Origin: Pseudomonadales bacterium
GTDB taxonomy: Bacteria > Pseudomonadota > Gammaproteobacteria > Pseudomonadales > Azotimanducaceae
DNA: 64,000 bases
NCBI GenBank assembly: GCA_028285415.1
Contig: JANQPF010000009.1
Location: 1,054,001-1,118,000 of the forward strand
Direction of reading: 5' to 3'
Shown here: piece by piece, positions 1 through 64,000 of the stretch
Layout: the number at the start of each line of letters is the position of its first letter
Numbering within the stretch: position 1 is the first letter of the stretch
The notes under the pieces: model-generated
Told to the model about the DNA's origin: nothing
What the model saw: only the letters and a program-made list of their open reading frames with translations
Databases searched by the model: none
Position numbers and translations under genes: made by a program

Positions 1-1410
1 ACCACGCTCAAGATCGAAGTCGAGGGGGACAACATTCTGTGGGTTACCGGCGTCAACACGCGCTACAGCCCCGACGAGAAAGGCCACCTCGTCTACGGCA
101 AGGGTTACCTCGCAGACAGCCGCTTCATGTCCGAGAAGCTTGCCGCATCGAGCAGCATGGCCGAGCTTCTCATGCCCGAATTCCGCGGTGGCAGCGCACG
201 CATGGAGATGGAGGTTGCACCGGCAACGTTTGCCATCTCGAACGGTGAGATCGCCGCGTTCGCCACCATCGACTCCCGCGAGGCACAGAGCGGCGCAAGT
301 TCGAACATACACATTCAGGCAATCTACAAGAGCGCCACGGAAGGCGAACACCTGGCAATCATCGCGTTTGATCTGCGCACCTGGCTCGCCACGGGCATTG
401 CGCTTCTGGTTGAGCAGGGTGATGGCTCGCTCGTACCGCGCGGAGTAGCGCCCAAGCCAGAAGACGAAATCACGTTGCTTTACGAATTCCTGCCGGACAA
501 CGGCGAAGCGACCATGCTGAAAGGCCAGACGATGGCCTGGAAAGGCGGCCTCGAGCTCATCATGGACGAGGTACCCAACGGCACCTACACCACCTTTGCG
601 CACGTGGAGAATTTGTCCGGACAGTCGGCGAGCGCAAACGCATCCGTGAACGTCGTCGATGCGAGGCAGGACATTCGCACCCTCCTCGACGGGGCTAAAA
701 AGCTGTCCATCGCGAACCTTGCCGGTATCTGGAGTGCGGGCGACACCCAGGTCTTCGCAATCGGCGAGCCGCTCGAGGGCAGGACGGACGAGGCCCAGCT
801 GCTGATCAACCAAGAGGTGATTCCCGAAGACATGCACGAAAACCTCTTCGTTGCGCGCCTCGAGAACCGGTTGCTGCCGACGCTCCACCTGGTCACGTAC
901 GCAAAGGACGGCAAGACGCTGCTCGGCCGGGAGGTGTTCATGTTGCTGGCAGATCCCCAGCGACCTGATACGCTCTTCGTCAAATCGCTGGTTGGCGGTG
1001 AAGGTCAGGCGGTCGGACAGGTCATGGAGGTCACGCGCACGCAAAGGCTGAGTCCGGCGCCCGCGCCAGATCCGGGTCCAGGGCCGGGACCAGAGCCGGG
1101 ACCACAAAACACACATCTCCTGGCGGGGACCTGGGAAGGCGAAGGACCGTATGGCTACATCTGGGTACAGCTGACGGCGGACGGCCAGTATCACCAGATT
1201 GATACCAGCTTCGACGGCACCGCCACGATGGAAACGGTCGGAATCTACCGCACGGAAGGCAACATGATGTACATGCAGGCACAGCAGGTTCAGCAATGCA
1301 ACGCGTGGGGATGTCAGTCTGTCCCGCCCCAGCCCATTCCACCGTTCCCGTTCCAGACCAACGGCCAGGAGCTGCAGACGGAATCGAGCTACCTCTACCG
1401 GGTCGAATGA
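1..1410 (+). CDS. Hypothetical secreted/surface protein, 5' end outside the window
   Basis: The frame is open from base 1, so this is the C-terminal 469 residues of a longer protein. I do not recognise the family. The visible part has beta-rich, Ig-like stretches (about residues 90-220). A low-complexity linker of alternating Pro, Gly, Ala and Asp follows at about residues 346-362, and then a compact C-terminal domain of about 100 residues with Cys residues near CNAWGC. The linker and domain style suggest an exported protein, which is inference. It ends 15 bases before the ATG of the caspase-like gene, so the two are probably cotranscribed. Confidence 0.7.
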   Translation, partial: TTLKIEVEGDNILWVTGVNTRYSPDEKGHLVYGKGYLADSRFMSEKLAASSSMAELLMPEFRGGSARMEMEVAPATFAISNGEIAAFATIDSREAQSGASSNIHIQAIYKSATEGEHLAIIAFDLRTWLATGIALLVEQGDGSLVPRGVAPKPEDEITLLYEFLPDNGEATMLKGQTMAWKGGLELIMDEVPNGTYTTFAHVENLSGQSASANASVNVVDARQDIRTLLDGAKKLSIANLAGIWSAGDTQVFAIGEPLEGRTDEAQLLINQEVIPEDMHENLFVARLENRLLPTLHLVTYAKDGKTLLGREVFMLLADPQRPDTLFVKSLVGGEGQAVGQVMEVTRTQRLSPAPAPDPGPGPGPEPGPQNTHLLAGTWEGEGPYGYIWVQLTADGQYHQIDTSFDGTATMETVGIYRTEGNMMYMQAQQVQQCNAWGCQSVPPQPIPPFPFQTNGQELQTESSYLYRVE

Positions 1411-1425
1411 GAGGTGGTTGTCGGC

Positions 1426-3153
1426 ATGACCCGCAGCCCTAAGTCCCTGACCGCAGCACGAGCACTGCTGGCGCTGTCCCTCGCCTGCCTGGGAGGACCC
1501 GTTGCGGACGCGGCCAGCAGCCGCAAGATCGACAGCTACCGCAAAGCCCTCCTCGAAGACAAGGCCGTAGAAGGGCTGCAGGAGGTACGCGACCTCTACG
1601 TTGTCGACTGCCTCCTGCCCGGCAAGGTCCGTCGTCTGGGCAACACCACCTACCTGGGGCCACGCCGTCCGATCCGGACCACGGCAGCGGACTGTCGCCT
1701 CAAAGGTGGGGAATACACGGCCTACGACCGGGCGGACTACCGTTCCGCGCTCAGGGTCTGGATGGCCAGCGCCGAGGAAGGCAACGCCGAAGCGCAGGTA
1801 CACGTCGGCGAAATATTCGAACGCGGGCTCGGCGGTGAACCCAACTACGAGGCTGCACACACCTGGTACAGCCGGGCCGCAAAACAGGGTAATACCCGCG
1901 CCCAGTTTGCGCTGGGCACGCTGTACGAACAGGGTCTCGGCGTGCCACCGAGCAGACTCGAGGCGTTGAACTGGTATCGCAGAGCCTGGGGCATCGAAGA
2001 GGACAGCCTGATGTACGAGTCCGCGGTGCAACGTGAAGCCGAGCAGGCAGCAGCCACGCTCGAAGCGGAAATCCTGGAGCGCGACGAACAGATTGCGCTC
2101 ATGAACGAGCAACTGGCATCCCTGCGCGACGATCTCGGCACGGCCGACAAGGAGAACGCGGACGCACAGACCAGGCTCAAAACGCTGACGGGGCTCATTA
2201 CGCTCCTAGAAGCACAAAAGGCAGCACACCGCTCGGAGCTGTCCGACCTGCAGGCGCAGATCGAAGCGAGGGCCGTTCCGGCGCCACAGCCGGGTGACCC
2301 GTTGCTGCTACGTGAACCGGCCTCACCGGAGGATGCTGCCACGGCAACCGGCGGGGCTCGGGACATCCGCTATGAGGATCTATCGCTGGGTGGTTACTAC
2401 GCGCTACTGATCGGAAATTCCGACTACGAGCGTCTGGAAGATCTGCAAACACCCATCAATGACATCGCGCGTGCGCGCAACGTGCTGGAAAATAAATACG
2501 GATTCACCGTCTTTTCTCTCGACAACGGGAACAGCATCGAGATCATGCAGGCGATCAACAATCTCGCGGACATCGTGACGGAAAACGATAACCTGCTGAT
2601 CTTCTTCGCCGGTCATGGGAGTCGCCTGCAAACCGGCAGGAACGAAGCCGGTTACTGGCTGCCGAAAAACGCCGAACGTCCACCCCGCAATACGTTCTGG
2701 GTGTCCAACGAGTTCGTCTCCGGCCATCTTGCGCGCCTCAATGCCAGACGCGTGCTCGTCGTTGCCGACTCCTGCTACGCCGGCCTGCTGGCGGGGGATC
2801 CCAGCCTTGCGCTCATGGGAGTCGACTCACCTCAGTACACCAATCCCGAGTTTCTGGAATTCAAGCTGTCCAAACGCGCCCGGCTGCTGCTCTCCTCTGG
2901 CGGCGACAAGCCCGTCCTCGACCAGGGCTCAGGCAATCATTCGATATTCGCGAACGCGTTTTTATCCGCGCTCGAAGCCAACGAAGGATTGCTGGCGACG
3001 CCACAGCTGTATCTGCAGATCCAGCAGCGCGTGGAGGACAACGCAGCGGCGTTCGGATTTGCCCAATCACCCGAGCTGAAATCGATCAAGTCGGCCGGCC
3101 ATGAAGTCGGCGACTTCTTCTTTCTCGCCCAGCCCGGGGGTCATCGGCCGTAG
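1426..3153 (+). CDS. Caspase family protein with Sel1 repeats and coiled coil
   Basis: A 575-residue protein. An N-terminal signal peptide (about residues 1-30) is followed by a region with two Sel1-like repeats (about 105-190), a long acidic coiled coil (about 200-285), and a C14 caspase/metacaspase-like domain (about 325-570). The catalytic dyad is visible: His397 in AGHGS and Cys450 in DSCYAG. The ATG at 1426 is preferred over the GTG at 1414 because it sits behind GAGAGG and begins the signal peptide. The protein is probably exported and may process or bind surface proteins. The upstream gene is only 15 bases away and may be its partner or substrate. That link is inference. Confidence 0.88.
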   Translation: MTRSPKSLTAARALLALSLACLGGPVADAASSRKIDSYRKALLEDKAVEGLQEVRDLYVVDCLLPGKVRRLGNTTYLGPRRPIRTTAADCRLKGGEYTAYDRADYRSALRVWMASAEEGNAEAQVHVGEIFERGLGGEPNYEAAHTWYSRAAKQGNTRAQFALGTLYEQGLGVPPSRLEALNWYRRAWGIEEDSLMYESAVQREAEQAAATLEAEILERDEQIALMNEQLASLRDDLGTADKENADAQTRLKTLTGLITLLEAQKAAHRSELSDLQAQIEARAVPAPQPGDPLLLREPASPEDAATATGGARDIRYEDLSLGGYYALLIGNSDYERLEDLQTPINDIARARNVLENKYGFTVFSLDNGNSIEIMQAINNLADIVTENDNLLIFFAGHGSRLQTGRNEAGYWLPKNAERPPRNTFWVSNEFVSGHLARLNARRVLVVADSCYAGLLAGDPSLALMGVDSPQYTNPEFLEFKLSKRARLLLSSGGDKPVLDQGSGNHSIFANAFLSALEANEGLLATPQLYLQIQQRVEDNAAAFGFAQSPELKSIKSAGHEVGDFFFLAQPGGHRP

Positions 3154-3195
3154 TCTCGAGCCCTGTTAATCGGTCCAATCGGACCAATCAGGCGA

Positions 3196-3798
3196 TCAGT
3201 TGAACCAGCCGCTGGCGCTCGTTTCGCGATAGTTCGCAAATCCAAACCGCCCCACACCCATGGCGGCAATGCCCAGCGCTCCCTCGCCGGTCGAGTTCGT
3301 TTCGAAAGAGCCCATGCTCTTCTCGTTCACGAAAAACTCTACCGAGCGTCCGCTCTCACGAACTTCAACGCGATTGAAGCCGTTGAGCACCTCAACGGAC
3401 GACGCCATCATCTGCTGCACGCCGTTGGGATCCCGACGATAGAGCTCAACCTGTCCGCCGCGGCCGATCAGGACCATGTAGTAGCGTAAGGGATCGCCCT
3501 GCAGGCCGTAAAGCAAACCGGCGCGCCCGTCAGCGGTCGTGTTCGTCACGTCCACGTCGATGCTGAACACGCGCTTGCCGCCGCTGCCGTCGGCATAAGG
3601 CGCATAGAAGTAACGAATCGCGCCTTCCTGAGCCGGGTTCTCCAGCCAGTACGCGCCGCGGTCGGAGCCGCCCCGCCACCCGTCCGATTCGCCTTGCACG
3701 AGCACGGCGTCCAGAGGTCCGAGCGTGTTCGCGGTGGCCGGGGACATGAGGCCGGCGCAGAAGAGCACAGCGATCAGAGTGGTCGATCTTGCGAGCAT
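3196..3798 (-). CDS. Hypothetical secreted protein, LamG/DUF1080-like fold
   Basis: A 200-residue protein with a clear signal peptide ending near SPATA. The mature part looks like a beta-sandwich. The stretch running through GLLYG, YYMVLIG, VELYRR, NRVEVRE and VEFFVNE resembles concanavalin-like or DUF1080 domains. The ATG at 3798 has GGAG about 8 bases upstream; the ATG at 3810 lacks a comparable site. No catalytic residues can be named. It is convergent with the caspase-like gene and downstream of the Rieske gene on the same strand, separated from it by a hairpin. Function unknown. Confidence 0.7.
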   Translation of the reverse strand: MLARSTTLIAVLFCAGLMSPATANTLGPLDAVLVQGESDGWRGGSDRGAYWLENPAQEGAIRYFYAPYADGSGGKRVFSIDVDVTNTTADGRAGLLYGLQGDPLRYYMVLIGRGGQVELYRRDPNGVQQMMASSVEVLNGFNRVEVRESGRSVEFFVNEKSMGSFETNSTGEGALGIAAMGVGRFGFANYRETSASGWFN

Positions 3799-3866
3799 GA
3801 TTTTCTCCATTGGTAACTGATCACTTAGGCGTATTCAGTCACGCAATCGGGTCATGCCCGGGAAAT

Positions 3867-3890
3867 GGGCCGTTCACGCCTGAACGGCCC
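3867..3890 (-). terminator. Stem-loop downstream of the Rieske oxygenase gene
   Basis: A perfect 10-bp inverted repeat (GGGCCGTTCA / TGAACGGCCC) with a 4-base loop lies 15 bases after the stop of the minus-strand Rieske gene. On the minus strand it is followed by ATTTCCC, so the T-tract is weak. Confidence 0.6.
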
Positions 3891-3904
3891 CGGTCAGGCG
3901 AGTA

Positions 3905-5257
3905 TCAGGGTTTGATCCCCTCTATGTAGTCATCGATCAGCTCGTGGTAGCGGCGGATACGGAGCTCCTGATTGGCAAGATAGACACCCTTGAAGCCGCG
4001 TGAGCGAAAGCCGCGCTGCTGGGTGACGAAGACCCGTACGTCGTCTTCGATCGCGGGACCAATGGACGTTTCCCCACCATAGGTGAGCATGCGCTTCTCG
4101 ACTTCACCGCTATCGCTGACTTCACCTTCACCATCAACCGCGCCCCGCTCGAGGCCTGCCTCAATCGAGGCGGGACTGGCGTACCACCAGTTGTCGAAAA
4201 GACACTGCTCGGGGTCGCTGCGATGCGGACGCGCGCGCAGGAAATGAAACCCGTCCGACCAGATGGATACCGCAAAGTTGGGAAACAGCGTGTAGTGGAA
4301 GGCATCCGTAAACTGCTCGTCCGGTATGCTCGCGTAGTGGCTGTAGCCTTTCTCCGGTCCCAGCCGGCGTTTGGCTTCCTGCACCGCTCCACGGGTATCT
4401 TCAGGCCGGCCTTTGAAATCTTCCGGGTCGAGATCCCAGTAGCGCAGCTGGCTGGCGAGGGGCTCGAGAATATTGCCTTCCTTGTCCGTTGCACCCACCC
4501 CGTAGCCACCTTCCATGATCATGCGGTTGTGGCCTTCGTTGGAGAGATCGAACCGCGTTTCCTTGAAGTAGGTGTTGATGTTGCCGCGAATCTCCTTACG
4601 GTTCGTATCCGTCGTCGCACCCATGTGCACGGTCGGCACGTGGTAAGACTCGTTGAAATTGTCGAGCACCACTTTCCAGTTGCACGGCAGCCACATCGTG
4701 TTGGCCATGGTGCGCTTCCAGGTATGAATTTCGCGTGCTTCCCACTCGTCCCAGATCGGGCCGAGAAACTCCTTCAGGCTGACGCATTCGGTGTCCATGT
4801 TGATCCAGATGAAGCCGGCGAAAGTCTCGCAGGCAACCTCTTGCAAACGCACCTTGCCGCAGGGATTCCCCTCGGCAAAGTCTTCCCGATCCGGCGCAAA
4901 ATTGAGCTCACCGTCCGGCATGAACGCCCAGCTGTGGTACTTACAGACAAATCGTTTGACCGTGCCTTTGTCGTCCTCGACGAGCGGATTGCCGCGGTGC
5001 TGACAGACGTTGTAGAAGGCTTTGACGCCCCCATCCTGCTGGCGAACCATGAGGATCTCCTCATTGCCCACCGGCTCCATCTGCCAGTCACCCGGGTTAG
5101 GCAGTTCGGATTCACGTCCGAGCAGCAGCCAGACCTTGGTCCACATACCTTCCCACTCGTTCTCCATGAACTCCCTGGAGGTATAGCGGAATCCTTCGAG
5201 CTTGGAGTTCCCGGTTTTCTGCTCCGGGTAACTTTCGATTTGACGCACTTCAGCCAT
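3905..5257 (-). CDS. Rieske aromatic ring-hydroxylating oxygenase, alpha subunit
   Basis: A 450-residue protein of the usual length for the large subunit. The Rieske [2Fe-2S] ligands are Cys85-x-His87 and Cys105-x2-His108. The mononuclear iron site is in DNFNESYHVPTVH (His206 and His211, with the bridging acidic residue just before). It would use O2 and electrons from a separate reductase to hydroxylate or demethylate an aromatic or quaternary-amine substrate; the substrate cannot be read from sequence. No ferredoxin, reductase or beta-subunit gene is adjacent. ATG 5257 is chosen over GTG 5269 because GAGGTG lies 4 bases before it. Confidence 0.93.
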   Translation of the reverse strand: MAEVRQIESYPEQKTGNSKLEGFRYTSREFMENEWEGMWTKVWLLLGRESELPNPGDWQMEPVGNEEILMVRQQDGGVKAFYNVCQHRGNPLVEDDKGTVKRFVCKYHSWAFMPDGELNFAPDREDFAEGNPCGKVRLQEVACETFAGFIWINMDTECVSLKEFLGPIWDEWEAREIHTWKRTMANTMWLPCNWKVVLDNFNESYHVPTVHMGATTDTNRKEIRGNINTYFKETRFDLSNEGHNRMIMEGGYGVGATDKEGNILEPLASQLRYWDLDPEDFKGRPEDTRGAVQEAKRRLGPEKGYSHYASIPDEQFTDAFHYTLFPNFAVSIWSDGFHFLRARPHRSDPEQCLFDNWWYASPASIEAGLERGAVDGEGEVSDSGEVEKRMLTYGGETSIGPAIEDDVRVFVTQQRGFRSRGFKGVYLANQELRIRRYHELIDDYIEGIKP

Positions 5258-5495
5258 CGTGCACCTCACCCCTGAAATTTGTATTGCGTTACATATTTTG
5301 GCACCAGAATGGCGCTCGTGACAATGCCAAGCCGCCGCGGATCGGGTTGGTCAGACAGAACCAGAGGACGCGGCGGGTCGACCTGGGTACACCATGCAAT
5401 CCCCAAAGGTGCACCTGACGCTACCCCACCGAGCTTTCTGGCGGGCGGAGGCGCCGTCAGTACGCTCACCGATCTTCGAGTTATGGGAGATTCTG

Positions 5496-6305
5496 ATGCT
5501 ACGAACACCGCTGGCAATCGTTCTGCTCTGCGCAGCCGTACTACAAAGCGGCTGCGCGCTCTTCATGGGTCCGAGTCACGATCAGACCAGTAGCGTCAAC
5601 GTGACACAGTCGGCACTTAACTATCTGTATCCCGGCGACACTGGAGAATCGATGCCGCTGGCGGCGAGCACCCAGTTGGAGCTGCCGCTGCGGGTTGGCG
5701 TTGCCTATGTGCCTGGTCAAGGCGGTTATAGCGCCACGGTCCACGATGCCACGCTCGAGACGCTGGCTGCGCTGCTCGCGCAACAGGATTTCATCAAGCG
5801 TGCCGTCGTCTTGCCACCCGATAACCTGACGCCCGGCGGCGGTTTCGAAGAGCTCACCCGCCTGGCACATCTGTATCGCGTTGACGCTGTTGTCCTTCTG
5901 AGCTACGAGCAGGTTGTCTACACGGAGGATTCTGCGCTGTCGCTTCTGGATCTGACCATCGTTGGCGCATTTGTTGTCCCCGGCCACAAGAACGAAGTGC
6001 AAACCCGCTTGACCGCCACCAGCGTGCACGTCCCATCGCAGCGCTACCTGTTCAGCGCCAGCACAACGCACACAACGGAGCAGCGCGCGAGCCTCGTCCA
6101 CTCTCCGACGCAGATCCGCCAGGCTCGTGACGACAGTCTGATCGCGGCAACCCACGAGGTTGCCGCTCGACTGGAGTTGGCACTCGAGGCATTCAAGACC
6201 GACCTGGAATCGGACGACTCCATACACATTGCCGGCGGCTCCGGCGGTGTGCTGTTCCTGACGCTCATTCTCATATGTGTGGCATTTGCCCGCCGTCGAT
6301 CATGA
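5496..6305 (+). CDS. Rhombotarget lipoprotein (GlyGly-CTERM protein)
   Basis: A 269-residue lipoprotein-like protein. It has an N-terminal hydrophobic segment with a lipobox-like LQSGC. At the C-terminus, about residues 247-269, a Gly-Gly-Ser-Gly-Gly motif is followed by a hydrophobic helix and then Arg-Arg-Arg-Ser. That tripartite tail is the GlyGly-CTERM sorting signal recognised by rhombosortase. The family regularly encoded next to rhombosortase is known as the rhombotarget lipoprotein. The start has GGGAGA 5 bases upstream. The stop overlaps the next ATG (ATGA), so the protein and its presumed protease are translationally coupled. Its own cellular role is unknown. Confidence 0.88.
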   Translation: MLRTPLAIVLLCAAVLQSGCALFMGPSHDQTSSVNVTQSALNYLYPGDTGESMPLAASTQLELPLRVGVAYVPGQGGYSATVHDATLETLAALLAQQDFIKRAVVLPPDNLTPGGGFEELTRLAHLYRVDAVVLLSYEQVVYTEDSALSLLDLTIVGAFVVPGHKNEVQTRLTATSVHVPSQRYLFSASTTHTTEQRASLVHSPTQIRQARDDSLIAATHEVAARLELALEAFKTDLESDDSIHIAGGSGGVLFLTLILICVAFARRRS

Positions 6306-6847
6306 TTGAACGCTGTGCATTGGCGCTGGGCGGCTGGATCGGCATCGTCTGCGGTAGCGGACAACTGGCATTCGCATACGATCCTGAGACCGCGGCCCCG
6401 CTGAAGTGGCTCGTGGCGCACTGGGTGCACATCGACGTTCGGCACAGCCTGACAAACGCCGCCGGATGGTCCCTCGCAGTGTTTGGCCTGGGTCTCAGTA
6501 CGCGGGCCATCTGTATCCTGACCGCAGCTGCCTCGCTCACCATCAGCACCTTCTGGTACGCGTGGGGTGAAGCGGCCTACGCCGGACTCTCTGGCGTTTT
6601 GTACGCGCTCGTCGCCGCAGCGCTGATGGGCCGCGAATGGCGCCTTGCTCTCCTCGGGTTGAGTGTCCTGGCAGTGAGCGCGGGATTAGGCTTCTCACGC
6701 GCGTATTCGAACTACGAGATTGCGTACTCTGCACACTACGTCGGCCTGGCGGTCGGCGTGCTATGGGGGTTTGTGAAATCCGGAATGCAACGGGATGCGG
6801 CTAGTTACCGAAACGCCAGCGCAGCTTCAGCACAAAGGAGTCGATGA
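6302..6847 (+). CDS. rrtA: Rhombosortase (rhomboid family intramembrane serine protease)
   Basis: A 181-residue polytopic membrane protein. Rhomboid features are visible: an HxxxN-type motif (HSLTN) after the first helix, the catalytic Ser97 in YAGLSGVLYA, and His145 in AHYVGLAVG. The short length and the neighbouring GlyGly-CTERM target identify the rhombosortase subfamily, which cleaves GlyGly-CTERM tails in the inner membrane of cells with type II secretion. The start is the ATG at 6302 overlapping the previous stop. An upstream in-frame ATG at 6275 would lie inside the target gene. The 3' end overlaps the convergent DUF5916-type gene by 47 bases. Confidence 0.9.
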   Translation: MIERCALALGGWIGIVCGSGQLAFAYDPETAAPLKWLVAHWVHIDVRHSLTNAAGWSLAVFGLGLSTRAICILTAAASLTISTFWYAWGEAAYAGLSGVLYALVAAALMGREWRLALLGLSVLAVSAGLGFSRAYSNYEIAYSAHYVGLAVGVLWGFVKSGMQRDAASYRNASAASAQRSR

Positions 6848-9332
6848 TGGGATCGTCGAAAACGTCCGCAAAGAGATCGTCGAAAGATGCCGAGGTCTGG
6901 TCCGCCAGCGCGTTGCCACGGTTGTAGACGAGGAAGAGATCGGTCAGCGGCGCAATCTCCCAACGGTAACGCAGCTGCGCGGTGACGAGACTCACCGTGA
7001 AGTCATGGTCGGACCGCGTGCGCGCTGTCGGTATCAGCTCCCCGTCACCCGCCGGGACCGCAAAAAACCCATTTTCTCGCGCACGCACGCCCGCCCACTG
7101 CAGCGACAGACGCAGCTGATGGTTGTAGGCGAGAAACCAGTTCACATCGAGTGACGGCTGCCACTCTGTCCCGTCATAGGCGCCAAAATTGCGGCCGCCC
7201 TGATAAACGAGCCAGCCGCGACGGCGCTTGTAGCGAACGTCGAGCTTGATGGCCAGGTTGTCCGACGGCCTGATTGTTACACCGGCGCTGGCATTCAGCG
7301 TCCAGTCGCCGAGGTGCTCCTGCAGACCACCAACGGAGGCTGAGTAAGAAAAGACATTCTGCGAATTGGTGGCGATGAGAAAGTCGGCGTAGCCGCGCGC
7401 GTCCACTTCGTAGGCGCCGTTGCCGCGGCTGTCCCGGTCTTCGTATCGTTCCGGCAGATACGCAAACGCCGCTTTGAACGTGTTGCGCCCGGGCAACACC
7501 ATGGACGAGCGCCAGTAGAGCCCCGAGTCGGTGACCTGCCCCGGGTCGATGTTGTACTGCTGCTCCGCAACCAGCGTGGTGCGGAAGTTGGTGATGTTGT
7601 CTGTGAACCGCTGCCGGTTGTAAAGCAGGATGTATCTGGCGTTCGCATAGTTGTTACGGCGCAGGAAACCCAGGTCGTTGATGTCGACTTCCTCGTCCAT
7701 GTACTCGAACTCGAACTTGTGACGCAGATTGCCGCGCTGCGCGTAGAGGATGTCGAAAATCCCGCCGTAGCCGTCTTCGTCGTCGACTGAGGAGCTGATG
7801 AGCTGCCCGTCGGCGCTGAACCGCCCGGACGGACTCGTATAGTGGGCATCCACGCTGTGTAACGTGGCATCGTAGCGCGGTCCGCTGACAAGCGTGCCAA
7901 GATAGCCGACTGAGCGACGCGCTGCGCCTACGTCTTCGTAGATGAAGCGGGCAACGGCAAAGTCACGTCCGCTGTCGTCGATGTCAGCCTCGGCACCGAC
8001 GCTATCGAAGCCGCGCCATTCCACGTCGTCCTCGAATGCGGCCATGACACCGTAGCGCGTGTCGCCGAGTCCGCCGGTGAGCTTGGCCGCACCCAAGAGG
8101 TCGGTGGGCAGGTCCCGCTGCCCGCGTACCGGGGTGATACCCGGCGGCACCGTAACCTGATTTGCGGTGCCGCCAATGCGCCGCGTGTTCACCAGCGATA
8201 TCGGGGTGGGAATGAAATCCCGCTCAAAAACCCGTCGTGACGTCGAGGCAAAGTCTGCGTTCGTGATGATGCGCTGAATGTTACCCGTGCTGTTGCGCGG
8301 CATGGCGGAGAAGACTTCGTTGCCTTCCAGGAAAAACAGGCGTTTCTCCGGGAAAAACGTTTCGAACGCCGTGAGGTTCAACACAACGTCGTCCGCTTCC
8401 ACCGCGCCAAAATCGGGATTCAGCGTCGCGCTCATTTCGAACTTGGGTGAAGGTTTCCAGGCGAGGTCCATGCCTACCCGCACATCGTCTTCATCATTGG
8501 CTTCGTCGACGGTTGCGGCGGCAAACGGGATGACCGACAACTGCGCCACCGGCTGCACCCCGCTCACCTCAATTTCGTTGAGCGCAGACAGGAAGCGCGC
8601 GGAAGAGTATGGATGTCCCGGCCACTGATAGCGTTCGTTCTTGTGCGAGACCTGGCGCGTGGCCACAAACCCGATCTTCCGCTTGCCGTCGACCACGGGC
8701 ATGTTCATCATCGACCACGGAAAGAACATCTCCGCGCTCCAGCCGTCGTCGCGACGGTGCGTCTTGCCGGTCCACGGGCCGTCCCAGTCGCGCTGATAGT
8801 TGCGTTCGGGGAGGAGCTTGCCGTCCTGTACGCTGCCGCCCAGCGCGGTGATGAACCAGTACCCGACCAACCCCTCACCGCTGGCGTCGACGGTGAATCC
8901 GAACGTGTCACGGTCGATGAAATCATCACGGTTCGACAGTCGCTGCACCAGCGTGTCAACCGGCTGATACAGGATGGCGCTGACGTAGAGACCCTTCTCG
9001 GTGGTAAACACGCGCATCTCGGTGGGAAACTCGCCCGGCACGCCTTTTGCCGGGACGGCCACCATGAACTCGTCATAGTGCTCGAGCGTCCGCCACAGGG
9101 GTTCGTCAACCCGGCCATCGAGTTTGATATCCACTTCCGCTTCGGCAAAGTTTGCCACCTCGATGCGGTGCCGCGGAATGCCGTCCAGCGTTTCGATGAG
9201 CTCAACCTCACCTTTGTCGACCGGCGGGACCTCGACTGTGGCAGGGACGGACGCGCGGACCGGCTCATCAGCCGCCGTCGCCGCCATTGCGGGCGCACAC
9301 AAAACGACAAGCAGCGCGAGCGCTGACTTCAA
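6801..9332 (-). CDS. DUF5916-type protein: CBM9-like domain plus outer-membrane beta-barrel
   Basis: An 843-residue exported protein. After a signal peptide, residues of about 60-260 match the carbohydrate-binding family 9-like fold that starts DUF5916 proteins (LDGRVDEPLW, then YVSAI, FGFTVDASG and GWSAEMFFPW). The remainder is rich in alternating aromatic and polar strands and ends in LKLRWRFGN, typical of an outer-membrane barrel. The start is TTG at 9332, just behind a GGGGAAGGGG ribosome site; no ATG fits as well. The family often occurs with peptidases or carbohydrate-active enzymes, but its molecular role is unsettled. Confidence 0.88.
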   Translation of the reverse strand: MKSALALLVVLCAPAMAATAADEPVRASVPATVEVPPVDKGEVELIETLDGIPRHRIEVANFAEAEVDIKLDGRVDEPLWRTLEHYDEFMVAVPAKGVPGEFPTEMRVFTTEKGLYVSAILYQPVDTLVQRLSNRDDFIDRDTFGFTVDASGEGLVGYWFITALGGSVQDGKLLPERNYQRDWDGPWTGKTHRRDDGWSAEMFFPWSMMNMPVVDGKRKIGFVATRQVSHKNERYQWPGHPYSSARFLSALNEIEVSGVQPVAQLSVIPFAAATVDEANDEDDVRVGMDLAWKPSPKFEMSATLNPDFGAVEADDVVLNLTAFETFFPEKRLFFLEGNEVFSAMPRNSTGNIQRIITNADFASTSRRVFERDFIPTPISLVNTRRIGGTANQVTVPPGITPVRGQRDLPTDLLGAAKLTGGLGDTRYGVMAAFEDDVEWRGFDSVGAEADIDDSGRDFAVARFIYEDVGAARRSVGYLGTLVSGPRYDATLHSVDAHYTSPSGRFSADGQLISSSVDDEDGYGGIFDILYAQRGNLRHKFEFEYMDEEVDINDLGFLRRNNYANARYILLYNRQRFTDNITNFRTTLVAEQQYNIDPGQVTDSGLYWRSSMVLPGRNTFKAAFAYLPERYEDRDSRGNGAYEVDARGYADFLIATNSQNVFSYSASVGGLQEHLGDWTLNASAGVTIRPSDNLAIKLDVRYKRRRGWLVYQGGRNFGAYDGTEWQPSLDVNWFLAYNHQLRLSLQWAGVRARENGFFAVPAGDGELIPTARTRSDHDFTVSLVTAQLRYRWEIAPLTDLFLVYNRGNALADQTSASFDDLFADVFDDPIIDSFVLKLRWRFGN

Positions 9333-9395
9333 CCCCTTCCCCTGAACGAACCAAACGCTTAACTATGCGAAAATTCCGCCGTTCTGAATAGCCCG

Positions 9396-10106
9396 CTACG
9401 GGGATGTACCTAGGCGTGTGCCCGGACCGGTGTGGGCGGCGTGGAAGTCCTCGAGCCACTGCGGACAGCGGGACACGCTGAACCGTCTCCGGGCCCAGTG
9501 ATAGAGACCCGAATAAATCCAACCGATGCCGAACGCGCTCAGCGCTATATGCTCCGCGTAGAAGAGCGGCCCATAGGCGCGCAGGTCCACGTTCAGAATC
9601 TTGGCGATGGCATACGCGACAAACGCCAGAATTATCACCGCACCACAAAGGGCGTACGTGAGCGCACCGCAGGGTCGCGCTTCCAGATACCAGGCACGGT
9701 GTGCGAAAGAAAACAGGAATCCGATCAGGATGGCGAAAAAGCCCGCCGCGGCAAGGAGGTGGACCATGCCGGTCGTCAGGAGGTCCATGCCGAGATACGC
9801 GGGGGCGGTGCACGCCGCCACCGGGCAGTCCGACGTTGGAAATATCGCCACTGCCAGGCACAGGCCGGCGGCGGCTTTGGCCATCCAGAACTCGTGGCGC
9901 GCCAGCGGATGGCCCTGGTAGGCGGCAAGAAACGCGCTGGTGACGAAGAGCGCCCCGACAAACGCATCCCGTCCGTCGGTATGGTAGGCAGCACTGACGG
10001 AATCCAACAGCGTTCCCGAAAACCTGGCGGTCACCAGCGCCAGCAAGAGGGCAATGGCGCCGACAATACCGCGCAGGATTCGATACGAGAACACGCGTTC
10101 GGACAT
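9396..10106 (-). CDS. DUF998-like multi-pass membrane protein
   Basis: A 236-residue protein with about six hydrophobic helices, starting with an N-terminal segment near residues 12-30. The arrangement, with HxxxH-like residues on loops and a C-terminal soluble tail, resembles DUF998/frag1-like proteins. There is no catalytic motif. It is on the same strand as the DUF5916-type gene, 63 bases upstream of it, and could be cotranscribed. Function unknown. Confidence 0.68.
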   Translation of the reverse strand: MSERVFSYRILRGIVGAIALLLALVTARFSGTLLDSVSAAYHTDGRDAFVGALFVTSAFLAAYQGHPLARHEFWMAKAAAGLCLAVAIFPTSDCPVAACTAPAYLGMDLLTTGMVHLLAAAGFFAILIGFLFSFAHRAWYLEARPCGALTYALCGAVIILAFVAYAIAKILNVDLRAYGPLFYAEHIALSAFGIGWIYSGLYHWARRRFSVSRCPQWLEDFHAAHTGPGTRLGTSP

Positions 10107-10188
10107 GCTCAGCCTGCCTACGCCGCTTGGCGCGCCGATGAATTACCGGCGCCGCTGCACCTCGGGGTAGCGGCGATGACTCCTCGCC

Positions 10189-10698
10189 TCAACCCATTTT
10201 CAGCGCGCCGAGAAAGTCCCGCTTGCCCAGCGGTACCCCACGCGCGCGCAGGATGTCGTATGCCGTCGTCGCATGGAAATAGAAGTTGGGTAATGAGAAC
10301 GACAGTAGAAAGTTCGGGTTGGTAAACGGGATTTCGTTGCCGCCCAGCTTGAAAACGAGGCGCTGATCAGCCAACGCATTCACCTCATCCGCGTTCATGG
10401 CTTTGAGCGCTGCAAGCGTTTCCTGAGTCATCGCCTGTAAACCTGCGTAGTCGGTTTGCGGATAGTCCGGCGGCGAGAATTCGCCTGCCTGCATGCCGCG
10501 CAGGGCACCCAGCGAGTGGTGGGTCACGCACACCACCTGAAAGTGGAAGTCGTTCATGTCGTCACTCAGGCGGGCATCGACCACCTCGGCAAGATCGATG
10601 CCGTTCTCCTGCGCGTGTGTTGCACCCTTATCGAGCACGGCGGCTATGGCTTCGCCAATCTGCACGTAGCTGCCAACAGATACATCGTAAAAATTCAT
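10189..10698 (-). CDS. DUF1993 family protein
   Basis: A 169-residue soluble, mostly helical protein. It begins MNFYDVSVGSYV and contains FHFQVVCVTHHSLGAL and PNFYFHATTAYDILRARG, the hallmarks of DUF1993 (a DinB-like four-helix family). The start at 10698 has GGGAGA about 6 bases upstream. Conserved His residues could bind a metal, as in DinB-like proteins; that is inference. It shares a strand with the VOC gene 61 bases upstream and may be in its operon. Confidence 0.85.
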   Translation of the reverse strand: MNFYDVSVGSYVQIGEAIAAVLDKGATHAQENGIDLAEVVDARLSDDMNDFHFQVVCVTHHSLGALRGMQAGEFSPPDYPQTDYAGLQAMTQETLAALKAMNADEVNALADQRLVFKLGGNEIPFTNPNFLLSFSLPNFYFHATTAYDILRARGVPLGKRDFLGALKMG

Positions 10699-10759
10699 TG
10701 TCGTCTCCCGTGGATGATCATTAAAAAGCGATCCCCAATTGTGACATGGATGTCGCGAT

Positions 10760-11278
10760 TCATCCCAGACGTCGCACGGGATCGCTGCCGTCCCAGCCCG
10801 CAGCCGCCTGTCGCACCATGGCATAGAAGCCTTCGAGCGCCTCTGATCGCTCGTAGATTTCCACCATATGACCCATGTCCGCCACGGCGTCGACGAACGC
10901 AAACTCGGTGCCGGTGAGGGTCTCGGCTTTGGCAGCAATGTCGTACCCCAGGCGCTGGGTTTCCTGGTAAGCGCCGGCGAGCGAGTCGACCATCATCGCC
11001 ACGTGATGGATTCCCTCTTCGCCGGGCGCGTACATGTCGCGAAACGGTGACGGCCCTTCCTCGTCCTGCTGAACCAGCTCCATCATCACGTTGCCCCACT
11101 GACCGTAGGCCGATGTGTGCAGAAACTTCTGCGCCCGACCGCGATGTTCACCCCAGGCGAGCTCAATTCGCTCGGCCAGGAAGAACGGACCAGCGCCGAA
11201 GCGGCTCGCAGCCCGGCGCGCCGCCTGCTCGGAGTCCGTGACAAAGTAGGCAATCTGTACCACCGGAAAATTCAGCAT
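10760..11278 (-). CDS. VOC/glyoxalase family protein
   Basis: A 172-residue protein with the two beta-alpha-beta-beta-beta modules of the vicinal oxygen chelate fold. Recognisable pieces are VQIAYFVTD at the start, GNVMMELVQQ mid-way, GIHHVAMMVDS, and MGHMVEIYE at the end. It resembles the glyoxalase_4 group rather than lactoylglutathione lyase. The metal ligands are probably His and Glu residues in HHVAM and VEIYE. ATG 11278 is chosen because AGAGGTG lies 7 bases before it. It diverges from the photolyase-like operon across a 181-base AT-rich promoter region. Confidence 0.85.
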   Translation of the reverse strand: MLNFPVVQIAYFVTDSEQAARRAASRFGAGPFFLAERIELAWGEHRGRAQKFLHTSAYGQWGNVMMELVQQDEEGPSPFRDMYAPGEEGIHHVAMMVDSLAGAYQETQRLGYDIAAKAETLTGTEFAFVDAVADMGHMVEIYERSEALEGFYAMVRQAAAGWDGSDPVRRLG

Positions 11279-11351
11279 CGCGCGCACCTCTGAACGGCAA
11301 AAGGACAAGCCTACCAGGACCGGCGGGGCACGGAGTCAAGCACCTGAAATA

Positions 11352-11456
11352 TCGACAATAATTAGACACAATCGAAAGTTTTCGACGATTTCTAGATTTA
11401 ATCCACCTATTACCTCGAAATATCTAGACATTATCTCTATTTTTCGAGACAATAGC
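11352..11456. promoter_or_regulatory. AT-rich divergent promoter region with repeated TRGACA-like motifs
   Basis: This region lies between the VOC gene (minus) and the small membrane gene (plus). It contains TCGACAAT at 11352, TAGACACA at 11363, TAGACATT at 11425 and GAGACAAT at 11447, in DNA far richer in A and T than its surroundings. The same kind of sequence occurs at 16739, 16813 and 16059 in the other promoters of this cluster. I infer binding sites for the MerR regulator encoded within the cluster. Confidence 0.45.
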
Positions 11457-11459
11457 GGC

Positions 11460-11612
11460 ATGAAACATAGACAAAACCCCCTCGAACGCCGGCGCAGCGT
11501 CGCCATCGCCGCGCGCATGGCGCAACCCCGTCGCGATACCCGCATTGCCGCGGTCGCCGCTGCTGCCGTCGTCACCCTCTACGCGGTGCTCATCAGCTGG
11601 CTGCTGATGTGA
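11460..11612 (+). CDS. Small single-pass membrane protein (50 aa)
   Basis: A 50-residue open frame beginning ATG AAA CAT and ending TGA at 11610. The first half is basic (five Arg within residues 9-24). The second half is one hydrophobic helix (about residues 29-49) ending in Trp-Leu-Leu-Met. It ends 7 bases before the photolyase-like gene and follows the AT-rich promoter, so it would be the first gene of that transcript. No family is recognised. No strong ribosome site is visible, which lowers confidence. Confidence 0.5.
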   Translation: MKHRQNPLERRRSVAIAARMAQPRRDTRIAAVAAAAVVTLYAVLISWLLM

Positions 11613-11619
11613 TTGCCGT

Positions 11620-12852
11620 ATGACGACGTGGTGCCCTTCTCGCGTCGCCGGCCTCGCTCAGCTGCAGCGCTTTCTGCCGCATGCGGGCCGCGACTACCGC
11701 AAGCACCGCAACTTCGACAACGGGCCGGCGGACCGCAGCAACGTCTCACTCCTGTCGCCCTACATTCGCCACCGTCTGGTGCACGAGCAGGAAGTCATCA
11801 GCGCGACGCTCCAGGAACACAGCCTGGTTGCCGCGGAAAAGTTCATCGACGAAGTGTTCTGGCGCACGTACTGGCAGGGCTGGCTGGAACACCGCCCGCA
11901 GGTCTGGCATCGCTATCTGGAAGACGTGCGCTGCCTGAGCGAGCGCCTCACCGCGCACAATCCTCTGACGCGGCGCTACAGTGCGGCGACTACCGGCACC
12001 ACAGGCATCGGTCCGTTCGACACGTGGACCCGGGAGCTCATCCAGACCGGCTACCTGCACAACCACGCCCGCATGTGGTACGCGAGCATCTGGATATTCA
12101 CCCTCGAGCTGCCCTGGCAGCTGGGTGCTGACTTCTTTCTACGTCATCTGCTGGATGGCGACCCGGCATCGAACACCCTCTCGTGGCGCTGGGTTGCGGG
12201 CCTGCACACTCGCGGCAAAACGTACCTCGCGACACCGGACAACATCACCCACTACGCCCAGCGCCGGTTCTCCGAGCCACAGGCGCTGCATGGCATCGAG
12301 AGCCTGGCAGAATCCGCCCCACCCTGCCGCGAACCGGCGACGGACAACATCCAGCCCATCAGCTGGCCGCCCGACATCACAATCGGGGGCCGCGTCGGTC
12401 TACTGGTTACTCTGGAAGACCTGTCGCTCGACCTCCCGTTCACGCCAACCGCGGTCGCCGGCCTGCCATCGCGCGCCATGCCCGATCTTCCCGTTGCAGA
12501 CACGGTCATGCAGTTTCGACGCAAAGCGCTCGAGGATGCCATGCAACGCGCAGCGTCCGCCTGGCCAGACGCCGCCGTCAGCACGGTCGACCCGGATCAG
12601 CTGATCGCCTGGGCACGGCAACACCGGCTCGACACCATCGTTACGGGATACACGCCTCAAGGCTTTGTACAACAGGACGTCTCACGGCTGCGCCGCGCTG
12701 CGGTCGATGCCGGCCTCGACTGGCAGACCCACCTCCACCGCTATGATCGCCTCGTCTGGCCGCACACGCAGAAAGGCTTTCATCACCTGCGCAAGCGCAT
12801 ACCCGAACTCGTCGCCGAGCTCACCCAGCTGCCGTTACAGTACAGCGCCTGA
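11620..12852 (+). CDS. Photolyase/cryptochrome-like FAD-binding protein with permuted domain order
   Basis: A 410-residue protein. Residues of about 35-215 are the FAD-binding (helical) domain of photolyases. Visible elements are SNVSLLSPYIRHRL, FWRTYWQGWL, TGIGPFDTW, GYLHNHARMWYAS, and LDGDPASNTLSWRWVAG. The alpha/beta antenna domain that normally precedes it is absent. Instead, about residues 250-398 look like that domain placed at the C-terminus: a GLLVTLEDLSL strand, a helix, LDTIVTGYTP, and HRYDRLVWPHTQKGFHHLRK. A role in light sensing or DNA photorepair is inferred. The 3' end overlaps the convergent photolyase gene by 32 bases. Confidence 0.82.
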   Translation: MTTWCPSRVAGLAQLQRFLPHAGRDYRKHRNFDNGPADRSNVSLLSPYIRHRLVHEQEVISATLQEHSLVAAEKFIDEVFWRTYWQGWLEHRPQVWHRYLEDVRCLSERLTAHNPLTRRYSAATTGTTGIGPFDTWTRELIQTGYLHNHARMWYASIWIFTLELPWQLGADFFLRHLLDGDPASNTLSWRWVAGLHTRGKTYLATPDNITHYAQRRFSEPQALHGIESLAESAPPCREPATDNIQPISWPPDITIGGRVGLLVTLEDLSLDLPFTPTAVAGLPSRAMPDLPVADTVMQFRRKALEDAMQRAASAWPDAAVSTVDPDQLIAWARQHRLDTIVTGYTPQGFVQQDVSRLRRAAVDAGLDWQTHLHRYDRLVWPHTQKGFHHLRKRIPELVAELTQLPLQYSA

Positions 12853-14311
12853 CAAAGTCGTCCGCTGCGGCAAATATTCGCTCCCGTCGCGCACCGTCCA
12901 ACCGGTCGACACCCGACGCCATGGCGGCAAGCCGCGGGTTACGCCGGAGCTCCTCCCGATTGTTCTCAATGAACCGCCAGTACAGACCATCCATCACGTC
13001 GCACCAGGGCCCGCGCGCATAGTCACTCATCTTCAAGATGTAGTTAGCGCCGCAAATGTAAGGCTTGGTGGCAAACACACCGCCATCGCTCGTCATACCC
13101 ATGCCAAAAACGTTTGGCGCCATGACCCAGGGATAGGCGTCCACGTAGTGGGTCATGAAATAATCGTAAACCTCGCGCGGGTGCACGCCGCACAAATTCA
13201 TGAGGTTACTAACCACCATCAGACGCTCGATATGGTGGTTCCATGCCCACGCCTTGTGGTTGGCAATCGCAAGATCGAGCGGCGCCAGGCCCGTATCGCC
13301 GCGGTGCCAGTGCGGCGTCAGGCGGCGCGAATGCCTGCGCACATTGCTGCGTCCAAGGTGCGGGTATCTATCGTAGACACCTCGCACGAATTCACGCCAG
13401 CCAACAAGCTGACGCACGAACCCTTCAAGGTCGTTCAACGGCACGCTACGATTCTCGGCAAACTCGAGGGTACGTGCGAGCACCTCCGCCGGGGTAATGA
13501 GACCCAGATTGAGCAGCGGTGATAACGTGCTATGAAACAGGGTTGCCGAGCGCTCTGTCATGGCGTCTTCGTAAGTACCAAAGCCGACCAGACGTTCTTC
13601 CAGAAAGCGACTCAACCAGGCCAGCGCACCGCGGCGTGTGACCGGCAACCAGAGTCCGGCGGCCTCTCCAGGGTTGCCCGCAAACCGCTCCTCCACCTCA
13701 CGAAAGGCCGCCCGCGTGAGCTCGCTATGCCCAACCGTTGGCAGGCCCGGCAGCGCCTGACGCTTCGGCACCTTCCTGCGATTCATCTCGTCGAAACTCC
13801 AGCGCCCGCCGAAAGGGTCGCCGTTCTCGTCCAGCAGCAGATCCAACCTGCGGCGCTGGAGGCGATAAAAGTCCGCCATGCGCACGCTCTTTTTCCCTGC
13901 AGCGAACGCCTCGAACTCGGGCTTTGACGTGATGAACCCCGGGTCCGCCACTTCCCGCCACTCGAGCTTCTCGGCGGCGGCAAGGTCGGCAAGGCGCTTG
14001 CGCAGACCATGATCGGTGACAGTAAAAGTCAGCAGCGTCGTCGCCCCGGCAGCATGTGCCACTTCCGCGACATGATTGAGCATCGAGGTCTTCGCAGACA
14101 GCGGCGCGTAGCGTACCTCGTGCCCCGCTTTGCCGAGCGCCTGCGCATGCTCCCGCATGGCCGCCAGCACGAGGGCAAGCTTCTGCTTGTGGTAGCGGTA
14201 TCGCCTGCAGAGCGTCTCGTCCTCCACCATCACGATGGGCACGCCGCGCCATGCTTGGAGATGCGCGGGTGGATACAGGTGGTTGGCAGGCAGTAGAAAA
14301 ACCGCTTGCAC
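12821..14311 (-). CDS. Cryptochrome/photolyase family protein (COG3046, bacterial (6-4)-type)
   Basis: A 496-residue protein with an N-terminal Rossmann-like domain (VFLLPANHLYPP) and a C-terminal FAD domain (NHHIERLMVVSNLMNLCG, MAPNVFGMGMTSDGG, KPYICGANYILKMSDY). This layout is that of the deoxyribodipyrimidine photolyase-related family, whose members include iron-sulfur photolyases such as PhrB. Near the usual cluster site only three Cys are seen (in NLCG, YICG and PWCD) and the spacing differs, so a [4Fe-4S] cluster is doubtful. The start is GTG, 2 bases after the nei stop, in a tight operon. Confidence 0.88.
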   Translation of the reverse strand: MQAVFLLPANHLYPPAHLQAWRGVPIVMVEDETLCRRYRYHKQKLALVLAAMREHAQALGKAGHEVRYAPLSAKTSMLNHVAEVAHAAGATTLLTFTVTDHGLRKRLADLAAAEKLEWREVADPGFITSKPEFEAFAAGKKSVRMADFYRLQRRRLDLLLDENGDPFGGRWSFDEMNRRKVPKRQALPGLPTVGHSELTRAAFREVEERFAGNPGEAAGLWLPVTRRGALAWLSRFLEERLVGFGTYEDAMTERSATLFHSTLSPLLNLGLITPAEVLARTLEFAENRSVPLNDLEGFVRQLVGWREFVRGVYDRYPHLGRSNVRRHSRRLTPHWHRGDTGLAPLDLAIANHKAWAWNHHIERLMVVSNLMNLCGVHPREVYDYFMTHYVDAYPWVMAPNVFGMGMTSDGGVFATKPYICGANYILKMSDYARGPWCDVMDGLYWRFIENNREELRRNPRLAAMASGVDRLDGARRERIFAAADDFVRRCTVTAAG

Positions 14312-14313
14312 GC

Positions 14314-15138
14314 TCAGGCCTCCGGCTGACAGGTCGGACAGAGGTAAATGCGCCGGGAGCCCATGGTCTCCCGGCGAATGGCCGTGTCGCAGGCATAGCA
14401 GGGTTCACCCGCACGGGCAAAGACGGCATGCCGGTAGGCACCGTAGCTGAGACCCTGGCGTTTGAGCTTGCTGGCTCTGGCATCCGGATTGGTGACGCCA
14501 CCGGTCCGCAGCGAACGGCGGGTAATCACGAGGGTGGAACGCGCCAGGGCGCCAAGGTCACCGCGTCCGAGATCCCGCGGCCGGCGCGCGGGATGCAGCC
14601 CCGCGTCAAAGAGAATTTCCGAGCGCAGGTAGTTGCCAATCCCGGCGACAAAATGCTGGTCCAGGTAAAGACTCGACAGGCGTCTACCGGCAAATGCGGG
14701 ATCGCGGAGTCGCGCTGCGATGTCACGCCAGTGAACATTCTGCGCCAATGCCTCGGGCCCGAGCCTGGCAAGGTAGCTGTGATGTGCGAGACCCGCCTCG
14801 TCCAGCACCTCAATGTCCGACGCGCTGTAGAGCAGCGCGCTGTGCGCGGCCGTGTGCAGCGCCGCCCGCAGCGTGCGAGCTGTCGCCGGTAGTTGCCCGC
14901 GCTTTCTGACATACCAACGGCCGTAGAGCTGATTGTGGGAATACAAATACAAGCCATTGTCGAAGTGGGTGACCACCGCCTTGCCGCGAGCCTCTACCCG
15001 ACGCACCCGGGAACCGCTCAGCACCGGCCCGTAGTTGTGCAGTCGCGGCTGCGTGAATTCCACCGCCTCAACCACCCGATCGTCGAGCACCTCACCCAGG
15101 CGCGCTGCAGCGCGCCAGATTTCCGGACCCTCCGGCAC
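14314..15138 (-). CDS. nei: Endonuclease VIII-like DNA glycosylase/AP lyase (Fpg/Nei family)
   Basis: A 274-residue base-excision-repair enzyme. The N-terminal PEGPEI contains the catalytic Pro2 and Glu3. The conserved Lys is in ARGKAVV. The helix-two-turn-helix (AGIGNYLRSEILFDAGLHP) is present, and a C-terminal zinc finger has two CxxC pairs (CYAC and CPTC). It excises oxidised pyrimidines and nicks the abasic site. The start is GTG, 2 bases beyond the MerR stop. Translation is probably coupled with the regulator upstream and the photolyase downstream, giving a combined photoreactivation and oxidative-repair operon. Confidence 0.92.
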   Translation of the reverse strand: MPEGPEIWRAAARLGEVLDDRVVEAVEFTQPRLHNYGPVLSGSRVRRVEARGKAVVTHFDNGLYLYSHNQLYGRWYVRKRGQLPATARTLRAALHTAAHSALLYSASDIEVLDEAGLAHHSYLARLGPEALAQNVHWRDIAARLRDPAFAGRRLSSLYLDQHFVAGIGNYLRSEILFDAGLHPARRPRDLGRGDLGALARSTLVITRRSLRTGGVTNPDARASKLKRQGLSYGAYRHAVFARAGEPCYACDTAIRRETMGSRRIYLCPTCQPEA

Positions 15139-15140
15139 CG

Positions 15141-16043
15141 CTACTTGCGTATGGAGAGGGAGATGCCGTCCGCCGCAGCGACGGCAATGAGCGCTTCTTC
15201 GAAGAGCGCTCTGGCACGCGCCGAGATTTCACCGAGGCGTTGGTGCAACGCCTGCTCGTCGGGATCCGTATCGACGCACTCTCTGCTGTATGTCTCGAAT
15301 GCCGTGATGTCCATCAGGAGTTTGGCAATGTGGTTGGGGCACTCACATTCGAGCCCCGGACTCAGCGCGGCCACCCTGGCGAGCTCCTCGTCGCTGAACC
15401 GTTGGGCGCGCGGGGCCGGTGGTTCGCCAGTCGTCACAGGCTCGAGCAGCCGTAGAAGACTGGACTCGCCCAGCGGTCCATGCACCGGCACAACGTCTGC
15501 GTCTCGAAGTCGTACCAACGTTTCGCTGGCGGCAAACTTGTAGACCACCAGCAGGTGGGCCATCTGCGCGCGCCGCGCTGTCAGCGTTTCGACAAGCTCC
15601 GGCGGCAGCGTATTGGACTCGACTATGTAGGTCGTTTCCGCGTCCAGCTGCGCGGTCTCGGCCAGCCACTCATGAATCTCGTGAGAAAACCGGGACACAA
15701 CCTGGGGCAATCCAGTGAGCAAACGGGAGACGTTCGGGCCGACCAACGCAATGCGTTGCGCCTTGAGGCGCGACGTATCGGCCGCGTGCAATCCCGCAAG
15801 CTCCTCCAGCGCGTCGAGATCGAGCCCGGCAAGATGACCGAGCGAATGACCGCTCGCCACCAGCTGTTTGACCAGGCGCAGCGTCTCGACGTGTTCCTCG
15901 GTATATACCCGCCGCCCGGTCTCTGAGCGCACAGGCACCGCAATGCCGTGCCGACTTTCCCATTTGCGCAGCGTATGCGCGGGAATTTGCGTCAGACGCG
16001 CGACAGCGCCGATGGACAATTGCTGCATGTTCATTCCGTACAT
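15141..16043 (-). CDS. MerR family transcriptional regulator of the photolyase cluster
   Basis: About 300 residues. The N-terminal winged helix is typical of MerR (SIGAVARLTQIPAHTLRKWE, then GRRVYTEEHVETLRLVKQL). The C-terminal part has the layout of the CarH/LitR/BluR effector region but shows no cobalamin-binding ExH or DxH motif, so a B12 photoreceptor function is not supported. Starts at 16043, 16034 and 16028 are all possible. GGAA precedes 16028, and the motif at 16051-16066 lies just upstream. I infer that it represses its own operon and the divergent genes, perhaps in response to light or singlet oxygen. Confidence 0.85.
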   Translation of the reverse strand: MYGMNMQQLSIGAVARLTQIPAHTLRKWESRHGIAVPVRSETGRRVYTEEHVETLRLVKQLVASGHSLGHLAGLDLDALEELAGLHAADTSRLKAQRIALVGPNVSRLLTGLPQVVSRFSHEIHEWLAETAQLDAETTYIVESNTLPPELVETLTARRAQMAHLLVVYKFAASETLVRLRDADVVPVHGPLGESSLLRLLEPVTTGEPPAPRAQRFSDEELARVAALSPGLECECPNHIAKLLMDITAFETYSRECVDTDPDEQALHQRLGEISARARALFEEALIAVAAADGISLSIRK

Positions 16044-16050
16044 GAAATTT

Positions 16051-16066
16051 GTCTCATTATTGTCCA
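16051..16066 (-). promoter_or_regulatory. Putative MerR operator upstream of the regulator gene
   Basis: On the minus strand this reads TGGACAATAATGAGAC. It matches 14 of 16 positions of TGGACAATTTTGAGAC at 16739-16754 in the divergent promoter 0.7 kb away. Its place 8 bases before the first possible regulator start suggests autoregulation. Confidence 0.45.
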
Positions 16067-16090
16067 GGCGCCGCGGGTTGAACAGAGAAC

Positions 16091-16411
16091 TCAAGTCTGC
16101 GGAATCCAGGCGTTGCACCAGCCGGGTCCGGCAACCAGCTTACCCGGGATTGCTGAGCAGGTGCCGTGTCCATCAGCCTGCGCCTGATAGAGGCCGCAGT
16201 TGCTGCAGAATTGCGCGGCACCGGCTGCACCCGCGCGCTTTGGATACTGGGTGACGTCAACGTCATTCGCATCGATCTTGTAACCGAGCGCGATTGCAAT
16301 CGGGTCGTCTTCGGTAAGCCGCGGCTGCGTCGCTACGGCGGGGACCGTCACCACCGCTGCCGCGACACCGGCGGAGGTCTTGATGATGAAGTTTCTGCGA
16401 TTTGTGGCCAT
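16091..16411 (-). CDS. High-potential iron-sulfur protein (HiPIP), Tat-exported
   Basis: A 106-residue protein. The N-terminus carries NRRNFIIKTSAGVAAA, a twin-arginine-type signal. The mature part has the HiPIP pattern of four Cys (FCSNCGLYQ, HGTCSAIPG and GWCNAW) that binds a [4Fe-4S] cluster, and TEDDPIAIALGY is typical of the family. It should be a periplasmic single-electron carrier. The start at 16411 has an AGGAGG site 8 bases upstream. It lies between the small unknown gene (17-base gap) and the MerR gene, so it belongs to the photolyase cluster. Export makes direct reduction of a cytoplasmic photolyase unlikely. Confidence 0.92.
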   Translation of the reverse strand: MATNRRNFIIKTSAGVAAAVVTVPAVATQPRLTEDDPIAIALGYKIDANDVDVTQYPKRAGAAGAAQFCSNCGLYQAQADGHGTCSAIPGKLVAGPGWCNAWIPQT

Positions 16412-16428
16412 GCTGCCTCCTGATCGAG

Positions 16429-16722
16429 TTAGTGAGAAAGACTGAGCGTCGAAAAACCGCTGTCCGCGAGCGCTGGACCGGCGCACGCTTCATCTGCCGC
16501 AATGCGCACGGCCAGCGCCACCTCGCCAACCCCGGCGCTGCGCAGAACGCGCTGCGCCTGGGCCAGGGCTTTGAAGCGTCTGGTCCTGCCGCGCCAGTCC
16601 CGCAGCGTACCGGCACCATTGGCGTGACGGACTTCCACCACGTATTCGCGACAGCCGTCACTGATGATCACGGCACTCAGCGCTTTCTTCCTGGCCAGCT
16701 TTTTCAGGGCTTTCCACGTCAT
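16429..16722 (-). CDS. Small conserved protein, DUF6482-like
   Basis: A 97-residue soluble protein. The pattern YVVEV, a short turn, RTRRFKALAQAQRVLRSAGV, then EVALAVRIAADE resembles DUF6482 proteins of Gammaproteobacteria, which end in a similar Ala-rich acidic motif. The match is from memory and moderate. It is the first gene of the minus-strand run, divergent from the SDR gene across an AT-rich promoter. No function is known. Confidence 0.65.
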   Translation of the reverse strand: MTWKALKKLARKKALSAVIISDGCREYVVEVRHANGAGTLRDWRGRTRRFKALAQAQRVLRSAGVGEVALAVRIAADEACAGPALADSGFSTLSLSH

Positions 16723-16738
16723 GGACGCGCTCCGTTAT

Positions 16739-16846
16739 TGGACAATTTTGAGACTTTTCTAAACTCAACCGCAATACTACCCACAATTATCTAATTATAT
16801 CTACTTTTTTATTAGACATAACGAAAACGGTCCATATAATGTCCAT
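16739..16846. promoter_or_regulatory. AT-rich divergent promoter with TRGACA-like motifs
   Basis: The sequence between the small unknown gene (minus) and the SDR (plus) contains TGGACAATTTTGAGAC at 16739-16754 and TAGACATA at 16813. On the minus strand, TGGACATT lies at 16838-16845, only four bases before the SDR ATG. The base composition and motifs match the promoter at 11352-11456 and the site before the MerR gene, which supports one shared regulator. Confidence 0.5.
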
Positions 16847-16848
16847 TT

Positions 16849-17589
16849 ATGCAGAGCAACTCCTCACAACTTCGCGTCCTGCTGGTCGGCGCACAGGGCG
16901 GCATTGGCGGTGCGCTCCTGACGCAGCTGAGGCAGCGCAACGACATCAGCCACATCACCGCAACCGCCCGCGACCCCGCAGGGTCCAGCTTGACCACGCG
17001 CACGCTGACCTGGCTGCCGCTCGATTTCCGCCGGCCAGAAGATCTCGACGGCCTGACCGCACATCTCGAGAAAGCCGACGCGCCGCTCGATGCCGTCATC
17101 TGTACCACCGGCTACCTTCACGGTGAGTACGGTGGACCGGAGAAATCTCTGGGCCAGCTGACGCCGGAAACGCTGGCCCATACCTATGCTGTGAACGCCG
17201 CCGCCCCTCTCCAGGTGCTCGCAGCCTGCGAGCCGTATCTCAAACGTGCTGACGCACCCCGCGTGCTGGTGCTGTCCGCACAGGTTGGCAGCATCGGCGA
17301 CAATCAGCTGGGCGGCTGGTACAGCTATCGGATGGCAAAAGCCGCGTTGAATATGGGTTTGAAGACGGCGGCCATCGAAGCGGCGCGCTGGCGCAACCGT
17401 GCGGCAATAGTCGCCGTACACCCCGGGACGACCGTGTCACCCCTTTCACGACCGTTCATCACGCGGCGCAGGGCACCCGTGTCGAGCGCCGCCGAGACGG
17501 CATCTCGACTGCTCGAACTCTGGGCACGGCTGACACCGGCAGACAGCGGCAGCTTCCTTACCTCGGATGGCGAGACGCTGCCCTGGTAA
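16849..17589 (+). CDS. SDR family NAD(P)-dependent oxidoreductase (CsgA/C-factor-like)
   Basis: A 246-residue short-chain dehydrogenase. The nucleotide-binding motif is LLVGAQGGIGGAL and the active site is YSYRMAK (Tyr-x3-Lys), preceded by VLVLSAQVGSIGDN. The motif variants resemble the C-factor-like SDRs that often accompany bacterial photolyase/MerR clusters. The substrate is unknown. It is transcribed divergently from the HiPIP/MerR/photolyase run, directly behind the TRGACA-like promoter, so co-regulation is likely. Confidence 0.88.
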   Translation: MQSNSSQLRVLLVGAQGGIGGALLTQLRQRNDISHITATARDPAGSSLTTRTLTWLPLDFRRPEDLDGLTAHLEKADAPLDAVICTTGYLHGEYGGPEKSLGQLTPETLAHTYAVNAAAPLQVLAACEPYLKRADAPRVLVLSAQVGSIGDNQLGGWYSYRMAKAALNMGLKTAAIEAARWRNRAAIVAVHPGTTVSPLSRPFITRRRAPVSSAAETASRLLELWARLTPADSGSFLTSDGETLPW

Positions 17590-17680
17590 CCGGCAAGCGA
17601 GGCGCTGGCACCGCTTTGATCAGATGACGACATGCGCTTGAGCGGGTAGGCTCCGCTCACCGAATGTTGCGGAGCCCTCG

Positions 17681-18838
17681 ATGCGCTGGCGCTGGTCTCT
17701 CATTCTCAGCGTGTTTCTGGCCCTTTGCCTGACCACCGGCGCCCTGGCGGCCGTGAAACCACGTGAGTGCAAACCCGGCATGTCGTACCAGGGACCGGCG
17801 CGCGCCGGCAGCATCAGCGCTGATCTGCTGCCGGACCGGACCTTTGCGAACCAGCCCATGCCGCACACTGTCGCGGACGCGCTCGACGCGCGTTTCCGCG
17901 AACTCCTGCCACTCACCGAGGCGACCGCCGGCACCATTGCAATCTGGCACCCTACGCTCGGACGCTGGTCGCAGCGGATCGGCAGCAATGATGCGCCGTT
18001 CTGGTGGGCCAGCGTCGCCAAGCTCTACACCGCCACCATCATCTGGCGGCTGATCGAGCGCGGCAAGCTCAGTCTGGACGACACCATCGACAAATGGCTG
18101 CCTGACTACCCCGGCGCCGGCCTCATCCGCGTCAATCACCTCCTGACGCACACCGGGGGCGTCTTCTCCTTCAACGCCGACCGGAAGTTCAGGGAGAAAA
18201 CCACCTACACATCGCCCGACAGACTGTTGCGGATTGCTGCACGCCACCAGTTCGACTTCTGCCCCGGCACGGACTGGTACTACAGCAATACCGGTTACGT
18301 CTTGCTGGCGCGCATTGCAGAGGAGATCAGCCGCGCGTCCTTTGCCGAACTCATCAAGGCGGAAATCACCGCGCCCCTGGGACTGTCTTCCACCCATCTG
18401 GCCACGCCATCAGCAGCCGTTGTCCCCGCTTTCGACGGCAACGGCCACACGAGTGCACAGATTGCCACCACCTGGGGCGCCGGTGGGGTATTGAGCGACG
18501 CGGGTGACATGGTGACCTTCCTGCAGGCCTGGTTGAGCGGACGGCTGGTCAGCGCTGCGTCGCGCGACGCCGCCTTTGCCGAGCGCTACGCCATGTTCGG
18601 TCAAATGGAATCTTATGGTCGCGGCGTGATGGTACTTCCCGTGCCCGACCCCGAGTTCACGACCACCTGGATTGGGCACACCGGCGGCGCACCAGGTACC
18701 AAGGCAGTGGTGGTTTTTGACGCCAGGCGGCAGGTTTTCATTGCCGTTGCGATCAATCGACAGGCGGCGGCGGAAGCCGTTGCCAACAATATGCTCAAAG
18801 CGCTCGACAGTCTGTCCGCGCCCGCAGCACCGGATTGA
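17681..18838 (+). CDS. Serine hydrolase, class C beta-lactamase fold
   Basis: A 385-residue exported enzyme with a signal peptide ending near GALA. The penicillin-binding/beta-lactamase fold motifs are present: Ser111-x-x-Lys114 in ASVAKL, the Tyr-x-Asn motif in YYSNTGY, and HTGG near residue 330 in place of KTG. Such HTG-type members are usually esterases or D-aminopeptidase-like enzymes rather than resistance determinants. It ends 15 bases before the histidine kinase gene, so the two may be coexpressed. Confidence 0.88.
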   Translation: MRWRWSLILSVFLALCLTTGALAAVKPRECKPGMSYQGPARAGSISADLLPDRTFANQPMPHTVADALDARFRELLPLTEATAGTIAIWHPTLGRWSQRIGSNDAPFWWASVAKLYTATIIWRLIERGKLSLDDTIDKWLPDYPGAGLIRVNHLLTHTGGVFSFNADRKFREKTTYTSPDRLLRIAARHQFDFCPGTDWYYSNTGYVLLARIAEEISRASFAELIKAEITAPLGLSSTHLATPSAAVVPAFDGNGHTSAQIATTWGAGGVLSDAGDMVTFLQAWLSGRLVSAASRDAAFAERYAMFGQMESYGRGVMVLPVPDPEFTTTWIGHTGGAPGTKAVVVFDARRQVFIAVAINRQAAAEAVANNMLKALDSLSAPAAPD

Positions 18839-18853
18839 AGGCAGTACCAACGT

Positions 18854-20401
18854 ATGGGTAGACCCGACCAGTCAGACGCCGGCGCCATTCTCGAGGCACG
18901 CTATCGAGAGCTTTTCGAGAACTCAGCTGATGCCATCCTGATCATCAAAGATGAGGTGTTCATCGACTGCAACGCCGCGGCGGTGGAGATGCTGGGGTAT
19001 CCCGACCGTGCGGCGCTGCTGCGCACGCATCCATCAGAGATCTCGCCGGAATTTCAACCCGATGGACAGCGCTCGTTCGACAAGGCCAACGAGCACATGC
19101 AACGCGCCATCGAGGTGACCAATCACCGGTTCGAATGGGTGCACACCCGGGCGAACGGCGAAACGTTCCCCGTGGAGGTGCTTTTGACAGCGATCATGAC
19201 GGATGACGATGACAGCCCGATCATCCACACCGTCTGGCGGGATATCAGCGAGCGCAAGCGCCTCGAAAACGAGCTACGACATTCACAGAAGATGGACGTC
19301 GTCGGCAAGCTGGCTGGCGGCGTCGCACATGACTTCAACAACCAGCTGGTACCGATCCTCGGCTACTCGGATCTGCTGGTCAACGCCTTGAATGACCAAC
19401 CGCGGTTACGCGAATGGGCACAGGAGATTCACCGCGCGAGCACCTACGCCTCTACCCTCGTCAACAAGCTGCTGGCGTTCAGCCGCAAGGAGGCAAGCGC
19501 GCCCGTTGCCCTGGACCTGTGCAGCACCATTCAGGAACTCATGGGCATTCTGCGCAAGCTCATCGGCGAGAACATCGCCGTCGACTGCGACGTGCCTGCC
19601 GGATCGCTGTGGATTCGCGCGGACGACGGTGACCTCGAGCAGATCCTGCTCAATCTCGCAGCCAATGCGAGAGACGCCCTGCCGCAAGGTGGGCTGATTC
19701 ACATCTCCGTCGAGCCTGTTGAGACCGATCCCGCCAAGGTCAGGCTGCGCGTGGCTGACAACGGCATCGGCATGGACGATCGTACGAAGCAGAAGATTTT
19801 CGAGCCGTTTTTCACCACCAAACCCTTCGGCAGCGGCACCGGCCTCGGTCTGTCGACGGTGCACGAACTCGTCGCGCAGGCGAACGGCACTATTTGCGTG
19901 GAATCCAGCATGGATCGGGGTACAACCGTGGACGTGATTCTGCCGCTCCTGGACGATCCCAGTCTGCACCCCGGCAGCGCAGAGGGCAGCGGCGGCAACA
20001 AGGAAAACAACGCCGACGGCGCGGAGATTCTCGTCGTCGAGGACGACATTCAGGTTGCCCGCTTCATCGAGCGTGTGCTCACCGAGGCAGGCTACGGCGT
20101 CACAGTGGCGCGCGACGGCGGTGAGGCGCTACCCGGAATCCTGAAGAGTCCGCCCGATCTGATTTTGACCGACGTGATCATGTCCACCATGAGCGGACCC
20201 GCGATGGTGCAGCAACTGCGCACGCACGACGTGGCTGTACCGGTGATTTTCATGTCGGGTTACACCGACGACAGATTGAAAGCGAGTGGCTTCGATCCAC
20301 AAACCATTACCCTGATCCGCAAACCGTTCACCGCAAGAGAGTTGATGGCGCAGATCCAGGTGGTGCTGGACGATTCCAGCGAAGGCAAGCTCGTCCACTG
20401 A
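18854..20401 (+). CDS. Hybrid sensor histidine kinase: PAS, HisKA, HATPase, receiver
   Basis: A 515-residue cytoplasmic protein with no membrane segment. A PAS domain covers about residues 15-135. The phosphoacceptor is His159 in GGVAHDFNN. The ATPase domain has N (NLAANARDAL), G1 (DNGIGM) and G2 (GTGLGLS) boxes. The C-terminal receiver domain has the acidic pair VVEDD and Asp440 in LILTDV. No response regulator with a DNA-binding output is adjacent, so the output is unclear. A serine hydrolase gene lies directly upstream. Confidence 0.93.
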   Translation: MGRPDQSDAGAILEARYRELFENSADAILIIKDEVFIDCNAAAVEMLGYPDRAALLRTHPSEISPEFQPDGQRSFDKANEHMQRAIEVTNHRFEWVHTRANGETFPVEVLLTAIMTDDDDSPIIHTVWRDISERKRLENELRHSQKMDVVGKLAGGVAHDFNNQLVPILGYSDLLVNALNDQPRLREWAQEIHRASTYASTLVNKLLAFSRKEASAPVALDLCSTIQELMGILRKLIGENIAVDCDVPAGSLWIRADDGDLEQILLNLAANARDALPQGGLIHISVEPVETDPAKVRLRVADNGIGMDDRTKQKIFEPFFTTKPFGSGTGLGLSTVHELVAQANGTICVESSMDRGTTVDVILPLLDDPSLHPGSAEGSGGNKENNADGAEILVVEDDIQVARFIERVLTEAGYGVTVARDGGEALPGILKSPPDLILTDVIMSTMSGPAMVQQLRTHDVAVPVIFMSGYTDDRLKASGFDPQTITLIRKPFTARELMAQIQVVLDDSSEGKLVH

Positions 20402-20404
20402 CGT

Positions 20405-20944
20405 TCAGCTGGCCTTTGCCTTGCGTCGCTTGCGGCGCTCCTCTTTCTCCCGCTTGCGTTCGAGCGCCAGCGATTCCCTGAGCTGAGCCACCTGCTCTTT
20501 CGTCACGCTGTGGAAACCGGGAATGGTGCATCGCGTGCCGGGCTCGAGACCGCCGAACCCGTTGTCGTACATCGCACGCACCGAATCATATTGACAGAGC
20601 TGGCGACCCCTCGGTTCGGTCATGACCGGCCGGTTTCTGCGCAACCCCGGACAGCGCCGGGCCAGCTGCACGACGTAGTACTCTTTACTGCGCATCTCGA
20701 CTACCAGGTGTCGTTCGTCCAGCACTTTCGTGTTGCGGATACGCTTCATGTCGATGCAGCGGGTGAATCCCGCATAGTCGTCGACGGTAGGCTCGCGGGA
20801 CATGAGCTCTTCAGCGCTTTGCTCCGCGTCGGCAGCCGTCTCCTCCGCCCCGGCCGGCATCGCCAAGCTCGAGGCGCAGAGCAGTACCCAACAGGCGGTG
20901 GACCGGATGGCACCTCCGGTGGTCCGCAGCTTCACACTCATCAT
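20405..20944 (-). CDS. DUF6491 family protein, exported
   Basis: A 179-residue protein with a signal peptide ending near PAGA. The core has the spaced Cys pattern of DUF6491: TRCIDM, ARRCPGL, QLCQYD and TRCTIPG. The C-terminus is highly charged, with Lys, Arg and Glu. Start choice: the ATG at 20944 begins the signal peptide and follows GAGGGAG; longer frames upstream have no such site. It is convergent with the histidine kinase gene, only 3 bases between the stops. Function unknown. Confidence 0.78.
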   Translation of the reverse strand: MMSVKLRTTGGAIRSTACWVLLCASSLAMPAGAEETAADAEQSAEELMSREPTVDDYAGFTRCIDMKRIRNTKVLDERHLVVEMRSKEYYVVQLARRCPGLRRNRPVMTEPRGRQLCQYDSVRAMYDNGFGGLEPGTRCTIPGFHSVTKEQVAQLRESLALERKREKEERRKRRKAKAS

Positions 20945-21036
20945 CCCGGCTCCCTCACCGCTAGTGCTCCCGATAGTATCAACATGCCGGTGGCACGGCG
21001 CTTTTGCGGTGTCGAACAACCGACCAACCTCGCCGC

Positions 21037-21690
21037 TCAGCCTCTTGCGTCCTCACGGATGCGCTCGATGTGCGTCTGGTCGGCCAGCACCGAACGCAGC
21101 ACCAGGAGGGCGGCGTTGTCAGCCACGCGCTCTGCTGTCGCCGGATCCAGACGCTCAGCCTGCAGGCCCGCTTCAATGAGCGCAAAGAGCTGACGTGTCG
21201 TCACCTCGAGCGGTAGATCCAGAAAGACCCCCGCCGCCATGCCCTCACGAAGGATGTCTTTGAGCGCCTCGAAGATGCGTTCATAGCCCGTAAAAAAGTC
21301 GTTGAACGCCTCCGGTGTCAGCTCCGGAAACTGCAGCGGACTGCCAATGACATAGGGGTTGGACACGAGGTTCGTCACGACAAAGTGCGCGTAACGGTAA
21401 AGCCGCTCCGGCGGATCGGCGCTACGTTCCGCTTCCGCTTCGAGGAACGCAAGCTCAGGCGCCAGGGCCTGGCTGGCTATCTCACGCACAATTTCCAGCT
21501 TGTTCGGGAAGTAGTGAAAGATTGTGGGCTGACGCAGTCCGGCGGCATCGGCAATCTGCCGGGTTGTGGTTGCCTTCAACCCCTGCTGCCGGAACAACGT
21601 GCGGGCAGCCCGCAGAATGGCGTCCGGGGCGGATTCGGCTTCGTCAACCGGCCGCGCGCGCGGCCGTCCCACCCGTTTTTTTTCGCTCAT
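21037..21690 (-). CDS. TetR family transcriptional regulator
   Basis: A 217-residue protein. The N-terminal helix-turn-helix reads TTTRQIADAAGLRQPTIFHYF, preceded by an Arg-rich leader. The C-terminal helices form the ligand domain. It is divergent from the second Rieske oxygenase, and a perfect palindrome lies between them at 21747-21776. I infer that it represses that oxygenase until a substrate-like ligand binds. Confidence 0.92.
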   Translation of the reverse strand: MSEKKRVGRPRARPVDEAESAPDAILRAARTLFRQQGLKATTTRQIADAAGLRQPTIFHYFPNKLEIVREIASQALAPELAFLEAEAERSADPPERLYRYAHFVVTNLVSNPYVIGSPLQFPELTPEAFNDFFTGYERIFEALKDILREGMAAGVFLDLPLEVTTRQLFALIEAGLQAERLDPATAERVADNAALLVLRSVLADQTHIERIREDARG

Positions 21691-21746
21691 GGCTCTCCCG
21701 GAGACCAGTTACATGCTCTTGACCCGACAGCATATCCTGCACTAAC

Positions 21747-21776
21747 ATCTATTTCTATCAAACGATAGAAATAGAT
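21747..21776. promoter_or_regulatory. Perfect palindrome, probable TetR operator
   Basis: Arms ATCTATTTCTATC and GATAGAAATAGAT (13 bp, no mismatch) flank AAAC. The right arm ends 2 bases before the ATG of the Rieske oxygenase. The TetR gene begins 56 bases to the left. Bound repressor would block transcription start or translation of the oxygenase. Confidence 0.75.
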
Positions 21777-21778
21777 TC

Positions 21779-22921
21779 ATGCCTCATTCCAACCTCAACA
21801 CCCTGCTGTCGGCGGACGCCCTCGAGCGGGTTCGCGCACCGCTCAGTCAAGCCTGGACCCTGCCCCCCGCGGCCTACACCGATCCAGCCGTCTACGCGCT
21901 CGAAGAAGACAGACTCTTTGCCAGATCCTGGCAGTGCGTCGCCCGCGTGGACCAGCTCAAAGCGCCGGGCGATTTCATCACCGTCGACCTGCCGCAACAT
22001 CCCATTGTGGTCGTGCGCGATCTCAGCGGCGATCTGCATGCCATGTCGCGGGTCTGCGTACATCGGGCCATGCCGGTTGCGAGCGGCTGCGGCAACGCGC
22101 GCCGGTTCGTTTGTCCGTACCACAACTGGACCTACGAGCTGAACGGCCAGCTGCGCAGCGCCCCGATGATGGACGGCGCGGAGGCGTTCGACACCGGCGC
22201 GTGGCGCCTTGCGCCGCTCAGGCTAGAAGTGTGGCAGGGATTCGTGTTCGTGAATCCTGATGCCGAGGCTGAACCACTCGCGCCGCAGCTTGCCGGGCTC
22301 GACGCGCTCATTGCGCGATACGACTTCGCTGAGCTGGAAGTTGCCGAGACGCTGCACTTCGATAGCCCGTGGAACTGGAAAATCCTCACCGAGAATTTCA
22401 TGGAGGCCTACCACCACATCGGCACCCACCGCCAAACTTTCGAACGGGTATACCCGGCGCGCGATGCGAGCGTCCCGGACAACGGCGGCGCACCCTGGTC
22501 ATTTCTACACATGCCCGGCAAACACGATGAGGCGGGACCCACGTCTTTTCCGCGCCTGAACCAGGATGAACGCAACGCGCTGTTTGCAGCCTGCGTTTTT
22601 CCCAACTTCCTCTTTGCCGCATCCAGCACCAGCGGCGCCTGGTACCAACTGCATCCGCGCGCGCACGACCAGATGGATCTGGAGATTCACATTCTCCTTC
22701 ACCCAAGCCTGCGCGAGGCCATGAGCGACGCCAGTCTCAAGGAAATGCGGGGGATGTTTCACGCGATACACACGGAAGACATTGAGGCAAACGCGGGACC
22801 GTGGCAGGGGCTTCAAGCGGCAGGCACCCGCCAGGGCCGTCTGAGCCCTTTCGAGAAATCCATCTGGCAGCTCAACCAGCTCTGGCTGGATACCCTCACA
22901 GCGGCGACCAGCAGTGCCTGA
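21779..22921 (+). CDS. Rieske aromatic ring-hydroxylating oxygenase, alpha subunit
   Basis: A 380-residue protein. The Rieske ligands are Cys93-x-His95 and Cys112-x2-His115. The mononuclear iron site is in ENFMEAYHHIGTH. It is shorter than the Rieske protein at 3905 and clearly a different subfamily. Substrate and electron donor are unknown; no reductase gene is nearby. No ribosome-binding site precedes the ATG because the operator palindrome occupies that space, which raises the possibility of a very short leader. The next gene overlaps its stop. Confidence 0.92.
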   Translation: MPHSNLNTLLSADALERVRAPLSQAWTLPPAAYTDPAVYALEEDRLFARSWQCVARVDQLKAPGDFITVDLPQHPIVVVRDLSGDLHAMSRVCVHRAMPVASGCGNARRFVCPYHNWTYELNGQLRSAPMMDGAEAFDTGAWRLAPLRLEVWQGFVFVNPDAEAEPLAPQLAGLDALIARYDFAELEVAETLHFDSPWNWKILTENFMEAYHHIGTHRQTFERVYPARDASVPDNGGAPWSFLHMPGKHDEAGPTSFPRLNQDERNALFAACVFPNFLFAASSTSGAWYQLHPRAHDQMDLEIHILLHPSLREAMSDASLKEMRGMFHAIHTEDIEANAGPWQGLQAAGTRQGRLSPFEKSIWQLNQLWLDTLTAATSSA

Positions 22922-23273
22922 GTACCGTATCGTCAACAGAGAACTCCACGTCAGCCTGGACGGGCCCGTCAACGCGGAAAACCTGGTGCGGCTCTTTGAG
23001 GAAATTCAGCAGGATCCCGAGTTCAGCTGCGAGCTCCCGCAACTGTGGCGTATTGCTCCGGAATCGATCGATCTCACCACGGCAGAGCTATTTCACATGA
23101 CCCGCCACCCATCGAGGCCGACGAAGCCCCGCGTTGCATTAATCGCCGCGAACAACGCCGCATACGGTATGTGCCGGGCCTACGGCCTGTGGAGCTGCGA
23201 AGAGCGTGTGGATCTTCACGCCTTCCGCAGCGAGGAAGATGCCCGCAAGTGGATTGACGCCACCTCCACCTGA
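22914..23273 (+). CDS. SpoIIAA-like small protein
   Basis: A 119-residue protein starting at a GTG that overlaps the Rieske stop by 8 bases. The fold pattern (beta-rich start, DLTTAELFHMTRH, VALIAANNAAYGMCRAY, then FRSEEDARKWI) resembles the SpoIIAA-like/STAS proteins, whose members end in a short helix with ARKWL. The molecular function is unknown. The overlap implies coexpression with the oxygenase. Confidence 0.68.
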   Translation: MPEYRIVNRELHVSLDGPVNAENLVRLFEEIQQDPEFSCELPQLWRIAPESIDLTTAELFHMTRHPSRPTKPRVALIAANNAAYGMCRAYGLWSCEERVDLHAFRSEEDARKWIDATST

Positions 23274-23355
23274 TACCCGGTTGACGGCTCGTCACAAGCT
23301 GGCGTACCTTCGCGCGCAACGTACGGCATTCTGCCGGCAACATGGGGATCTGCCT

Positions 23356-23826
23356 GTGAAAGTTCTGAAAATCATCATCCTGATTGTCGTTATCCTGGGC
23401 GTCGGCGTGGCGCTGCTGGCCCCTCTAGGCCCGCTGCCCGGCTTCTTCATCGGCGGCAACGCCACCGCGGCTCCCGCCAGCTGGCCGGATACGTCGGCGA
23501 CTCACGAAATCAAGCTCAAGGTGCCTGGCACGCTGCCGAGGGTGGTCATCATCTGGGTCATCGAGCACGACGACGAGCTACACATCGTGGGCGCGAAAGA
23601 CAGCGGTTGGGTCAGCATGATCGGCTCCGGCAGCCCGGTAGAGATGCGCCTGGGCGACAACACCTATGCCCTGCAGGCGACTCCCGTGACAGACGGCTGG
23701 CAGGAGGTGCTGACCGCCTACGTCGAGAAATACGAGCCGGACTATCCTGACATCGTCGCGGGTTTTCCCAGCCCCGCGGAGGCTGAGGCGCTCATTGCGG
23801 TTTATCGTCTCGACCGGAGCGGCTGA
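23356..23826 (+). CDS. Membrane-anchored protein, possible split-barrel flavin-binding fold
   Basis: A 156-residue protein starting at GTG 23356. An N-terminal transmembrane helix covers about residues 3-25, followed by a soluble domain: RVVIIWVIEHDDELHIVGAK, SGWVSMIGSG, VEMRLGD, YALQATPV. That order is reminiscent of deazaflavin- or FMN-dependent split-barrel nitroreductases, but the match is weak. It is convergent with the YdeP-type gene, 11 bases between the stops. Confidence 0.55.
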   Translation: MKVLKIIILIVVILGVGVALLAPLGPLPGFFIGGNATAAPASWPDTSATHEIKLKVPGTLPRVVIIWVIEHDDELHIVGAKDSGWVSMIGSGSPVEMRLGDNTYALQATPVTDGWQEVLTAYVEKYEPDYPDIVAGFPSPAEAEALIAVYRLDRSG

Positions 23827-23837
23827 GCCACTCTGTC

Positions 23838-26021
23838 TCAAACCGGTTCTATCGATACCGGAATCGATTTGAAACCCGGGGTGTGGCTGCGGGGATCGGT
23901 GTCCCGCGACGACAGCACGTTCGCTTCGGGGTAATACGCGGCGACGCATCCCCGCGGCAGGTCGAACAGGTTGACCGCAACCCCTGACATACACCCCTGG
24001 TCGGTGGTGAGATCAACGAGATCACCCTGCACGACGCCGAGGTCAGTCGCGTCCTGAGCATTCATGTATACCGTCCAGCGGCTTGTTGCACCACGGTAGG
24101 TGTCCTGCTCTTCGTACACGATCGAGTTGAACTGACCTTCGCTGCGCATGGTCAGGAGGGTAAACGGGCGGTTCGCTGTGCCGAGACCCGCAGAGTCCGA
24201 CACCACAAATCGCGCCAGGCCGTCCGGGGTTCGAAACTCGGGGGTGTGCAGCAGCCGCCCGCGCACGTGAAACTCGCGCTTCGCCACGTCAATATCTTCG
24301 AGATCCTCCATGCCAGGTACGACGCGGGCAATGGCCTGGCGGATTTTCTGATGCCCGCGGAACTCGTGGAAGTCGACCGCAGCGTCGGGCAGGAGCTCGG
24401 CCGCAATGTCGGCCAGGATCGCCGACTCCGAGCGCACCGTGGCAATTCGCTCGATGCCGCCGTCGCTCAGACGAACGTAGTTGAACATCGATTCCTGCGT
24501 GGTTGGCTCCGGCTCTTCGTCCCGGGCGCAAACCGGCAGGATCAGAGCCTCACCCGCGTCCACCCCGTGCACATGGCCACGGTTGAGGGTCGTCGTGAGA
24601 TACAGTTTGAAGCCAACCCGGTCGAGAGCCTGCTCAGCCCAGCGACTGTCAGGCGTTGCCTCAAAGAGGTTTCCCCCCAGCAGCACGGCCGCGTCCATTT
24701 CACCCCGGTGCGCTGCCTCCATCGAGGCGAGCGTGTGCTGGCCGGGACCGCGCGGCAGCTCGATGGCAAACGCCTCTTCCATCCGCATGAACACCGCGTC
24801 GGGCAATACCGGTTTCACGCCGATAGTGCCAATGCCCTGAACGTTACTGTGCCCGCGCAGCGGCAGGAGGCCCGCAAAGCGTTTCCCCACCATGCCGCGC
24901 ATCAGCGCCAGATTGCTGATCCACTCGATATTGTCGACGCCATGCTGATGGTGGGTCATGCCCATGCCCCACGCGAATATGGCGTGCTGCGCCTCACAGT
25001 AGCGCTCCGCGACCGCCATGATCTGGCGCCGATCCACCCCACAGCGCGAGATCAGCGTATCCCAGTCCTGCTGGTCGAGGTGCTTCACCAGATCCGCGAA
25101 GCCTGCAGTATGCGCTTCGATGAAAGCCCTGGCGGTTCCGCCCAACTCACCGACCGCCTTGGCCAGAGCGGTGAAGAGCGCTATGTCCGATCCCGTGCGA
25201 GGCTGCAGATAGATACTGGCAACGTCATCGCCGCCTTTGATCAACGAGCTCAAAAGCTTGGGCGCAGCAAAGCGCACCAGGCCCGGCTCGCGCATCGGAT
25301 TGATGACAACGATGCTCCCACCCCGCCGCCGAAGCTCAATCAGCTTGTGCAGCAAACGCGGGTGATTGGACGCCGGATTGGCACCAATGAGAAAGAACAT
25401 GTCGCACCCGCCGAGATCCTCCAGTTCAACGGTTGCGGTACCTGTCCCCACGGTTCCGGCAAGCGCCTCGCTGGTCGCCTGGTGACAGTAGTAGGAGCAG
25501 TTGGAGATATTGTTGGTGCCGTAAAGCCGCGCGAGGAGCTGCAGCAGAAAACCTGCTTCGTTGGAGGACCGGCCGGAGCTGTAGAAAAACGAACGTGCGG
25601 GATCAACCTCACGCAGACGCGATGCTGCACGCCCAACGGCAAACTCCCAGCTCACCTCGGTAAAGCGGTCCGCTTTCGCGGGTTTGTGCAGCGGACGGCC
25701 AAGCCGCCCCAAGTGCTCGAGCTCAAAGCCGGAAAGTTCGCGAAATTCGGCGAGACTGTGCTGAAAAACCTCGGCAGGAATGGGCGCCTGGATATCAGTG
25801 GACTGCGCCTGCACGCTCTTGTTACAGACCGACGGGAATTCACCAAGCTCGTTGGTCATGCCGCCACGCTGCCCGCCCATGCCGAGACCGCAGGCTTTAC
25901 AGGCGTTGTGCGAAGTGAGCGCCTTAGCCGAGTTGACGAGACCTATCCGCTGCGCCGTCTGCAGCGTGTACAACACCTTCTTTGTCCCGCCACCAATTCT
26001 GCCATCACCGGTTACTGCCAT
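23838..26021 (-). CDS. FdhF/YdeP family molybdopterin oxidoreductase (formate dehydrogenase-like)
   Basis: A 727-residue protein. Near the N-terminus Cys41-x2-Cys44 and Cys66 could hold part of an iron-sulfur site. The molybdopterin domain (FYSSGRSSNEAGFLLQLLAR, then FLIGANPASNHPR) and the C-terminal MopB-type binding domain (FTLLTMRSEGQFNSIVY) match the FdhF/YdeP group. Members resemble formate dehydrogenase H but lack selenocysteine. Here it might oxidise formate released by the neighbouring pathway, which is inference. ATG 26021 has GAGGT 6 bases upstream. Confidence 0.88.
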   Translation of the reverse strand: MAVTGDGRIGGGTKKVLYTLQTAQRIGLVNSAKALTSHNACKACGLGMGGQRGGMTNELGEFPSVCNKSVQAQSTDIQAPIPAEVFQHSLAEFRELSGFELEHLGRLGRPLHKPAKADRFTEVSWEFAVGRAASRLREVDPARSFFYSSGRSSNEAGFLLQLLARLYGTNNISNCSYYCHQATSEALAGTVGTGTATVELEDLGGCDMFFLIGANPASNHPRLLHKLIELRRRGGSIVVINPMREPGLVRFAAPKLLSSLIKGGDDVASIYLQPRTGSDIALFTALAKAVGELGGTARAFIEAHTAGFADLVKHLDQQDWDTLISRCGVDRRQIMAVAERYCEAQHAIFAWGMGMTHHQHGVDNIEWISNLALMRGMVGKRFAGLLPLRGHSNVQGIGTIGVKPVLPDAVFMRMEEAFAIELPRGPGQHTLASMEAAHRGEMDAAVLLGGNLFEATPDSRWAEQALDRVGFKLYLTTTLNRGHVHGVDAGEALILPVCARDEEPEPTTQESMFNYVRLSDGGIERIATVRSESAILADIAAELLPDAAVDFHEFRGHQKIRQAIARVVPGMEDLEDIDVAKREFHVRGRLLHTPEFRTPDGLARFVVSDSAGLGTANRPFTLLTMRSEGQFNSIVYEEQDTYRGATSRWTVYMNAQDATDLGVVQGDLVDLTTDQGCMSGVAVNLFDLPRGCVAAYYPEANVLSSRDTDPRSHTPGFKSIPVSIEPV

Positions 26022-26101
26022 GTCTGGACCTCTGCCTGCGGGTGAAACGCGGCCGTCCACATGTTACCGCCCGCAGACAAAGCCTCAACCGCAATTTGGC
26101 C

Positions 26102-27511
26102 TCATTCGCGGGCCCACAGCGCCTCGGACATGACACCCACATCGTCCTCGATGACTTTGAGCGCCTGCAGAATCAGGTCTTCGCGGAAGCGTCTACCAAC
26201 AATCTGCACGCAGGACGGTGCGCCATCTGCATAACCTGCCGGGACTACCCCAGCAGGCAAGCCCAGGTAGTTGATGCCGTAGCTGTAGATCGCCGAATCG
26301 AACATATCCTTCAAGCCGGCTTTCGTCTCATCGTAGTCATAGTCGTAGCTCTGCCGCATCAGAAACGGGGTCAGCACGAGCGGGTATTCATCGAGGAACT
26401 GAGACCACTTGCGCACCATGCCCGAACGCGCGGCGATGCCGGAAAAGTAGCCGTCCAGATCCACCATGTCGGATATGTCGTAAAAATTTCGGAAGATATT
26501 CTGGATGGTAGAGCTGCCGAACTCCTGCGCCAGCGGATCGAGCGTCAATTTGATTTCGAGAATGGCGACGCTGAACCAGCCGTGGGCCGGTTCCGTTATC
26601 GGCGGTGGCTCCACTTCTTCGACAACGTAGCCGGCGCGCTCCAGCGATATCGCCGCCCGATCCAGGTTGGCGATGATTTCGGGGTGCATGTCGTAACCGT
26701 GACCGTTGCGGGTAAAAGCCACTTTCAGCGGCGCCTCGAGATCGGGTCCGGAGAACGGCACGGGCGCATGCCAGGGATCACGCGCGTCAGGGCGAATGAT
26801 GGATGGCATCGCCAGCGCAACGTCGTCCACTTCCCGGCAGATGACCCCCTGCACCGACATCAGCTGCGAGAGCAGTCCCCGTTCTGCGGTAGCCGACGGA
26901 TTGTAAGCCGGCACCCTGCCGAGTCCGGGTTTCACGCTCGTAACCCCACAGAGCGTCGCCGGAAAGCGCAGCGATCCGGCGATGTCGTTGCCGTGATGCA
27001 CGGGACCAAAACCCGCCGCCGCCGCGGATCCCGCACCACCCGACGAACCGCCCGCGCTCAAGCGCCCTCCCCAGGGATTGCGGGTCAACCCGTAGAGCGG
27101 ATTGTCCGTGGTGCCGCGCATGGAAAATTCGGGCGTATTCGTCATGCCGATGATGATGGCGCCGGCATCGAGCAGGTTCTGCACGATGGGGGCGTTGCCG
27201 GGTGCGACGATGTCTTTGAACGCCGGGATGCCGTTGGAGTTGGACTGACCTTCGACATCCACGTTGATTTTGATAGTGACCGGCACGCCGTGCAGTGACC
27301 CCAGCGGCTCGCCGGCGCTGACCTGCGCGTCTGCCGCCGCGGCAGCGCCGAAGGCGGCCTCCCGGTCCTGCTCGACGATCGCGTTCAGCTCCGTGTTCAT
27401 TGCATCAATTCTTGCGTATACGTCGTTCAGCACTTCAACCACGCTGAAGCTGCCATCACGCACGCCCGCCGCTATGGAAACGGCGCTTTTGCGCCACAAC
27501 TGTTCTGTCAT
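26102..27511 (-). CDS. Amidase signature family protein
   Basis: A 469-residue amidohydrolase. The amidase signature triad is visible: Lys81 in TIKINVD, Ser156/Ser157 in GGSSGG, and Ser180 in DIAGSLRFP. The substrate is not deducible. Its place, divergent from the NicX-like gene, suggests it hydrolyses an amide in that pathway (maleamate or a related product); the known maleamate amidase NicF belongs to another family, so this is a hypothesis. ATG 27511 has GGAGG about 5 bases upstream. The gene for the YdeP-type enzyme follows 80 bases downstream. Confidence 0.92.
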   Translation of the reverse strand: MTEQLWRKSAVSIAAGVRDGSFSVVEVLNDVYARIDAMNTELNAIVEQDREAAFGAAAAADAQVSAGEPLGSLHGVPVTIKINVDVEGQSNSNGIPAFKDIVAPGNAPIVQNLLDAGAIIIGMTNTPEFSMRGTTDNPLYGLTRNPWGGRLSAGGSSGGAGSAAAAGFGPVHHGNDIAGSLRFPATLCGVTSVKPGLGRVPAYNPSATAERGLLSQLMSVQGVICREVDDVALAMPSIIRPDARDPWHAPVPFSGPDLEAPLKVAFTRNGHGYDMHPEIIANLDRAAISLERAGYVVEEVEPPPITEPAHGWFSVAILEIKLTLDPLAQEFGSSTIQNIFRNFYDISDMVDLDGYFSGIAARSGMVRKWSQFLDEYPLVLTPFLMRQSYDYDYDETKAGLKDMFDSAIYSYGINYLGLPAGVVPAGYADGAPSCVQIVGRRFREDLILQALKVIEDDVGVMSEALWARE

Positions 27512-27551
27512 GCCTGCCTCCCCGGGGCCCAAGTATACACGCCATATTTAC

Positions 27552-27568
27552 ACCACCTGAGCGGTGGT
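27552..27568. promoter_or_regulatory. Inverted repeat between amidase and NicX-like genes
   Basis: ACCACC and GGTGGT arms flank TGAGC in the 88-base divergent promoter. It is a short but exact palindrome in the position expected for an operator. No regulator gene is adjacent. Confidence 0.4.
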
Positions 27569-27599
27569 ATCATTGATGGTTTTCGCGAAGGGGACGGGG

Positions 27600-28646
27600 A
27601 TGCTGCAGGAGCGCATAGAAGGCAAATGGATCGACTGCTTCGAGCGCGTTTTCAGGCGCTGCAACGTCGAAGCAGGCGAAGAAGTGGCAATCCTGTCCGA
27701 AACGCAATCCCGCGCCGTCAACCGCGACCTGGCTGAGCTTGCCCTGCAACGCATCGGCGCCAGGCCCTATCACGTCATCGTGCCGACGCCGCCGCAATCG
27801 GTCAAAGTACCCATTCGCTCTACCGGCGCCACCGACGCCATTCAAGGATCCGCGTCCGTGATCGCGGCACTCTCGAGCGCCGGATTTGTCGTCGACTGCA
27901 CCGTGGAGGGTATGCTGCACGCGGCGGAGCTCCCGCAGATTCTCAAAGGCGGAGCACGGGTACTCATGGTATCCAACGAACACCCGGAAGCGCTCGAGCG
28001 GGTTGAGCCGGACGAAGCGCTCGAAGGTCGGGTGAAAGCCGGCATGAAGAAATTTCGCGCCGCCGGCAACCTGCACGTGTCCTCCGCGGCCGGCAGCGAT
28101 CTCGAGGTGTCGCTGGAAAATGCCGTCGTCGGCGGCGGTTGGGGCTATGTGGCACGCCCCGGCCTCATTTCCCATTGGCCGGGCGGGCTTTGCCTCTGCT
28201 TCCCCGCCGCCGGTTCCGTGAACGGTACGCTTGTCATGGATCGTGGCGACGTGAACCTGACGTTCAAACGCTACGTCGACGCGCCGATTGCGCTCACCAT
28301 CGAAGACGACTACGTCACGAACATCGAAGGCAGCGGCGTGGATGCGGATCTCATGCGTTCCTATTTCGAGGCCTGGGGTGACAAAGAAGCCTACGCCACG
28401 AGCCACCTTGGCTGGGGTATGAACACGGTTGCGCGATGGGATGCCATGTCGATGTATGACAAGCGCGACTTCAACGGCACGGAGCTGCGCGCGTTCGGCG
28501 GCAACTTTCTCTACAGCACCGGCGCCAACGAAGTTGCCGGGCGCCATACGCTGGGCCACTTTGACCTGCCGCTGCGCGGTTGCACGGTGCAGCTCGACAA
28601 CGAAACGATCGTTGCAGCGGGTGAGCTTCAGGGTGAGCTTGCGTGA
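27600..28646 (+). CDS. nicX: 2,5-dihydroxypyridine 5,6-dioxygenase-like (NicX family)
   Basis: A 348-residue protein of the length and pattern of NicX, a non-heme Fe(II) dioxygenase related to M29 aminopeptidases. NicX iron ligands are reported as His265, His318 and Asp320; here the matching residues are His269 (SHLGWG) and His320/Asp322 (GHFD). The known reaction opens 2,5-dihydroxypyridine to N-formylmaleamate. The exact substrate here may differ. ATG 27600 follows GGGGACGGGG; ATG 27576 is an alternative. It is followed, with a 4-base overlap, by an alpha/beta hydrolase. Confidence 0.78.
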   Translation: MLQERIEGKWIDCFERVFRRCNVEAGEEVAILSETQSRAVNRDLAELALQRIGARPYHVIVPTPPQSVKVPIRSTGATDAIQGSASVIAALSSAGFVVDCTVEGMLHAAELPQILKGGARVLMVSNEHPEALERVEPDEALEGRVKAGMKKFRAAGNLHVSSAAGSDLEVSLENAVVGGGWGYVARPGLISHWPGGLCLCFPAAGSVNGTLVMDRGDVNLTFKRYVDAPIALTIEDDYVTNIEGSGVDADLMRSYFEAWGDKEAYATSHLGWGMNTVARWDAMSMYDKRDFNGTELRAFGGNFLYSTGANEVAGRHTLGHFDLPLRGCTVQLDNETIVAAGELQGELA

Positions 28647-29413
28647 CGGACCACGTTCCCAGCCACAAGTCGGCAGGCGCCGGTCCCGCTGTGCTCTTCC
28701 TGCACGGCCTGGGCGGCAACCGACACTCTTTCGATCTGCAGATGGAAGCGCTGGCTGCTGAATATCAGTGCACCGCCTGGGATGTACCAGGCTACGGTGG
28801 GTCACAGCCTCTCCAGCATCTGACCTTCGACGCGCTGGCCGACTGCCTTGACAACCTGATCGACGCTCTGGGCGTAACCCCTCATGCCATTGTGGGCCAC
28901 TCCCTCGGGGGCATGGTTGCACAGACCTGGCTACGTCGCGGCGGCCGCTGCAGCAAAGTGGTGCTGGCGCAGACCAGCGCCCGTTTTGGCAAACCCGGTT
29001 CTGCATGGAACGAGGAATTTCTCACCGCTCGCCTGCAGCCCATTATCAGCGGACAAACGCCCGCCGACTTCGCACGCACGCTCATTACCGGCATGTTTCA
29101 CGATCCCGAAAAGCGCGAAGCGATAGAGGCAGGTGTCGCAACCATGGCACCGCTTCCCGCAGACGTGTACCGCCAGGTCATCGAATGCCTGGTCACCTTC
29201 GACGAAAGCAGTCACCTCCACAACATCACAATACCAACCCTCTGCCTGGCCGCAGAATTCGACCGCACCGCACCCCCTGAAGGGTTGGAACGCATGGCTG
29301 CGACAATTCCCGACGCCCGGTATGAATGCCTGCCCGGCGCGGGCCACCTGAGCTACATCGAAACACCCGAGGCATTTACCCGGGCAATCCAAGATTTTCT
29401 GGCAGTCACCTGA
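28643..29413 (+). CDS. Alpha/beta hydrolase, NicD-like (possible N-formylmaleamate deformylase)
   Basis: A 256-residue hydrolase. The nucleophile is Ser87 in GHSLGG; the acid and His are in AEFDRTAP and GAGHLSY. An oxyanion-hole HGLGG lies near residue 21. The GTG start overlaps the previous stop (GTGA). Adjacency to a NicX-like ring-cleaving enzyme is the reason for proposing deformylation of N-formylmaleamate; sequence alone would allow many esters or C-C hydrolase substrates. Confidence 0.82.
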   Translation: MTDHVPSHKSAGAGPAVLFLHGLGGNRHSFDLQMEALAAEYQCTAWDVPGYGGSQPLQHLTFDALADCLDNLIDALGVTPHAIVGHSLGGMVAQTWLRRGGRCSKVVLAQTSARFGKPGSAWNEEFLTARLQPIISGQTPADFARTLITGMFHDPEKREAIEAGVATMAPLPADVYRQVIECLVTFDESSHLHNITIPTLCLAAEFDRTAPPEGLERMAATIPDARYECLPGAGHLSYIETPEAFTRAIQDFLAVT

Positions 29414-29414
29414 T

Positions 29415-30602
29415 ATGGACAAAATTGAGACCCTGATCGGCACCGCCCGCGAGCTCGGCCGCGACCGTTTTCTACCGCGGGCAGCTACCTACGACAACGA
29501 TGCCCGGTTCCCCACCGAGAACTACGAAGACCTCAGAGACGCGGGTTTCCTGGGCCTGGTCATCCCCGAGCAGTACGGCGGTATGGGTGTCGGCTATGCC
29601 GGTTACGCCAGGATCTCCGCGGAGCTCGGCTACTGGTGCGGCAGCACGGCGCTGACGTTCAACATGCATACCTCCTCCATGCTCTGGTCCGGACCCCTCG
29701 CCGACGATCTTCGCATGACCGGCGAACAGCGTGCCCAGCACGACGCGCGCAGGGCGGCAATCTACGCCGGCGTCATCGAGGAAGGTCATGTGTTTGCCCA
29801 GCCTTTCTCCGAGCCAGACAGCGCCGCTGCAGCCGGCAAAGCACCGTTCGGCACCGAGGCGCACCCGGTGGAAGGCGGCTACCTCGTCACGGGACGCAAA
29901 CACTTTGCTTCCCTTTCCGGCCACGCCGACTACTACGGCGTGCTGTGCACGCTGGCGGGAGAAGCAGCACCGAGCGCCACCAACACCATGTACCTGGCCG
30001 TCCCCGCGACGGCAGACGGGTTCAGCGTCAGCGGCGACTGGGACGTCCTTGGTATGCGTGGCACGGTGTCGAAGAATCTGACCTTCGAGGACGTGTTCGT
30101 GCCCGCCACGGCAGAGCTCCTGCCAGCCGGAATGTACTACCACGCCGCGCGGGAGTGGCCACACATGTTCATGACGCTGTGCCCGACCTACCTGGGTATT
30201 GCGCGCGCGGCATTCGACTTCACCTGCCAGTACCTGAAGGGCGAGCTGGAAGGCGGTCCGCCCGTCAGCCCAAACGTCGACAGCCCCGTTAAACAGCTCG
30301 CCGTTGCCAACATGCGCATCAAGCTCGAACAGGCTGAGGCGCTGTTCCTGCGAGCCATCAGCGAAGCGCAGTACCAGCCGGGAGACGCAGCACGTCTGCG
30401 CGCGTACGCAGCACAATTCACCGTCATGGAGTTTGCCAACGATCTCTGCCGTGAGGCGATCCGCGTGTGTGGCGGGCGCTCCATCTTCAGAGCGCTCCGA
30501 CTCGAACGCCTCTATCGCGACTCGCGCTGCGGCTCGCTCATGCTGCCGTGGACGGCGGACATCTGTCAGGAACGGCTGGCCTTCGAGAGCCTCAAGCGGT
30601 GA
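29415..30602 (+). CDS. Acyl-CoA dehydrogenase family protein
   Basis: A 395-residue flavoprotein. N-terminal helices (FPTENYEDLRDAGFLGLVIPEQYGG), a middle beta domain (GRKHFASLSG, then WDVLGMRGTVSKNLTFEDVFVP) and a C-terminal helical bundle with RVCGGRSIFR fit the family. The usual catalytic Glu cannot be placed with certainty, so a flavin monooxygenase-like role is also possible. It starts 1 base after the hydrolase stop and overlaps the ligase gene by 4 bases. Confidence 0.87.
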   Translation: MDKIETLIGTARELGRDRFLPRAATYDNDARFPTENYEDLRDAGFLGLVIPEQYGGMGVGYAGYARISAELGYWCGSTALTFNMHTSSMLWSGPLADDLRMTGEQRAQHDARRAAIYAGVIEEGHVFAQPFSEPDSAAAAGKAPFGTEAHPVEGGYLVTGRKHFASLSGHADYYGVLCTLAGEAAPSATNTMYLAVPATADGFSVSGDWDVLGMRGTVSKNLTFEDVFVPATAELLPAGMYYHAAREWPHMFMTLCPTYLGIARAAFDFTCQYLKGELEGGPPVSPNVDSPVKQLAVANMRIKLEQAEALFLRAISEAQYQPGDAARLRAYAAQFTVMEFANDLCREAIRVCGGRSIFRALRLERLYRDSRCGSLMLPWTADICQERLAFESLKR

Positions 30603-32101
30603 ACAACCTCGGCGACTGGATTCGCTACAACGCCAATTGGGCGGGGGAGCGTGTGGCGCTCGATCTGGGCGAAGAGCGGTACACGTACGGGGACATGCAG
30701 CGCGAAGTGACGCGCCGTTGTCATCTCCTGACCGATGCGCTCGAGCTTGCGCCCGGGAACCATGTCGCGTATCTCGGTTTCAATTCGTGCGAACTCCTGT
30801 TTCTGCTCTTTGCCTGCGCCCGCATGCGCTGCTCGGTGATGCCGCTCAACAATCGCCTGGCAACTCCCGAACACCGCTGGATACTGGCGCACAGCAACAC
30901 GCGGCTGCTCATTTTCGAGCCGGAGTTCGCCGCGCTGGCGGCGACCCTCGAGGCGGAGCTGCCGGACCTGCGCTGCATTGCAAGCAATGACGAATACCTG
31001 ACGCTTCTGTCACAGTGTGACGACAGCGAGCCTGATGAACCGGGCAATCTGAAAGATCCTGTGCTGCTCATCTACACATCGGGCACTACCGGCAAACCCA
31101 AGGGTGTTGTCCACACCCAGGATGCGCTCTTTTACAACGCGTTGAACGCCATTCACGCTCAGGAGATGCGCGCCCTCGACCATGTGCTGAGCGTGCTGCC
31201 GCTCTTTCACAGCGGCGGCCTGAACATACAGACGACGCCTGCTTTTTACGTCGGCGCGCGTGTTACGCTCCTGCGCCGCTTCGACCCGGGCGAAACGCTG
31301 GAGGCCATCCAGCGCCTGCGACCGACCATGTTTCTGGCGGTTCCGGCGGTGATCCAGGCGATGATGGATCATCCACTCTGGAACAACACGGACCTGTCCT
31401 GCCTGCGCATGGTCGGAACCGGCTCATCCACCGTGCCAGACAAGCTGCTGAACGCCTGGCACGAGCGCGGCGTGCCCGCGACGCAGATATACGGTATGAC
31501 GGAAAGCGCCCCGACCGCCATCTGTCTGCCGATTGCCGCCACTCAGAGCAAGCTCGGCGCGGCGGGCAAACCCGCGATGCACTGCGAAGCGCGCATTGTT
31601 GACGACAACGGCAGCGTGCTCGGCGCTAACGAACGCGGCGAGATTCAGCTGCGCGGCCCGAACCTGTTCCACGAATACTTCCAGGAGCCCGCACTCACCG
31701 GCGCATCGTTCGACGGCGAGTGGTTCCGCACCGGCGACATCGGTCATACCGACGACGATGGTTTCTACTACATCGACGACCGCAAAAAGGACGTCATCAT
31801 CTCCGGCGGAGAGAACATCTATCCCGCAGAGCTCGAAAACGTGCTCGCGGCCATGCCGGAGCTTGCCGAATACGCCGTGGTCGGCCGTCCAGATCCCAGG
31901 TGGGGAGAAGTTGCGGTCGCCTGCATCGTGCTGCGTGAGGGCATGTCGCTCGACGCGGACGAGCTCCTCGAACGGTTCGACGGACAGCTGGCGCGCTTCA
32001 AACACCCCCGCGCGGTTGTGGTTTTCGACACCCTGCCGCGCAATGCCATGGGCAAAGTGCTCAAATTCGAGCTGCGCGCCCGGCTGGAGGCTGGTCACTA
32101 G
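30599..32101 (+). CDS. Acyl-CoA synthetase (AMP-dependent ligase)
   Basis: A 500-residue ANL-superfamily ligase. The phosphate-binding loop is YTSGTTGKPKG. YGMTES, the GEWFRTGDIG motif, the hinge DRKKDVIISGGENIYP, and the catalytic Lys in AMGKVLKFELR are all visible. It would activate a carboxylic acid to its CoA thioester, presumably an intermediate of the same pathway. The GTG start overlaps the previous stop (GTGA), completing a coupled chain of four genes. Confidence 0.93.
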   Translation: MNNLGDWIRYNANWAGERVALDLGEERYTYGDMQREVTRRCHLLTDALELAPGNHVAYLGFNSCELLFLLFACARMRCSVMPLNNRLATPEHRWILAHSNTRLLIFEPEFAALAATLEAELPDLRCIASNDEYLTLLSQCDDSEPDEPGNLKDPVLLIYTSGTTGKPKGVVHTQDALFYNALNAIHAQEMRALDHVLSVLPLFHSGGLNIQTTPAFYVGARVTLLRRFDPGETLEAIQRLRPTMFLAVPAVIQAMMDHPLWNNTDLSCLRMVGTGSSTVPDKLLNAWHERGVPATQIYGMTESAPTAICLPIAATQSKLGAAGKPAMHCEARIVDDNGSVLGANERGEIQLRGPNLFHEYFQEPALTGASFDGEWFRTGDIGHTDDDGFYYIDDRKKDVIISGGENIYPAELENVLAAMPELAEYAVVGRPDPRWGEVAVACIVLREGMSLDADELLERFDGQLARFKHPRAVVVFDTLPRNAMGKVLKFELRARLEAGH

Positions 32102-32172
32102 GTGTTTTCCAGGGAGGACGCCTGCCCGCCGACGCGATAGGCTTAATACTTTGACGGTCTGGAACCTGCCCA

Positions 32173-32610
32173 GTGAGCGACAACAACAACATCGGCGACG
32201 ACAACAACGTGGTTGCACTGGTCGAATCCCTCGAAATCTGCGCAGAACGTGCCGGTGACATCGTGCCGGACATATTTGCCGACTTCTTCGAGCGCGACGA
32301 CGGCGCGCGGCAGCTGATGGAACATTCCGATCAGCTTATGCAGGGACGCATGTTCGAGTCGGTGCTGGAACTTCTGATGAACGATGAGCTCTTCGGCGAA
32401 GACAGTTACCTCGACTGGGAGCTCGACAACCACCTGGTTGCCTACGCCGCCACGCCAGGCATGTATCAGTCCTTTTTCGACAGCATCGTCCAGGTGGTCC
32501 GCGACGGTCTCGGCGCCGACTGGAACGAGCGCTACGCAGCCGCCTGGCAGGCACGCATCGACAAAATCATGGAGCGCGTAAACGCGTTTTCAGCCGCCGC
32601 CAAGGCCTGA
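32173..32610 (+). CDS. Globin-like protein
   Basis: A 145-residue all-helical protein starting at GTG 32173. The pattern resembles a bacterial globin: IFADFFERDD near the start, a middle helix (SVLELLMND), the probable proximal His in LDNHLVAY, and FDSIVQVVRDGLGADWNERYAAAW at the end. A distal Phe/His pair cannot be fixed. It might bind heme and sense or bind O2 or NO. It is 71 bases after the ligase and may be in the same transcript. Confidence 0.72.
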   Translation: MSDNNNIGDDNNVVALVESLEICAERAGDIVPDIFADFFERDDGARQLMEHSDQLMQGRMFESVLELLMNDELFGEDSYLDWELDNHLVAYAATPGMYQSFFDSIVQVVRDGLGADWNERYAAAWQARIDKIMERVNAFSAAAKA

Positions 32611-32698
32611 TCCCCGGGTTAACTCGACGCCGCTCTTCACATACCCTATACGGCCGGTTGGCTACAACGCCAACGACGATCTACAACGAGAGCTGTCG

Positions 32699-33775
32699 AT
32701 GTCCATCCGGAGACTCAACCTCACGCTGCTTGCCGGCTGCCTGATGTGCACGCTGTCGGTAACCGCCGCCGACGATCTGCCAGCCCATCATCGCGATTCG
32801 GGATTCGGCAATCCGTATGCGGAGAAGCGTAATACCAATTTGTTTTCCGTGCTGCGGTCACGCTTCTTTTCGGACGAATGGCAGCGTTATGACAAGGAGC
32901 GCGACCAGGTGCCGGTGACGTCCCCGGATCTCGCGGCGGCACCGACCGACAACGCCACGGTTACCTGGATCGGCCACGCCACCGTGCTCGTTCAGCATCG
33001 CGGCATCAACGTGTTGACGGATCCGATGTTCAGCAACATCGCGTCACCCATATCCTTTCTCGGTCCAAAACGAATTACCCAACCGGCGGTGGCGCTGGAG
33101 GACCTCCCGGAGATCCACGCGGTTGTCATTTCTCACGACCACTACGATCACCTGGATACCGCCACCATCAAGGCGCTCGGCAACACGCCGAGGTATTTTG
33201 TACCCCTGGGTGTGAAACGCTGGTTCGTCAACAAAGGCATTGCCGCCGAACGCGTGGACGAGATGGACTGGTGGGATGAGCGCAGGCTCGAAGTGGATGG
33301 CGAGGAACTTGTCATCACGGCCACACCGTCACAGCACTTTTCCGGCCGCACGCTCACCGATCGCAACAAAACCTTGTGGGCAGCATGGAGCGTTGCGTGG
33401 ACTGACTTTCACACATGGTTTGGTGGCGATACCGGCTACAATCCGCACCAGTTCAAAGAAACCGCCGAGCGCCTGCAGCAGGTGGACCTCGGCGTCATTC
33501 CCATCGGCGCCTACAAACCGCGGCAGATGATGGGACCCATTCACGTGAATCCTGCCGAGGCGGTGGAGATTCACAAGGATCTGCAGGCGCGAGCGTCCAT
33601 GGCCATTCACTGGGGGGCCTTTATCCTCTCGGCGGAAGGTGTGCTGACCCCGGCCGAGGATCTGGCGATCGCGCGGGAAGCGGCAGGGTTGGACGAAGAC
33701 ACATTTGCTGCCTGGTCCGTCGGCGAGACGCGTCACTTTCCGGCGCGCACGCCGGCAACCACCGCCGCACGCTGA
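32699..33775 (+). CDS. MBL-fold metal-dependent hydrolase (UlaG/NAPE-PLD-like)
   Basis: A 358-residue exported protein with a signal peptide ending near VTAA. The metal-binding motif is SHDHYDHLD; further ligands are expected in TPSQHFSGR, WFGGDTGY and AIHWGAF. The residues following the second metal ligand resemble NAPE-phospholipase D-type or UlaG-type hydrolases. The exported location suggests phospholipid or lactone substrates, but this is inference. It ends 23 bases before the MaoC gene. Confidence 0.9.
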   Translation: MSIRRLNLTLLAGCLMCTLSVTAADDLPAHHRDSGFGNPYAEKRNTNLFSVLRSRFFSDEWQRYDKERDQVPVTSPDLAAAPTDNATVTWIGHATVLVQHRGINVLTDPMFSNIASPISFLGPKRITQPAVALEDLPEIHAVVISHDHYDHLDTATIKALGNTPRYFVPLGVKRWFVNKGIAAERVDEMDWWDERRLEVDGEELVITATPSQHFSGRTLTDRNKTLWAAWSVAWTDFHTWFGGDTGYNPHQFKETAERLQQVDLGVIPIGAYKPRQMMGPIHVNPAEAVEIHKDLQARASMAIHWGAFILSAEGVLTPAEDLAIAREAAGLDEDTFAAWSVGETRHFPARTPATTAAR

Positions 33776-33798
33776 CAACTCAGATAGGGAGAGAAAAG

Positions 33799-34278
33799 AT
33801 GACGGATGCAGAAACGCACATGGCAAACGCGCTGGAGATACTCACTTCCCAGCTCGATCAACCAAAGCCTTCTTCAGACTGGTTCGAGATCACCCAGGAA
33901 CGCATCAACGACTACGCTGACGTCAGCATGGACCATCAGTGGATCCACGTGGATGTGGACCGGGCCAAGGACGGTCCTTTCGGCGCTCCGATTGCCCACG
34001 GCAACCTGACGATCGCGGTGATGGGACACCTGCCGACCAGCGAAAAAAGCAATGCGCCGACGTTGGAAGGCCACAAGCTCTCCATCAACTACGGGTTCGA
34101 CAAGATTCGCTTCCCGTCGCCCGTCAAGGTCGGCTCCCGCATCCGCGCCACCAGCACGCTGAAGCGTGCCGAGATCAAAGGCGGCATGATCGAAACGATG
34201 AACGAAATTGTCGTCGAGGTAGAAGGACAGGAAAAACCCGCGCTCGTGGCAGAAAGCCTCGGGAGACTGGTTTTTTAA
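33799..34278 (+). CDS. MaoC family dehydratase
   Basis: A 159-residue hot-dog-fold protein. The catalytic Asp/His hydratase motif is visible in DVSMDHQWIHVDVDRA followed by PIAHG. Members hydrate or dehydrate enoyl-CoA thioesters. The start follows GGGAGAGAAAAG. Together with the acyl-CoA dehydrogenase and ligase it may form a short beta-oxidation-like module. It ends 17 bases before the exported VOC gene. Confidence 0.92.
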   Translation: MTDAETHMANALEILTSQLDQPKPSSDWFEITQERINDYADVSMDHQWIHVDVDRAKDGPFGAPIAHGNLTIAVMGHLPTSEKSNAPTLEGHKLSINYGFDKIRFPSPVKVGSRIRATSTLKRAEIKGGMIETMNEIVVEVEGQEKPALVAESLGRLVF

Positions 34279-34295
34279 GCAACCGTTCGATCAGC

Positions 34296-35642
34296 ATGAA
34301 TACTCTATTTCGGCTCTTCCTCATCATCAGCGCCGCTGTCATCCCATGGCAGGCAGCCGCGACTACCGTCGACCTCACACGCTACCTGCGCACCTTCGAT
34401 GCGACAGCGTCAACAGATGTGTCTGACAGGTTCATCGCCAACCCGGGAACGGGGCGCCTCATCGTGACCGGCGGCGCGACCGGGGTACCCGCCACCATCG
34501 AGCTGAACGGTGTGCGCGTCGCGGGGCCCGCGCTCGCAACGGGTGACGAGGTGCCGATCGAGCTGGCCGAGGACAACACGATCGAGATTACGCGTACAGA
34601 GCCCGGGGCCGCGCTCACAGTCCGCATCAAGCAGCCCGCAGACGTTACACTCAACGTGGAAGCCCACGTCCACTTCAATACCAACGTCAGCAGTTTCGAG
34701 ACGGCGCGCGCTTTCTACGGCAGCCTGGGCTTCGAAACCCTGAGCGGTTTTCCGGACACCAACACGCTGGAGATGGCCCGGGCGATCGGCATCAACACGC
34801 CCACTGAGTATGACGGCTCGAAAGGCGAAGCCGCAGGCGGCTATCTGTTGCACGGCGAGCTGATTGGGGTTGGTGGCAACGCCGGCGGCTTGATAGATCT
34901 GATCGAGTTCACGATTCCCCGCAACGACGAACCGCCTTACGCGCGCATCAACCATCTCGGAATGGCGAGCGCCGCCATGCTGACGGCGGATCTCGATGCA
35001 GACTTTGCGCACCTGTCGAAGCAAGGCGTGCGCTTTCTCGGCCCACCCGCAACCCGCGCCGATGGTCGCAGGTTTGCCATCCTCCAGGACCTGGACGGCA
35101 CGTTCTACGAGCTCACCGAGGCACGCGGCGAGGTGGGCGAGGAGAGCCCAACGAACATCTTTGCGCTCGGTCACGTCACCATCAACGTCAGCGACTTCGA
35201 ACGCTCCGCCGCCTGGTATCAAATGCTCGGCTACGAGCTGACGCGCCCTCTGCCCGAAACGGAGTCACCAGAGGTCGCCGCGGCGCTAGGCCTGCAAGGC
35301 CCCATCCGTGTACGCGGCGCGGTCTTCACCCACCCGGTGGCGCAATCGCAGCTTGTCATTCAGCAGTGGCTGGAACCGTTCAACGCGGGCCAACCTTACC
35401 CGCTGCCGATCAATCATCTGGGCATCAACCGGATCGCGTTGACGAGCTCGGACATCGAGGCGGACGTGGCGGCGCTCAAAGCGCAAGGGGTGACGTTCGT
35501 GTCCCCAATTACACCTTGCTGCTCAGGTCCCGATTCGTGGGGAAGCATCGTGGCATTCTTCGATCCCGACGGCACCATCGTCGAGCTGGTCGATCAGCCC
35601 TTCATGAACCTGATGATGAGAATCATGCGCTGGTTCTCCTAG
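34296..35642 (+). CDS. Exported protein with tandem VOC domains
   Basis: A 448-residue protein. A signal peptide (about residues 1-27) is followed by a beta-rich segment (28-130). Two VOC domain regions follow: the first from about 135 (VEAHVHFNTNVS, FYGSLGFETL, then FAILQDLDGTFYEL), the second from about 288 (ALGHVTINVSD, WYQMLGYEL, then FDPDGTIVELV). VOC proteins are usually cytoplasmic, so the leader is noteworthy. The metal ligands are probably His and Glu in these motifs. Function unknown. Confidence 0.82.
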   Translation: MNTLFRLFLIISAAVIPWQAAATTVDLTRYLRTFDATASTDVSDRFIANPGTGRLIVTGGATGVPATIELNGVRVAGPALATGDEVPIELAEDNTIEITRTEPGAALTVRIKQPADVTLNVEAHVHFNTNVSSFETARAFYGSLGFETLSGFPDTNTLEMARAIGINTPTEYDGSKGEAAGGYLLHGELIGVGGNAGGLIDLIEFTIPRNDEPPYARINHLGMASAAMLTADLDADFAHLSKQGVRFLGPPATRADGRRFAILQDLDGTFYELTEARGEVGEESPTNIFALGHVTINVSDFERSAAWYQMLGYELTRPLPETESPEVAAALGLQGPIRVRGAVFTHPVAQSQLVIQQWLEPFNAGQPYPLPINHLGINRIALTSSDIEADVAALKAQGVTFVSPITPCCSGPDSWGSIVAFFDPDGTIVELVDQPFMNLMMRIMRWFS

Positions 35643-35646
35643 CGCA

Positions 35647-36003
35647 TCAGGATTCACACCATTTGCCGCGCTGGGTGAACGCCACCAGCGCCATCACCGC
35701 CAGAACCGCGTGCAACACCATGCCGAACGCTTGATCACCCGCCGCGGTGAGGGAGATGAAAACGCTCGTGTGAAACACCAGCAGAATGCCCAGTACCGCG
35801 GTCACAGCCGGCCGGCTTGTCCGGTAGGGCCACACCCACAGGCCTGCACTTGCAATGGCAATCACGGCAAAACCGTAGTGCATCGACCACTGGCCGCCCG
35901 TGCCCGCCGCGGCGAGGCCCTCGGGGCCGCCGATCAGCGCCGCTGCCGCCATCGTCTCAGCGAGGAAGTTCAGCACCAGCAAGGCGATAAACAGATATTT
36001 CAT
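35647..36003 (-). CDS. Small four-helix membrane protein
   Basis: A 118-residue hydrophobic protein with about four transmembrane helices and short loops. No family is recognised. The start has AAGGAGAAGAAG directly upstream. It is the last gene of the PQQ-repeat/RDD run, on the same strand 25 bases after the RDD gene. Confidence 0.6.
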   Translation of the reverse strand: MKYLFIALLVLNFLAETMAAAALIGGPEGLAAAGTGGQWSMHYGFAVIAIASAGLWVWPYRTSRPAVTAVLGILLVFHTSVFISLTAAGDQAFGMVLHAVLAVMALVAFTQRGKWCES

Positions 36004-36028
36004 TCTTCTTCTCCTTCCCCCGTTTGGT

Positions 36029-36493
36029 CTATTGTTTTATACGCGCAACCATCGTACCGCACAGCCAGTCGTGCAGACACCGTCGTTGCCTGCCGAATAT
36101 GAAAACCTGGTCGAGAATCGGAAGCAGGACGTACGGTGGAATCAGGACAAACAGCAACGGAAAGAACCAGGCACGCACCAGTACGAGCCTCCAGAAGGGC
36201 GCGGGCGCAACTTCACCTGTAGGCGAATCGGCCGCCTGCACCACCGCAATCCCCATGAGGCGCTTACCCAGCGTCTGGCCGTATCGCCACAGGGTGACGC
36301 CGTTGAGTAGCAGGTAAGCGGCAATCGCAAGCAGCAGTACGTGCAGCATCCACCAGTTGTCCGCAAAGTCTTCCGCGTCTTCGACGACGTCAGTCACCAT
36401 GATCAGGAGTATCGTAAGCAACGGCACCAGCAAAGCGTCAACACAAACGGCAGCCAGCCGCCGCCCCCTTCCGGCCAGCCCCTCAATTTCCAT
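36029..36493 (-). CDS. RDD family membrane protein
   Basis: A 154-residue protein with the RDD signature near the N-terminus (GRRLAAVCVDALLVP, an Arg then an Asp in the first helix) and GQTLGKRLMGIAVV, followed by a C-terminal RQRRCLHDWLCGT motif. Three or four hydrophobic helices are present. It overlaps the PQQ-repeat gene by 11 bases, indicating coupling. RDD proteins may act in transport; the role here is unknown. Confidence 0.9.
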   Translation of the reverse strand: MEIEGLAGRGRRLAAVCVDALLVPLLTILLIMVTDVVEDAEDFADNWWMLHVLLLAIAAYLLLNGVTLWRYGQTLGKRLMGIAVVQAADSPTGEVAPAPFWRLVLVRAWFFPLLFVLIPPYVLLPILDQVFIFGRQRRCLHDWLCGTMVARIKQ

Positions 36494-38087
36494 CGGCCAC
36501 CTCGAACACTAGAAACGCATTCCCGCCTCGCTGCTGCCCCACGTAGGCATAGCCCGCGCTGACCAACAGGAGATCGTCCGCAAGGTAAGCACCGTGGGCG
36601 TCGAATCCGCCGCCCACCGCAGGCACGCCGTTGACGGTCGCAAAATCCCGCCAGGCATCATATGACCAGAGGAGCTCACCCGTGCCTGCGTGCACAAGCT
36701 CCAGGTAACCGTCCATACTGCCGGTCACGACAACGTCGTTGGCTGCGGTGATGGCCGCTGACAGTCCGTAAACGCATTCCTGCGCCTCACACCGGGATTC
36801 GCGGTAATAGTGCCAGCGCCGGTCACCCGTGTTCACGTCCAGCGCATAAAGACCTGGGTTCGGCTCTCCGGGTGAAGGGAAACCGAATATCTTCTTGTCA
36901 CTGATCGGCACGTAGACGAGACCCAACGACTCGTTAGCGGCGATCCCCCAGTGCACGCCGCCAATGATGCCACCGCGGCCAAGTCGCTGCGTCCATACGA
37001 CCTCACCCGTTGCGGGATCGAGCGCATGCGCCTCCGCCGATTTCTGCCCTGCAATCAGGAGCTCACGGCCCTGCGGGGTACGCACCAGCATGGTGGGCGC
37101 GCCGAAGTCGACGTCCGGACCCATTGGATCGGGGCAGTTGGGATGATTGAGCGCTTCGATGTTGCAGGCCGCCGTGTAGGCGTCATCAGCCGTGAACTGG
37201 GTGACCCAGGCCACCGCGCCGTCAGCGGCTGAGACGGCAAAAATGGCGTCGCTCGTATCGGTTGTCGGATGACTGTAATTCTGCCCGGTGCCGAAGTAGA
37301 CGAGCGCTCGTGCTGCATCATAGCTCGGGGTGCCCCAGACGGTTGCGCCGCTTGGACCATACTTCTGCACGAAGAGCCAATGCCGTCCGGTTGGCGCAGC
37401 AGGCTCATCGATGGTCGGGCGGAACCAGCGTTTGCTGCCCGTGGCCAGGTCGAACGCGGCCAGTCCACCCCGCGTTGTGCAGCAGCCATATAACGGATTG
37501 ACGGCAACCGCCACTTCCATGGATGACACCGGGACGTAGACCGTGTCACCGGCAACTACCGGCGAACCGGAATACCAGGGCAGCGGCTGATCCTCAACCA
37601 TCGCATGCCAGATGAGCTCACCCGAAAGCGCATCGAGGAGATAGATACCCTGGGTGCGATCGCCAAACAGGAGTACCCGGCGACCGGCCAGCTCAGCGCC
37701 GACGATTGCGGTGCTTATCGCGCCTTCGTGGGCAAAGAGCCAGCGTTCGCAGCCGCTTTCCCGATCGAGCGCAACGACACCCCGGCCACCGTCGCCCAGA
37801 AACACGGTGTTTTCGGTCACCAGCGGGTAGGAGCGCGGGGTATTCGAAGCCAGGCCGTACGACCATTTCAACGTCAGCTTGTCCGCGTTCGCCGCGTTCA
37901 AGTTGCTGCGGGTCTGATAACGGGTGTTACGCTCGTCGACGCCCCATCCCGTGCCGTACGGCAGCTCGGTGGAAACCGGGTTGAGGTCTGTGCCACAGGG
38001 CGCCGCGATGGCAGGTGCCGCCAGCGACCCCAGCAAGGCGGCGAACACCAGGCGCAGATGGCGTGATCCGCTGGAGAATCGGTGCAT
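36483..38087 (-). CDS. PQQ-binding-like beta-propeller protein, exported
   Basis: A 534-residue protein with a signal peptide ending near PAIA and repeated propeller blades (LDRESGCERWLF, LDALSGELIWHA, FDLATGSKRWF, LDPATGEVVWTQ, LDVNTGDRRWHY). A vicinal Cys pair occurs in YGCCTTRGG, reminiscent of the disulfide in PQQ-dependent alcohol dehydrogenases. Polyvinyl-alcohol dehydrogenase-like quinoproteins look similar. No heme-binding CxxCH is present. ATG 38087 is preferred because it begins the signal peptide. Confidence 0.87.
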   Translation of the reverse strand: MHRFSSGSRHLRLVFAALLGSLAAPAIAAPCGTDLNPVSTELPYGTGWGVDERNTRYQTRSNLNAANADKLTLKWSYGLASNTPRSYPLVTENTVFLGDGGRGVVALDRESGCERWLFAHEGAISTAIVGAELAGRRVLLFGDRTQGIYLLDALSGELIWHAMVEDQPLPWYSGSPVVAGDTVYVPVSSMEVAVAVNPLYGCCTTRGGLAAFDLATGSKRWFRPTIDEPAAPTGRHWLFVQKYGPSGATVWGTPSYDAARALVYFGTGQNYSHPTTDTSDAIFAVSAADGAVAWVTQFTADDAYTAACNIEALNHPNCPDPMGPDVDFGAPTMLVRTPQGRELLIAGQKSAEAHALDPATGEVVWTQRLGRGGIIGGVHWGIAANESLGLVYVPISDKKIFGFPSPGEPNPGLYALDVNTGDRRWHYYRESRCEAQECVYGLSAAITAANDVVVTGSMDGYLELVHAGTGELLWSYDAWRDFATVNGVPAVGGGFDAHGAYLADDLLLVSAGYAYVGQQRGGNAFLVFEVADGN

Positions 38088-38255
38088 AAAGTATTGAGCC
38101 TTGAACCGTGCGCGCGATGCGCGCAAAACCGAGCACGATACGCGACGGATCACCGCGTGAAAACTGGTTTGGCGGGCCGTCCGACAGCACCTTGAGTTCT
38201 GCCTCGTGAGCACCTAGCCTGATGGTGACACATCGTCAGGGATAGGGGGAGAACA

Positions 38256-39590
38256 ATGAACGGACTGTCAAAGGCGCTCCTGCGCCGCATGCTTGCCTGC
38301 GCCACCGCAGGACTGCTGCTACTTTCCGCAGCCGCTCAGGCTGCAGACCCATGGGCTGCTACGTGGACCACCGCCGTCCAGACGCCCGCTCCGGGACTGG
38401 ACTACTCGCTTGTCGAGGGTGCGCCCAACGAGTTTTCCGCCGTGTTTCCGCAGATCGGCGACACTACACTGCGACAGGTGGTACGCATCAGCGCAGGCGG
38501 CAAGAAGTTTCGCGTGTGGCTCACGAACGAGTTCGGTACAGCCCCGCTTACGATTGACGCCGCAACCATCGCAAAACAGGTGGAAGGCGCTATTGCAGGA
38601 GAAATACGCACGCTGACGTTCTCTGGAGAAAGCGCCGTCACGATTCCAGCGGGCGCGCGCGTGGTCAGCGATCCCGTAAAACTATCTGCGCGCAGCCGAT
38701 CGGATCTCGCCGTCAGCATCCACATCAACGAGTACGCGGCCGGATCACCCCTTACCCTGCACATGCGGGCGCTGCAGACCAACTACGAGTTGAGCGGTTC
38801 AGGGGACCAGACTGCTGCGCCAGACCTTCCGGGGGCGCTCGCGCGAACTCAGTGGTACTTTCTTTCGGCCGTCGACGTAAAGGCGCGACTGCCCGTGGTC
38901 GTGGCCTTCGGCGACTCAATTACCGATGGCGACCAGACCACACCGGAACCGGTGGACCTCAACGAGCGCTACACCGATTTTCTGGCAGAGCTTTTTGTAA
39001 AGAAGAAGTCCGGTCGCGCGAAAGCGGCGGTGGTGAACGCCGGTATTTCCGGCGGACAGGTGACCGATACGCTGGCGGGCGAAAACGCGCTGGCGCGTCT
39101 GGATCGCGACGTGCTCAGTCGCTCCGGCGCAACCCACCTGATTTTTCTCGAGGGCATCAACGACATCGGCTTACCGGCCGGCCTGGCCCTGCTCGATCTG
39201 CTTGGCGTGTTTGCGCCAGACGGACTTGAAGCCACCTACGGGCGCAGCTTCCCGCCAATCTCCACTCAGCAGATCATTGCCGTGCAGGCGCAGATTGCTG
39301 CCCAGGCGAAAGCCGCGGGTCTGGTCACCATCGGGGCCACCCTGCCGCCCTCCGGTGGATTCGTTTTGCCTGACTACAACACGCCGGAGGGTAACGCCAA
39401 ACGCCAGGCACTCAACGAATGGATACGCACGAGCGGTACCTTTGATGCCGTGGTCGACTTCGACACGCTCTTGCAAGACCCGGTTGATCCCACCCTCATG
39501 AATCCGGAGCTGTCCGCTGACGGGCTACATCCGAACGCCCAGGGGTATCGTGTGATGGCAGAGGCGGTATTCAACGTTCTGGTCGATTGA
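38256..39590 (+). CDS. SGNH/GDSL hydrolase, exported
   Basis: A 444-residue esterase-like protein. The signal peptide ends near AQA. The nucleophile motif is FGDSITDG, the Gly and Asn oxyanion residues are in GISGG and GINDIG, and the catalytic Asp/His in DGLHPN. An N-terminal beta domain (about residues 30-200) precedes it, as in many rhamnogalacturonan-acetylesterase-like members. It ends 10 bases before a strong hairpin shared with the convergent amidohydrolase. Confidence 0.92.
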   Translation: MNGLSKALLRRMLACATAGLLLLSAAAQAADPWAATWTTAVQTPAPGLDYSLVEGAPNEFSAVFPQIGDTTLRQVVRISAGGKKFRVWLTNEFGTAPLTIDAATIAKQVEGAIAGEIRTLTFSGESAVTIPAGARVVSDPVKLSARSRSDLAVSIHINEYAAGSPLTLHMRALQTNYELSGSGDQTAAPDLPGALARTQWYFLSAVDVKARLPVVVAFGDSITDGDQTTPEPVDLNERYTDFLAELFVKKKSGRAKAAVVNAGISGGQVTDTLAGENALARLDRDVLSRSGATHLIFLEGINDIGLPAGLALLDLLGVFAPDGLEATYGRSFPPISTQQIIAVQAQIAAQAKAAGLVTIGATLPPSGGFVLPDYNTPEGNAKRQALNEWIRTSGTFDAVVDFDTLLQDPVDPTLMNPELSADGLHPNAQGYRVMAEAVFNVLVD

Positions 39591-39599
39591 CCGTTGGAT

Positions 39600-39632
39600 G
39601 CTCGCGTCCTGATACGGCATCAGGACGCGAGC
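39600..39632. terminator. Perfect 14-bp hairpin between convergent genes
   Basis: GCTCGCGTCCTGAT and ATCAGGACGCGAGC flank a 5-base loop. The stem starts 10 bases after the GDSL stop and its right arm contains the last codons and stop of the amidohydrolase on the other strand, so it can serve both genes. Confidence 0.75.
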
Positions 39633-40480
39633 TTCAACACTCGCATTGCGTTTTCACGAAGAAACTTCGGCCACACGTCGTCTCTGAAAGGCACGTCCTG
39701 CATGTCGCGCATGATGCGTTCGATCGTCAAACCCATGGGGAAGTAACCCGCATAGATGACCTTGTCAGCACCACGCGTATTGGCGTAGTCGATGATCGCC
39801 CGGGGATAGTGTTTCGGCGCAAACGCCGACGTTGAGTAATACAGGTTCGGCCACTTGAGCATGAGCTTCACAGCGAGATCTTCCCATGGCTCACAGCCAT
39901 GTCTCGTGACGAATACGAGCTCTGGAAAATCGTACATCACCTGATCGATACGACTGACTTCCTGCGGCCACATGGGGAAACGCGGCCCGGGCACGCCGGC
40001 GCAGGAAAAGATCGGCACGCCAAGCTCAACGCACTTCGCGTAGATGGGGTACATTTTTGCGTCATCGATACCCACCTGCGGGTTGTATCCCGCGTTGAAA
40101 GCGCCAAAGGAGCGTACGCCAAACTCTTCGTACTGACGCACCATCTCACGGATTCCATCCATGCCTTTGTTAGGGTCAACTGACCCCTGACCAACGAAGC
40201 GGTCCGGATGGTCTTTGAGCGCCTTGCGCGAAACGTCGCCACCCACCCCGATCAGACCAATCTCAATGCCGTGGCGGTCCATCTCGTGAAGCGTAATTGA
40301 GATCGGATCGTTGCTGCCGTAAACCTCCTTCGGCACCTGCTTGAACATGTACTCGACGGGGAAGTCAAAATTCGCTGAACCATCTTTCAACTGCTCGCGG
40401 ATGAAGTCGTACATGGCAAAGTCTTCAGCCGGGAATCCGATCATGCAGTCGATAATACCGAGGTCTGCGGGCATGCCCAT
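39620..40480 (-). CDS. Amidohydrolase family protein (amidohydrolase 2/ACMSD-like)
   Basis: A 286-residue TIM-barrel protein of the amidohydrolase 2 group. The usual N-terminal HxH metal motif is replaced by a hydrophobic Cys-Met-Ile-Gly stretch, as in one subset of the family; the VTRHG and YYSTSAF regions are typical. A decarboxylase-like role (as in gamma-resorcylate decarboxylase) is possible. ATG 40480 begins 1 base after the preceding stop with GGAGG 5 bases upstream. Confidence 0.85.
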   Translation of the reverse strand: MGMPADLGIIDCMIGFPAEDFAMYDFIREQLKDGSANFDFPVEYMFKQVPKEVYGSNDPISITLHEMDRHGIEIGLIGVGGDVSRKALKDHPDRFVGQGSVDPNKGMDGIREMVRQYEEFGVRSFGAFNAGYNPQVGIDDAKMYPIYAKCVELGVPIFSCAGVPGPRFPMWPQEVSRIDQVMYDFPELVFVTRHGCEPWEDLAVKLMLKWPNLYYSTSAFAPKHYPRAIIDYANTRGADKVIYAGYFPMGLTIERIMRDMQDVPFRDDVWPKFLRENAMRVLKLAS

Positions 40481-40481
40481 G

Positions 40482-41699
40482 TCAGCCTCCGTACAAAGCG
40501 TTCTGGAAGAGATAACACATGCTGTCACGCGGTATCTCGTCGCGCGGCAGGGGTGTGTTGACCTGTGAAGGGGTTGGCCCGAATTCCGCCGCCAGCGGCT
40601 TCAACGCGTCGAGGTCGAATTGGTAAAGCCGGGCGGCATTCTCACCCAGAATCTTGCGCCGCACGTCTTCCGGCACGTCGGCAAACGTCAGGCGCAGCGA
40701 TTCGAGGTTGTACGGAAACGTACCCTCATAGTGCGGATAGTCATTCCCCCACAGCACCCGATCCGCGCCTATTTCCTCAATGCCCGCGAGGTCCGCGAGG
40801 CTCGGAAAGCTTGCGCCGTACCAGACGTTGCGCGCGGCGTACTCACTCGGCGTGTCCTTCAGCACCCATTCCATACCTTCGTAGTTCATCTCGCCGATTG
40901 CGCCGTGCTTGAAACCCATGTGGATGCGGTCCATCTGCTTGAGCAGCGCAGGCGCCCACGCGCAGCCGGATTCAGTCAGCACATACTTCAGCCGCGGAAA
41001 CTTCTCGAATACCCCGCTCATGATCAGGTGACGAAAGCCGGCCTGGCAGTAGTAGGTAACCTCCGTGATCCAGATCGCTTCGGCCACCGGACCCCGGCCA
41101 TAGTCGGGCGAGCCCTGGCCCGAATGCTGGTTCATCACGAGGTTGTGATCCTGAATGGCGGCAAACACCTTGTCCCAGGCAGGATCGTAGAGCGGCTTCA
41201 GCCAACCGCAGTCGGGCGGCACGAGCGGCAGCAGCACCCCGCCACGCAGCCCCGCCTCGGCGATGAACTCGATGTCTTTCACCGCTTCGTCGAGATCATT
41301 CGGCAGAATGAGCCCGATACCTGCACGACGCTGCGGATCCTCGGCGCAGAAGTCCTTGAGCCAGCGGTTGTGCGCACGGATGCCTGCCAGGCACCGCTCG
41401 TAGTCTTCAGGACGCGGCGGCTGGGCGGTGACGATACTTTTCTTGTAAAACGGCGGCACCGTGTTGGGGAACACCACCTCTCCCACCACGCCCTGACTGT
41501 TCTGGTCCGCCGTGCGGATATCGAAGTCCCAGTTGCGCATCTTCTTCGAGCCGTAGTGCTCTTCCGACGGGTTTTTGTAACCGCCGCGCCACTCGTCGAA
41601 CGCCTCCCGGTAAGCCGGATCCAGATACTCGCGATACTGCGCGTGGCTGCCGCCCGCATGGGTATCGGCGGTAATCAGAACGTACGGTTCATCACTCAT
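40482..41699 (-). CDS. Amidohydrolase family protein
   Basis: A 405-residue TIM-barrel protein of the amidohydrolase 2 group. DTHAGG near the N-terminus, QHSGQG in the middle, and WGNDYPHYEGT near the C-terminus are the expected metal and acid regions. It is cotranscribed with the smaller amidohydrolase downstream (1-base gap), which suggests two steps or a heteromer. ATG 41699 has GGAGGAGGG upstream. The substrate is unknown. A PhyH-type dioxygenase is divergent from it. Confidence 0.87.
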   Translation of the reverse strand: MSDEPYVLITADTHAGGSHAQYREYLDPAYREAFDEWRGGYKNPSEEHYGSKKMRNWDFDIRTADQNSQGVVGEVVFPNTVPPFYKKSIVTAQPPRPEDYERCLAGIRAHNRWLKDFCAEDPQRRAGIGLILPNDLDEAVKDIEFIAEAGLRGGVLLPLVPPDCGWLKPLYDPAWDKVFAAIQDHNLVMNQHSGQGSPDYGRGPVAEAIWITEVTYYCQAGFRHLIMSGVFEKFPRLKYVLTESGCAWAPALLKQMDRIHMGFKHGAIGEMNYEGMEWVLKDTPSEYAARNVWYGASFPSLADLAGIEEIGADRVLWGNDYPHYEGTFPYNLESLRLTFADVPEDVRRKILGENAARLYQFDLDALKPLAAEFGPTPSQVNTPLPRDEIPRDSMCYLFQNALYGG

Positions 41700-41784
41700 G
41701 GGTCTTCCCTCCTCCGTGTCCCAGCTTACAAAACACCGCGCCAGGAAGTAACCTGGCACATCGACGCCCTGGTGGAGAGCTTCC

Positions 41785-42672
41785 GTGCCTGCCGCATTCG
41801 ACAAGGCCGCCTACATCCAGCGCGTCATGTCGCTGCGAGCACCTGAATCGTTGACGCATGACGCATCACTAGACGATGACGCGCGGGCGCGTGTTGACGC
41901 CGCCGTTGCCGCGATCCGCAAAGAAGGCTACGCCATTGTGCCTGGATTTCTGGAACCAGCGGTCCTCGAGGACCTGCGCCAACGCATGGCACCCATCTTC
42001 GAGATGACCGGGGAGCGAGACGCCTCCCGTGGCGGGCGTTACAGCGGTATGCAGGCCGTGCACGTGCATAACCTCTTCGCAAAGACCGACGCGTTGGATC
42101 AGCTTGCGATCGATCCGCGTCTGCTGCACATCGTCGAAGGCGTGCTCGGTGCGCAGTTTCAACTTTCCGTGGCAACGGCAATGTGCCCGGACCCCGGAGT
42201 TGACCCCCAGGGATTGCATCAGGATGACGGGCACTATCCACTGCCGCGTCCGCGCCCCCCGTTCATCGCCAACACCTTGATCGCCCTCGATGACTTCAGC
42301 GAAGCCAACGGCGCCACCCGTCTGGTGCCAGGCAGCCATCTCAGCACTGACGCAATAGACCCCGACGCCGTCGTCACATTTGCGGAAATGCCCGCAGGCT
42401 CACTGCTTGTGTTTGATGGCGCGCTCTGGCACGCAGGCGGTGGCAATCGCACCAGCAATCGACGCCGCCGTTCCATCAATCTGAATTTCAATCTGTCCTG
42501 GCTGCGCCAGCAGGAAAACCAATACGTGGGGATACCGCGCGAACGCTGGCTGGCTATGCCAGAGAAGCTGCAGCGCCTGCTGGGATTTCAGAAGGTCAAC
42601 TTCCTGTACGGCAGCGTCGACTACACAGATCCTCTCGTTTACTTTCTCGAAAACGAAAGTGCGCTAAGCTGA
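41785..42672 (+). CDS. Phytanoyl-CoA dioxygenase family protein (PhyH)
   Basis: A 295-residue Fe(II)/2-oxoglutarate oxygenase. The facial triad is visible: His and Asp in GLHQDDGH, and the distal His in LWHAGGGN. The 2-oxoglutarate-binding Arg is probably in the later RRRSINLN. The substrate is unknown. The GTG start lies 85 bases from the divergent amidohydrolase, so both may respond to the same compound. Confidence 0.9.
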   Translation: MPAAFDKAAYIQRVMSLRAPESLTHDASLDDDARARVDAAVAAIRKEGYAIVPGFLEPAVLEDLRQRMAPIFEMTGERDASRGGRYSGMQAVHVHNLFAKTDALDQLAIDPRLLHIVEGVLGAQFQLSVATAMCPDPGVDPQGLHQDDGHYPLPRPRPPFIANTLIALDDFSEANGATRLVPGSHLSTDAIDPDAVVTFAEMPAGSLLVFDGALWHAGGGNRTSNRRRRSINLNFNLSWLRQQENQYVGIPRERWLAMPEKLQRLLGFQKVNFLYGSVDYTDPLVYFLENESALS

Positions 42673-42730
42673 GACCATCACGCGGCGGAAATCTCGCATG
42701 TCTGACGCGCAAATTGGCAAATACTGAAGC

Positions 42731-43027
42731 TTGACCGCTCAACAGCTCGAGGTTCGAGCTGCACGTTGGTCAACGCTCAACCACGATGCCCTGGTTTCCC
42801 AGACCACATCCAGCGACCGTGTGTCGCTGAGCTATCGGAGTGGTTCCGGCATCCGCAGTCGGCTTTCTGAACTCGTTACCCTCGAAAACGACTGTTGCGG
42901 CGCCGCCTCCGTCGTTTTTGAGCTGGATTCAGAAAACAACGTCGTCCACGTCAAGGCAACCGCTGACAACACGCCGTCGCGAACGGTGCTGGCCGTGTTC
43001 TCACGCATGGTAGAAAAGCGAGACTGA
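42731..43027 (+). CDS. Small conserved hypothetical protein with Cys-Cys motif
   Basis: A 98-residue protein with a TTG start (an in-frame stop lies just upstream, so the start cannot be earlier). The segment ENDCCGAASVVFEL resembles the ERACCPFL-type motif of a small family sometimes linked with metal-responsive regulators. No catalytic role is known. It follows the PhyH gene by 58 bases and is convergent with the TetR gene. Confidence 0.55.
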   Translation: MTAQQLEVRAARWSTLNHDALVSQTTSSDRVSLSYRSGSGIRSRLSELVTLENDCCGAASVVFELDSENNVVHVKATADNTPSRTVLAVFSRMVEKRD

Positions 43028-43032
43028 AACGC

Positions 43033-43614
43033 TTAGTGAGACGCTCGCGTCACCCTTTCGAGCAGACCATCCACCAGCTGCACCATGCCTGTTTTAATCT
43101 CCTCGCGGGACTGACCGTAGATATCGCGCAAATCGAGGATTGCCTCCGCGCGTAGCGTGGCCACAATCAGCGCGGCCAGCCTGCGTCCTTCTTCCATCCC
43201 CAGGCGTGGTGCCAACAGCCCACGCAACGCATCGAGCTGCGGCTGCTTACGCTGTATGCGCACCGCGCTTGCAAGCCCCGGGTGCATCTGCGCGCGCACC
43301 AGCGTTTCGTTGTCGAAGATATAGTCGACGGTGCTCGCCACGAAGTCGGGTATTGCCGCCGCGTTTCGCGGCAGCATCACGGCCGTATTGACCCGTACGC
43401 TCAGCCACTCGTTGATGGCTGCAACGCGCGCGGCTTTGTCCGGAAAGTGCTGATAGACCGTTCTGAGCGAAACGCCGGAAGCGGCGGCAAGCTCGGCGAC
43501 GGAAACGTCCTCCCTGCCCTCCGCCATGGCGGCCACCATCGCCTCCACAATGCGCTCCGCGGTTGCAGCGCTGCGCGCTTCGCGCCGACGGTTATCGTAG
43601 GCTCGACTCGTCAC
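43033..43614 (-). CDS. TetR family transcriptional regulator
   Basis: A 193-residue protein. The helix-turn-helix is VSVAELAAASGVSLRTVYQHF. The GTG start lies 1 base after the cupin stop, so the two genes form one operon. TTGCA/TGCAA repeats lie upstream of the cupin gene and are the likely target. Confidence 0.9.
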   Translation of the reverse strand: MTSRAYDNRRREARSAATAERIVEAMVAAMAEGREDVSVAELAAASGVSLRTVYQHFPDKAARVAAINEWLSVRVNTAVMLPRNAAAIPDFVASTVDYIFDNETLVRAQMHPGLASAVRIQRKQPQLDALRGLLAPRLGMEEGRRLAALIVATLRAEAILDLRDIYGQSREEIKTGMVQLVDGLLERVTRASH

Positions 43615-43615
43615 A

Positions 43616-44062
43616 TCAATCCTCGAGATCCAGAAACGTCACGCCATGCGCCGCTGCAATCTCCAGCATGAGCTCGAGGTCCCGGGGTAACGCCGTAACT
43701 GACGCATCCATGGCGGCAAACACCTCCCCACCGCGGCAATCGGAGACCACCGCAAGCAGTCTGGCGCTGTCGCTGAGATTCTCGTACGCATGCACGGTGC
43801 CGCCGGGGATGTGGACCATATCGCCTTCGCCAACCACATGGCGCGCTCCGGCAATGGTGACTGCAACTTCGCCGGCGAGCACATAAAACGCCTCGTCCCA
43901 CGGGTGATGATGCGGTGGTGGCCCGCCACCACGCCGACCTTCCTGCACGTGCACCTCAAACGGCTTGCTCGGATCGCCCGCACCCAGCACCGTCACCGTT
44001 TCACCCAGCACGTTGAGTGCGGCAACGGCGCTGTCCCGCTGCATCGTGTGAATTGCCCGCAT
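43616..44062 (-). CDS. Cupin domain-containing protein
   Basis: A 148-residue small beta-barrel protein. Motif 1 is PPPHHHPWDEAFYVLAGE with three His and Glu; motif 2 is HIPGGTVHAY with the last His. These would bind a divalent metal. Substrate or role is unknown; small cupins often act as dioxygenases, isomerases or sensors. It is the first gene of an operon with the TetR regulator. Confidence 0.88.
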   Translation of the reverse strand: MRAIHTMQRDSAVAALNVLGETVTVLGAGDPSKPFEVHVQEGRRGGGPPPHHHPWDEAFYVLAGEVAVTIAGARHVVGEGDMVHIPGGTVHAYENLSDSARLLAVVSDCRGGEVFAAMDASVTALPRDLELMLEIAAAHGVTFLDLED

Positions 44063-44084
44063 TCGCTTATTCCCTGCACATGAA

Positions 44085-44124
44085 GTGCAACCAATATAAA
44101 TGATTGCACACTATATGCAACCAA
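44085..44124. promoter_or_regulatory. Repeated TGCAACCAA/TTGCAC elements, probable operator
   Basis: TGCAACCAA occurs at 44086 and 44116 (30 bases apart), and GTGCAA (44085) is inverted as TTGCAC (44104). They lie just upstream of the cupin-TetR operon and before the divergent XRE gene. Likely bound by that TetR regulator. Confidence 0.5.
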
Positions 44125-44180
44125 ATCAGGCCGTGCGTCCGCTGATCGTCGACATCGGTTCCCATTTTTGGCATCTATTT

Positions 44181-44200
44181 TGGTATCCATTTGGATACCA
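44181..44200. promoter_or_regulatory. Palindrome upstream of the XRE-nucleotidyltransferase pair
   Basis: TGGTATCC and GGATACCA (exact 8-bp arms) flank ATTT, 48 bases before the XRE start, in the T-rich promoter. It is the kind of site an XRE-type antitoxin autoregulates from. A TATACT box lies downstream near 44219. Confidence 0.6.
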
Positions 44201-44248
44201 TTTTAAATCCTATTCCCGTATACTGGACCCGACGCACAGGAGAAGATC

Positions 44249-44569
44249 ATGCTCATGGATTCCGTTGGCGCCACACTACGTGACGCGCGCACCGCCGCCG
44301 GGCTCGGTCTACGCGAGCTCGCGCGTCGCGCCGGTACGTCACACGCGACGCTCAGTCAATACGAGCACAACCTCAAGGTACCGTCCGTTGCCGTTTTCAT
44401 GCGTATTCTCGAGGCGAGCGGCTACAGCGTGGATCTCACCCTGCGGCGGCGCATCCGCGAACGCCACGGCATGCCACGTGGGGAAGAGCTTGCACAGGTA
44501 CTGGAACTTGCGGAACAGTTTCCAAGCCGCCCCGCCCCTGCGCTCGAATTCCCCCGCTTCGGCACATGA
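44249..44569 (+). CDS. XRE family helix-turn-helix protein, probable antitoxin
   Basis: A 106-residue protein. The helix-turn-helix is LGLRELARRAGTSHATLSQYEHN. A short tail follows. AGGAGAAG precedes the ATG. The stop overlaps the next ATG (ATGA), the typical antitoxin-toxin arrangement. The palindrome at 44181-44200 is a likely operator. Confidence 0.85.
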   Translation: MLMDSVGATLRDARTAAGLGLRELARRAGTSHATLSQYEHNLKVPSVAVFMRILEASGYSVDLTLRRRIRERHGMPRGEELAQVLELAEQFPSRPAPALEFPRFGT

Positions 44570-45102
44570 TCAGCCTCGTCGACAAGATTGTGGCCTGTCA
44601 CACGAGCCTGGCAGCGGCTGATCTACCCCACGCGTTCGGCGGCGCGCTGGCGCTCGCCTGGTGTACCCAGGCCGCCCGAGGCACGATCGACATCGACATC
44701 AACCTCTTCGTGGACGCCGGACAGGCGGAAGCAGCGCTGGCAGCGTTACCGGCCGACGTGGCGCACTCTGCGGACGATCTCAAGCGGCTGATCCGCGATA
44801 CACAGATCCGCCTCTGGTGGGACGCAACGCCTGTGGATCTTTTCTTGAACAGCACTCCCTATCACCAGGAGGTGCAGACGCGTGTGCGCTGGGAAGACTT
44901 TGCGGGTCAGAAAGTCCCGTTCTTGAGCTGTCCCGATCTCGCCGTGTTCAAAGCGTTCTTCAACCGCACCAAGGACTGGGCAGATCTCGAGGCCATGCAG
45001 GAGGCGGGCACGCTGGACACACGGCACGTGACCGCCGTGCTGACAGAATACCTGGGCGCCGACGACGAACGGCTGATCAAGCTGCGTTCACTCCAGCGGT
45101 GA
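44566..45102 (+). CDS. Nucleotidyltransferase-fold protein, probable toxin
   Basis: A 178-residue protein. GGALALAWCTQAARGTIDIDINLF has the Gly-Gly and later Arg-x-Thr and Asp-x-Asp pattern of minimal nucleotidyltransferases related to AbiEii/MNT toxins. Such toxins modify RNA or partner proteins. Overlapping the XRE gene, it forms a two-gene module of the type IV or MNT-like toxin-antitoxin kind. Activity is inferred, not shown. Confidence 0.78.
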   Translation: MISLVDKIVACHTSLAAADLPHAFGGALALAWCTQAARGTIDIDINLFVDAGQAEAALAALPADVAHSADDLKRLIRDTQIRLWWDATPVDLFLNSTPYHQEVQTRVRWEDFAGQKVPFLSCPDLAVFKAFFNRTKDWADLEAMQEAGTLDTRHVTAVLTEYLGADDERLIKLRSLQR

Positions 45103-45162
45103 ACGCGTCGAGGCGGGTGCATCCGGTGCCAGCGCGACGCTGACACCGGACCCTGCGATCGG

Positions 45163-45483
45163 CTATTCGCCTTTCTTGAACAGGATCTCGCCGCGGCGGG
45201 CAACCAACAGCTTCTCGAGGCTGACCGGATCGAAGTACGCCTCCACTCGCTGACCCTCGGGCGTGGTGCCGTACACCTCGTAGCAGCCTTCGTCGACTTT
45301 CACCTTGCGCACTTTCCACCCTTCGGTTTCGAGTTTCTCGCGCAGGCTGTCTTTCTCCTGCCAGCCGCTCTCGGGACCTGCATCACAGGACATCATTCCC
45401 GTGGCGCTCGCCTGCGTTGCACCCAGCAGAAGTACTCCTGCAATCAACCATGTTGCGTTATGCGTAAACCGTTTTCCTGACAC
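45163..45483 (-). CDS. PepSY domain-containing protein, exported
   Basis: A 106-residue protein with a signal peptide ending near ASA and a PepSY-like domain (LETEGWKVRKVKVDEGCYEVYG, RVEAYFDPVSLEKLL). The start overlaps the heme-membrane gene by 26 bases, so the two are translated from one message. PepSY domains often modulate proteases or accompany ferric-reductase-like proteins. Confidence 0.85.
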   Translation of the reverse strand: MSGKRFTHNATWLIAGVLLLGATQASATGMMSCDAGPESGWQEKDSLREKLETEGWKVRKVKVDEGCYEVYGTTPEGQRVEAYFDPVSLEKLLVARRGEILFKKGE

Positions 45484-46000
45484 GTATGACCTCCAGAATG
45501 ATCAGTGGAATGAAATGTACCCACGCAGCGACTGCGTTGTTGTGAACGAAAATCCAGTGTACCAGCGTGGCCACCGCCGCCACGTAGACAAGCTTGTGCA
45601 AGCGACGCCAGCCCGGGCCGAGACGCCGCACCGACGCGTCGTTGCTGGTAACCGCCAGCGGCAGAAATATTCCAAACGCAAGCCAGCCTGTCCAGATCCC
45701 GAGCGCACCGAACTCGGCCAGAATCAGCGCGAGCGTTTCCATGTCGATGACGTAGAACACCGTATGCAGCAGGGCATAGGCAAACGCGCTGACGCCGAAC
45801 GCACGCCGATTCCTGACCAGCCACTGGGTCCAGCGCGCTTGCGCCCACAGGCTTCTGAGCGGCGTGGCCGCCATCGCAACAATCATGAGCCGCGCGGAAA
45901 ACTCACCGCTACCGTGCAGCAGTTCGCCCGCAAGCGCATCCCCGACCGACAGCCGGTAGATCATGAAGGCAGCGGGAATGGCAAGAATGGCGTACAGCAT
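45458..46000 (-). CDS. Ferric reductase-like transmembrane protein (MsrQ-like heme b subunit)
   Basis: A 180-residue protein with five or six transmembrane helices and the family's spaced His residues (ALLHTVFY, RLHKLVYVA and LVHWIFVH) that would hold b-type hemes. It resembles MsrQ, which passes electrons to the periplasmic methionine sulfoxide reductase MsrP, but no MsrP gene is seen in the window. Cotranscribed with a PepSY-domain gene. Confidence 0.83.
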   Translation of the reverse strand: MLYAILAIPAAFMIYRLSVGDALAGELLHGSGEFSARLMIVAMAATPLRSLWAQARWTQWLVRNRRAFGVSAFAYALLHTVFYVIDMETLALILAEFGALGIWTGWLAFGIFLPLAVTSNDASVRRLGPGWRRLHKLVYVAAVATLVHWIFVHNNAVAAWVHFIPLIILEVIRVRKTVYA

Positions 46001-46150
46001 CCGCGCGAAGCCTAACCGGCTGCCTCCCCCATTACTACCCGCTTCTGTCAGAAAACATGACTGATTGCATCGGCGAGTTTGGTGCATCCGTTCAACGTAC
46101 GGCCCGCCAAATCCGACAATACTCAGCGGCGCTTCACACAGGATGTGCCC

Positions 46151-47272
46151 ATGGAAGTTGCCGCCTCCCCCGCCACGATGCAGCAGAAATTCGGCGACTC
46201 GCAGAGCCTGCCGCTCGTCAGCTTTGTCGGCTACAACGCCCTGCTGCTCGCCGTCGTACTTTTCACCGAATTCAGCGCGTACGACCTCCTGGTGGTCATC
46301 TATCTCGAGCTTGCCGTGATTGGCTTGTTCGCGTGGCTGCGTCTCTTTGCGGCCGCACTCTTCGGCAATCCCTTCGGCAACCATCTCTTTGACGTGGGCC
46401 GCGGCGCGACGCTGTTCTGGGGCACGCTCCTGGGCGGTTTCTTCATCGCCAAGTTCGGCGGCCTGATGCTCGCGCTCGGCGCTCTGATACTGGCTCTGCC
46501 AACGGAAGACATCGGGATCGACTGGGCGGATGCGAGCGATCTACATCCGTTGGTCGAGCTGTGCGGATACATGCTGCTCGCCCGTTACGCCGTCATGTTC
46601 GTCTGGTCGACCATCATCCGCGGAGACTACAAAGACACCTCCGCACTCCGGCTGGTGTTTACTCCCTATCTGAACGGGCTCTGGGTGTTCGTGACCATCG
46701 GGCTCGGGCTCTTCTTCGCCTGGCGCTACCCGGCAAGTCCGGAGTTTCAATTTACGCTGGGCGTGTTCGCCGCGAAGCTGCTGCTGGATCTCGTCAGCCT
46801 GCTCCTGGAGCTGCGCCGCACACGGCTCGCAGACGTCATCGCCGCCCGGCGCAAACGGCGCGAGGCGCTTTCCCGTCGTTTCTGGCGCGGTTTCTTTCGT
46901 CTGGTCGCCGCGAGCGCAGTGCTGGCAATCGCCGGCGTGCTCGTCTTCGGCGCCTACATGCTGCACGGTCAGATTGAGCTGGAGGAAGCGCTGGAGGCTG
47001 ACGGCGTTGTCGTTCAGGGGACGATACAGGCAAAAAACAAATCGGAAGGTTCCAGCAACTCGAGCCCCAGCTACGACATCGAAGTGAGCTACACCTGGAA
47101 TGGCCGCGACTACCAGCATCCCTACTGGGTCCGGCGCAGCCGCTGGGAGGCGCTGACCACGGGTGAGCCCATCGACATCACCGTACTACCGGATGCCCCA
47201 CACCGCTCGCAGCTGACGGAATACGTCGGCACGAGCATTAACGGCCGCGGCTTCATTCCCATCGAGGACTGA
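46151..47272 (+). CDS. DUF6498/DUF3592-like multi-pass membrane protein
   Basis: A 373-residue protein with about seven hydrophobic segments and an extended cytoplasmic linker rich in Arg and Lys (near residues 240-265). The N-terminal part resembles DUF6498 proteins. The C-terminal soluble segment (GVVVQGTIQAKNK, then VSYTWNGRDY and ITVLPDAPHRSQL) looks like DUF3592. Function unknown. The ATG at 46151 has only a weak ribosome site. Confidence 0.68.
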   Translation: MEVAASPATMQQKFGDSQSLPLVSFVGYNALLLAVVLFTEFSAYDLLVVIYLELAVIGLFAWLRLFAAALFGNPFGNHLFDVGRGATLFWGTLLGGFFIAKFGGLMLALGALILALPTEDIGIDWADASDLHPLVELCGYMLLARYAVMFVWSTIIRGDYKDTSALRLVFTPYLNGLWVFVTIGLGLFFAWRYPASPEFQFTLGVFAAKLLLDLVSLLLELRRTRLADVIAARRKRREALSRRFWRGFFRLVAASAVLAIAGVLVFGAYMLHGQIELEEALEADGVVVQGTIQAKNKSEGSSNSSPSYDIEVSYTWNGRDYQHPYWVRRSRWEALTTGEPIDITVLPDAPHRSQLTEYVGTSINGRGFIPIED

Positions 47273-47294
47273 GTCGGACCGGCATCCTGAAACG

Positions 47295-47326
47295 ACAACG
47301 GCCCATCCACAGGGATGAGCCGTTGT
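47295..47326. terminator. Bidirectional hairpin terminator
   Basis: Arms ACAACGGCCCATCC and GGATGAGCCGTTGT (one mismatch in 14) flank a 4-base loop, between the convergent membrane-protein and subtilase genes. Short T-rich tracts follow on each strand. Confidence 0.72.
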
Positions 47327-47347
47327 TGTTCCCGATTCTCCTGCGGC

Positions 47348-49675
47348 TTACTGAACGCCGGAGACCACGTTGGCCCAGAGGTAGCCGTTCGCCCACAGAT
47401 AGCCGTTGGCCCAGAGATAGCCGTTCGCCCACAGGTACCCGTTAGCCCAGAGGTAACCGTTCGCCCACAGATAGCCGTCGGTCCAGACATAGCCGTCGGC
47501 GGTGGTGTAGCCGTTGGCCCAGAGGTAGCCATTCGCCCACAGGTAACCGTTGCTCCAGGCGGTGTCGCCCCAGAGGATCGCCGTGTCCTCGATGAGCACC
47601 ACGTTGCCTTCTTCGGAACGAGCCAATTTGGGTGAGAGCGCTTCACCGTAAACGACCCCCGTATCGGCGAGCGCGCCGTTCACATCCAGCACACCCGCGC
47701 CGATCACCGTCGCGTCGATGCCGTCGATCTTGGTTGCGGAGCGCATGAGGCGCGCCTTGACCGTCGCCGGGGTCAGGCTCGGATCCTGGGCAAGCATCAG
47801 GGCAGCAGCACCCGAGGCAAACCCGGTTGCCATGCTGGTGCCGGACATCTTCAGATAGCCGGTGCCGCAGTCCGGGGTCGTGCAGCCCACCTTGTTCTGA
47901 TCCAGGAGTCGCAGGAGCTTGCTGTCCGGTGCGATCGTGGAGATGACGCCGTCACCGGCGGCCACGAGATCGGGCTTCAGGTAGTGATCGCGCAGCGTCG
48001 GACCGCGCGAGGAAAAGTCTGATACGTCAGCGCCGACCAGATCGCCGTTCGCGCCGTACGTCAGCGAACCGATGGTGACCACCTTGGGTGAGTTACCCGG
48101 GCTCGTGACCGTAAAGTGACCGTAGCGGCCGTAGTTACCCGCAGATACCGCAACCACCACGCCGGCATCCCACAGCGCCTCAACGGCCTGCACCAGCGGA
48201 TCGTTGGCAGCGTCCTGCTCGATGCCGGTCCCGAGCGAGAGGTTGGCCACGCGGACGTGACCGTTCTCAGCGTATTTCTTGACCTGATCTATGCCAGCGA
48301 TGACGTCTGATACGTAGCCGTGGCCATGACTGTCGAGCACGCGGAATGAGTAGATCGGCACGCCCGCGGCCACACCCTGATACTGGCTGTTGGCCGTAGA
48401 GGTGTCAGCGCCGATGATGCCGGCGATGTGCGTGCCGTGACCCATGCCGTCCTTCGTCTGCGTGTCCGGAATGCTGTACTGAACGCTGACGTTGTCGATG
48501 AGCGTCTCGTAGCCTGACGCATCCGACGTCGAGAAGCTGATCCACGTGCCGCTGGAGATGTAAGGCGTCAGATCAACGACCACCGTGCGCCAGAAGTTCT
48601 GATCCGTCGTAAGGCTCGACTCGTCATCATCATCATCGCTGGAGACCGAAGCCGGGCTTCGCGCAATCTGCTCAATGGCGGTCCAGCCGGAACCCGGGCT
48701 GTAGACCTCCACGGAAAATCCTGCGCTGCGACCGGTTTCGGTTTTGCCCGGCTTCCAGTCGAACGTCAGAAACGCCGTTTGCGCACCGCTCAGATTGACC
48801 GCGCGGTCGTTGGCTTTGTAGCTGCCGTCGCCGCGCAGGCGCATGACAGGCTCACCGTCCACGACGTCAGCGCGGATGTCACCGCCGTTTGCAGAATTGT
48901 CGTCGAGATACTCCGACCAGCTGCTGGTCCAGGACGTGATGCCTTCGTCACCGCTGTAGCCGACGCCGGCAAACCCATCCGCGTATTCTTCCGCACGCGC
49001 CGGCGGCACGATGCTGACACCGCCCGCCACGTTGAGATCGCTGCGCGGGGCCACACCGGTGTCGAGAACCGCAACGCCAACCTGCGTGGCGCTCGGCAGG
49101 GACGTCGAGTCGGTAATCGTCGATATCGGCGAGATGTTGTAGTACGTATTCGAGTAATAAGTCGACGTGGCCGATACCGTGCTGCTCATCGTCACAATCT
49201 GGTCTTCGAACGCGCTGATGGTCACCCGGGAAGTGAGGTCCGCGTAATCCGCTGCGGTCAGGTAAACGACAGCCTGGGTATCACTGGCAGACATCACCCG
49301 GCCACCGCTGTCAGTAACAAACTCACTCACTGCTGCGATGTCAGCGGCGTCGGCACGAACCACAAACCGCTTGAGTACCGCCGTCTCGCCGGTTGCGGCA
49401 CGCGGGTTGTGGAAGACAGGGTCTGCTTCCACAACCGCTGGCGCAGACACGACCGCGGCATCGGCGATGACCGCGGGCGTCGCTGACGAGAGTGGCATGA
49501 CGTCCACCACAGGCTCAGCCGGTGTCGCCACTGCAACGCCGTGTGCGGGTGCTGCCGGAGCCAAACCCTCGGGCGCAGGCGGCGCTTCCTGGGTGTAGTG
49601 CATGGCCAGAACGGCGCTGACCGCGAGGCCAATGGCGGTCAAAGTGCTGCGCGTGGTTTTCGATGTCGTTTTCAT
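47348..49675 (-). CDS. S8 subtilisin-like serine peptidase with inserted beta domain and GYLWAN repeats
   Basis: A 775-residue exported protease. Signal peptide, then a propeptide (about residues 90-170). The catalytic triad is Asp205 in VLDTGV, His413 in GHGTHIAG and Ser614 in GTSMATG. About 208 residues separate Asp and His, where about 30-60 is usual; the extra part (about 235-395, with GDGSYKANDRAV and FWRTVVVDLTPYI) looks like a beta-sandwich domain. The C-terminus carries ten hexads, eight exactly GYLWAN (47369-47548). No GlyGly-CTERM follows. Confidence 0.9.
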   Translation of the reverse strand: MKTTSKTTRSTLTAIGLAVSAVLAMHYTQEAPPAPEGLAPAAPAHGVAVATPAEPVVDVMPLSSATPAVIADAAVVSAPAVVEADPVFHNPRAATGETAVLKRFVVRADAADIAAVSEFVTDSGGRVMSASDTQAVVYLTAADYADLTSRVTISAFEDQIVTMSSTVSATSTYYSNTYYNISPISTITDSTSLPSATQVGVAVLDTGVAPRSDLNVAGGVSIVPPARAEEYADGFAGVGYSGDEGITSWTSSWSEYLDDNSANGGDIRADVVDGEPVMRLRGDGSYKANDRAVNLSGAQTAFLTFDWKPGKTETGRSAGFSVEVYSPGSGWTAIEQIARSPASVSSDDDDDESSLTTDQNFWRTVVVDLTPYISSGTWISFSTSDASGYETLIDNVSVQYSIPDTQTKDGMGHGTHIAGIIGADTSTANSQYQGVAAGVPIYSFRVLDSHGHGYVSDVIAGIDQVKKYAENGHVRVANLSLGTGIEQDAANDPLVQAVEALWDAGVVVAVSAGNYGRYGHFTVTSPGNSPKVVTIGSLTYGANGDLVGADVSDFSSRGPTLRDHYLKPDLVAAGDGVISTIAPDSKLLRLLDQNKVGCTTPDCGTGYLKMSGTSMATGFASGAAALMLAQDPSLTPATVKARLMRSATKIDGIDATVIGAGVLDVNGALADTGVVYGEALSPKLARSEEGNVVLIEDTAILWGDTAWSNGYLWANGYLWANGYTTADGYVWTDGYLWANGYLWANGYLWANGYLWANGYLWANGYLWANVVSGVQ
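47369..47548 (-). repeat. Ten tandem 18-bp repeats encoding GYLWAN hexads
   Basis: Within the subtilase gene, ten consecutive 18-base units encode Gly-Tyr-Leu-Trp-Ala-Asn or close variants (the third and fourth are GYTTAD and GYVWTD). Base differences among units are mostly synonymous, so selection on the protein maintains the repeat. Such arrays can change length by slippage. Confidence 0.9.
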
Positions 49676-49958
49676 GGTGTCGTGCCAGTTACGGTTTGTG
49701 TTCGCCCTGTTAAGAGCAATCGGCGTGCCAGGCACTCGAAAACGGTCGCTGAATTGCCTATTTATTTATATTTATCAATGACTTAGTCGATATCGAGTGG
49801 CCGCAGCCAAAATCGGCGGTATTCGTTCTTCGGAAAATATCGACGCACCCGGACCGAAAATACGGCGCAGCACCGGTAATTTTCGGCGCAGCGGCGGCGC
49901 TGACTTTTGCGGGGGCGTTTGCTGGTAGGCTTGCGGGTATCGATTGGGGGGGAAAGCC

Positions 49959-50702
49959 ATGACCAAAGAATCGGACGACTTCTGGGTTGTCACCGGCGCC
50001 TGTTCAGGGATCGGCGCCGCAACCGTCGCAGCCGCGGCCGCCGCCGGACATCGTGTCCTGGCGCTGGACATTGCCGACGACGCGGGCGCCCTGCTTGCCC
50101 GGCACGAACGCGTCGAATACCGGCATTGTGATGTGGGCAGTCCAGACGACTGGCAGGCAATTGTCGCAGCGCTTGCAGAGATGGGCACGCCGAACCGGAT
50201 CCACCTGAACGCGGGCATCCAGATTGCACCGCCGGACGCGCCACTCGAGGCCTATCAATTCGACGCGATGACGCTGGCGCGCTATCGCCGGATGATGGGC
50301 GTGAACGTCGACGGCGTGGTTTTTGGTCTGCAGGCATTGCTGCCGTTGCTCGAGCGCGACGGCGCGATCGTCGTGACGGCATCGCTCGCGGGCGTTACGC
50401 CGTACAGCGTCGATCCACTCTACGCCATGAGCAAACACGCGGTGGTCGGCCTGGTACGCAGCCTCGGACCGACGCTCGCCGGGCGCGGCATCCGTATCAA
50501 CGCGCTGTGCCCCGGCGGCATCGACACGGCCATCATTCCAGAGGCACAGCGCACGGACGCAGCTGTGTTCATGACCCCCGAGAAGATTGCGGAGGAGGTC
50601 ATGTATCTGATGAGCGTGACCGAAACGGGGAAATCCTGGGCCAAGGTGAGCGAAGAGAAGCCTGTGTTCATCATCCGCGCCCCGGGTGACAGGGGCGGTT
50701 GA
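49959..50702 (+). CDS. SDR family oxidoreductase
   Basis: A 247-residue short-chain dehydrogenase. The nucleotide motif is TGACSGIG, with Cys at an unusual position, and the catalytic Tyr and Lys are in YAMSKHA. AGIQI replaces the usual NNAG. The ATG at 49959 follows GGGGGGGAAAG; a TTG at 49944 is less likely. It resembles coniferyl-alcohol dehydrogenase-type members. The substrate is unknown. Confidence 0.9.
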   Translation: MTKESDDFWVVTGACSGIGAATVAAAAAAGHRVLALDIADDAGALLARHERVEYRHCDVGSPDDWQAIVAALAEMGTPNRIHLNAGIQIAPPDAPLEAYQFDAMTLARYRRMMGVNVDGVVFGLQALLPLLERDGAIVVTASLAGVTPYSVDPLYAMSKHAVVGLVRSLGPTLAGRGIRINALCPGGIDTAIIPEAQRTDAAVFMTPEKIAEEVMYLMSVTETGKSWAKVSEEKPVFIIRAPGDRGG

Positions 50703-50743
50703 AGCTCAGCTGCGGTTGCACTCCCGGGACTATTCCGCCACCA

Positions 50744-53068
50744 CTATTCCGTCAACGAATAGGCAATGACTTTGCCACCTTCCTGATCCACCGCTTCCGG
50801 CTGCTCGCGGCTGTCGCCATCGCCAACGCCCCGCCCGGTGCCGGGCACCGTGACGAGGAGATACTGCCTGCCCGTTCTGGGGCTGACGTAAGACATGGGA
50901 GTGGCGTCCGACGGGCGCGGCAGAGGCTCTTCCCAGAGCACTTTACCGCTCAAGACGTCGTAGGCGTAAATCTGTCCGCCCACCACCCCGGCCTGGAAGA
51001 TGAGGCCCCCCTTGGTCACGATGGAGCCTGCGGCATACGGAAAGCCCATGTCCCAGAAACCCGCGCCACGCCGCCAGACAACCTGCTGCGTCGTCAGATC
51101 CACCACGGCCACCTCGCCGAACGGCGGTTTGAGGCAAGGCATACCCAACGGTGATGCAAACATGTTGACCCTGGCCGCAAACGGCGTGCCGCGCTGCGGA
51201 CCGCCAATGCCATAGCCGCTCGTGAACCCGTCCTCCGATTCCGGCAGCGCGTCTTCCCGCGGAATCATGTGCACCGTAAACGCAAGATGCATGGTATTGA
51301 CCACCATCAGCTGGCGTTGCTCATCCACGGCCACGCTGCCCCAGTTCATCCCGCCCGCGGGACCCGGATAAAGGAGCGTGCCCTGCACCGACGGCGGCGT
51401 CATCGGTCCTTCGTAGCGCAAGCCGCGGTAAGCTTTGCGGCAGGCCATCTGGTCGAACGGGCTGATGCCGAACATGTCGCTTTCGTGAACGTACGGATAC
51501 TCAAACGACGGCATGCCCGTAGAAAAGGGCTGCGTCGCGCTCGTACGCTCGGCAGGCAGATCAGTCTGCGGCACGGGTCGCTCGGTCACTTCGGTGATGA
51601 GCTCGCCGGTTTCCCGGTCGAGTACGAAGAGCTCACCCCGTTTGGTGGGCACAATGACCGCTTTGTGCCCTTCCCCGTCGATCGTGAGATCAATCAGGGT
51701 CGGCTGCGAAGGCACGTCGTAATCCCAGATGTCGTGATGCGCCGTCTGAAAGTGCCAGCGGGAGATGCCGGTGTTGGCATCAATCGCCACCACGGAGCTC
51801 GCGAACTCGTCCATGATGGCCGTGCGATGACCGCCGAAGTAGTCGGGTGTGGCATTCCCCGTCGGGACGTAAACGAGACCCAGCTCGTCGTCGGCTGACG
51901 TCAGGCTCCAGACGTTTGGCGTGCCTCGCGTAAAGCTCTCACCCTCGGGCGGTAACGCCGTGTCACCTTCCCGACCCATGTCCCACGCCCACAATAGATC
52001 CCCGGTGCGTGGATCGTAGCTTCTGACGACGCCCGACGGTTCTTCAGTTTCCTGGTTGTCGGCCACCCAGCCGCCCACCACGAGGCCGCCGCTTGCCACC
52101 GTCGGGGGCGACGTCACGAAATAGTAGAACGGCTTGACCTCACCCATGCCCGCAAGCAGTGAAATTTCACCGTTGTCGCCAAACTCGTCACACGGCAGAC
52201 CCGAATGCATATCGAGCGCAATCATCCTGGCGTCGGTGGTTGCCGTGTAGATGCGTTCCGCGCATTGTTCCCCTTTGGGTCTGTCTGGAATGTGGTAGTA
52301 CGTGACCCCCCGACAGTTGCCCAGAATGCCGAACGCCGGCGTGTCGTTTTCCGGATCAAAGCGCCATCGCTCTTCGCCGGTGTCACCGTCGAGCGCAATG
52401 ACCACGTTCTGTGCGGTGCAGAGATAAATGCCGTCCTCAATCTGGATCGGGGTTGCGCTGAAACGACCCACGCGACCGGTATACGCCGTCCAGACCTGCT
52501 CGAGCTCAGCCACATTGTCGCGGTTGATGGCGTCGTGAGGGGCGTAACGGGTGCCCGCCTGGCTGCCGCCATAAGCCGTCCAGTCGGATTCGTTCTGCGG
52601 CTCACCGTAAACCATGTCTTCAATCGCCAGCACCGGCTTCAGGAGCAGATTGGCGGTCATACTGCCGAGAACGGCAAATGACGCCAGGGCGCAGACCATG
52701 ACCAGGGGCGCTCTGACAAACGGACGGTCTTCGTCTTCCCAGACCGCGCGGCGGATGCCCGGCATGCACAATCGCAGCGCAAAGATGCCCACCAGCCAGA
52801 TGCGTGAACCGACCATCCAGAAGTCGGTGCCCGCTTCGTAGACCGCCCAGGCGAGCGTGATGAGCAGCACAACGGCGTAGATGTGGAAGCCGCTCGGTTG
52901 CCGGCGGAAGAGCTGCACGCCGCTTGCCGTCATGAGCACACCCGCCAGCGCGTAGTAAGGCGTGCCCCCGGCGACGAGTAGATCAATCCCCTGCACCGCC
53001 ATGACCAGTCCAATCAAACCGATGACAACCGCGGTGATTCTCAGATGCACGGTACCTTTGGCTGCCAT
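50744..53068 (-). CDS. Membrane-bound PQQ-dependent dehydrogenase (glucose/quinate/shikimate type)
   Basis: A 774-residue quinoprotein. Five transmembrane helices span about residues 8-145; then an eight-bladed propeller with the PQQ site starts at WTAYGGSQAGTRYAP. Blades with LDGDTGEERWRFD, LDRETGELI and YDVLSGKVLWEEPL are visible. It oxidises a polyol, sugar or quinate-like substrate in the periplasm and feeds electrons to ubiquinone. The ATG at 53068 follows GGGGGGT. It is divergent from the cytochrome b561 gene 134 bases away. Confidence 0.92.
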   Translation of the reverse strand: MAAKGTVHLRITAVVIGLIGLVMAVQGIDLLVAGGTPYYALAGVLMTASGVQLFRRQPSGFHIYAVVLLITLAWAVYEAGTDFWMVGSRIWLVGIFALRLCMPGIRRAVWEDEDRPFVRAPLVMVCALASFAVLGSMTANLLLKPVLAIEDMVYGEPQNESDWTAYGGSQAGTRYAPHDAINRDNVAELEQVWTAYTGRVGRFSATPIQIEDGIYLCTAQNVVIALDGDTGEERWRFDPENDTPAFGILGNCRGVTYYHIPDRPKGEQCAERIYTATTDARMIALDMHSGLPCDEFGDNGEISLLAGMGEVKPFYYFVTSPPTVASGGLVVGGWVADNQETEEPSGVVRSYDPRTGDLLWAWDMGREGDTALPPEGESFTRGTPNVWSLTSADDELGLVYVPTGNATPDYFGGHRTAIMDEFASSVVAIDANTGISRWHFQTAHHDIWDYDVPSQPTLIDLTIDGEGHKAVIVPTKRGELFVLDRETGELITEVTERPVPQTDLPAERTSATQPFSTGMPSFEYPYVHESDMFGISPFDQMACRKAYRGLRYEGPMTPPSVQGTLLYPGPAGGMNWGSVAVDEQRQLMVVNTMHLAFTVHMIPREDALPESEDGFTSGYGIGGPQRGTPFAARVNMFASPLGMPCLKPPFGEVAVVDLTTQQVVWRRGAGFWDMGFPYAAGSIVTKGGLIFQAGVVGGQIYAYDVLSGKVLWEEPLPRPSDATPMSYVSPRTGRQYLLVTVPGTGRGVGDGDSREQPEAVDQEGGKVIAYSLTE

Positions 53069-53202
53069 GGACCCCCCTCTATTCTTATCCGTAGCCAGTC
53101 GGACAGTGTAATGCACGGTGCATGGCACGTCGCCCCGGCCTCAGTTTTGCCTCGCCGGGGTAATTTGGGCACATTACGCACTCCAGCCCAGCCGGTGCCG
53201 CC

Positions 53203-53751
53203 ATGCCCATTGTCGTCTGGGACCTGCAGGTGCGCCTGTTTCACTGGTCCCTGGTTGCTTTTTTCGCTGCAGCCTATCTGCTGGAGGGTAACTGGCGCGC
53301 GCTGCACACCCACATCGGCTACACGGTCCTGCTACTGGTCAGTTTCCGGCTGGTCTGGGGCGCCCTGGGTTCGCCACACGCGCGTTTCAATGATTTCATC
53401 TGCTCCCCCACGTCATCGTTGCAACACCTTCTGGCACTCTGGCGCGGCAACGCGCGCCGCTATGGTGGCCATGACCCCGCCGGCGCCGCAATGATTGTTG
53501 CCCTGCTCTTTGCCATCACCATCACCGGCTTGAGTGGCATGACGCTGTACGGCATGGAAGGCAACGGCCCGCTCGCAGGGCGCTTTGCCAACCTGCCCGG
53601 TGGCCTGCTCGAACGCATCCACGAGCTCGCCGCGGACACCACAACCGCACTTGTCTGCGTGCACGTCGCCGGCGTGCTGTTCACAAGCTACCGGCTGCGC
53701 GAGAACCTCATCGCTGCAATGATCAACGGCCGCAAGGCGAAGCCGGAATGA
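53203..53751 (+). CDS. Cytochrome b561 family protein
   Basis: A 182-residue four-helix membrane protein. The b-heme His ligands are in LFHWSLV, ALHTHIGYT and CVHVAG. It resembles dihaem b561 proteins that shuttle electrons between quinol and periplasmic c-type cytochromes. The stop overlaps the DUF1924 gene by 4 bases. Confidence 0.9.
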   Translation: MPIVVWDLQVRLFHWSLVAFFAAAYLLEGNWRALHTHIGYTVLLLVSFRLVWGALGSPHARFNDFICSPTSSLQHLLALWRGNARRYGGHDPAGAAMIVALLFAITITGLSGMTLYGMEGNGPLAGRFANLPGGLLERIHELAADTTTALVCVHVAGVLFTSYRLRENLIAAMINGRKAKPE

Positions 53752-54134
53752 GCGGGCGTCTTGTCGTCTTTCTCAGCGTTGCGCTCGCCGGCAGCGCCGC
53801 CGCACAAACGCCGCCAGCCGCGGCTGAGCTGCTCGACGAATGGCAGGCGACAGCCGCCACCCCGTTCAGCAAGGAGGCGGGACGCGCATTGTGGTTTCGT
53901 AACGTCGACGGCCGGCGCTGCACCTCCTGTCATACTGAAGACCTCACGGTGGAAGGTCGCCACGAACGGACGGGCAAGCTCATCGAACCGCTGGCGCGTT
54001 CGGTCAATCCCGAGCGCTTGACGGACAAGAAGAAGATCAATAAGTGGCTATATCGGAACTGTAAGTGGACCTTTGGCCGCGAATGCACCGACCAGGAGAA
54101 AGGTGACGTCATGACATGGTTGTTAACCCTATGA
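53748..54134 (+). CDS. DUF1924 monoheme cytochrome c
   Basis: A 128-residue exported protein. The signal peptide ends near SAAA. One c-type heme site, CTSCH, is present at about residue 62, and the RALWFRNVDG and KWTFGRECTDQEKGDVMTWLL elements define DUF1924. Overlapping ATGA coupling with the b561 gene makes it the likely periplasmic electron partner. Confidence 0.9.
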   Translation: MSGRLVVFLSVALAGSAAAQTPPAAAELLDEWQATAATPFSKEAGRALWFRNVDGRRCTSCHTEDLTVEGRHERTGKLIEPLARSVNPERLTDKKKINKWLYRNCKWTFGRECTDQEKGDVMTWLLTL

Positions 54135-54177
54135 CGCTCAACCGAGAGATGTGATCCGCACTGAAGGGAGATCCGCA

Positions 54178-54729
54178 ATGAACACACTGAGCAACACCCT
54201 TGGCACCCTGAGCCTCACCGCCATCCTCGCGTTTGGCATCTATGGTGTGGTCGTCAACGTCTACGCCGGTCAGAACCCCGGCTACGTTACCGACGCGGTG
54301 TACGAGGAGGGGTGCGGCGCCTGCCATCTCGCCTATCCGCCGGGGCTCCTGCCCGCGTCGAGCTGGGACAAAGTCATGGCCGGTCTCGAGGATCACTTTG
54401 GCGACAACGCGGAGCTCGACCCCGACACCGCCCGCCACCTTTCCGCCTATCTGCAGAAAGAGGCGCTCCGTCCCGGCAAACCGACCGTCATGAACGAGAT
54501 GCTACGGAACCTGCCCGCCGATGCGCCTTTGCGCATCACGGAGCTGCCGGCGTTCCTCGCCGCCCACGATCCGGTGGCGAAGCAGATGGAGATGGCAACC
54601 TGGCCCGAGGGTTTCTTGAGCCCGTGCGCCGACTGCCACCGCCAGGCGGCAGACGCGCGGTTCGAAAAGGAGCTGATGCACCCGGGCTACGGGCCGTCCA
54701 ACTGGGGCGGCCCGCAGAACGAGGACTGA
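54178..54729 (+). CDS. Diheme cytochrome c
   Basis: A 183-residue exported protein. An N-terminal signal or anchor segment covers about residues 8-30. Two heme c motifs are present, CGACH near 46 and CADCH near 155. It follows the DUF1924 gene by 43 bases on the same strand. Together with cytochrome b561 this makes a three-gene quinol-to-cytochrome c electron chain. Confidence 0.9.
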   Translation: MNTLSNTLGTLSLTAILAFGIYGVVVNVYAGQNPGYVTDAVYEEGCGACHLAYPPGLLPASSWDKVMAGLEDHFGDNAELDPDTARHLSAYLQKEALRPGKPTVMNEMLRNLPADAPLRITELPAFLAAHDPVAKQMEMATWPEGFLSPCADCHRQAADARFEKELMHPGYGPSNWGGPQNED

Positions 54730-56454
54730 TCAGCGCTGAGTGACCCTCAAGAGCTGCTCCGCTTCAGTCGTCGGATCGTAATCCGGATCGAGGCAGATGA
54801 TCTCGAGCTTGCCGCCTTCCAGCGCCGGGGGTGGAATGGGGTTGTTCGAAAGACAAACCTGGCCGTCAGCCATGAACGTCATATCCCGGGTGTACGTGCC
54901 GGAGAGCGGTACCGGATACACCACCCAGCGTTCCTCGTCCGGGATGAACCGGTAGATGCGGTCAGTCATGTTTTCGTTCAGCCAGATGTCCTGATGCTCA
55001 GGATGCACGCCGAGGGCGTAGGGCGCGGGCCGCGCGCCGGGGTAAAACTCCGGCATATCGTAGACCGTGGTCTCGAATCCTTCAGAAACGTCAATCCGCG
55101 CAAGCTGACCTTCGGAGTACCCCGAAACCCACAGAATGCCTTCTTTGTCGAAACGCATGCGTCGGGGTCCGCGAATGGGTGAGTCGTACTCGGTCACCTC
55201 CAGCGTTTCCGCATCCACCCAGCCGATCTTGTCGGCAAAGAGACGGCCGTACCACATGCGATCGTCCACCGGGCTGATGTCAATGCCGTAAGGCTGCGTC
55301 CCGCCCGCAATCCCACCGGATTCCGCTTTGGGCAGATCGATGATGTCAAAACGGCCCTGATCGGCGGTCAACCGTCCAACCTTCTCGGAGCCGGCCAGCG
55401 TAAACCAGATGTACCCCTTGGCATCGACGCGGATGGTGTGCGGGTAGTAAGCCTTCTCTTCCCGCGGAATCATGTGGGAGGCTTCCCACTCGTCCGTTTC
55501 CGGATTGAAAACGCCAATGCTGTGCGTGCCGGTATTGGTCACGTAGTACTTACCGTCGTGGCCAAGATCGAGCGAGTGCGGCCCGTGGCGGGCACCTGGC
55601 TCGAACTCACCGAAGACCTCCGCTTTCGGTACGTCCTTGTGATACTTGTGCGAGTCACCACCCTGCTGCACGACATACTTCGATTCGCGGCTGATCGGGT
55701 CGGTGATGACAATGTGGTCGAGCGCCTGGTCAACCGTATAGATGAGCCCGTTCGTCGGATGCACAATCGAATCATGCGGCACAAACGCACGATCGAGCAT
55801 GTATTCGTAGATCTTGGCGGTCTGCAGCTCGTCGTTTATCGGGAACTCTGGACGCGCATCGATCGGTTTGCCGTCAAAACCTTCCGCCAGGATCACTGAG
55901 CGGCGGTCGCGCAGCTTCTCGTCGAAGTTGCCGACCATACGATGCATGCGTTGGATCGTCACCGCCCAGGACTCGGGCGTGCGTTTCAGACGCGTGAACG
56001 GATTGCCCATCTGGTGACAGGACAGGCAGTCGCGTTGAAACTGATAAGCGTTGAAGTCTTTGTCATCACCCTTTTCGAACGGCAGGCTGTAAAAGTGGTA
56101 GGCCGCGGGCAGGCTGTCGGAGATTTCCTGATCCGTGGTCATTTTTGTCATGACCAGATCTTCACGGGACGTGGCGCTGCCGCCAAGTTCCACCGTCGAC
56201 TCGACGTCACGATAGTACGGCGTGCGGGCGCGCAGCTGCAGGGTTCCCTCCATCTGTGTCACCAGCGTGTAAACGCCTTTTTTGTCCGTATACACCGATT
56301 CGGCCACGTTGTTGGCGTCGTCCAGGACTCGAATCAGCACGCCTTCCATTGCTTTGCCGTCTTCCGTTTTGACGGAGCCGGTCAAAGTCGCCGCTCCGGC
56401 GATCGCCGTGGCAAACACGCTGGTCAGCGCAAGGATAGATTTGAAACCGCGCAT
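54730..56454 (-). CDS. Heme c-containing beta-propeller protein (Vgb lyase-like) with carboxypeptidase-regulatory-like domain
   Basis: A 574-residue exported protein. The signal peptide ends near GAA. A carboxypeptidase-regulatory-like domain covers about 23-100 (LTGSVKTEDGKAMEGVLIRV). A c-type heme site, CLSCH, lies near residue 143. A six- or seven-bladed propeller like virginiamycin B lyase covers about 215-550. A redox or scaffold function linked to the neighbouring cytochromes is inferred. It is convergent with the diheme cytochrome gene, with no gap. Confidence 0.85.
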   Translation of the reverse strand: MRGFKSILALTSVFATAIAGAATLTGSVKTEDGKAMEGVLIRVLDDANNVAESVYTDKKGVYTLVTQMEGTLQLRARTPYYRDVESTVELGGSATSREDLVMTKMTTDQEISDSLPAAYHFYSLPFEKGDDKDFNAYQFQRDCLSCHQMGNPFTRLKRTPESWAVTIQRMHRMVGNFDEKLRDRRSVILAEGFDGKPIDARPEFPINDELQTAKIYEYMLDRAFVPHDSIVHPTNGLIYTVDQALDHIVITDPISRESKYVVQQGGDSHKYHKDVPKAEVFGEFEPGARHGPHSLDLGHDGKYYVTNTGTHSIGVFNPETDEWEASHMIPREEKAYYPHTIRVDAKGYIWFTLAGSEKVGRLTADQGRFDIIDLPKAESGGIAGGTQPYGIDISPVDDRMWYGRLFADKIGWVDAETLEVTEYDSPIRGPRRMRFDKEGILWVSGYSEGQLARIDVSEGFETTVYDMPEFYPGARPAPYALGVHPEHQDIWLNENMTDRIYRFIPDEERWVVYPVPLSGTYTRDMTFMADGQVCLSNNPIPPPALEGGKLEIICLDPDYDPTTEAEQLLRVTQR

Positions 56455-56522
56455 ACCCCCTCCAAGTAGCTGCGAAGATAGGGAAAAACTTAACGCAAAG
56501 GGGTGGCGAAGGCCAGAACGGG

Positions 56523-57950
56523 CTATTCCGGAGGGACGAGCTTGCGCACCCAGCCATCGGATTTGCTGAGGAGATAAAGCTCCCCCAGCGCGTCAATGCC
56601 GAGCCTGAGATCCACGCGCTTGCCTTCATCATAAGTGTTGGCGACACCCGTGACGTTCGCCATCGCTTTCTCTTTGCCGTTGAACGAGAGCCGCAGCTCT
56701 CTGATCTCGGCGGGCTTGCCCGGCTCGACGTCGGAGGCGTCGAAGTAGAACACCCGGCCGTTGACAATGTCCGTGAAGACGAACATGCCTTTGAGCGCCG
56801 GGATAGCGTTGCCTTCATAGACGTAGCCGCCGCCAATGGCATAACCCTCGTCGTGGTCATACTGCGCTATCGGATAGATGAACTCATCGCGCTCGGCCGG
56901 GAGGGGGTACACCTGTCCGGGCTCACCCCCTTCCACTGCAAACGCGGTGGCAAACATGCCTTCGCGCAGCCGCCACCCGTAGTTCCCTCCCGGTACCGCA
57001 ATGTTGACCTCCTCCACCCGGGCCTGGCCAATGTCACTCAGGAACAGGCGGCCCTGCGTATCCCAGGAAAAGTGCTGGCTGTGCCTGAGCCCCCATACGT
57101 AGATCTCCGGCGCTGCGCTTTTGAAACGCTTGAACGGGTTGTCCTCCGGGATCCCGTAGGCTCTGCCCTCTTCGCGCTGGAGCGGATTGATACGGATGAT
57201 TGTGCTCAACGGAGAAGCCAGCGACTGGCCGTACTCACGTGGATCGTTCGCGGCACCGCCATCTCCGAAGCTTGCATACAGCACGCCGTAGTCCGCCGAG
57301 CCCACCTCCGCCAGCGGGTTGAAGGCAATGGCGCCCACGTTGTGATTGGGCGCAAACTGACCCACGCGGAAGATCTCCCGGCTGGTACCTTCGAACGTCG
57401 CACCCCGCGGATTGAAGGTGGTCCACTCGCGGATCACGCTTTCGTGGCTCGCGGCGTCGTGTTCCAGATAGTTGGCGACGCCACTGTCAGAGGTGGCTGA
57501 GTAGGCAGTATAAAACTTACCGAAGCCGGCTTTGCCGATGCTGGTGAACTCAGGGTGGAACGCAACACCGGAGACACCCATTTCGTTCGGAAACATGGAG
57601 TCGTCGAAACCGACATCCTGCTCGCGCAGGTCCAGATACACCGTGGGCTCCGCCCCCGGACCCGCAACCTTGTAGAGCACGCCGCGGGTGTCGTTGATCA
57701 GCAGCGGTCCACTGGTGTACCCGAACGGCACCATGTACTGAATGCGCGCCCAGGCGTCGTTTACCATGAACTCGCCGGAGTCTGGGGTTTTCGGCACGCG
57801 CACGAAGTCCTCGACGCCAACGACAATGTCACCCGGCTCTATCTTCTGCGGGATCGGATCGAGCAACGGCTCCACGCCGGATGCCGTCGACCAGCCGAGC
57901 AGACTGACGGCCAGGACAAGCGCTCTGACACACGCTGCCATTCTTCTCAT
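56523..57950 (-). CDS. PQQ-dependent sugar dehydrogenase (soluble GDH-B type)
   Basis: A 475-residue exported six-bladed propeller. The catalytic His is probably in APNHNVGAIAFNP, and the VWGLRHSQHFSWD and ARVEEVNIAVPGGNYGW elements are typical. It would oxidise aldose sugars in the periplasm with PQQ. ATG 57950 follows GGAGGTTGAT, which decides the start. No PQQ biosynthesis genes are seen in the window. It lies 51 bases after the unknown Rossmann-like gene on the same strand. Confidence 0.88.
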   Translation of the reverse strand: MRRMAACVRALVLAVSLLGWSTASGVEPLLDPIPQKIEPGDIVVGVEDFVRVPKTPDSGEFMVNDAWARIQYMVPFGYTSGPLLINDTRGVLYKVAGPGAEPTVYLDLREQDVGFDDSMFPNEMGVSGVAFHPEFTSIGKAGFGKFYTAYSATSDSGVANYLEHDAASHESVIREWTTFNPRGATFEGTSREIFRVGQFAPNHNVGAIAFNPLAEVGSADYGVLYASFGDGGAANDPREYGQSLASPLSTIIRINPLQREEGRAYGIPEDNPFKRFKSAAPEIYVWGLRHSQHFSWDTQGRLFLSDIGQARVEEVNIAVPGGNYGWRLREGMFATAFAVEGGEPGQVYPLPAERDEFIYPIAQYDHDEGYAIGGGYVYEGNAIPALKGMFVFTDIVNGRVFYFDASDVEPGKPAEIRELRLSFNGKEKAMANVTGVANTYDEGKRVDLRLGIDALGELYLLSKSDGWVRKLVPPE

Positions 57951-58001
57951 ATCAACCTCCCCGCGCAGAACCACCATCGTAGAATGCGGCCTATCCGCCA
58001 A

Positions 58002-59423
58002 TCAAGCGCGGCCCCCGAAAAGCCCTCGCAGGAGCCTCGGCGAGCGGGAAAAGCCGATGGCTGCCGCCACGCGCAGCGCCGAGCCGAGCGGATAAGGCAG
58101 CGTATGAATGCCGCCATGTATACGAACCTTGCCTGGAAAGGGCCGCTCCGGCACCAGCCAGTCGCTGACTGCCAGCAAGCCATTCAGGCGACGGGATTGG
58201 CGCGGCGTCATCGTCTCCACGCCGAGAGCCGCTGCGCCACCAAACGCTGCGGCAAACACGGGATGATCAAGACTCCGGGTGCGCGTGATGGCGGCCGTAT
58301 TCGCTGAGACTCTGAGGCCACCGGCTGCCCAGGTTTCCGCCGTCATGATCTTGCCGAGATATTGTGCAGCCTGATAGCTCGCACCCTGGATGGCAACCAC
58401 GGTTCGGGTGGCAGCGCCCGAGCCGAGCCGCGCGGCACCGCCTCCGAGCCCAAGCAAACCCAGGGATGCCAGGCTTTTTTCCCAGATCGGGCGGGCATCG
58501 CTGTGCGCTGCCATGGCTTCCAGGTCAGTCTCGTCGAGCGCCGCGGGCGTCGTGGGAGATACCAGCATGGTGACGCTGCCGATGAGCTCTGCCGGTAACG
58601 CGCCAACCAACGCGTTCATGCTCGCCGTAAGGCGCAGCTCCCGCGCCTGTCCCGGTGCATAGGCATACAAGCCCAGGTCCAGCGGCCTGCCTTCGGCAAA
58701 CGCAATCAGAGTCGCCAGCACCTCCCGCGGCTCCGTGAGAAGATCCGCATTGCCGTCAACCCAGAAAAGCCGTCCACCAAGGGCAGCGTTGTCGAACCAC
58801 TCTGCGGGTGGTGGGCGGGTATCGAGCCAGAGCACATCCGCACCGGCTTCAAGCCAGAATCGGGTCGGCGCCATCTCCGCACCGCCACCGAGCACCGCCA
58901 CCTTGCGTCCTCTGAGATGCAGCGCGCCACCATCCAGCGCCTGTCCCCCGATCCACTCGAGCGATTGGCCAGCAGTAATAGTGGCAACCCGTCGCTCTAC
59001 CAGGACATGCGCAAGCTGCCCGAGGTCCATGGCGTCGTAGCGATTGCCCCGGTAGGTCACTGCAGGCTGCCAGCCTGAAGTTGCGCCAAACGCGCGCGTC
59101 TCGAGGGGTAGCGGCGCCACCGTTTCGGTCAGCGCGTTCGCCAGCGGCCGCGTGCCCCCCTTGTCCTGCCAGAGCATGCGCTCAGCCAGGCCCCGCGCCA
59201 GCAGGGCAGCAATATCGAGACGCACGTCGCTGGCAGCCCGCGCCGCCTCGAAGCGGGGCATGACATCGGGGTAAGATTTGCGAAACGATCCCAGGTCAGG
59301 CGCAAACTGCGCATCGCGAAGCGCATCCGGAAACGCCGCCACGGCGCTTTCGAGCAAAGCATATAGAAGCTCGAGCGCACTCTGGCCCTCGGGCAGGACA
59401 ATCTGACCGCCGGAATCCGCCAC
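58002..59423 (-). CDS. Unrecognised protein with Rossmann-like region
   Basis: A 473-residue protein starting at GTG. Residues of about 165-205 look like a nucleotide-binding fold (KVAVLGGGAEMAPTRFWLEAGADVLWLD). The rest is helical, with Gly-rich LLGLGGGAARLG and a C-terminal HPVFAAAFGGAAALG segment. No membrane helix or metal motif is obvious. I cannot assign a family. It is coexpressed with the downstream PQQ sugar dehydrogenase and lies 47 bases after the SDR gene, on the same strand. Confidence 0.6.
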   Translation of the reverse strand: MADSGGQIVLPEGQSALELLYALLESAVAAFPDALRDAQFAPDLGSFRKSYPDVMPRFEAARAASDVRLDIAALLARGLAERMLWQDKGGTRPLANALTETVAPLPLETRAFGATSGWQPAVTYRGNRYDAMDLGQLAHVLVERRVATITAGQSLEWIGGQALDGGALHLRGRKVAVLGGGAEMAPTRFWLEAGADVLWLDTRPPPAEWFDNAALGGRLFWVDGNADLLTEPREVLATLIAFAEGRPLDLGLYAYAPGQARELRLTASMNALVGALPAELIGSVTMLVSPTTPAALDETDLEAMAAHSDARPIWEKSLASLGLLGLGGGAARLGSGAATRTVVAIQGASYQAAQYLGKIMTAETWAAGGLRVSANTAAITRTRSLDHPVFAAAFGGAAALGVETMTPRQSRRLNGLLAVSDWLVPERPFPGKVRIHGGIHTLPYPLGSALRVAAAIGFSRSPRLLRGLFGGRA

Positions 59424-59470
59424 GCCGGCAGTCAGAGCTCGAGCTCATTGGTGACAAGCCACATCACGGA

Positions 59471-60298
59471 TCAGACTAGCCCCACCGCTTCGGCGCTCAC
59501 GTCCCAGAGCCGTTTCCGCAAATTCGCATCCGCGGCCAGCGCAGACGGTTCCGCGAGCTCACACTGGTCGTAGTATTTTCCGGTGACGTCGGCAAGCGAC
59601 TCATCGCTCGCCAGCATGACCGTGGTCTTTGCGCCTTTTTCAGGCGCTATGAAGATAAGGCCGATGATTTTGCGCAGCAGCCACGGGACGTCACGGACGA
59701 TGTCGGTCGCCACCGCACCCGGATGCAGCACATTCGACGTCACTCCGGTGCCTTGCAGACGTTCCGCAAGCTCGACGCCGAAGAGCACGTTGGCCAGCTT
59801 CGACTGGTTGTATGCCGCCTGCGCGTTGTACCTCTGGAATCCCTTGAACGTCTCGAAGTCGAGCTTGCCGTTTTTGTGCAGCTTGGACGTGACCGTCACC
59901 ACCCGCGCCGGCGCGCTGGCCTTGAGCGTGTCCAACAGCAGGTTCGTCAACAGAAAGTGTGCAAGGTGATTTACGCCAAACTGCGCTTCGTAGCCGTCGG
60001 CTGTCATCTGCTGCTTGGTCGGAAACGTACCCGCATTGTTGATCAGCACGTCCAGGCGGTCGTAGCGCTCGGCAAAAGCAGCTGCGAGTTCACGAACGCT
60101 GGCAAAGCTCATCAGATCCACGGGCAGATTGACCGCGGGCACTTCCGCAACCGCGTTGATCGTCTGCAAGGCGCTGGCCGTCTTCTCACTGTCCCGACAG
60201 GCCAGCACCAGCTCCGCGCCAAGCCTGGCAAGCTCCGCGGCGGCAACCACGCCGATACCGCTATTGCCGCCGGTGATTAGAATTCTTTTTCCACGCAT
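59471..60298 (-). CDS. SDR family oxidoreductase, retinol dehydrogenase-like
   Basis: A 275-residue short-chain dehydrogenase. TGGNSGIG and NNAG define the cofactor site; the catalytic Tyr and Lys are in YNQSKLA. The tail (APEKGAKTTVMLAS, then GKYYDQCELAEPS) matches retinol dehydrogenase-type members. ATG 60298 follows GGAGGAGAAC. The substrate is unknown. It lies at the head of the minus-strand run leading to the PQQ sugar dehydrogenase. Confidence 0.93.
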   Translation of the reverse strand: MRGKRILITGGNSGIGVVAAAELARLGAELVLACRDSEKTASALQTINAVAEVPAVNLPVDLMSFASVRELAAAFAERYDRLDVLINNAGTFPTKQQMTADGYEAQFGVNHLAHFLLTNLLLDTLKASAPARVVTVTSKLHKNGKLDFETFKGFQRYNAQAAYNQSKLANVLFGVELAERLQGTGVTSNVLHPGAVATDIVRDVPWLLRKIIGLIFIAPEKGAKTTVMLASDESLADVTGKYYDQCELAEPSALAADANLRKRLWDVSAEAVGLV

Positions 60299-60345
60299 CG
60301 TGTTCTCCTCCCGGATCCAGTGTAATACACGCGTCACCGGCCTGG

Positions 60346-60415
60346 ATACGAAAGGGAGAATACGAAAGGGACACGACGAAAGGGAAAAGACGAAACGGAG
60401 ACGACGAACCGGCGA
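60346..60415. repeat. Five degenerate 14-bp direct repeats
   Basis: Units start at 60346, 60360, 60374, 60388 and 60402, consensus nnACGAAAGGGAnA, with 14-bp spacing and no gap. They fill the space between divergent SDR and LLM genes. Iteron-like protein binding or simple slippage are both possible. Confidence 0.7.
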
Positions 60416-60446
60416 CGCAGAAGAGTTCGCCTGCTACGCTGGCGCC

Positions 60447-61484
60447 ATGGACAAACCAGCCAGCTTTCAAACCGGCCTCCTGTCCCTGGGCGATCTGCTC
60501 CCGGATCCCAACACCGGCCTTTGTCGAAGTGAATCCGAACGGCACCGCACGCTTGTGGACCAGGCCATACTCGCCGAAGAGATTGGCATGTACGCAGTAC
60601 ATCTCGGTGAACATCACGGCAGCGCCTATCAGCTGTCAGCACCCGCAGTGGTTCTCGCAGCGATCGGCGAGCGCACCCGCCAACTGCGCCTGTCTACCGG
60701 CGTCACCCTGGTTGCCAATCTCGACCCCTTCCGGGTCGCCGAGGACTACGCCACGCTCGACGTTCTGAGCGAGGGGCGCGCGGAGATCGTCGCCGGCCGC
60801 GGCAGCTTCTTTGCCCGGACCTTCGAGATCTTCGGCCAGGACCCTGCGCAGAGCCGCGCGCTATTCAACGATCACGTGGACCTTCTGCTCAGACTCCTGC
60901 GGAGCGAAGACGTGCACGCCGAGGGCTTGCGGCCTCTGCACGGCGAGACCAGCCGTCCGCGCCCGTTCGGCGAGCTGCCGGTCTGGATTGGCGGCGGATC
61001 GTCGACGGAGAGCGTGGATCTTGCCGCTCGTCTCGGCTGTCCTCTGATGCTGCCGAGCGTCTTTGCGCCACCGGCTGCGTTCGCACCGGTCGTCGAGCGC
61101 TATCACGAGCAGTGGCAGCTGGCGGGACATGCCACTGAGCCCATCGTAGGCGCCTGCTGTCATGCGCACGTGGCAGCGGATTCGCAGACCGCGCGACGCC
61201 GTTTCGAGGCGTGGTATCACAACTACTGGGAGTGGGTACAGGGTCTCATCCAGAGCTACACCCCCAAGGCGAAAGCGCTGCCGTTCGACTATCCGGCGCT
61301 CATTGCAGGTCCTGCGCTGGTCGGCAGTCCGGCAGAGCTTGTGGATCGCATTGGCGCTATTGCCGAGCTGCTCAGTCTCGATCGCATGATCTTCATGTTC
61401 GACCTCGGTGGCATTCCGGACGACGTGTTGTATCCCGAACTGGAGCTCTTCGGCGCTGAGGTCATTCCCGCGCTGCCGGGCTAA
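60447..61484 (+). CDS. LLM class flavin-dependent oxidoreductase
   Basis: A 345-residue luciferase-like monooxygenase family member. LGEHHGSAYQLSAP, LRLSTGVTLVANLDPFRVAEDYATLDVLSEGR and WIGGGSSTESVDLAARLG are family features; F420- or FMN-dependent members look alike. The substrate is unknown. The ATG at 60447 is the family start; no strong ribosome site precedes it. It overlaps the convergent TonB gene by 4 bases. Confidence 0.92.
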   Translation: MDKPASFQTGLLSLGDLLPDPNTGLCRSESERHRTLVDQAILAEEIGMYAVHLGEHHGSAYQLSAPAVVLAAIGERTRQLRLSTGVTLVANLDPFRVAEDYATLDVLSEGRAEIVAGRGSFFARTFEIFGQDPAQSRALFNDHVDLLLRLLRSEDVHAEGLRPLHGETSRPRPFGELPVWIGGGSSTESVDLAARLGCPLMLPSVFAPPAAFAPVVERYHEQWQLAGHATEPIVGACCHAHVAADSQTARRRFEAWYHNYWEWVQGLIQSYTPKAKALPFDYPALIAGPALVGSPAELVDRIGAIAELLSLDRMIFMFDLGGIPDDVLYPELELFGAEVIPALPG

Positions 61485-63274
61485 CCCCGGAACGTGAGGC
61501 GCAGCATCGTCCGCACGGCCACGGGCCGACCGTCCACGCGCACGGCTTCGAAGCGCCATCTGCGCACCGCGCTGATCGCAGCCCGCGCAAAATAGTCCGG
61601 CGGATTGCCCCGCACCTCGACAAGCTCAACCCGGCCCTGCTCGTTCACCGTAAACTCGACGTCAACGTAGCCGCTGGCACCATCAGGCGCACGGCGCGGA
61701 TAAACCGGCGCGCGCTGGCGGACCACCGTCAGATCGCCGTAGGGATAGAGGGTGTCCTCGATGGATTCTTCCGGCGTTTCCTCAGGCGCAGCTTCGATCA
61801 CCGGCGCGGCATCGAGCGCTGCATCCGCTTGCGCGTCGTCCACCGGCCCGCTGAAGTCGGATTCGTCGGGAATCAACGGCGCAGGCTCAGTCAGCACGGC
61901 CAGCAGGGGCTGACCCACCGGCTCGGAGACCGTTTCCGATGGTGGGGTTGCCCCCGGGAAAATAGATCCCACCGCCGCAACGTCATCCGCCGGCCGCAGC
62001 GTGTTGCCATCAGGCACGCTGACCTCCCGGTCGAACGGAACCGGCGTTGTCGTCGCCGTTTCGAGTGGCGCCTCATCCGTGATCACAGCCGTATCTAGAG
62101 CTTCTGCTGAGTTCAGAAGACCGGCTTCGTCGAAGTCAGCTACTGCCGCCGGCGTGTTGTCTGCCGTGTCAGCTGCCAGAGGCAGGGCGTCGAGCAGCGT
62201 CACCACGTCCGCCACCTCGCTGCCGAAGGTATCGTTATCGATCGGCAGTTCAGTCGGAAGGGCTGCCGTATTCTCGAGCGCAACCGACTCTGTGGCGCTC
62301 GCGCCCGCCGCAACACTGCGTTCAGCAGCGTCTGCGGCTGGCGGCTCCTGAAGTGACGTCGGGACAAGCGAACTCACCACCACCACGTTCTGCGATGTGT
62401 CCGCGCCTTCATCGTCCAACGGCGGCAGCGTCTCTAAATCGAGCACGAGGGCCGGCTCTTCGATCACCTCTTCTCTCTTCTCTTCTGGGACCTGGGTTTG
62501 CGGTTCCGCATCGATCGCTGCAACCACGGGTTCGAACACTACGTCTGCGAGATCGACAACCTCAGCGTCTGTCGGCGCCGCTGCAACCTCCGCTTCCTCC
62601 ACCACTTCTTCAGCCAGAGCGCTTACCGTGGTGTCAGTTTCTGCGACTTCATCTGCCGCCGGTGGGATCGAGGCGGCAGCGTCGGAGACAGGCTCGGCGA
62701 TCTCAGCGACGTCTACCACAGCCACCGGCATTTCGGCAGGTTCTTCCGGGACCGGCTGATTCCATGAGATCAACAGAAAAATCATGACGAGCAGGCCAAT
62801 TGCAACAAGCACCCCGTATTCACGCTCGTTCATCCATCTGGGGGGCGGCGATCCCGGGTTCAGGCTCGTGCCGGCCGTGACAGGCGCCTCAATCGATATG
62901 GGTTTCGCAGCCACTGGCGCACGGGGTTGTACCTGGATGTCGATCACATCCGGGCGATGCTGACCGGTGGCCCAGGCCGGGTCGATGATGAACTGGTCGT
63001 GCGGCAGGTTCACCCGCACCCGGGTATCTACATTGACGTAAAGTGGCGGCGGCAGTTTGCCGTCCAGACCATCTGTCGCCGTAAGCACACGCACGGTCAG
63101 GAGATCATGCTCGACACCAAGCTCTATCAAAGGATCTTCCGGAGTCAGCGTGAAGCAACCTGCGGCGTCTTCGCCGAGCCGCATACCCGGGTAAACCATT
63201 GCCGTGAGGTCACCTTTTTGAGCAATGAGGTGCCATCGCCCGGTCGTTGATGCTTGCGTTCCCTCTAGTGCCAT
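61481..63274 (-). CDS. TonB family protein with cytoplasmic FHA-like domain
   Basis: A 597-residue protein. Residues of about 10-100 form a beta-rich cytoplasmic domain that resembles FHA (GRWHLIAQKGD, then VYPGMRLGEDAAGCF). One transmembrane helix is at 153-171. Then comes a long periplasmic linker (175-510) rich in Ala, Glu, Pro and Val. The C-terminal TonB domain covers about 510-597 (APVYPRRAPDGASGYVDVEF, AAISAVRRWRFEAV). It may transmit force or signal to an outer-membrane receptor; the FHA-like call is tentative. Confidence 0.82.
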   Translation of the reverse strand: MALEGTQASTTGRWHLIAQKGDLTAMVYPGMRLGEDAAGCFTLTPEDPLIELGVEHDLLTVRVLTATDGLDGKLPPPLYVNVDTRVRVNLPHDQFIIDPAWATGQHRPDVIDIQVQPRAPVAAKPISIEAPVTAGTSLNPGSPPPRWMNEREYGVLVAIGLLVMIFLLISWNQPVPEEPAEMPVAVVDVAEIAEPVSDAAASIPPAADEVAETDTTVSALAEEVVEEAEVAAAPTDAEVVDLADVVFEPVVAAIDAEPQTQVPEEKREEVIEEPALVLDLETLPPLDDEGADTSQNVVVVSSLVPTSLQEPPAADAAERSVAAGASATESVALENTAALPTELPIDNDTFGSEVADVVTLLDALPLAADTADNTPAAVADFDEAGLLNSAEALDTAVITDEAPLETATTTPVPFDREVSVPDGNTLRPADDVAAVGSIFPGATPPSETVSEPVGQPLLAVLTEPAPLIPDESDFSGPVDDAQADAALDAAPVIEAAPEETPEESIEDTLYPYGDLTVVRQRAPVYPRRAPDGASGYVDVEFTVNEQGRVELVEVRGNPPDYFARAAISAVRRWRFEAVRVDGRPVAVRTMLRLTFRG

Positions 63275-63588
63275 CCCCCGCTCGCCTCGTATGTGAAAGT
63301 CTTTCCATATCTCACTGGCGCCAAATCAGTCTACAGAAATCCCAGCCTATGGGAAAACTGCCTGACCAAGCCTCGAAAAAACTGCCTGTGGGGGTGCAGA
63401 ATGGCGTCGGTGGCCATTGCCGAGGCGACTAATTATTGTTATTTTAATTGACGTTGGTCAGGGATTGTAAGGGAGTACATCGTGACTGCCAAATACTTCC
63501 GTACACCTCTTTCCAACATTTGGAATCAGCCACTCCAATCGAGGGGAAGCGACGCCAGGTAGTAATTAAGGCCAGCAAGGAGAGGTCA
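63275..63588. other. Intergenic region (314 bases)
   Basis: It holds a direct repeat, AAAACTGCCTG at 63354-63364 and 63378-63388 (24 bases apart), and an AT-rich stretch near 63430-63450. Possible promoter elements for the flanking divergent genes are likely here, but no clear -35/-10 pair was found. Nothing else is seen. Confidence 0.5.
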
Positions 63589-64000
63589 ATGCTGAAATCC
63601 ACGAAAAATCCTTTATCCAAGGAACAATTCACGCACCTGCGTGAAGCCCGCGCGCTCATCAAGGAGCAGTTTGAAGCCGACTTTTCGCTGCGCTCGGACC
63701 AGGTTGTCCAGGATCTCTATGAGTTTGCGCTGCGGTCCGAGACCAACGAGCTCTTCCGGCTATTTACCGACCTGAACGACATTTCCGACACGCCGGTCGG
63801 CGAGCCGCTGAACGAAGAACAGTTCATCCTGCTACGCGAAGCCCGCTCTCTGGTTGACGGTGAATTCGACGACAAGCTGCACCTGGCCGGTGCGCACGTC
63901 ATGGCGGAACTATACGCAAAGGCGCTTGCGTCCGAGGCAGAGGACCTGTTTGACATCCATCGCTATCTGAACTCGCGCGAACTTTTGCGGAAGCCACCGA
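63589..64000 (+). CDS. Unrecognised protein with internal duplication, 3' end outside the window
   Basis: The frame is open to base 64000, giving the first 137 residues. It contains two related blocks: LSKEQFTHLREARALIKEQF (residues 10-29) and LNEEQFILLREARSLVDGEF (about 75-94), each followed by a helix-rich stretch ending in a Leu-Phe pair. The whole looks helical and soluble. The start has AAGGAGAGG upstream. Family unknown. It is divergent from the TonB gene. Confidence 0.65.
   Translation, partial: MLKSTKNPLSKEQFTHLREARALIKEQFEADFSLRSDQVVQDLYEFALRSETNELFRLFTDLNDISDTPVGEPLNEEQFILLREARSLVDGEFDDKLHLAGAHVMAELYAKALASEAEDLFDIHRYLNSRELLRKPP

Follow-up and report, generated by a model that had tools for sequence, protein, structure and literature searches.

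A probable NewPHL-type photolyase with inverted domain order in a Pseudomonadales bacterium

The photolyase gene, its surroundings and its relatives

The window analysed here is a stretch of 64,000 nucleotides from a contig (JANQPF010000009.1) of a Pseudomonadales bacterium. On its forward strand, positions 11620–12852 hold an ATG-initiated open reading frame with full-length homologues, which encodes a NewPHL-like photolyase of 410 amino acids with inverted domain order. Three parts can be distinguished in the protein. A FAD-binding helical (catalytic) domain occupies residues 3–229 (11626–12306, forward strand) and is delimited by a Pfam match, by profile alignment and by conservation that extends up to L229. 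It is followed by a poorly conserved linker (residues 230–255; 12307–12384, forward strand), where the predicted confidence of blocks of ten residues between about 231 and 250 is lower (pLDDT of 67 and 80), and by a C-terminal alpha/beta domain (residues 256–402; 12385–12825, forward strand), assigned as a relocated antenna-type domain by AlphaFold2, Foldseek and profile comparison with canonical N-terminal domains.

The open frame of the photolyase gene runs from position 11608, directly after an in-frame stop codon, and the first ATG, GTG or TTG codon within it is the ATG at 11620. Because of this stop and the lack of any earlier start codon, no in-frame antenna domain lies upstream, which bears out the claim of the first-pass annotation that none precedes the FAD motifs. 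Of the two marks of class I/III photolyases, FAD_binding_7 with conserved catalytic residues is present in the protein, and PF00875 ahead of the FAD domain is absent, as judged from a Pfam search and from the upstream frame. A distance of 7 bases separates the photolyase ATG from the stop of a small open frame on the same strand (about 11460–11612), which has the hydrophobic end AAVVTLYAVLISWLLM and could encode a small membrane protein on the photolyase transcript.

Searches against Pfam matched the protein to FAD_binding_7 (PF03441) alone, in the N-terminal part where the first-pass annotation had suggested looking for it (residues 75–203, E 1.1e-22); the profile was matched only to position 127 of 203. 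Compared to solved structures, residues 6–203 align with approximately 205–400 of canonical photolyases, and columns 3–221 of the family profile (residues 3–225) align with canonical columns 197–411, so that the FAD half begins at the very start of the protein. The FAD part is thus indeed N-terminal, as had been proposed, but it starts from about residue 3 rather than near residue 35. Among 99 homologues, which remained after sequences at least 90% identical had been dropped, E78, W81, N148, M152, W166, W189 and W191 are invariant (100%) and N185 is conserved at 99%; we take their counterparts in the Escherichia coli enzyme to be, by alignment and in the same order, E274, W277, N341, M345, W359, W382, W384 and N378. 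No conserved cysteine column was found in the family, the maximum being 48 of the 99 members.

The gene is convergent with that of a 6-4-type photolyase (12821–14311, reverse strand; DPRP and FAD_binding_7 in Pfam), and the 3' ends of the two overlap at 12821–12852. Towards the C-terminal end of the 6-4-type protein (GPWCDVMDGLYWRF) the usual Fe-S cysteine pattern is, by eye, presumably absent. In the direction of reverse-strand transcription, a gene for a MerR-family regulator (15141–16118; the MerR DNA-binding part was recognised, at a score below every NCBIfam cut-off) comes first, followed back to back by one for an endonuclease VIII (Nei)-type DNA glycosylase (14314–15138; 312 bits, against an NCBIfam endonuclease VIII cut-off of 252) and then by the 6-4-type photolyase gene. 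Reverse-strand positions 12821–16118 possibly constitute a light- or UV-responsive repair operon, and this neighbourhood of repair genes fits a role of the FAD-first gene in DNA repair.

In order to describe the surroundings of other family members, 85 further loci were inspected within 5 kb of the FAD-first gene. A canonical-order photolyase/cryptochrome gene was present in 11 of them, including L042, L055, L085, L090, L100 and L115; the one in L100 is best matched by the class I and DASH families of NCBIfam, below all cut-offs. Genes similar by eye to the window neighbours were noted in eight loci for the 6-4-type photolyase and in six for the Nei glycosylase. Several of the clusters into which the neighbours were grouped seem to be antisense shadows of real genes, and only named neighbours were used. 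In four annotated alphaproteobacterial plasmid loci (L031, L033, L034 and L035), AarF/UbiB kinase genes are located near the FAD-first gene in three cases and DUF3429 genes in two.

Of the 58 related genomes searched, 37 belong to the same genus, and 19 of these (its own included) contain a full-length match to the protein; one further gene is divided between two contigs. The other 21, from elsewhere in the order, have no full-length match, and one of them encodes a more distant FAD-first protein. A scan of contigs retrieved at least 583 stretches encoding a relative; in all of the best 80, which were fetched, nearly the whole query was covered, and these belong to Alpha-, Beta- and Gammaproteobacteria, Microbacteriaceae, one member of the Verrucomicrobiia and one Eremiobacterota MAG. 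At 115 loci, 107 open reading frames match at E 1e-20, and 104 of the 107 matches extend past query residue 340. Among 61 genomes of the family to which a Rhodovulum genome belongs, 17 contain full-length matches (18 in all, one of them carrying an internal TGA), and a single fragment was also found. The other matches listed for these 61 genomes lie in frames of at least 472 amino acids, save two short ones (355 and 155 amino acids), and no second FAD-first kind was apparent among them. One family member (L105) was found in a Methylobacterium MAG.

Fold and kinship of the C-terminal half

The full-length protein was modelled with AlphaFold2 from 19 sequences. Mean pLDDT varied from 71.5 to 89.3 among the five models; the best one had a pTM of 0.89, which suggests that the relative placement of the domains is predicted with confidence. 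In the C-terminal half, strands are predicted at residues 259–264, 278–281, 319–322, 339–343 and 367–371 and helices at 294–314, 325–334, 349–363, 374–383 and 387–403, an order that we take to be that of canonical photolyases minus the first helix. When modelled alone (12361–12825, 94 sequences), the domain adopted a Rossmann-like alpha/beta fold with a mean pLDDT of 95.1, in agreement with the first-pass description of the last 150 or so residues. A different fold in this region and an in-frame antenna domain upstream had both been looked for, and neither was found. Residues D376, W380, P381, G386 and F387 are conserved at 95–100% in the 99 homologues.

Comparison of the C-terminal model with the PDB by Foldseek returned 1394 rows (E up to 10), and 27 of the 50 listed were cryptochrome or photolyase chains. 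TM-scores normalised to the query (TMq) were 0.51–0.61 for 26 of these chains and 0.39 for 8ijy, whereas the remaining 23 rows did not exceed 0.46. The E-values were weak (about 1e-3 to 2e-2), and a Usp protein (1jmv) and a PPAT (3k9w) ranked above the first cryptochrome. Taken together, the TM-scores and the E-value ranking assign the predicted fold to the HUP/photolyase type, the best fit by TM-score being to the photolyase domain. Among the 50 matches listed for the full-length model, photolyase chains had TMq values of 0.30–0.43 and mostly covered about 205–275 columns, as would be expected of the FAD half by itself, the table giving column numbers and no ranges; a few rows spanned 280–340 columns with an rmsd of 12–18.

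At the sequence level, a profile of 94 C-terminal domains was compared by hhalign to one of 30 canonical N-terminal domains. The two aligned in the same order (columns 35–144 and 26–134, respectively) with a score of 30.3 (P 3e-4, probability 39.8). Column shuffles of both profiles (60 each) scored at most 20.1, reversed profiles 14.5 and 14.1, a Usp profile 16.4 and a DPRP profile 19.5; as a yardstick, canonical and DPRP domains scored 34.6 against each other. The DRLVWPHTQKGFHHLRK segment (residues 376–392; 12745–12795, forward strand) had been likened to the end of the ordinary N-terminal domain, and its starting part, YDRLVWPH, was aligned there by the profile methods.

Single-domain searches gave less. 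PF00875, which the first-pass annotation had proposed as a query for this region, did not match the C-terminus of the window protein; it matched 3 of the 99 homologous C-terminal domains (best E 0.039) and, over the 58 genomes, fell inside none of the genes of the family among the matches listed. In the same scan an unrelated family, BLH_phosphatase (PF04273), matched 9 of the 99 domains weakly (best E 7e-5), perhaps by chance. A profile of the 99 domains searched against PDB sequences retrieved no photolyase; its matches were weak, the best being to 4pcv (E 0.0034), which we take to be an SDR-like protein.

A clearer signal was obtained with 15 FAD-first proteins from Deinococcus and Actinobacteria, assigned to the short photolyases (SPLs) by their architecture and, by eye, by a Cys motif. 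Their C-termini matched the canonical domain with a probability of 92.2 (P 5.7e-7; 60 shuffles at most 18.5), over 70 columns at the domain start. One FAD-first protein encoded on a Deinococcus plasmid (L206, 2890–4260, forward strand) matches PF00875 itself, with an E-value of 7.2e-4 and 20.0 bits against a curated cut-off of 26.6, and is a bridge from the permuted to the canonical forms. The NewPHL and SPL C-terminal profiles scored 18.2 against each other, with shuffles reaching 19.2; the evidence for their common descent is therefore the FAD-domain tree, together with the separate match of each to the canonical domain.

Domain order was assessed by alignment across the seam between the domains. 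The canonical profile was built from 29 sequences with a recognisable start, taken from 38 sequences under 520 amino acids out of a total of 45. Against the plain canonical profile the window family aligned over columns 3–221 only, with a score of 218.8. When the canonical profile was doubled, the alignment crossed the seam and continued to column 366 (score 237.6), and when only the canonical alpha/beta part was appended behind the FAD part it reached column 376, corresponding to residue 382 (score 237.0). With the appended part shuffled 60 times the score did not exceed 227.8 (mean 219.3), and with this part reversed it was 219.2. The SPL set behaved similarly (239.6, against 217.1 in shuffled and reversed controls alike). 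By profile comparison, each half of the protein is homologous to its canonical counterpart, with the two in exchanged positions, and the alignments support co-linearity of the FAD-then-alpha/beta sequence with a canonical photolyase that has been doubled or extended. The circular permutation of the photolyase fold read from the sequence by the first-pass annotation is therefore supported by the seam-crossing alignment and its shuffled and reversed controls. This support comes from sequence and from the predicted fold, and the permutation would presumably hold in the strict three-dimensional sense.

Origin of the domain order and alternative readings

The first FAD-domain tree contained 68 of the 109 rows prepared. 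All 29 FAD-first rows (15 NewPHL-like, 12 SPL and two of a third type) fell on one side of a branch with a support of 97/90. The same division was recovered in a tree of an overlapping sample (71 rows, 95/90) and, by a quick method, in a tree of 62 rows without the 6-4-type group (SH-aLRT 99). The sample comprised class I-like, cryptochrome-like and 6-4-type proteins, to the exclusion of class II, eukaryotic and reference DASH sequences, and long branches were flagged for FeSBCP_L190 and type3_L207 in the first tree and for type3_L207 in the second, from which L190 was omitted. One change of domain order suffices on these trees, which, being unrooted, give it no direction.

The third FAD-first type is shorter (about 390–400 amino acids). 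It is encoded on a Persicobacter plasmid (L207, 2863–4038, forward strand), where the 3' end of the gene overlaps a canonical-order photolyase/cryptochrome gene (3971–5494, forward strand), and in genome G044, from another family of the order to which the window belongs (L021, 1480–2685, forward strand).

We consider it very probable that the gene at 11620–12852 encodes an inverted-order photolyase, most likely a NewPHL (Phr7-like), and that its C-terminal domain is a homologue of the ordinary N-terminal antenna domain moved behind the FAD domain. What is established here is the order of the domains, the conservation of residues, the fold as predicted, the homology of the moved domain at profile level and the placement of the sampled FAD-first proteins on one side of a branch. 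FAD would be bound in the N-terminal helical domain and, once excited by blue light in its reduced form, would donate an electron that splits cyclobutane pyrimidine dimers (CPDs), the substrate probably being single-stranded or otherwise unpaired DNA. The flavin site is probably closed by the C-terminal domain, packed against the FAD domain, and the protein may well lack an antenna pigment. In the lineage of the FAD-first proteins the alpha/beta domain would have moved behind the FAD domain once; under the opposite root the remaining lineages would instead have shifted it to the front.

On balance we lean towards a single origin of all FAD-first photolyases (NewPHLs, SPLs with or without Fe-S cysteines and the third type), namely from a photolyase with both domains that underwent circular permutation once. 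The 'short' photolyases, described in the parts of the literature available to us as devoid of an alpha/beta domain, appear instead to carry it at the opposite end; in that case they would not represent relics without an antenna domain from near the base of the photolyase/cryptochrome family, whose common ancestor would have possessed both domains under any rooting. If the C-terminal domain of FAD-first photolyases is indeed the same alpha/beta domain, the picture of a short photolyase as ancestor needs rethinking. The family also offers a natural test of the tolerance of photolyases to domain reordering.

A modified version of that ancestor idea, in which the FAD-first arrangement is ancestral and the antenna-first one derived, is unlikely. 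It has been proposed that photolyases and cryptochromes descend from SPLs, and according to the available part of one paper a root among them yields the tree with the fewest changes; the single change of order on our trees, lacking direction, agrees with it as well. Against it, the proposal holds SPLs to be without the alpha/beta domain, a homologue of which is present in them here, and rooting on the antenna-first 6-4/FeS-BCP group makes the FAD-first order derived.

It is improbable that the C-terminal domain is some other HUP/Rossmann domain (of Usp or nucleotidyltransferase type) that was joined in an independent fusion after loss of the antenna domain and resembles the latter only at the superfamily level. 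Such an origin would account for the top Foldseek E-values of 1jmv and 3k9w, for the modest probability of the family's own profile match, and for the lack of a Pfam match in the window C-terminus beside the weak BLH_phosphatase hits in other members. However, the TM-scores clearly favour photolyase and cryptochrome chains over other HUP domains, the Usp profile scored below the shuffle maximum where canonical domains exceeded it, the C-termini of the SPLs on the same side of the tree match the canonical domain, and the seam-crossing alignment outscores all 60 shuffles.

An equally small chance is given to the protein being a cryptochrome-like light sensor instead of a repair enzyme. Two positions depart, in E. 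coli numbering, from a plain class I enzyme: H149 stands at the position of R342, and A123, conserved at 99% in the homologues, at that of the outer triad tryptophan W306. A MerR regulator gene also lies about 2.3 kb away on the opposite strand. The residues aligned with CPD-contacting and catalytic positions are nevertheless almost invariant, the 6-4-type photolyase and endonuclease VIII genes next door argue against a sensor, and NewPHLs are reported, in the available parts of two papers, to repair CPDs (PMC9426592, PMC13274461).

Finally, the lack of an antenna domain at the front could point to a class I photolyase that has been truncated or to a gene in decay. This reading has a negligible probability and was rejected on the strong residue conservation; full-length homologues of the same order are also present in 19 of the 37 genomes of the genus, in 17 of the 61 from the Rhodovulum family and in the best 80 of at least 583 contig stretches.

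Comparison with known photolyase groups

Emmerich 2020 is said to have reported FAD-first photolyases as NewPHLs. With the inverted order already published for these and by Haney 2022, the permutation noticed by the first-pass annotation is right and is not new as a kind, and, taken by itself, the gene represents an ordinary member of that kind. Among the papers listed in searches on permutation, domain order, inverted topology or the Z-domain in photolyases, those judged to treat reordered forms were Haney 2022 and PMC13274461.

The window protein most likely belongs with the NewPHL/Phr7 group, to which it was likened through the published descriptions, because its catalytic-site residues are conserved and conserved cysteines are absent. 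The accessible text of PMC13274461 ascribes an inverted domain topology to NewPHLs or SPLs, describes repair of CPDs in single-stranded DNA by NewPHLs, and names members from Dinoroseobacter, Methylobacterium, Erythrobacter and Rhodospirillum. Characterised NewPHLs include D. shibae A8LJA9 and M. mesophilicum M7YZC8. The window protein shares with NewPHLs an N-terminal catalytic FAD domain and a second domain at the C-terminus, and its family occurs in the same or neighbouring taxonomic groups. The two differ in that NewPHLs have a known activity, whereas the window protein is known as a sequence.

As far as the available portion of Haney 2022 goes (PMC9426592), FAD-first proteins comprise Phr4/5 and Phr6 of Synechococcus/Cyanobium and Phr7 of Prochlorococcus, the last being placed closest to Phr4 and Phr6 in the tree. 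Phr7 is described there as an N-terminal FAD domain followed by a C-terminal 'Z-domain', termed an atypical short photolyase domain, without Fe-S cysteines, and NewPHL/Phr7 proteins are characterised in the parts seen of this paper and of PMC13274461 as CPD photolyases of single-stranded DNA. FAD-first order, a C-terminal domain placed last and the absence of Fe-S cysteines are common to Phr7 and the window protein; the host differs, being cyanobacterial, and the likeness is one of description. Phr4/Phr5 and Phr6 likewise have the FAD domain first and the photolyase domain last, but they carry Fe-S cysteines, which the window family lacks, and according to the same portion are encoded as one or two genes.

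SPLs begin with the FAD domain and, as represented by the Deinococcus and Actinobacteria proteins, fall with the window protein on one side of the FAD-domain tree. An Fe-S cluster is known from only some SPLs, one carrying it being mentioned in the literature as far as it was available. Apart from this cluster, which contrasts with the absence of conserved cysteines in the window family, they differ from the window protein in being described as lacking an alpha/beta domain. They form one of eight groups in the available part of PMC9178010. Identity with Fe-S SPLs or with Phr4–Phr6 was rejected, the four conserved cysteines being absent (at most 48 of 99 members share any cysteine column). With class I CPD photolyases, the window protein has in common the FAD domain and the catalytic-site residues, and it is set apart from them by the antenna-type alpha/beta domain, which those enzymes carry at the N-terminus.
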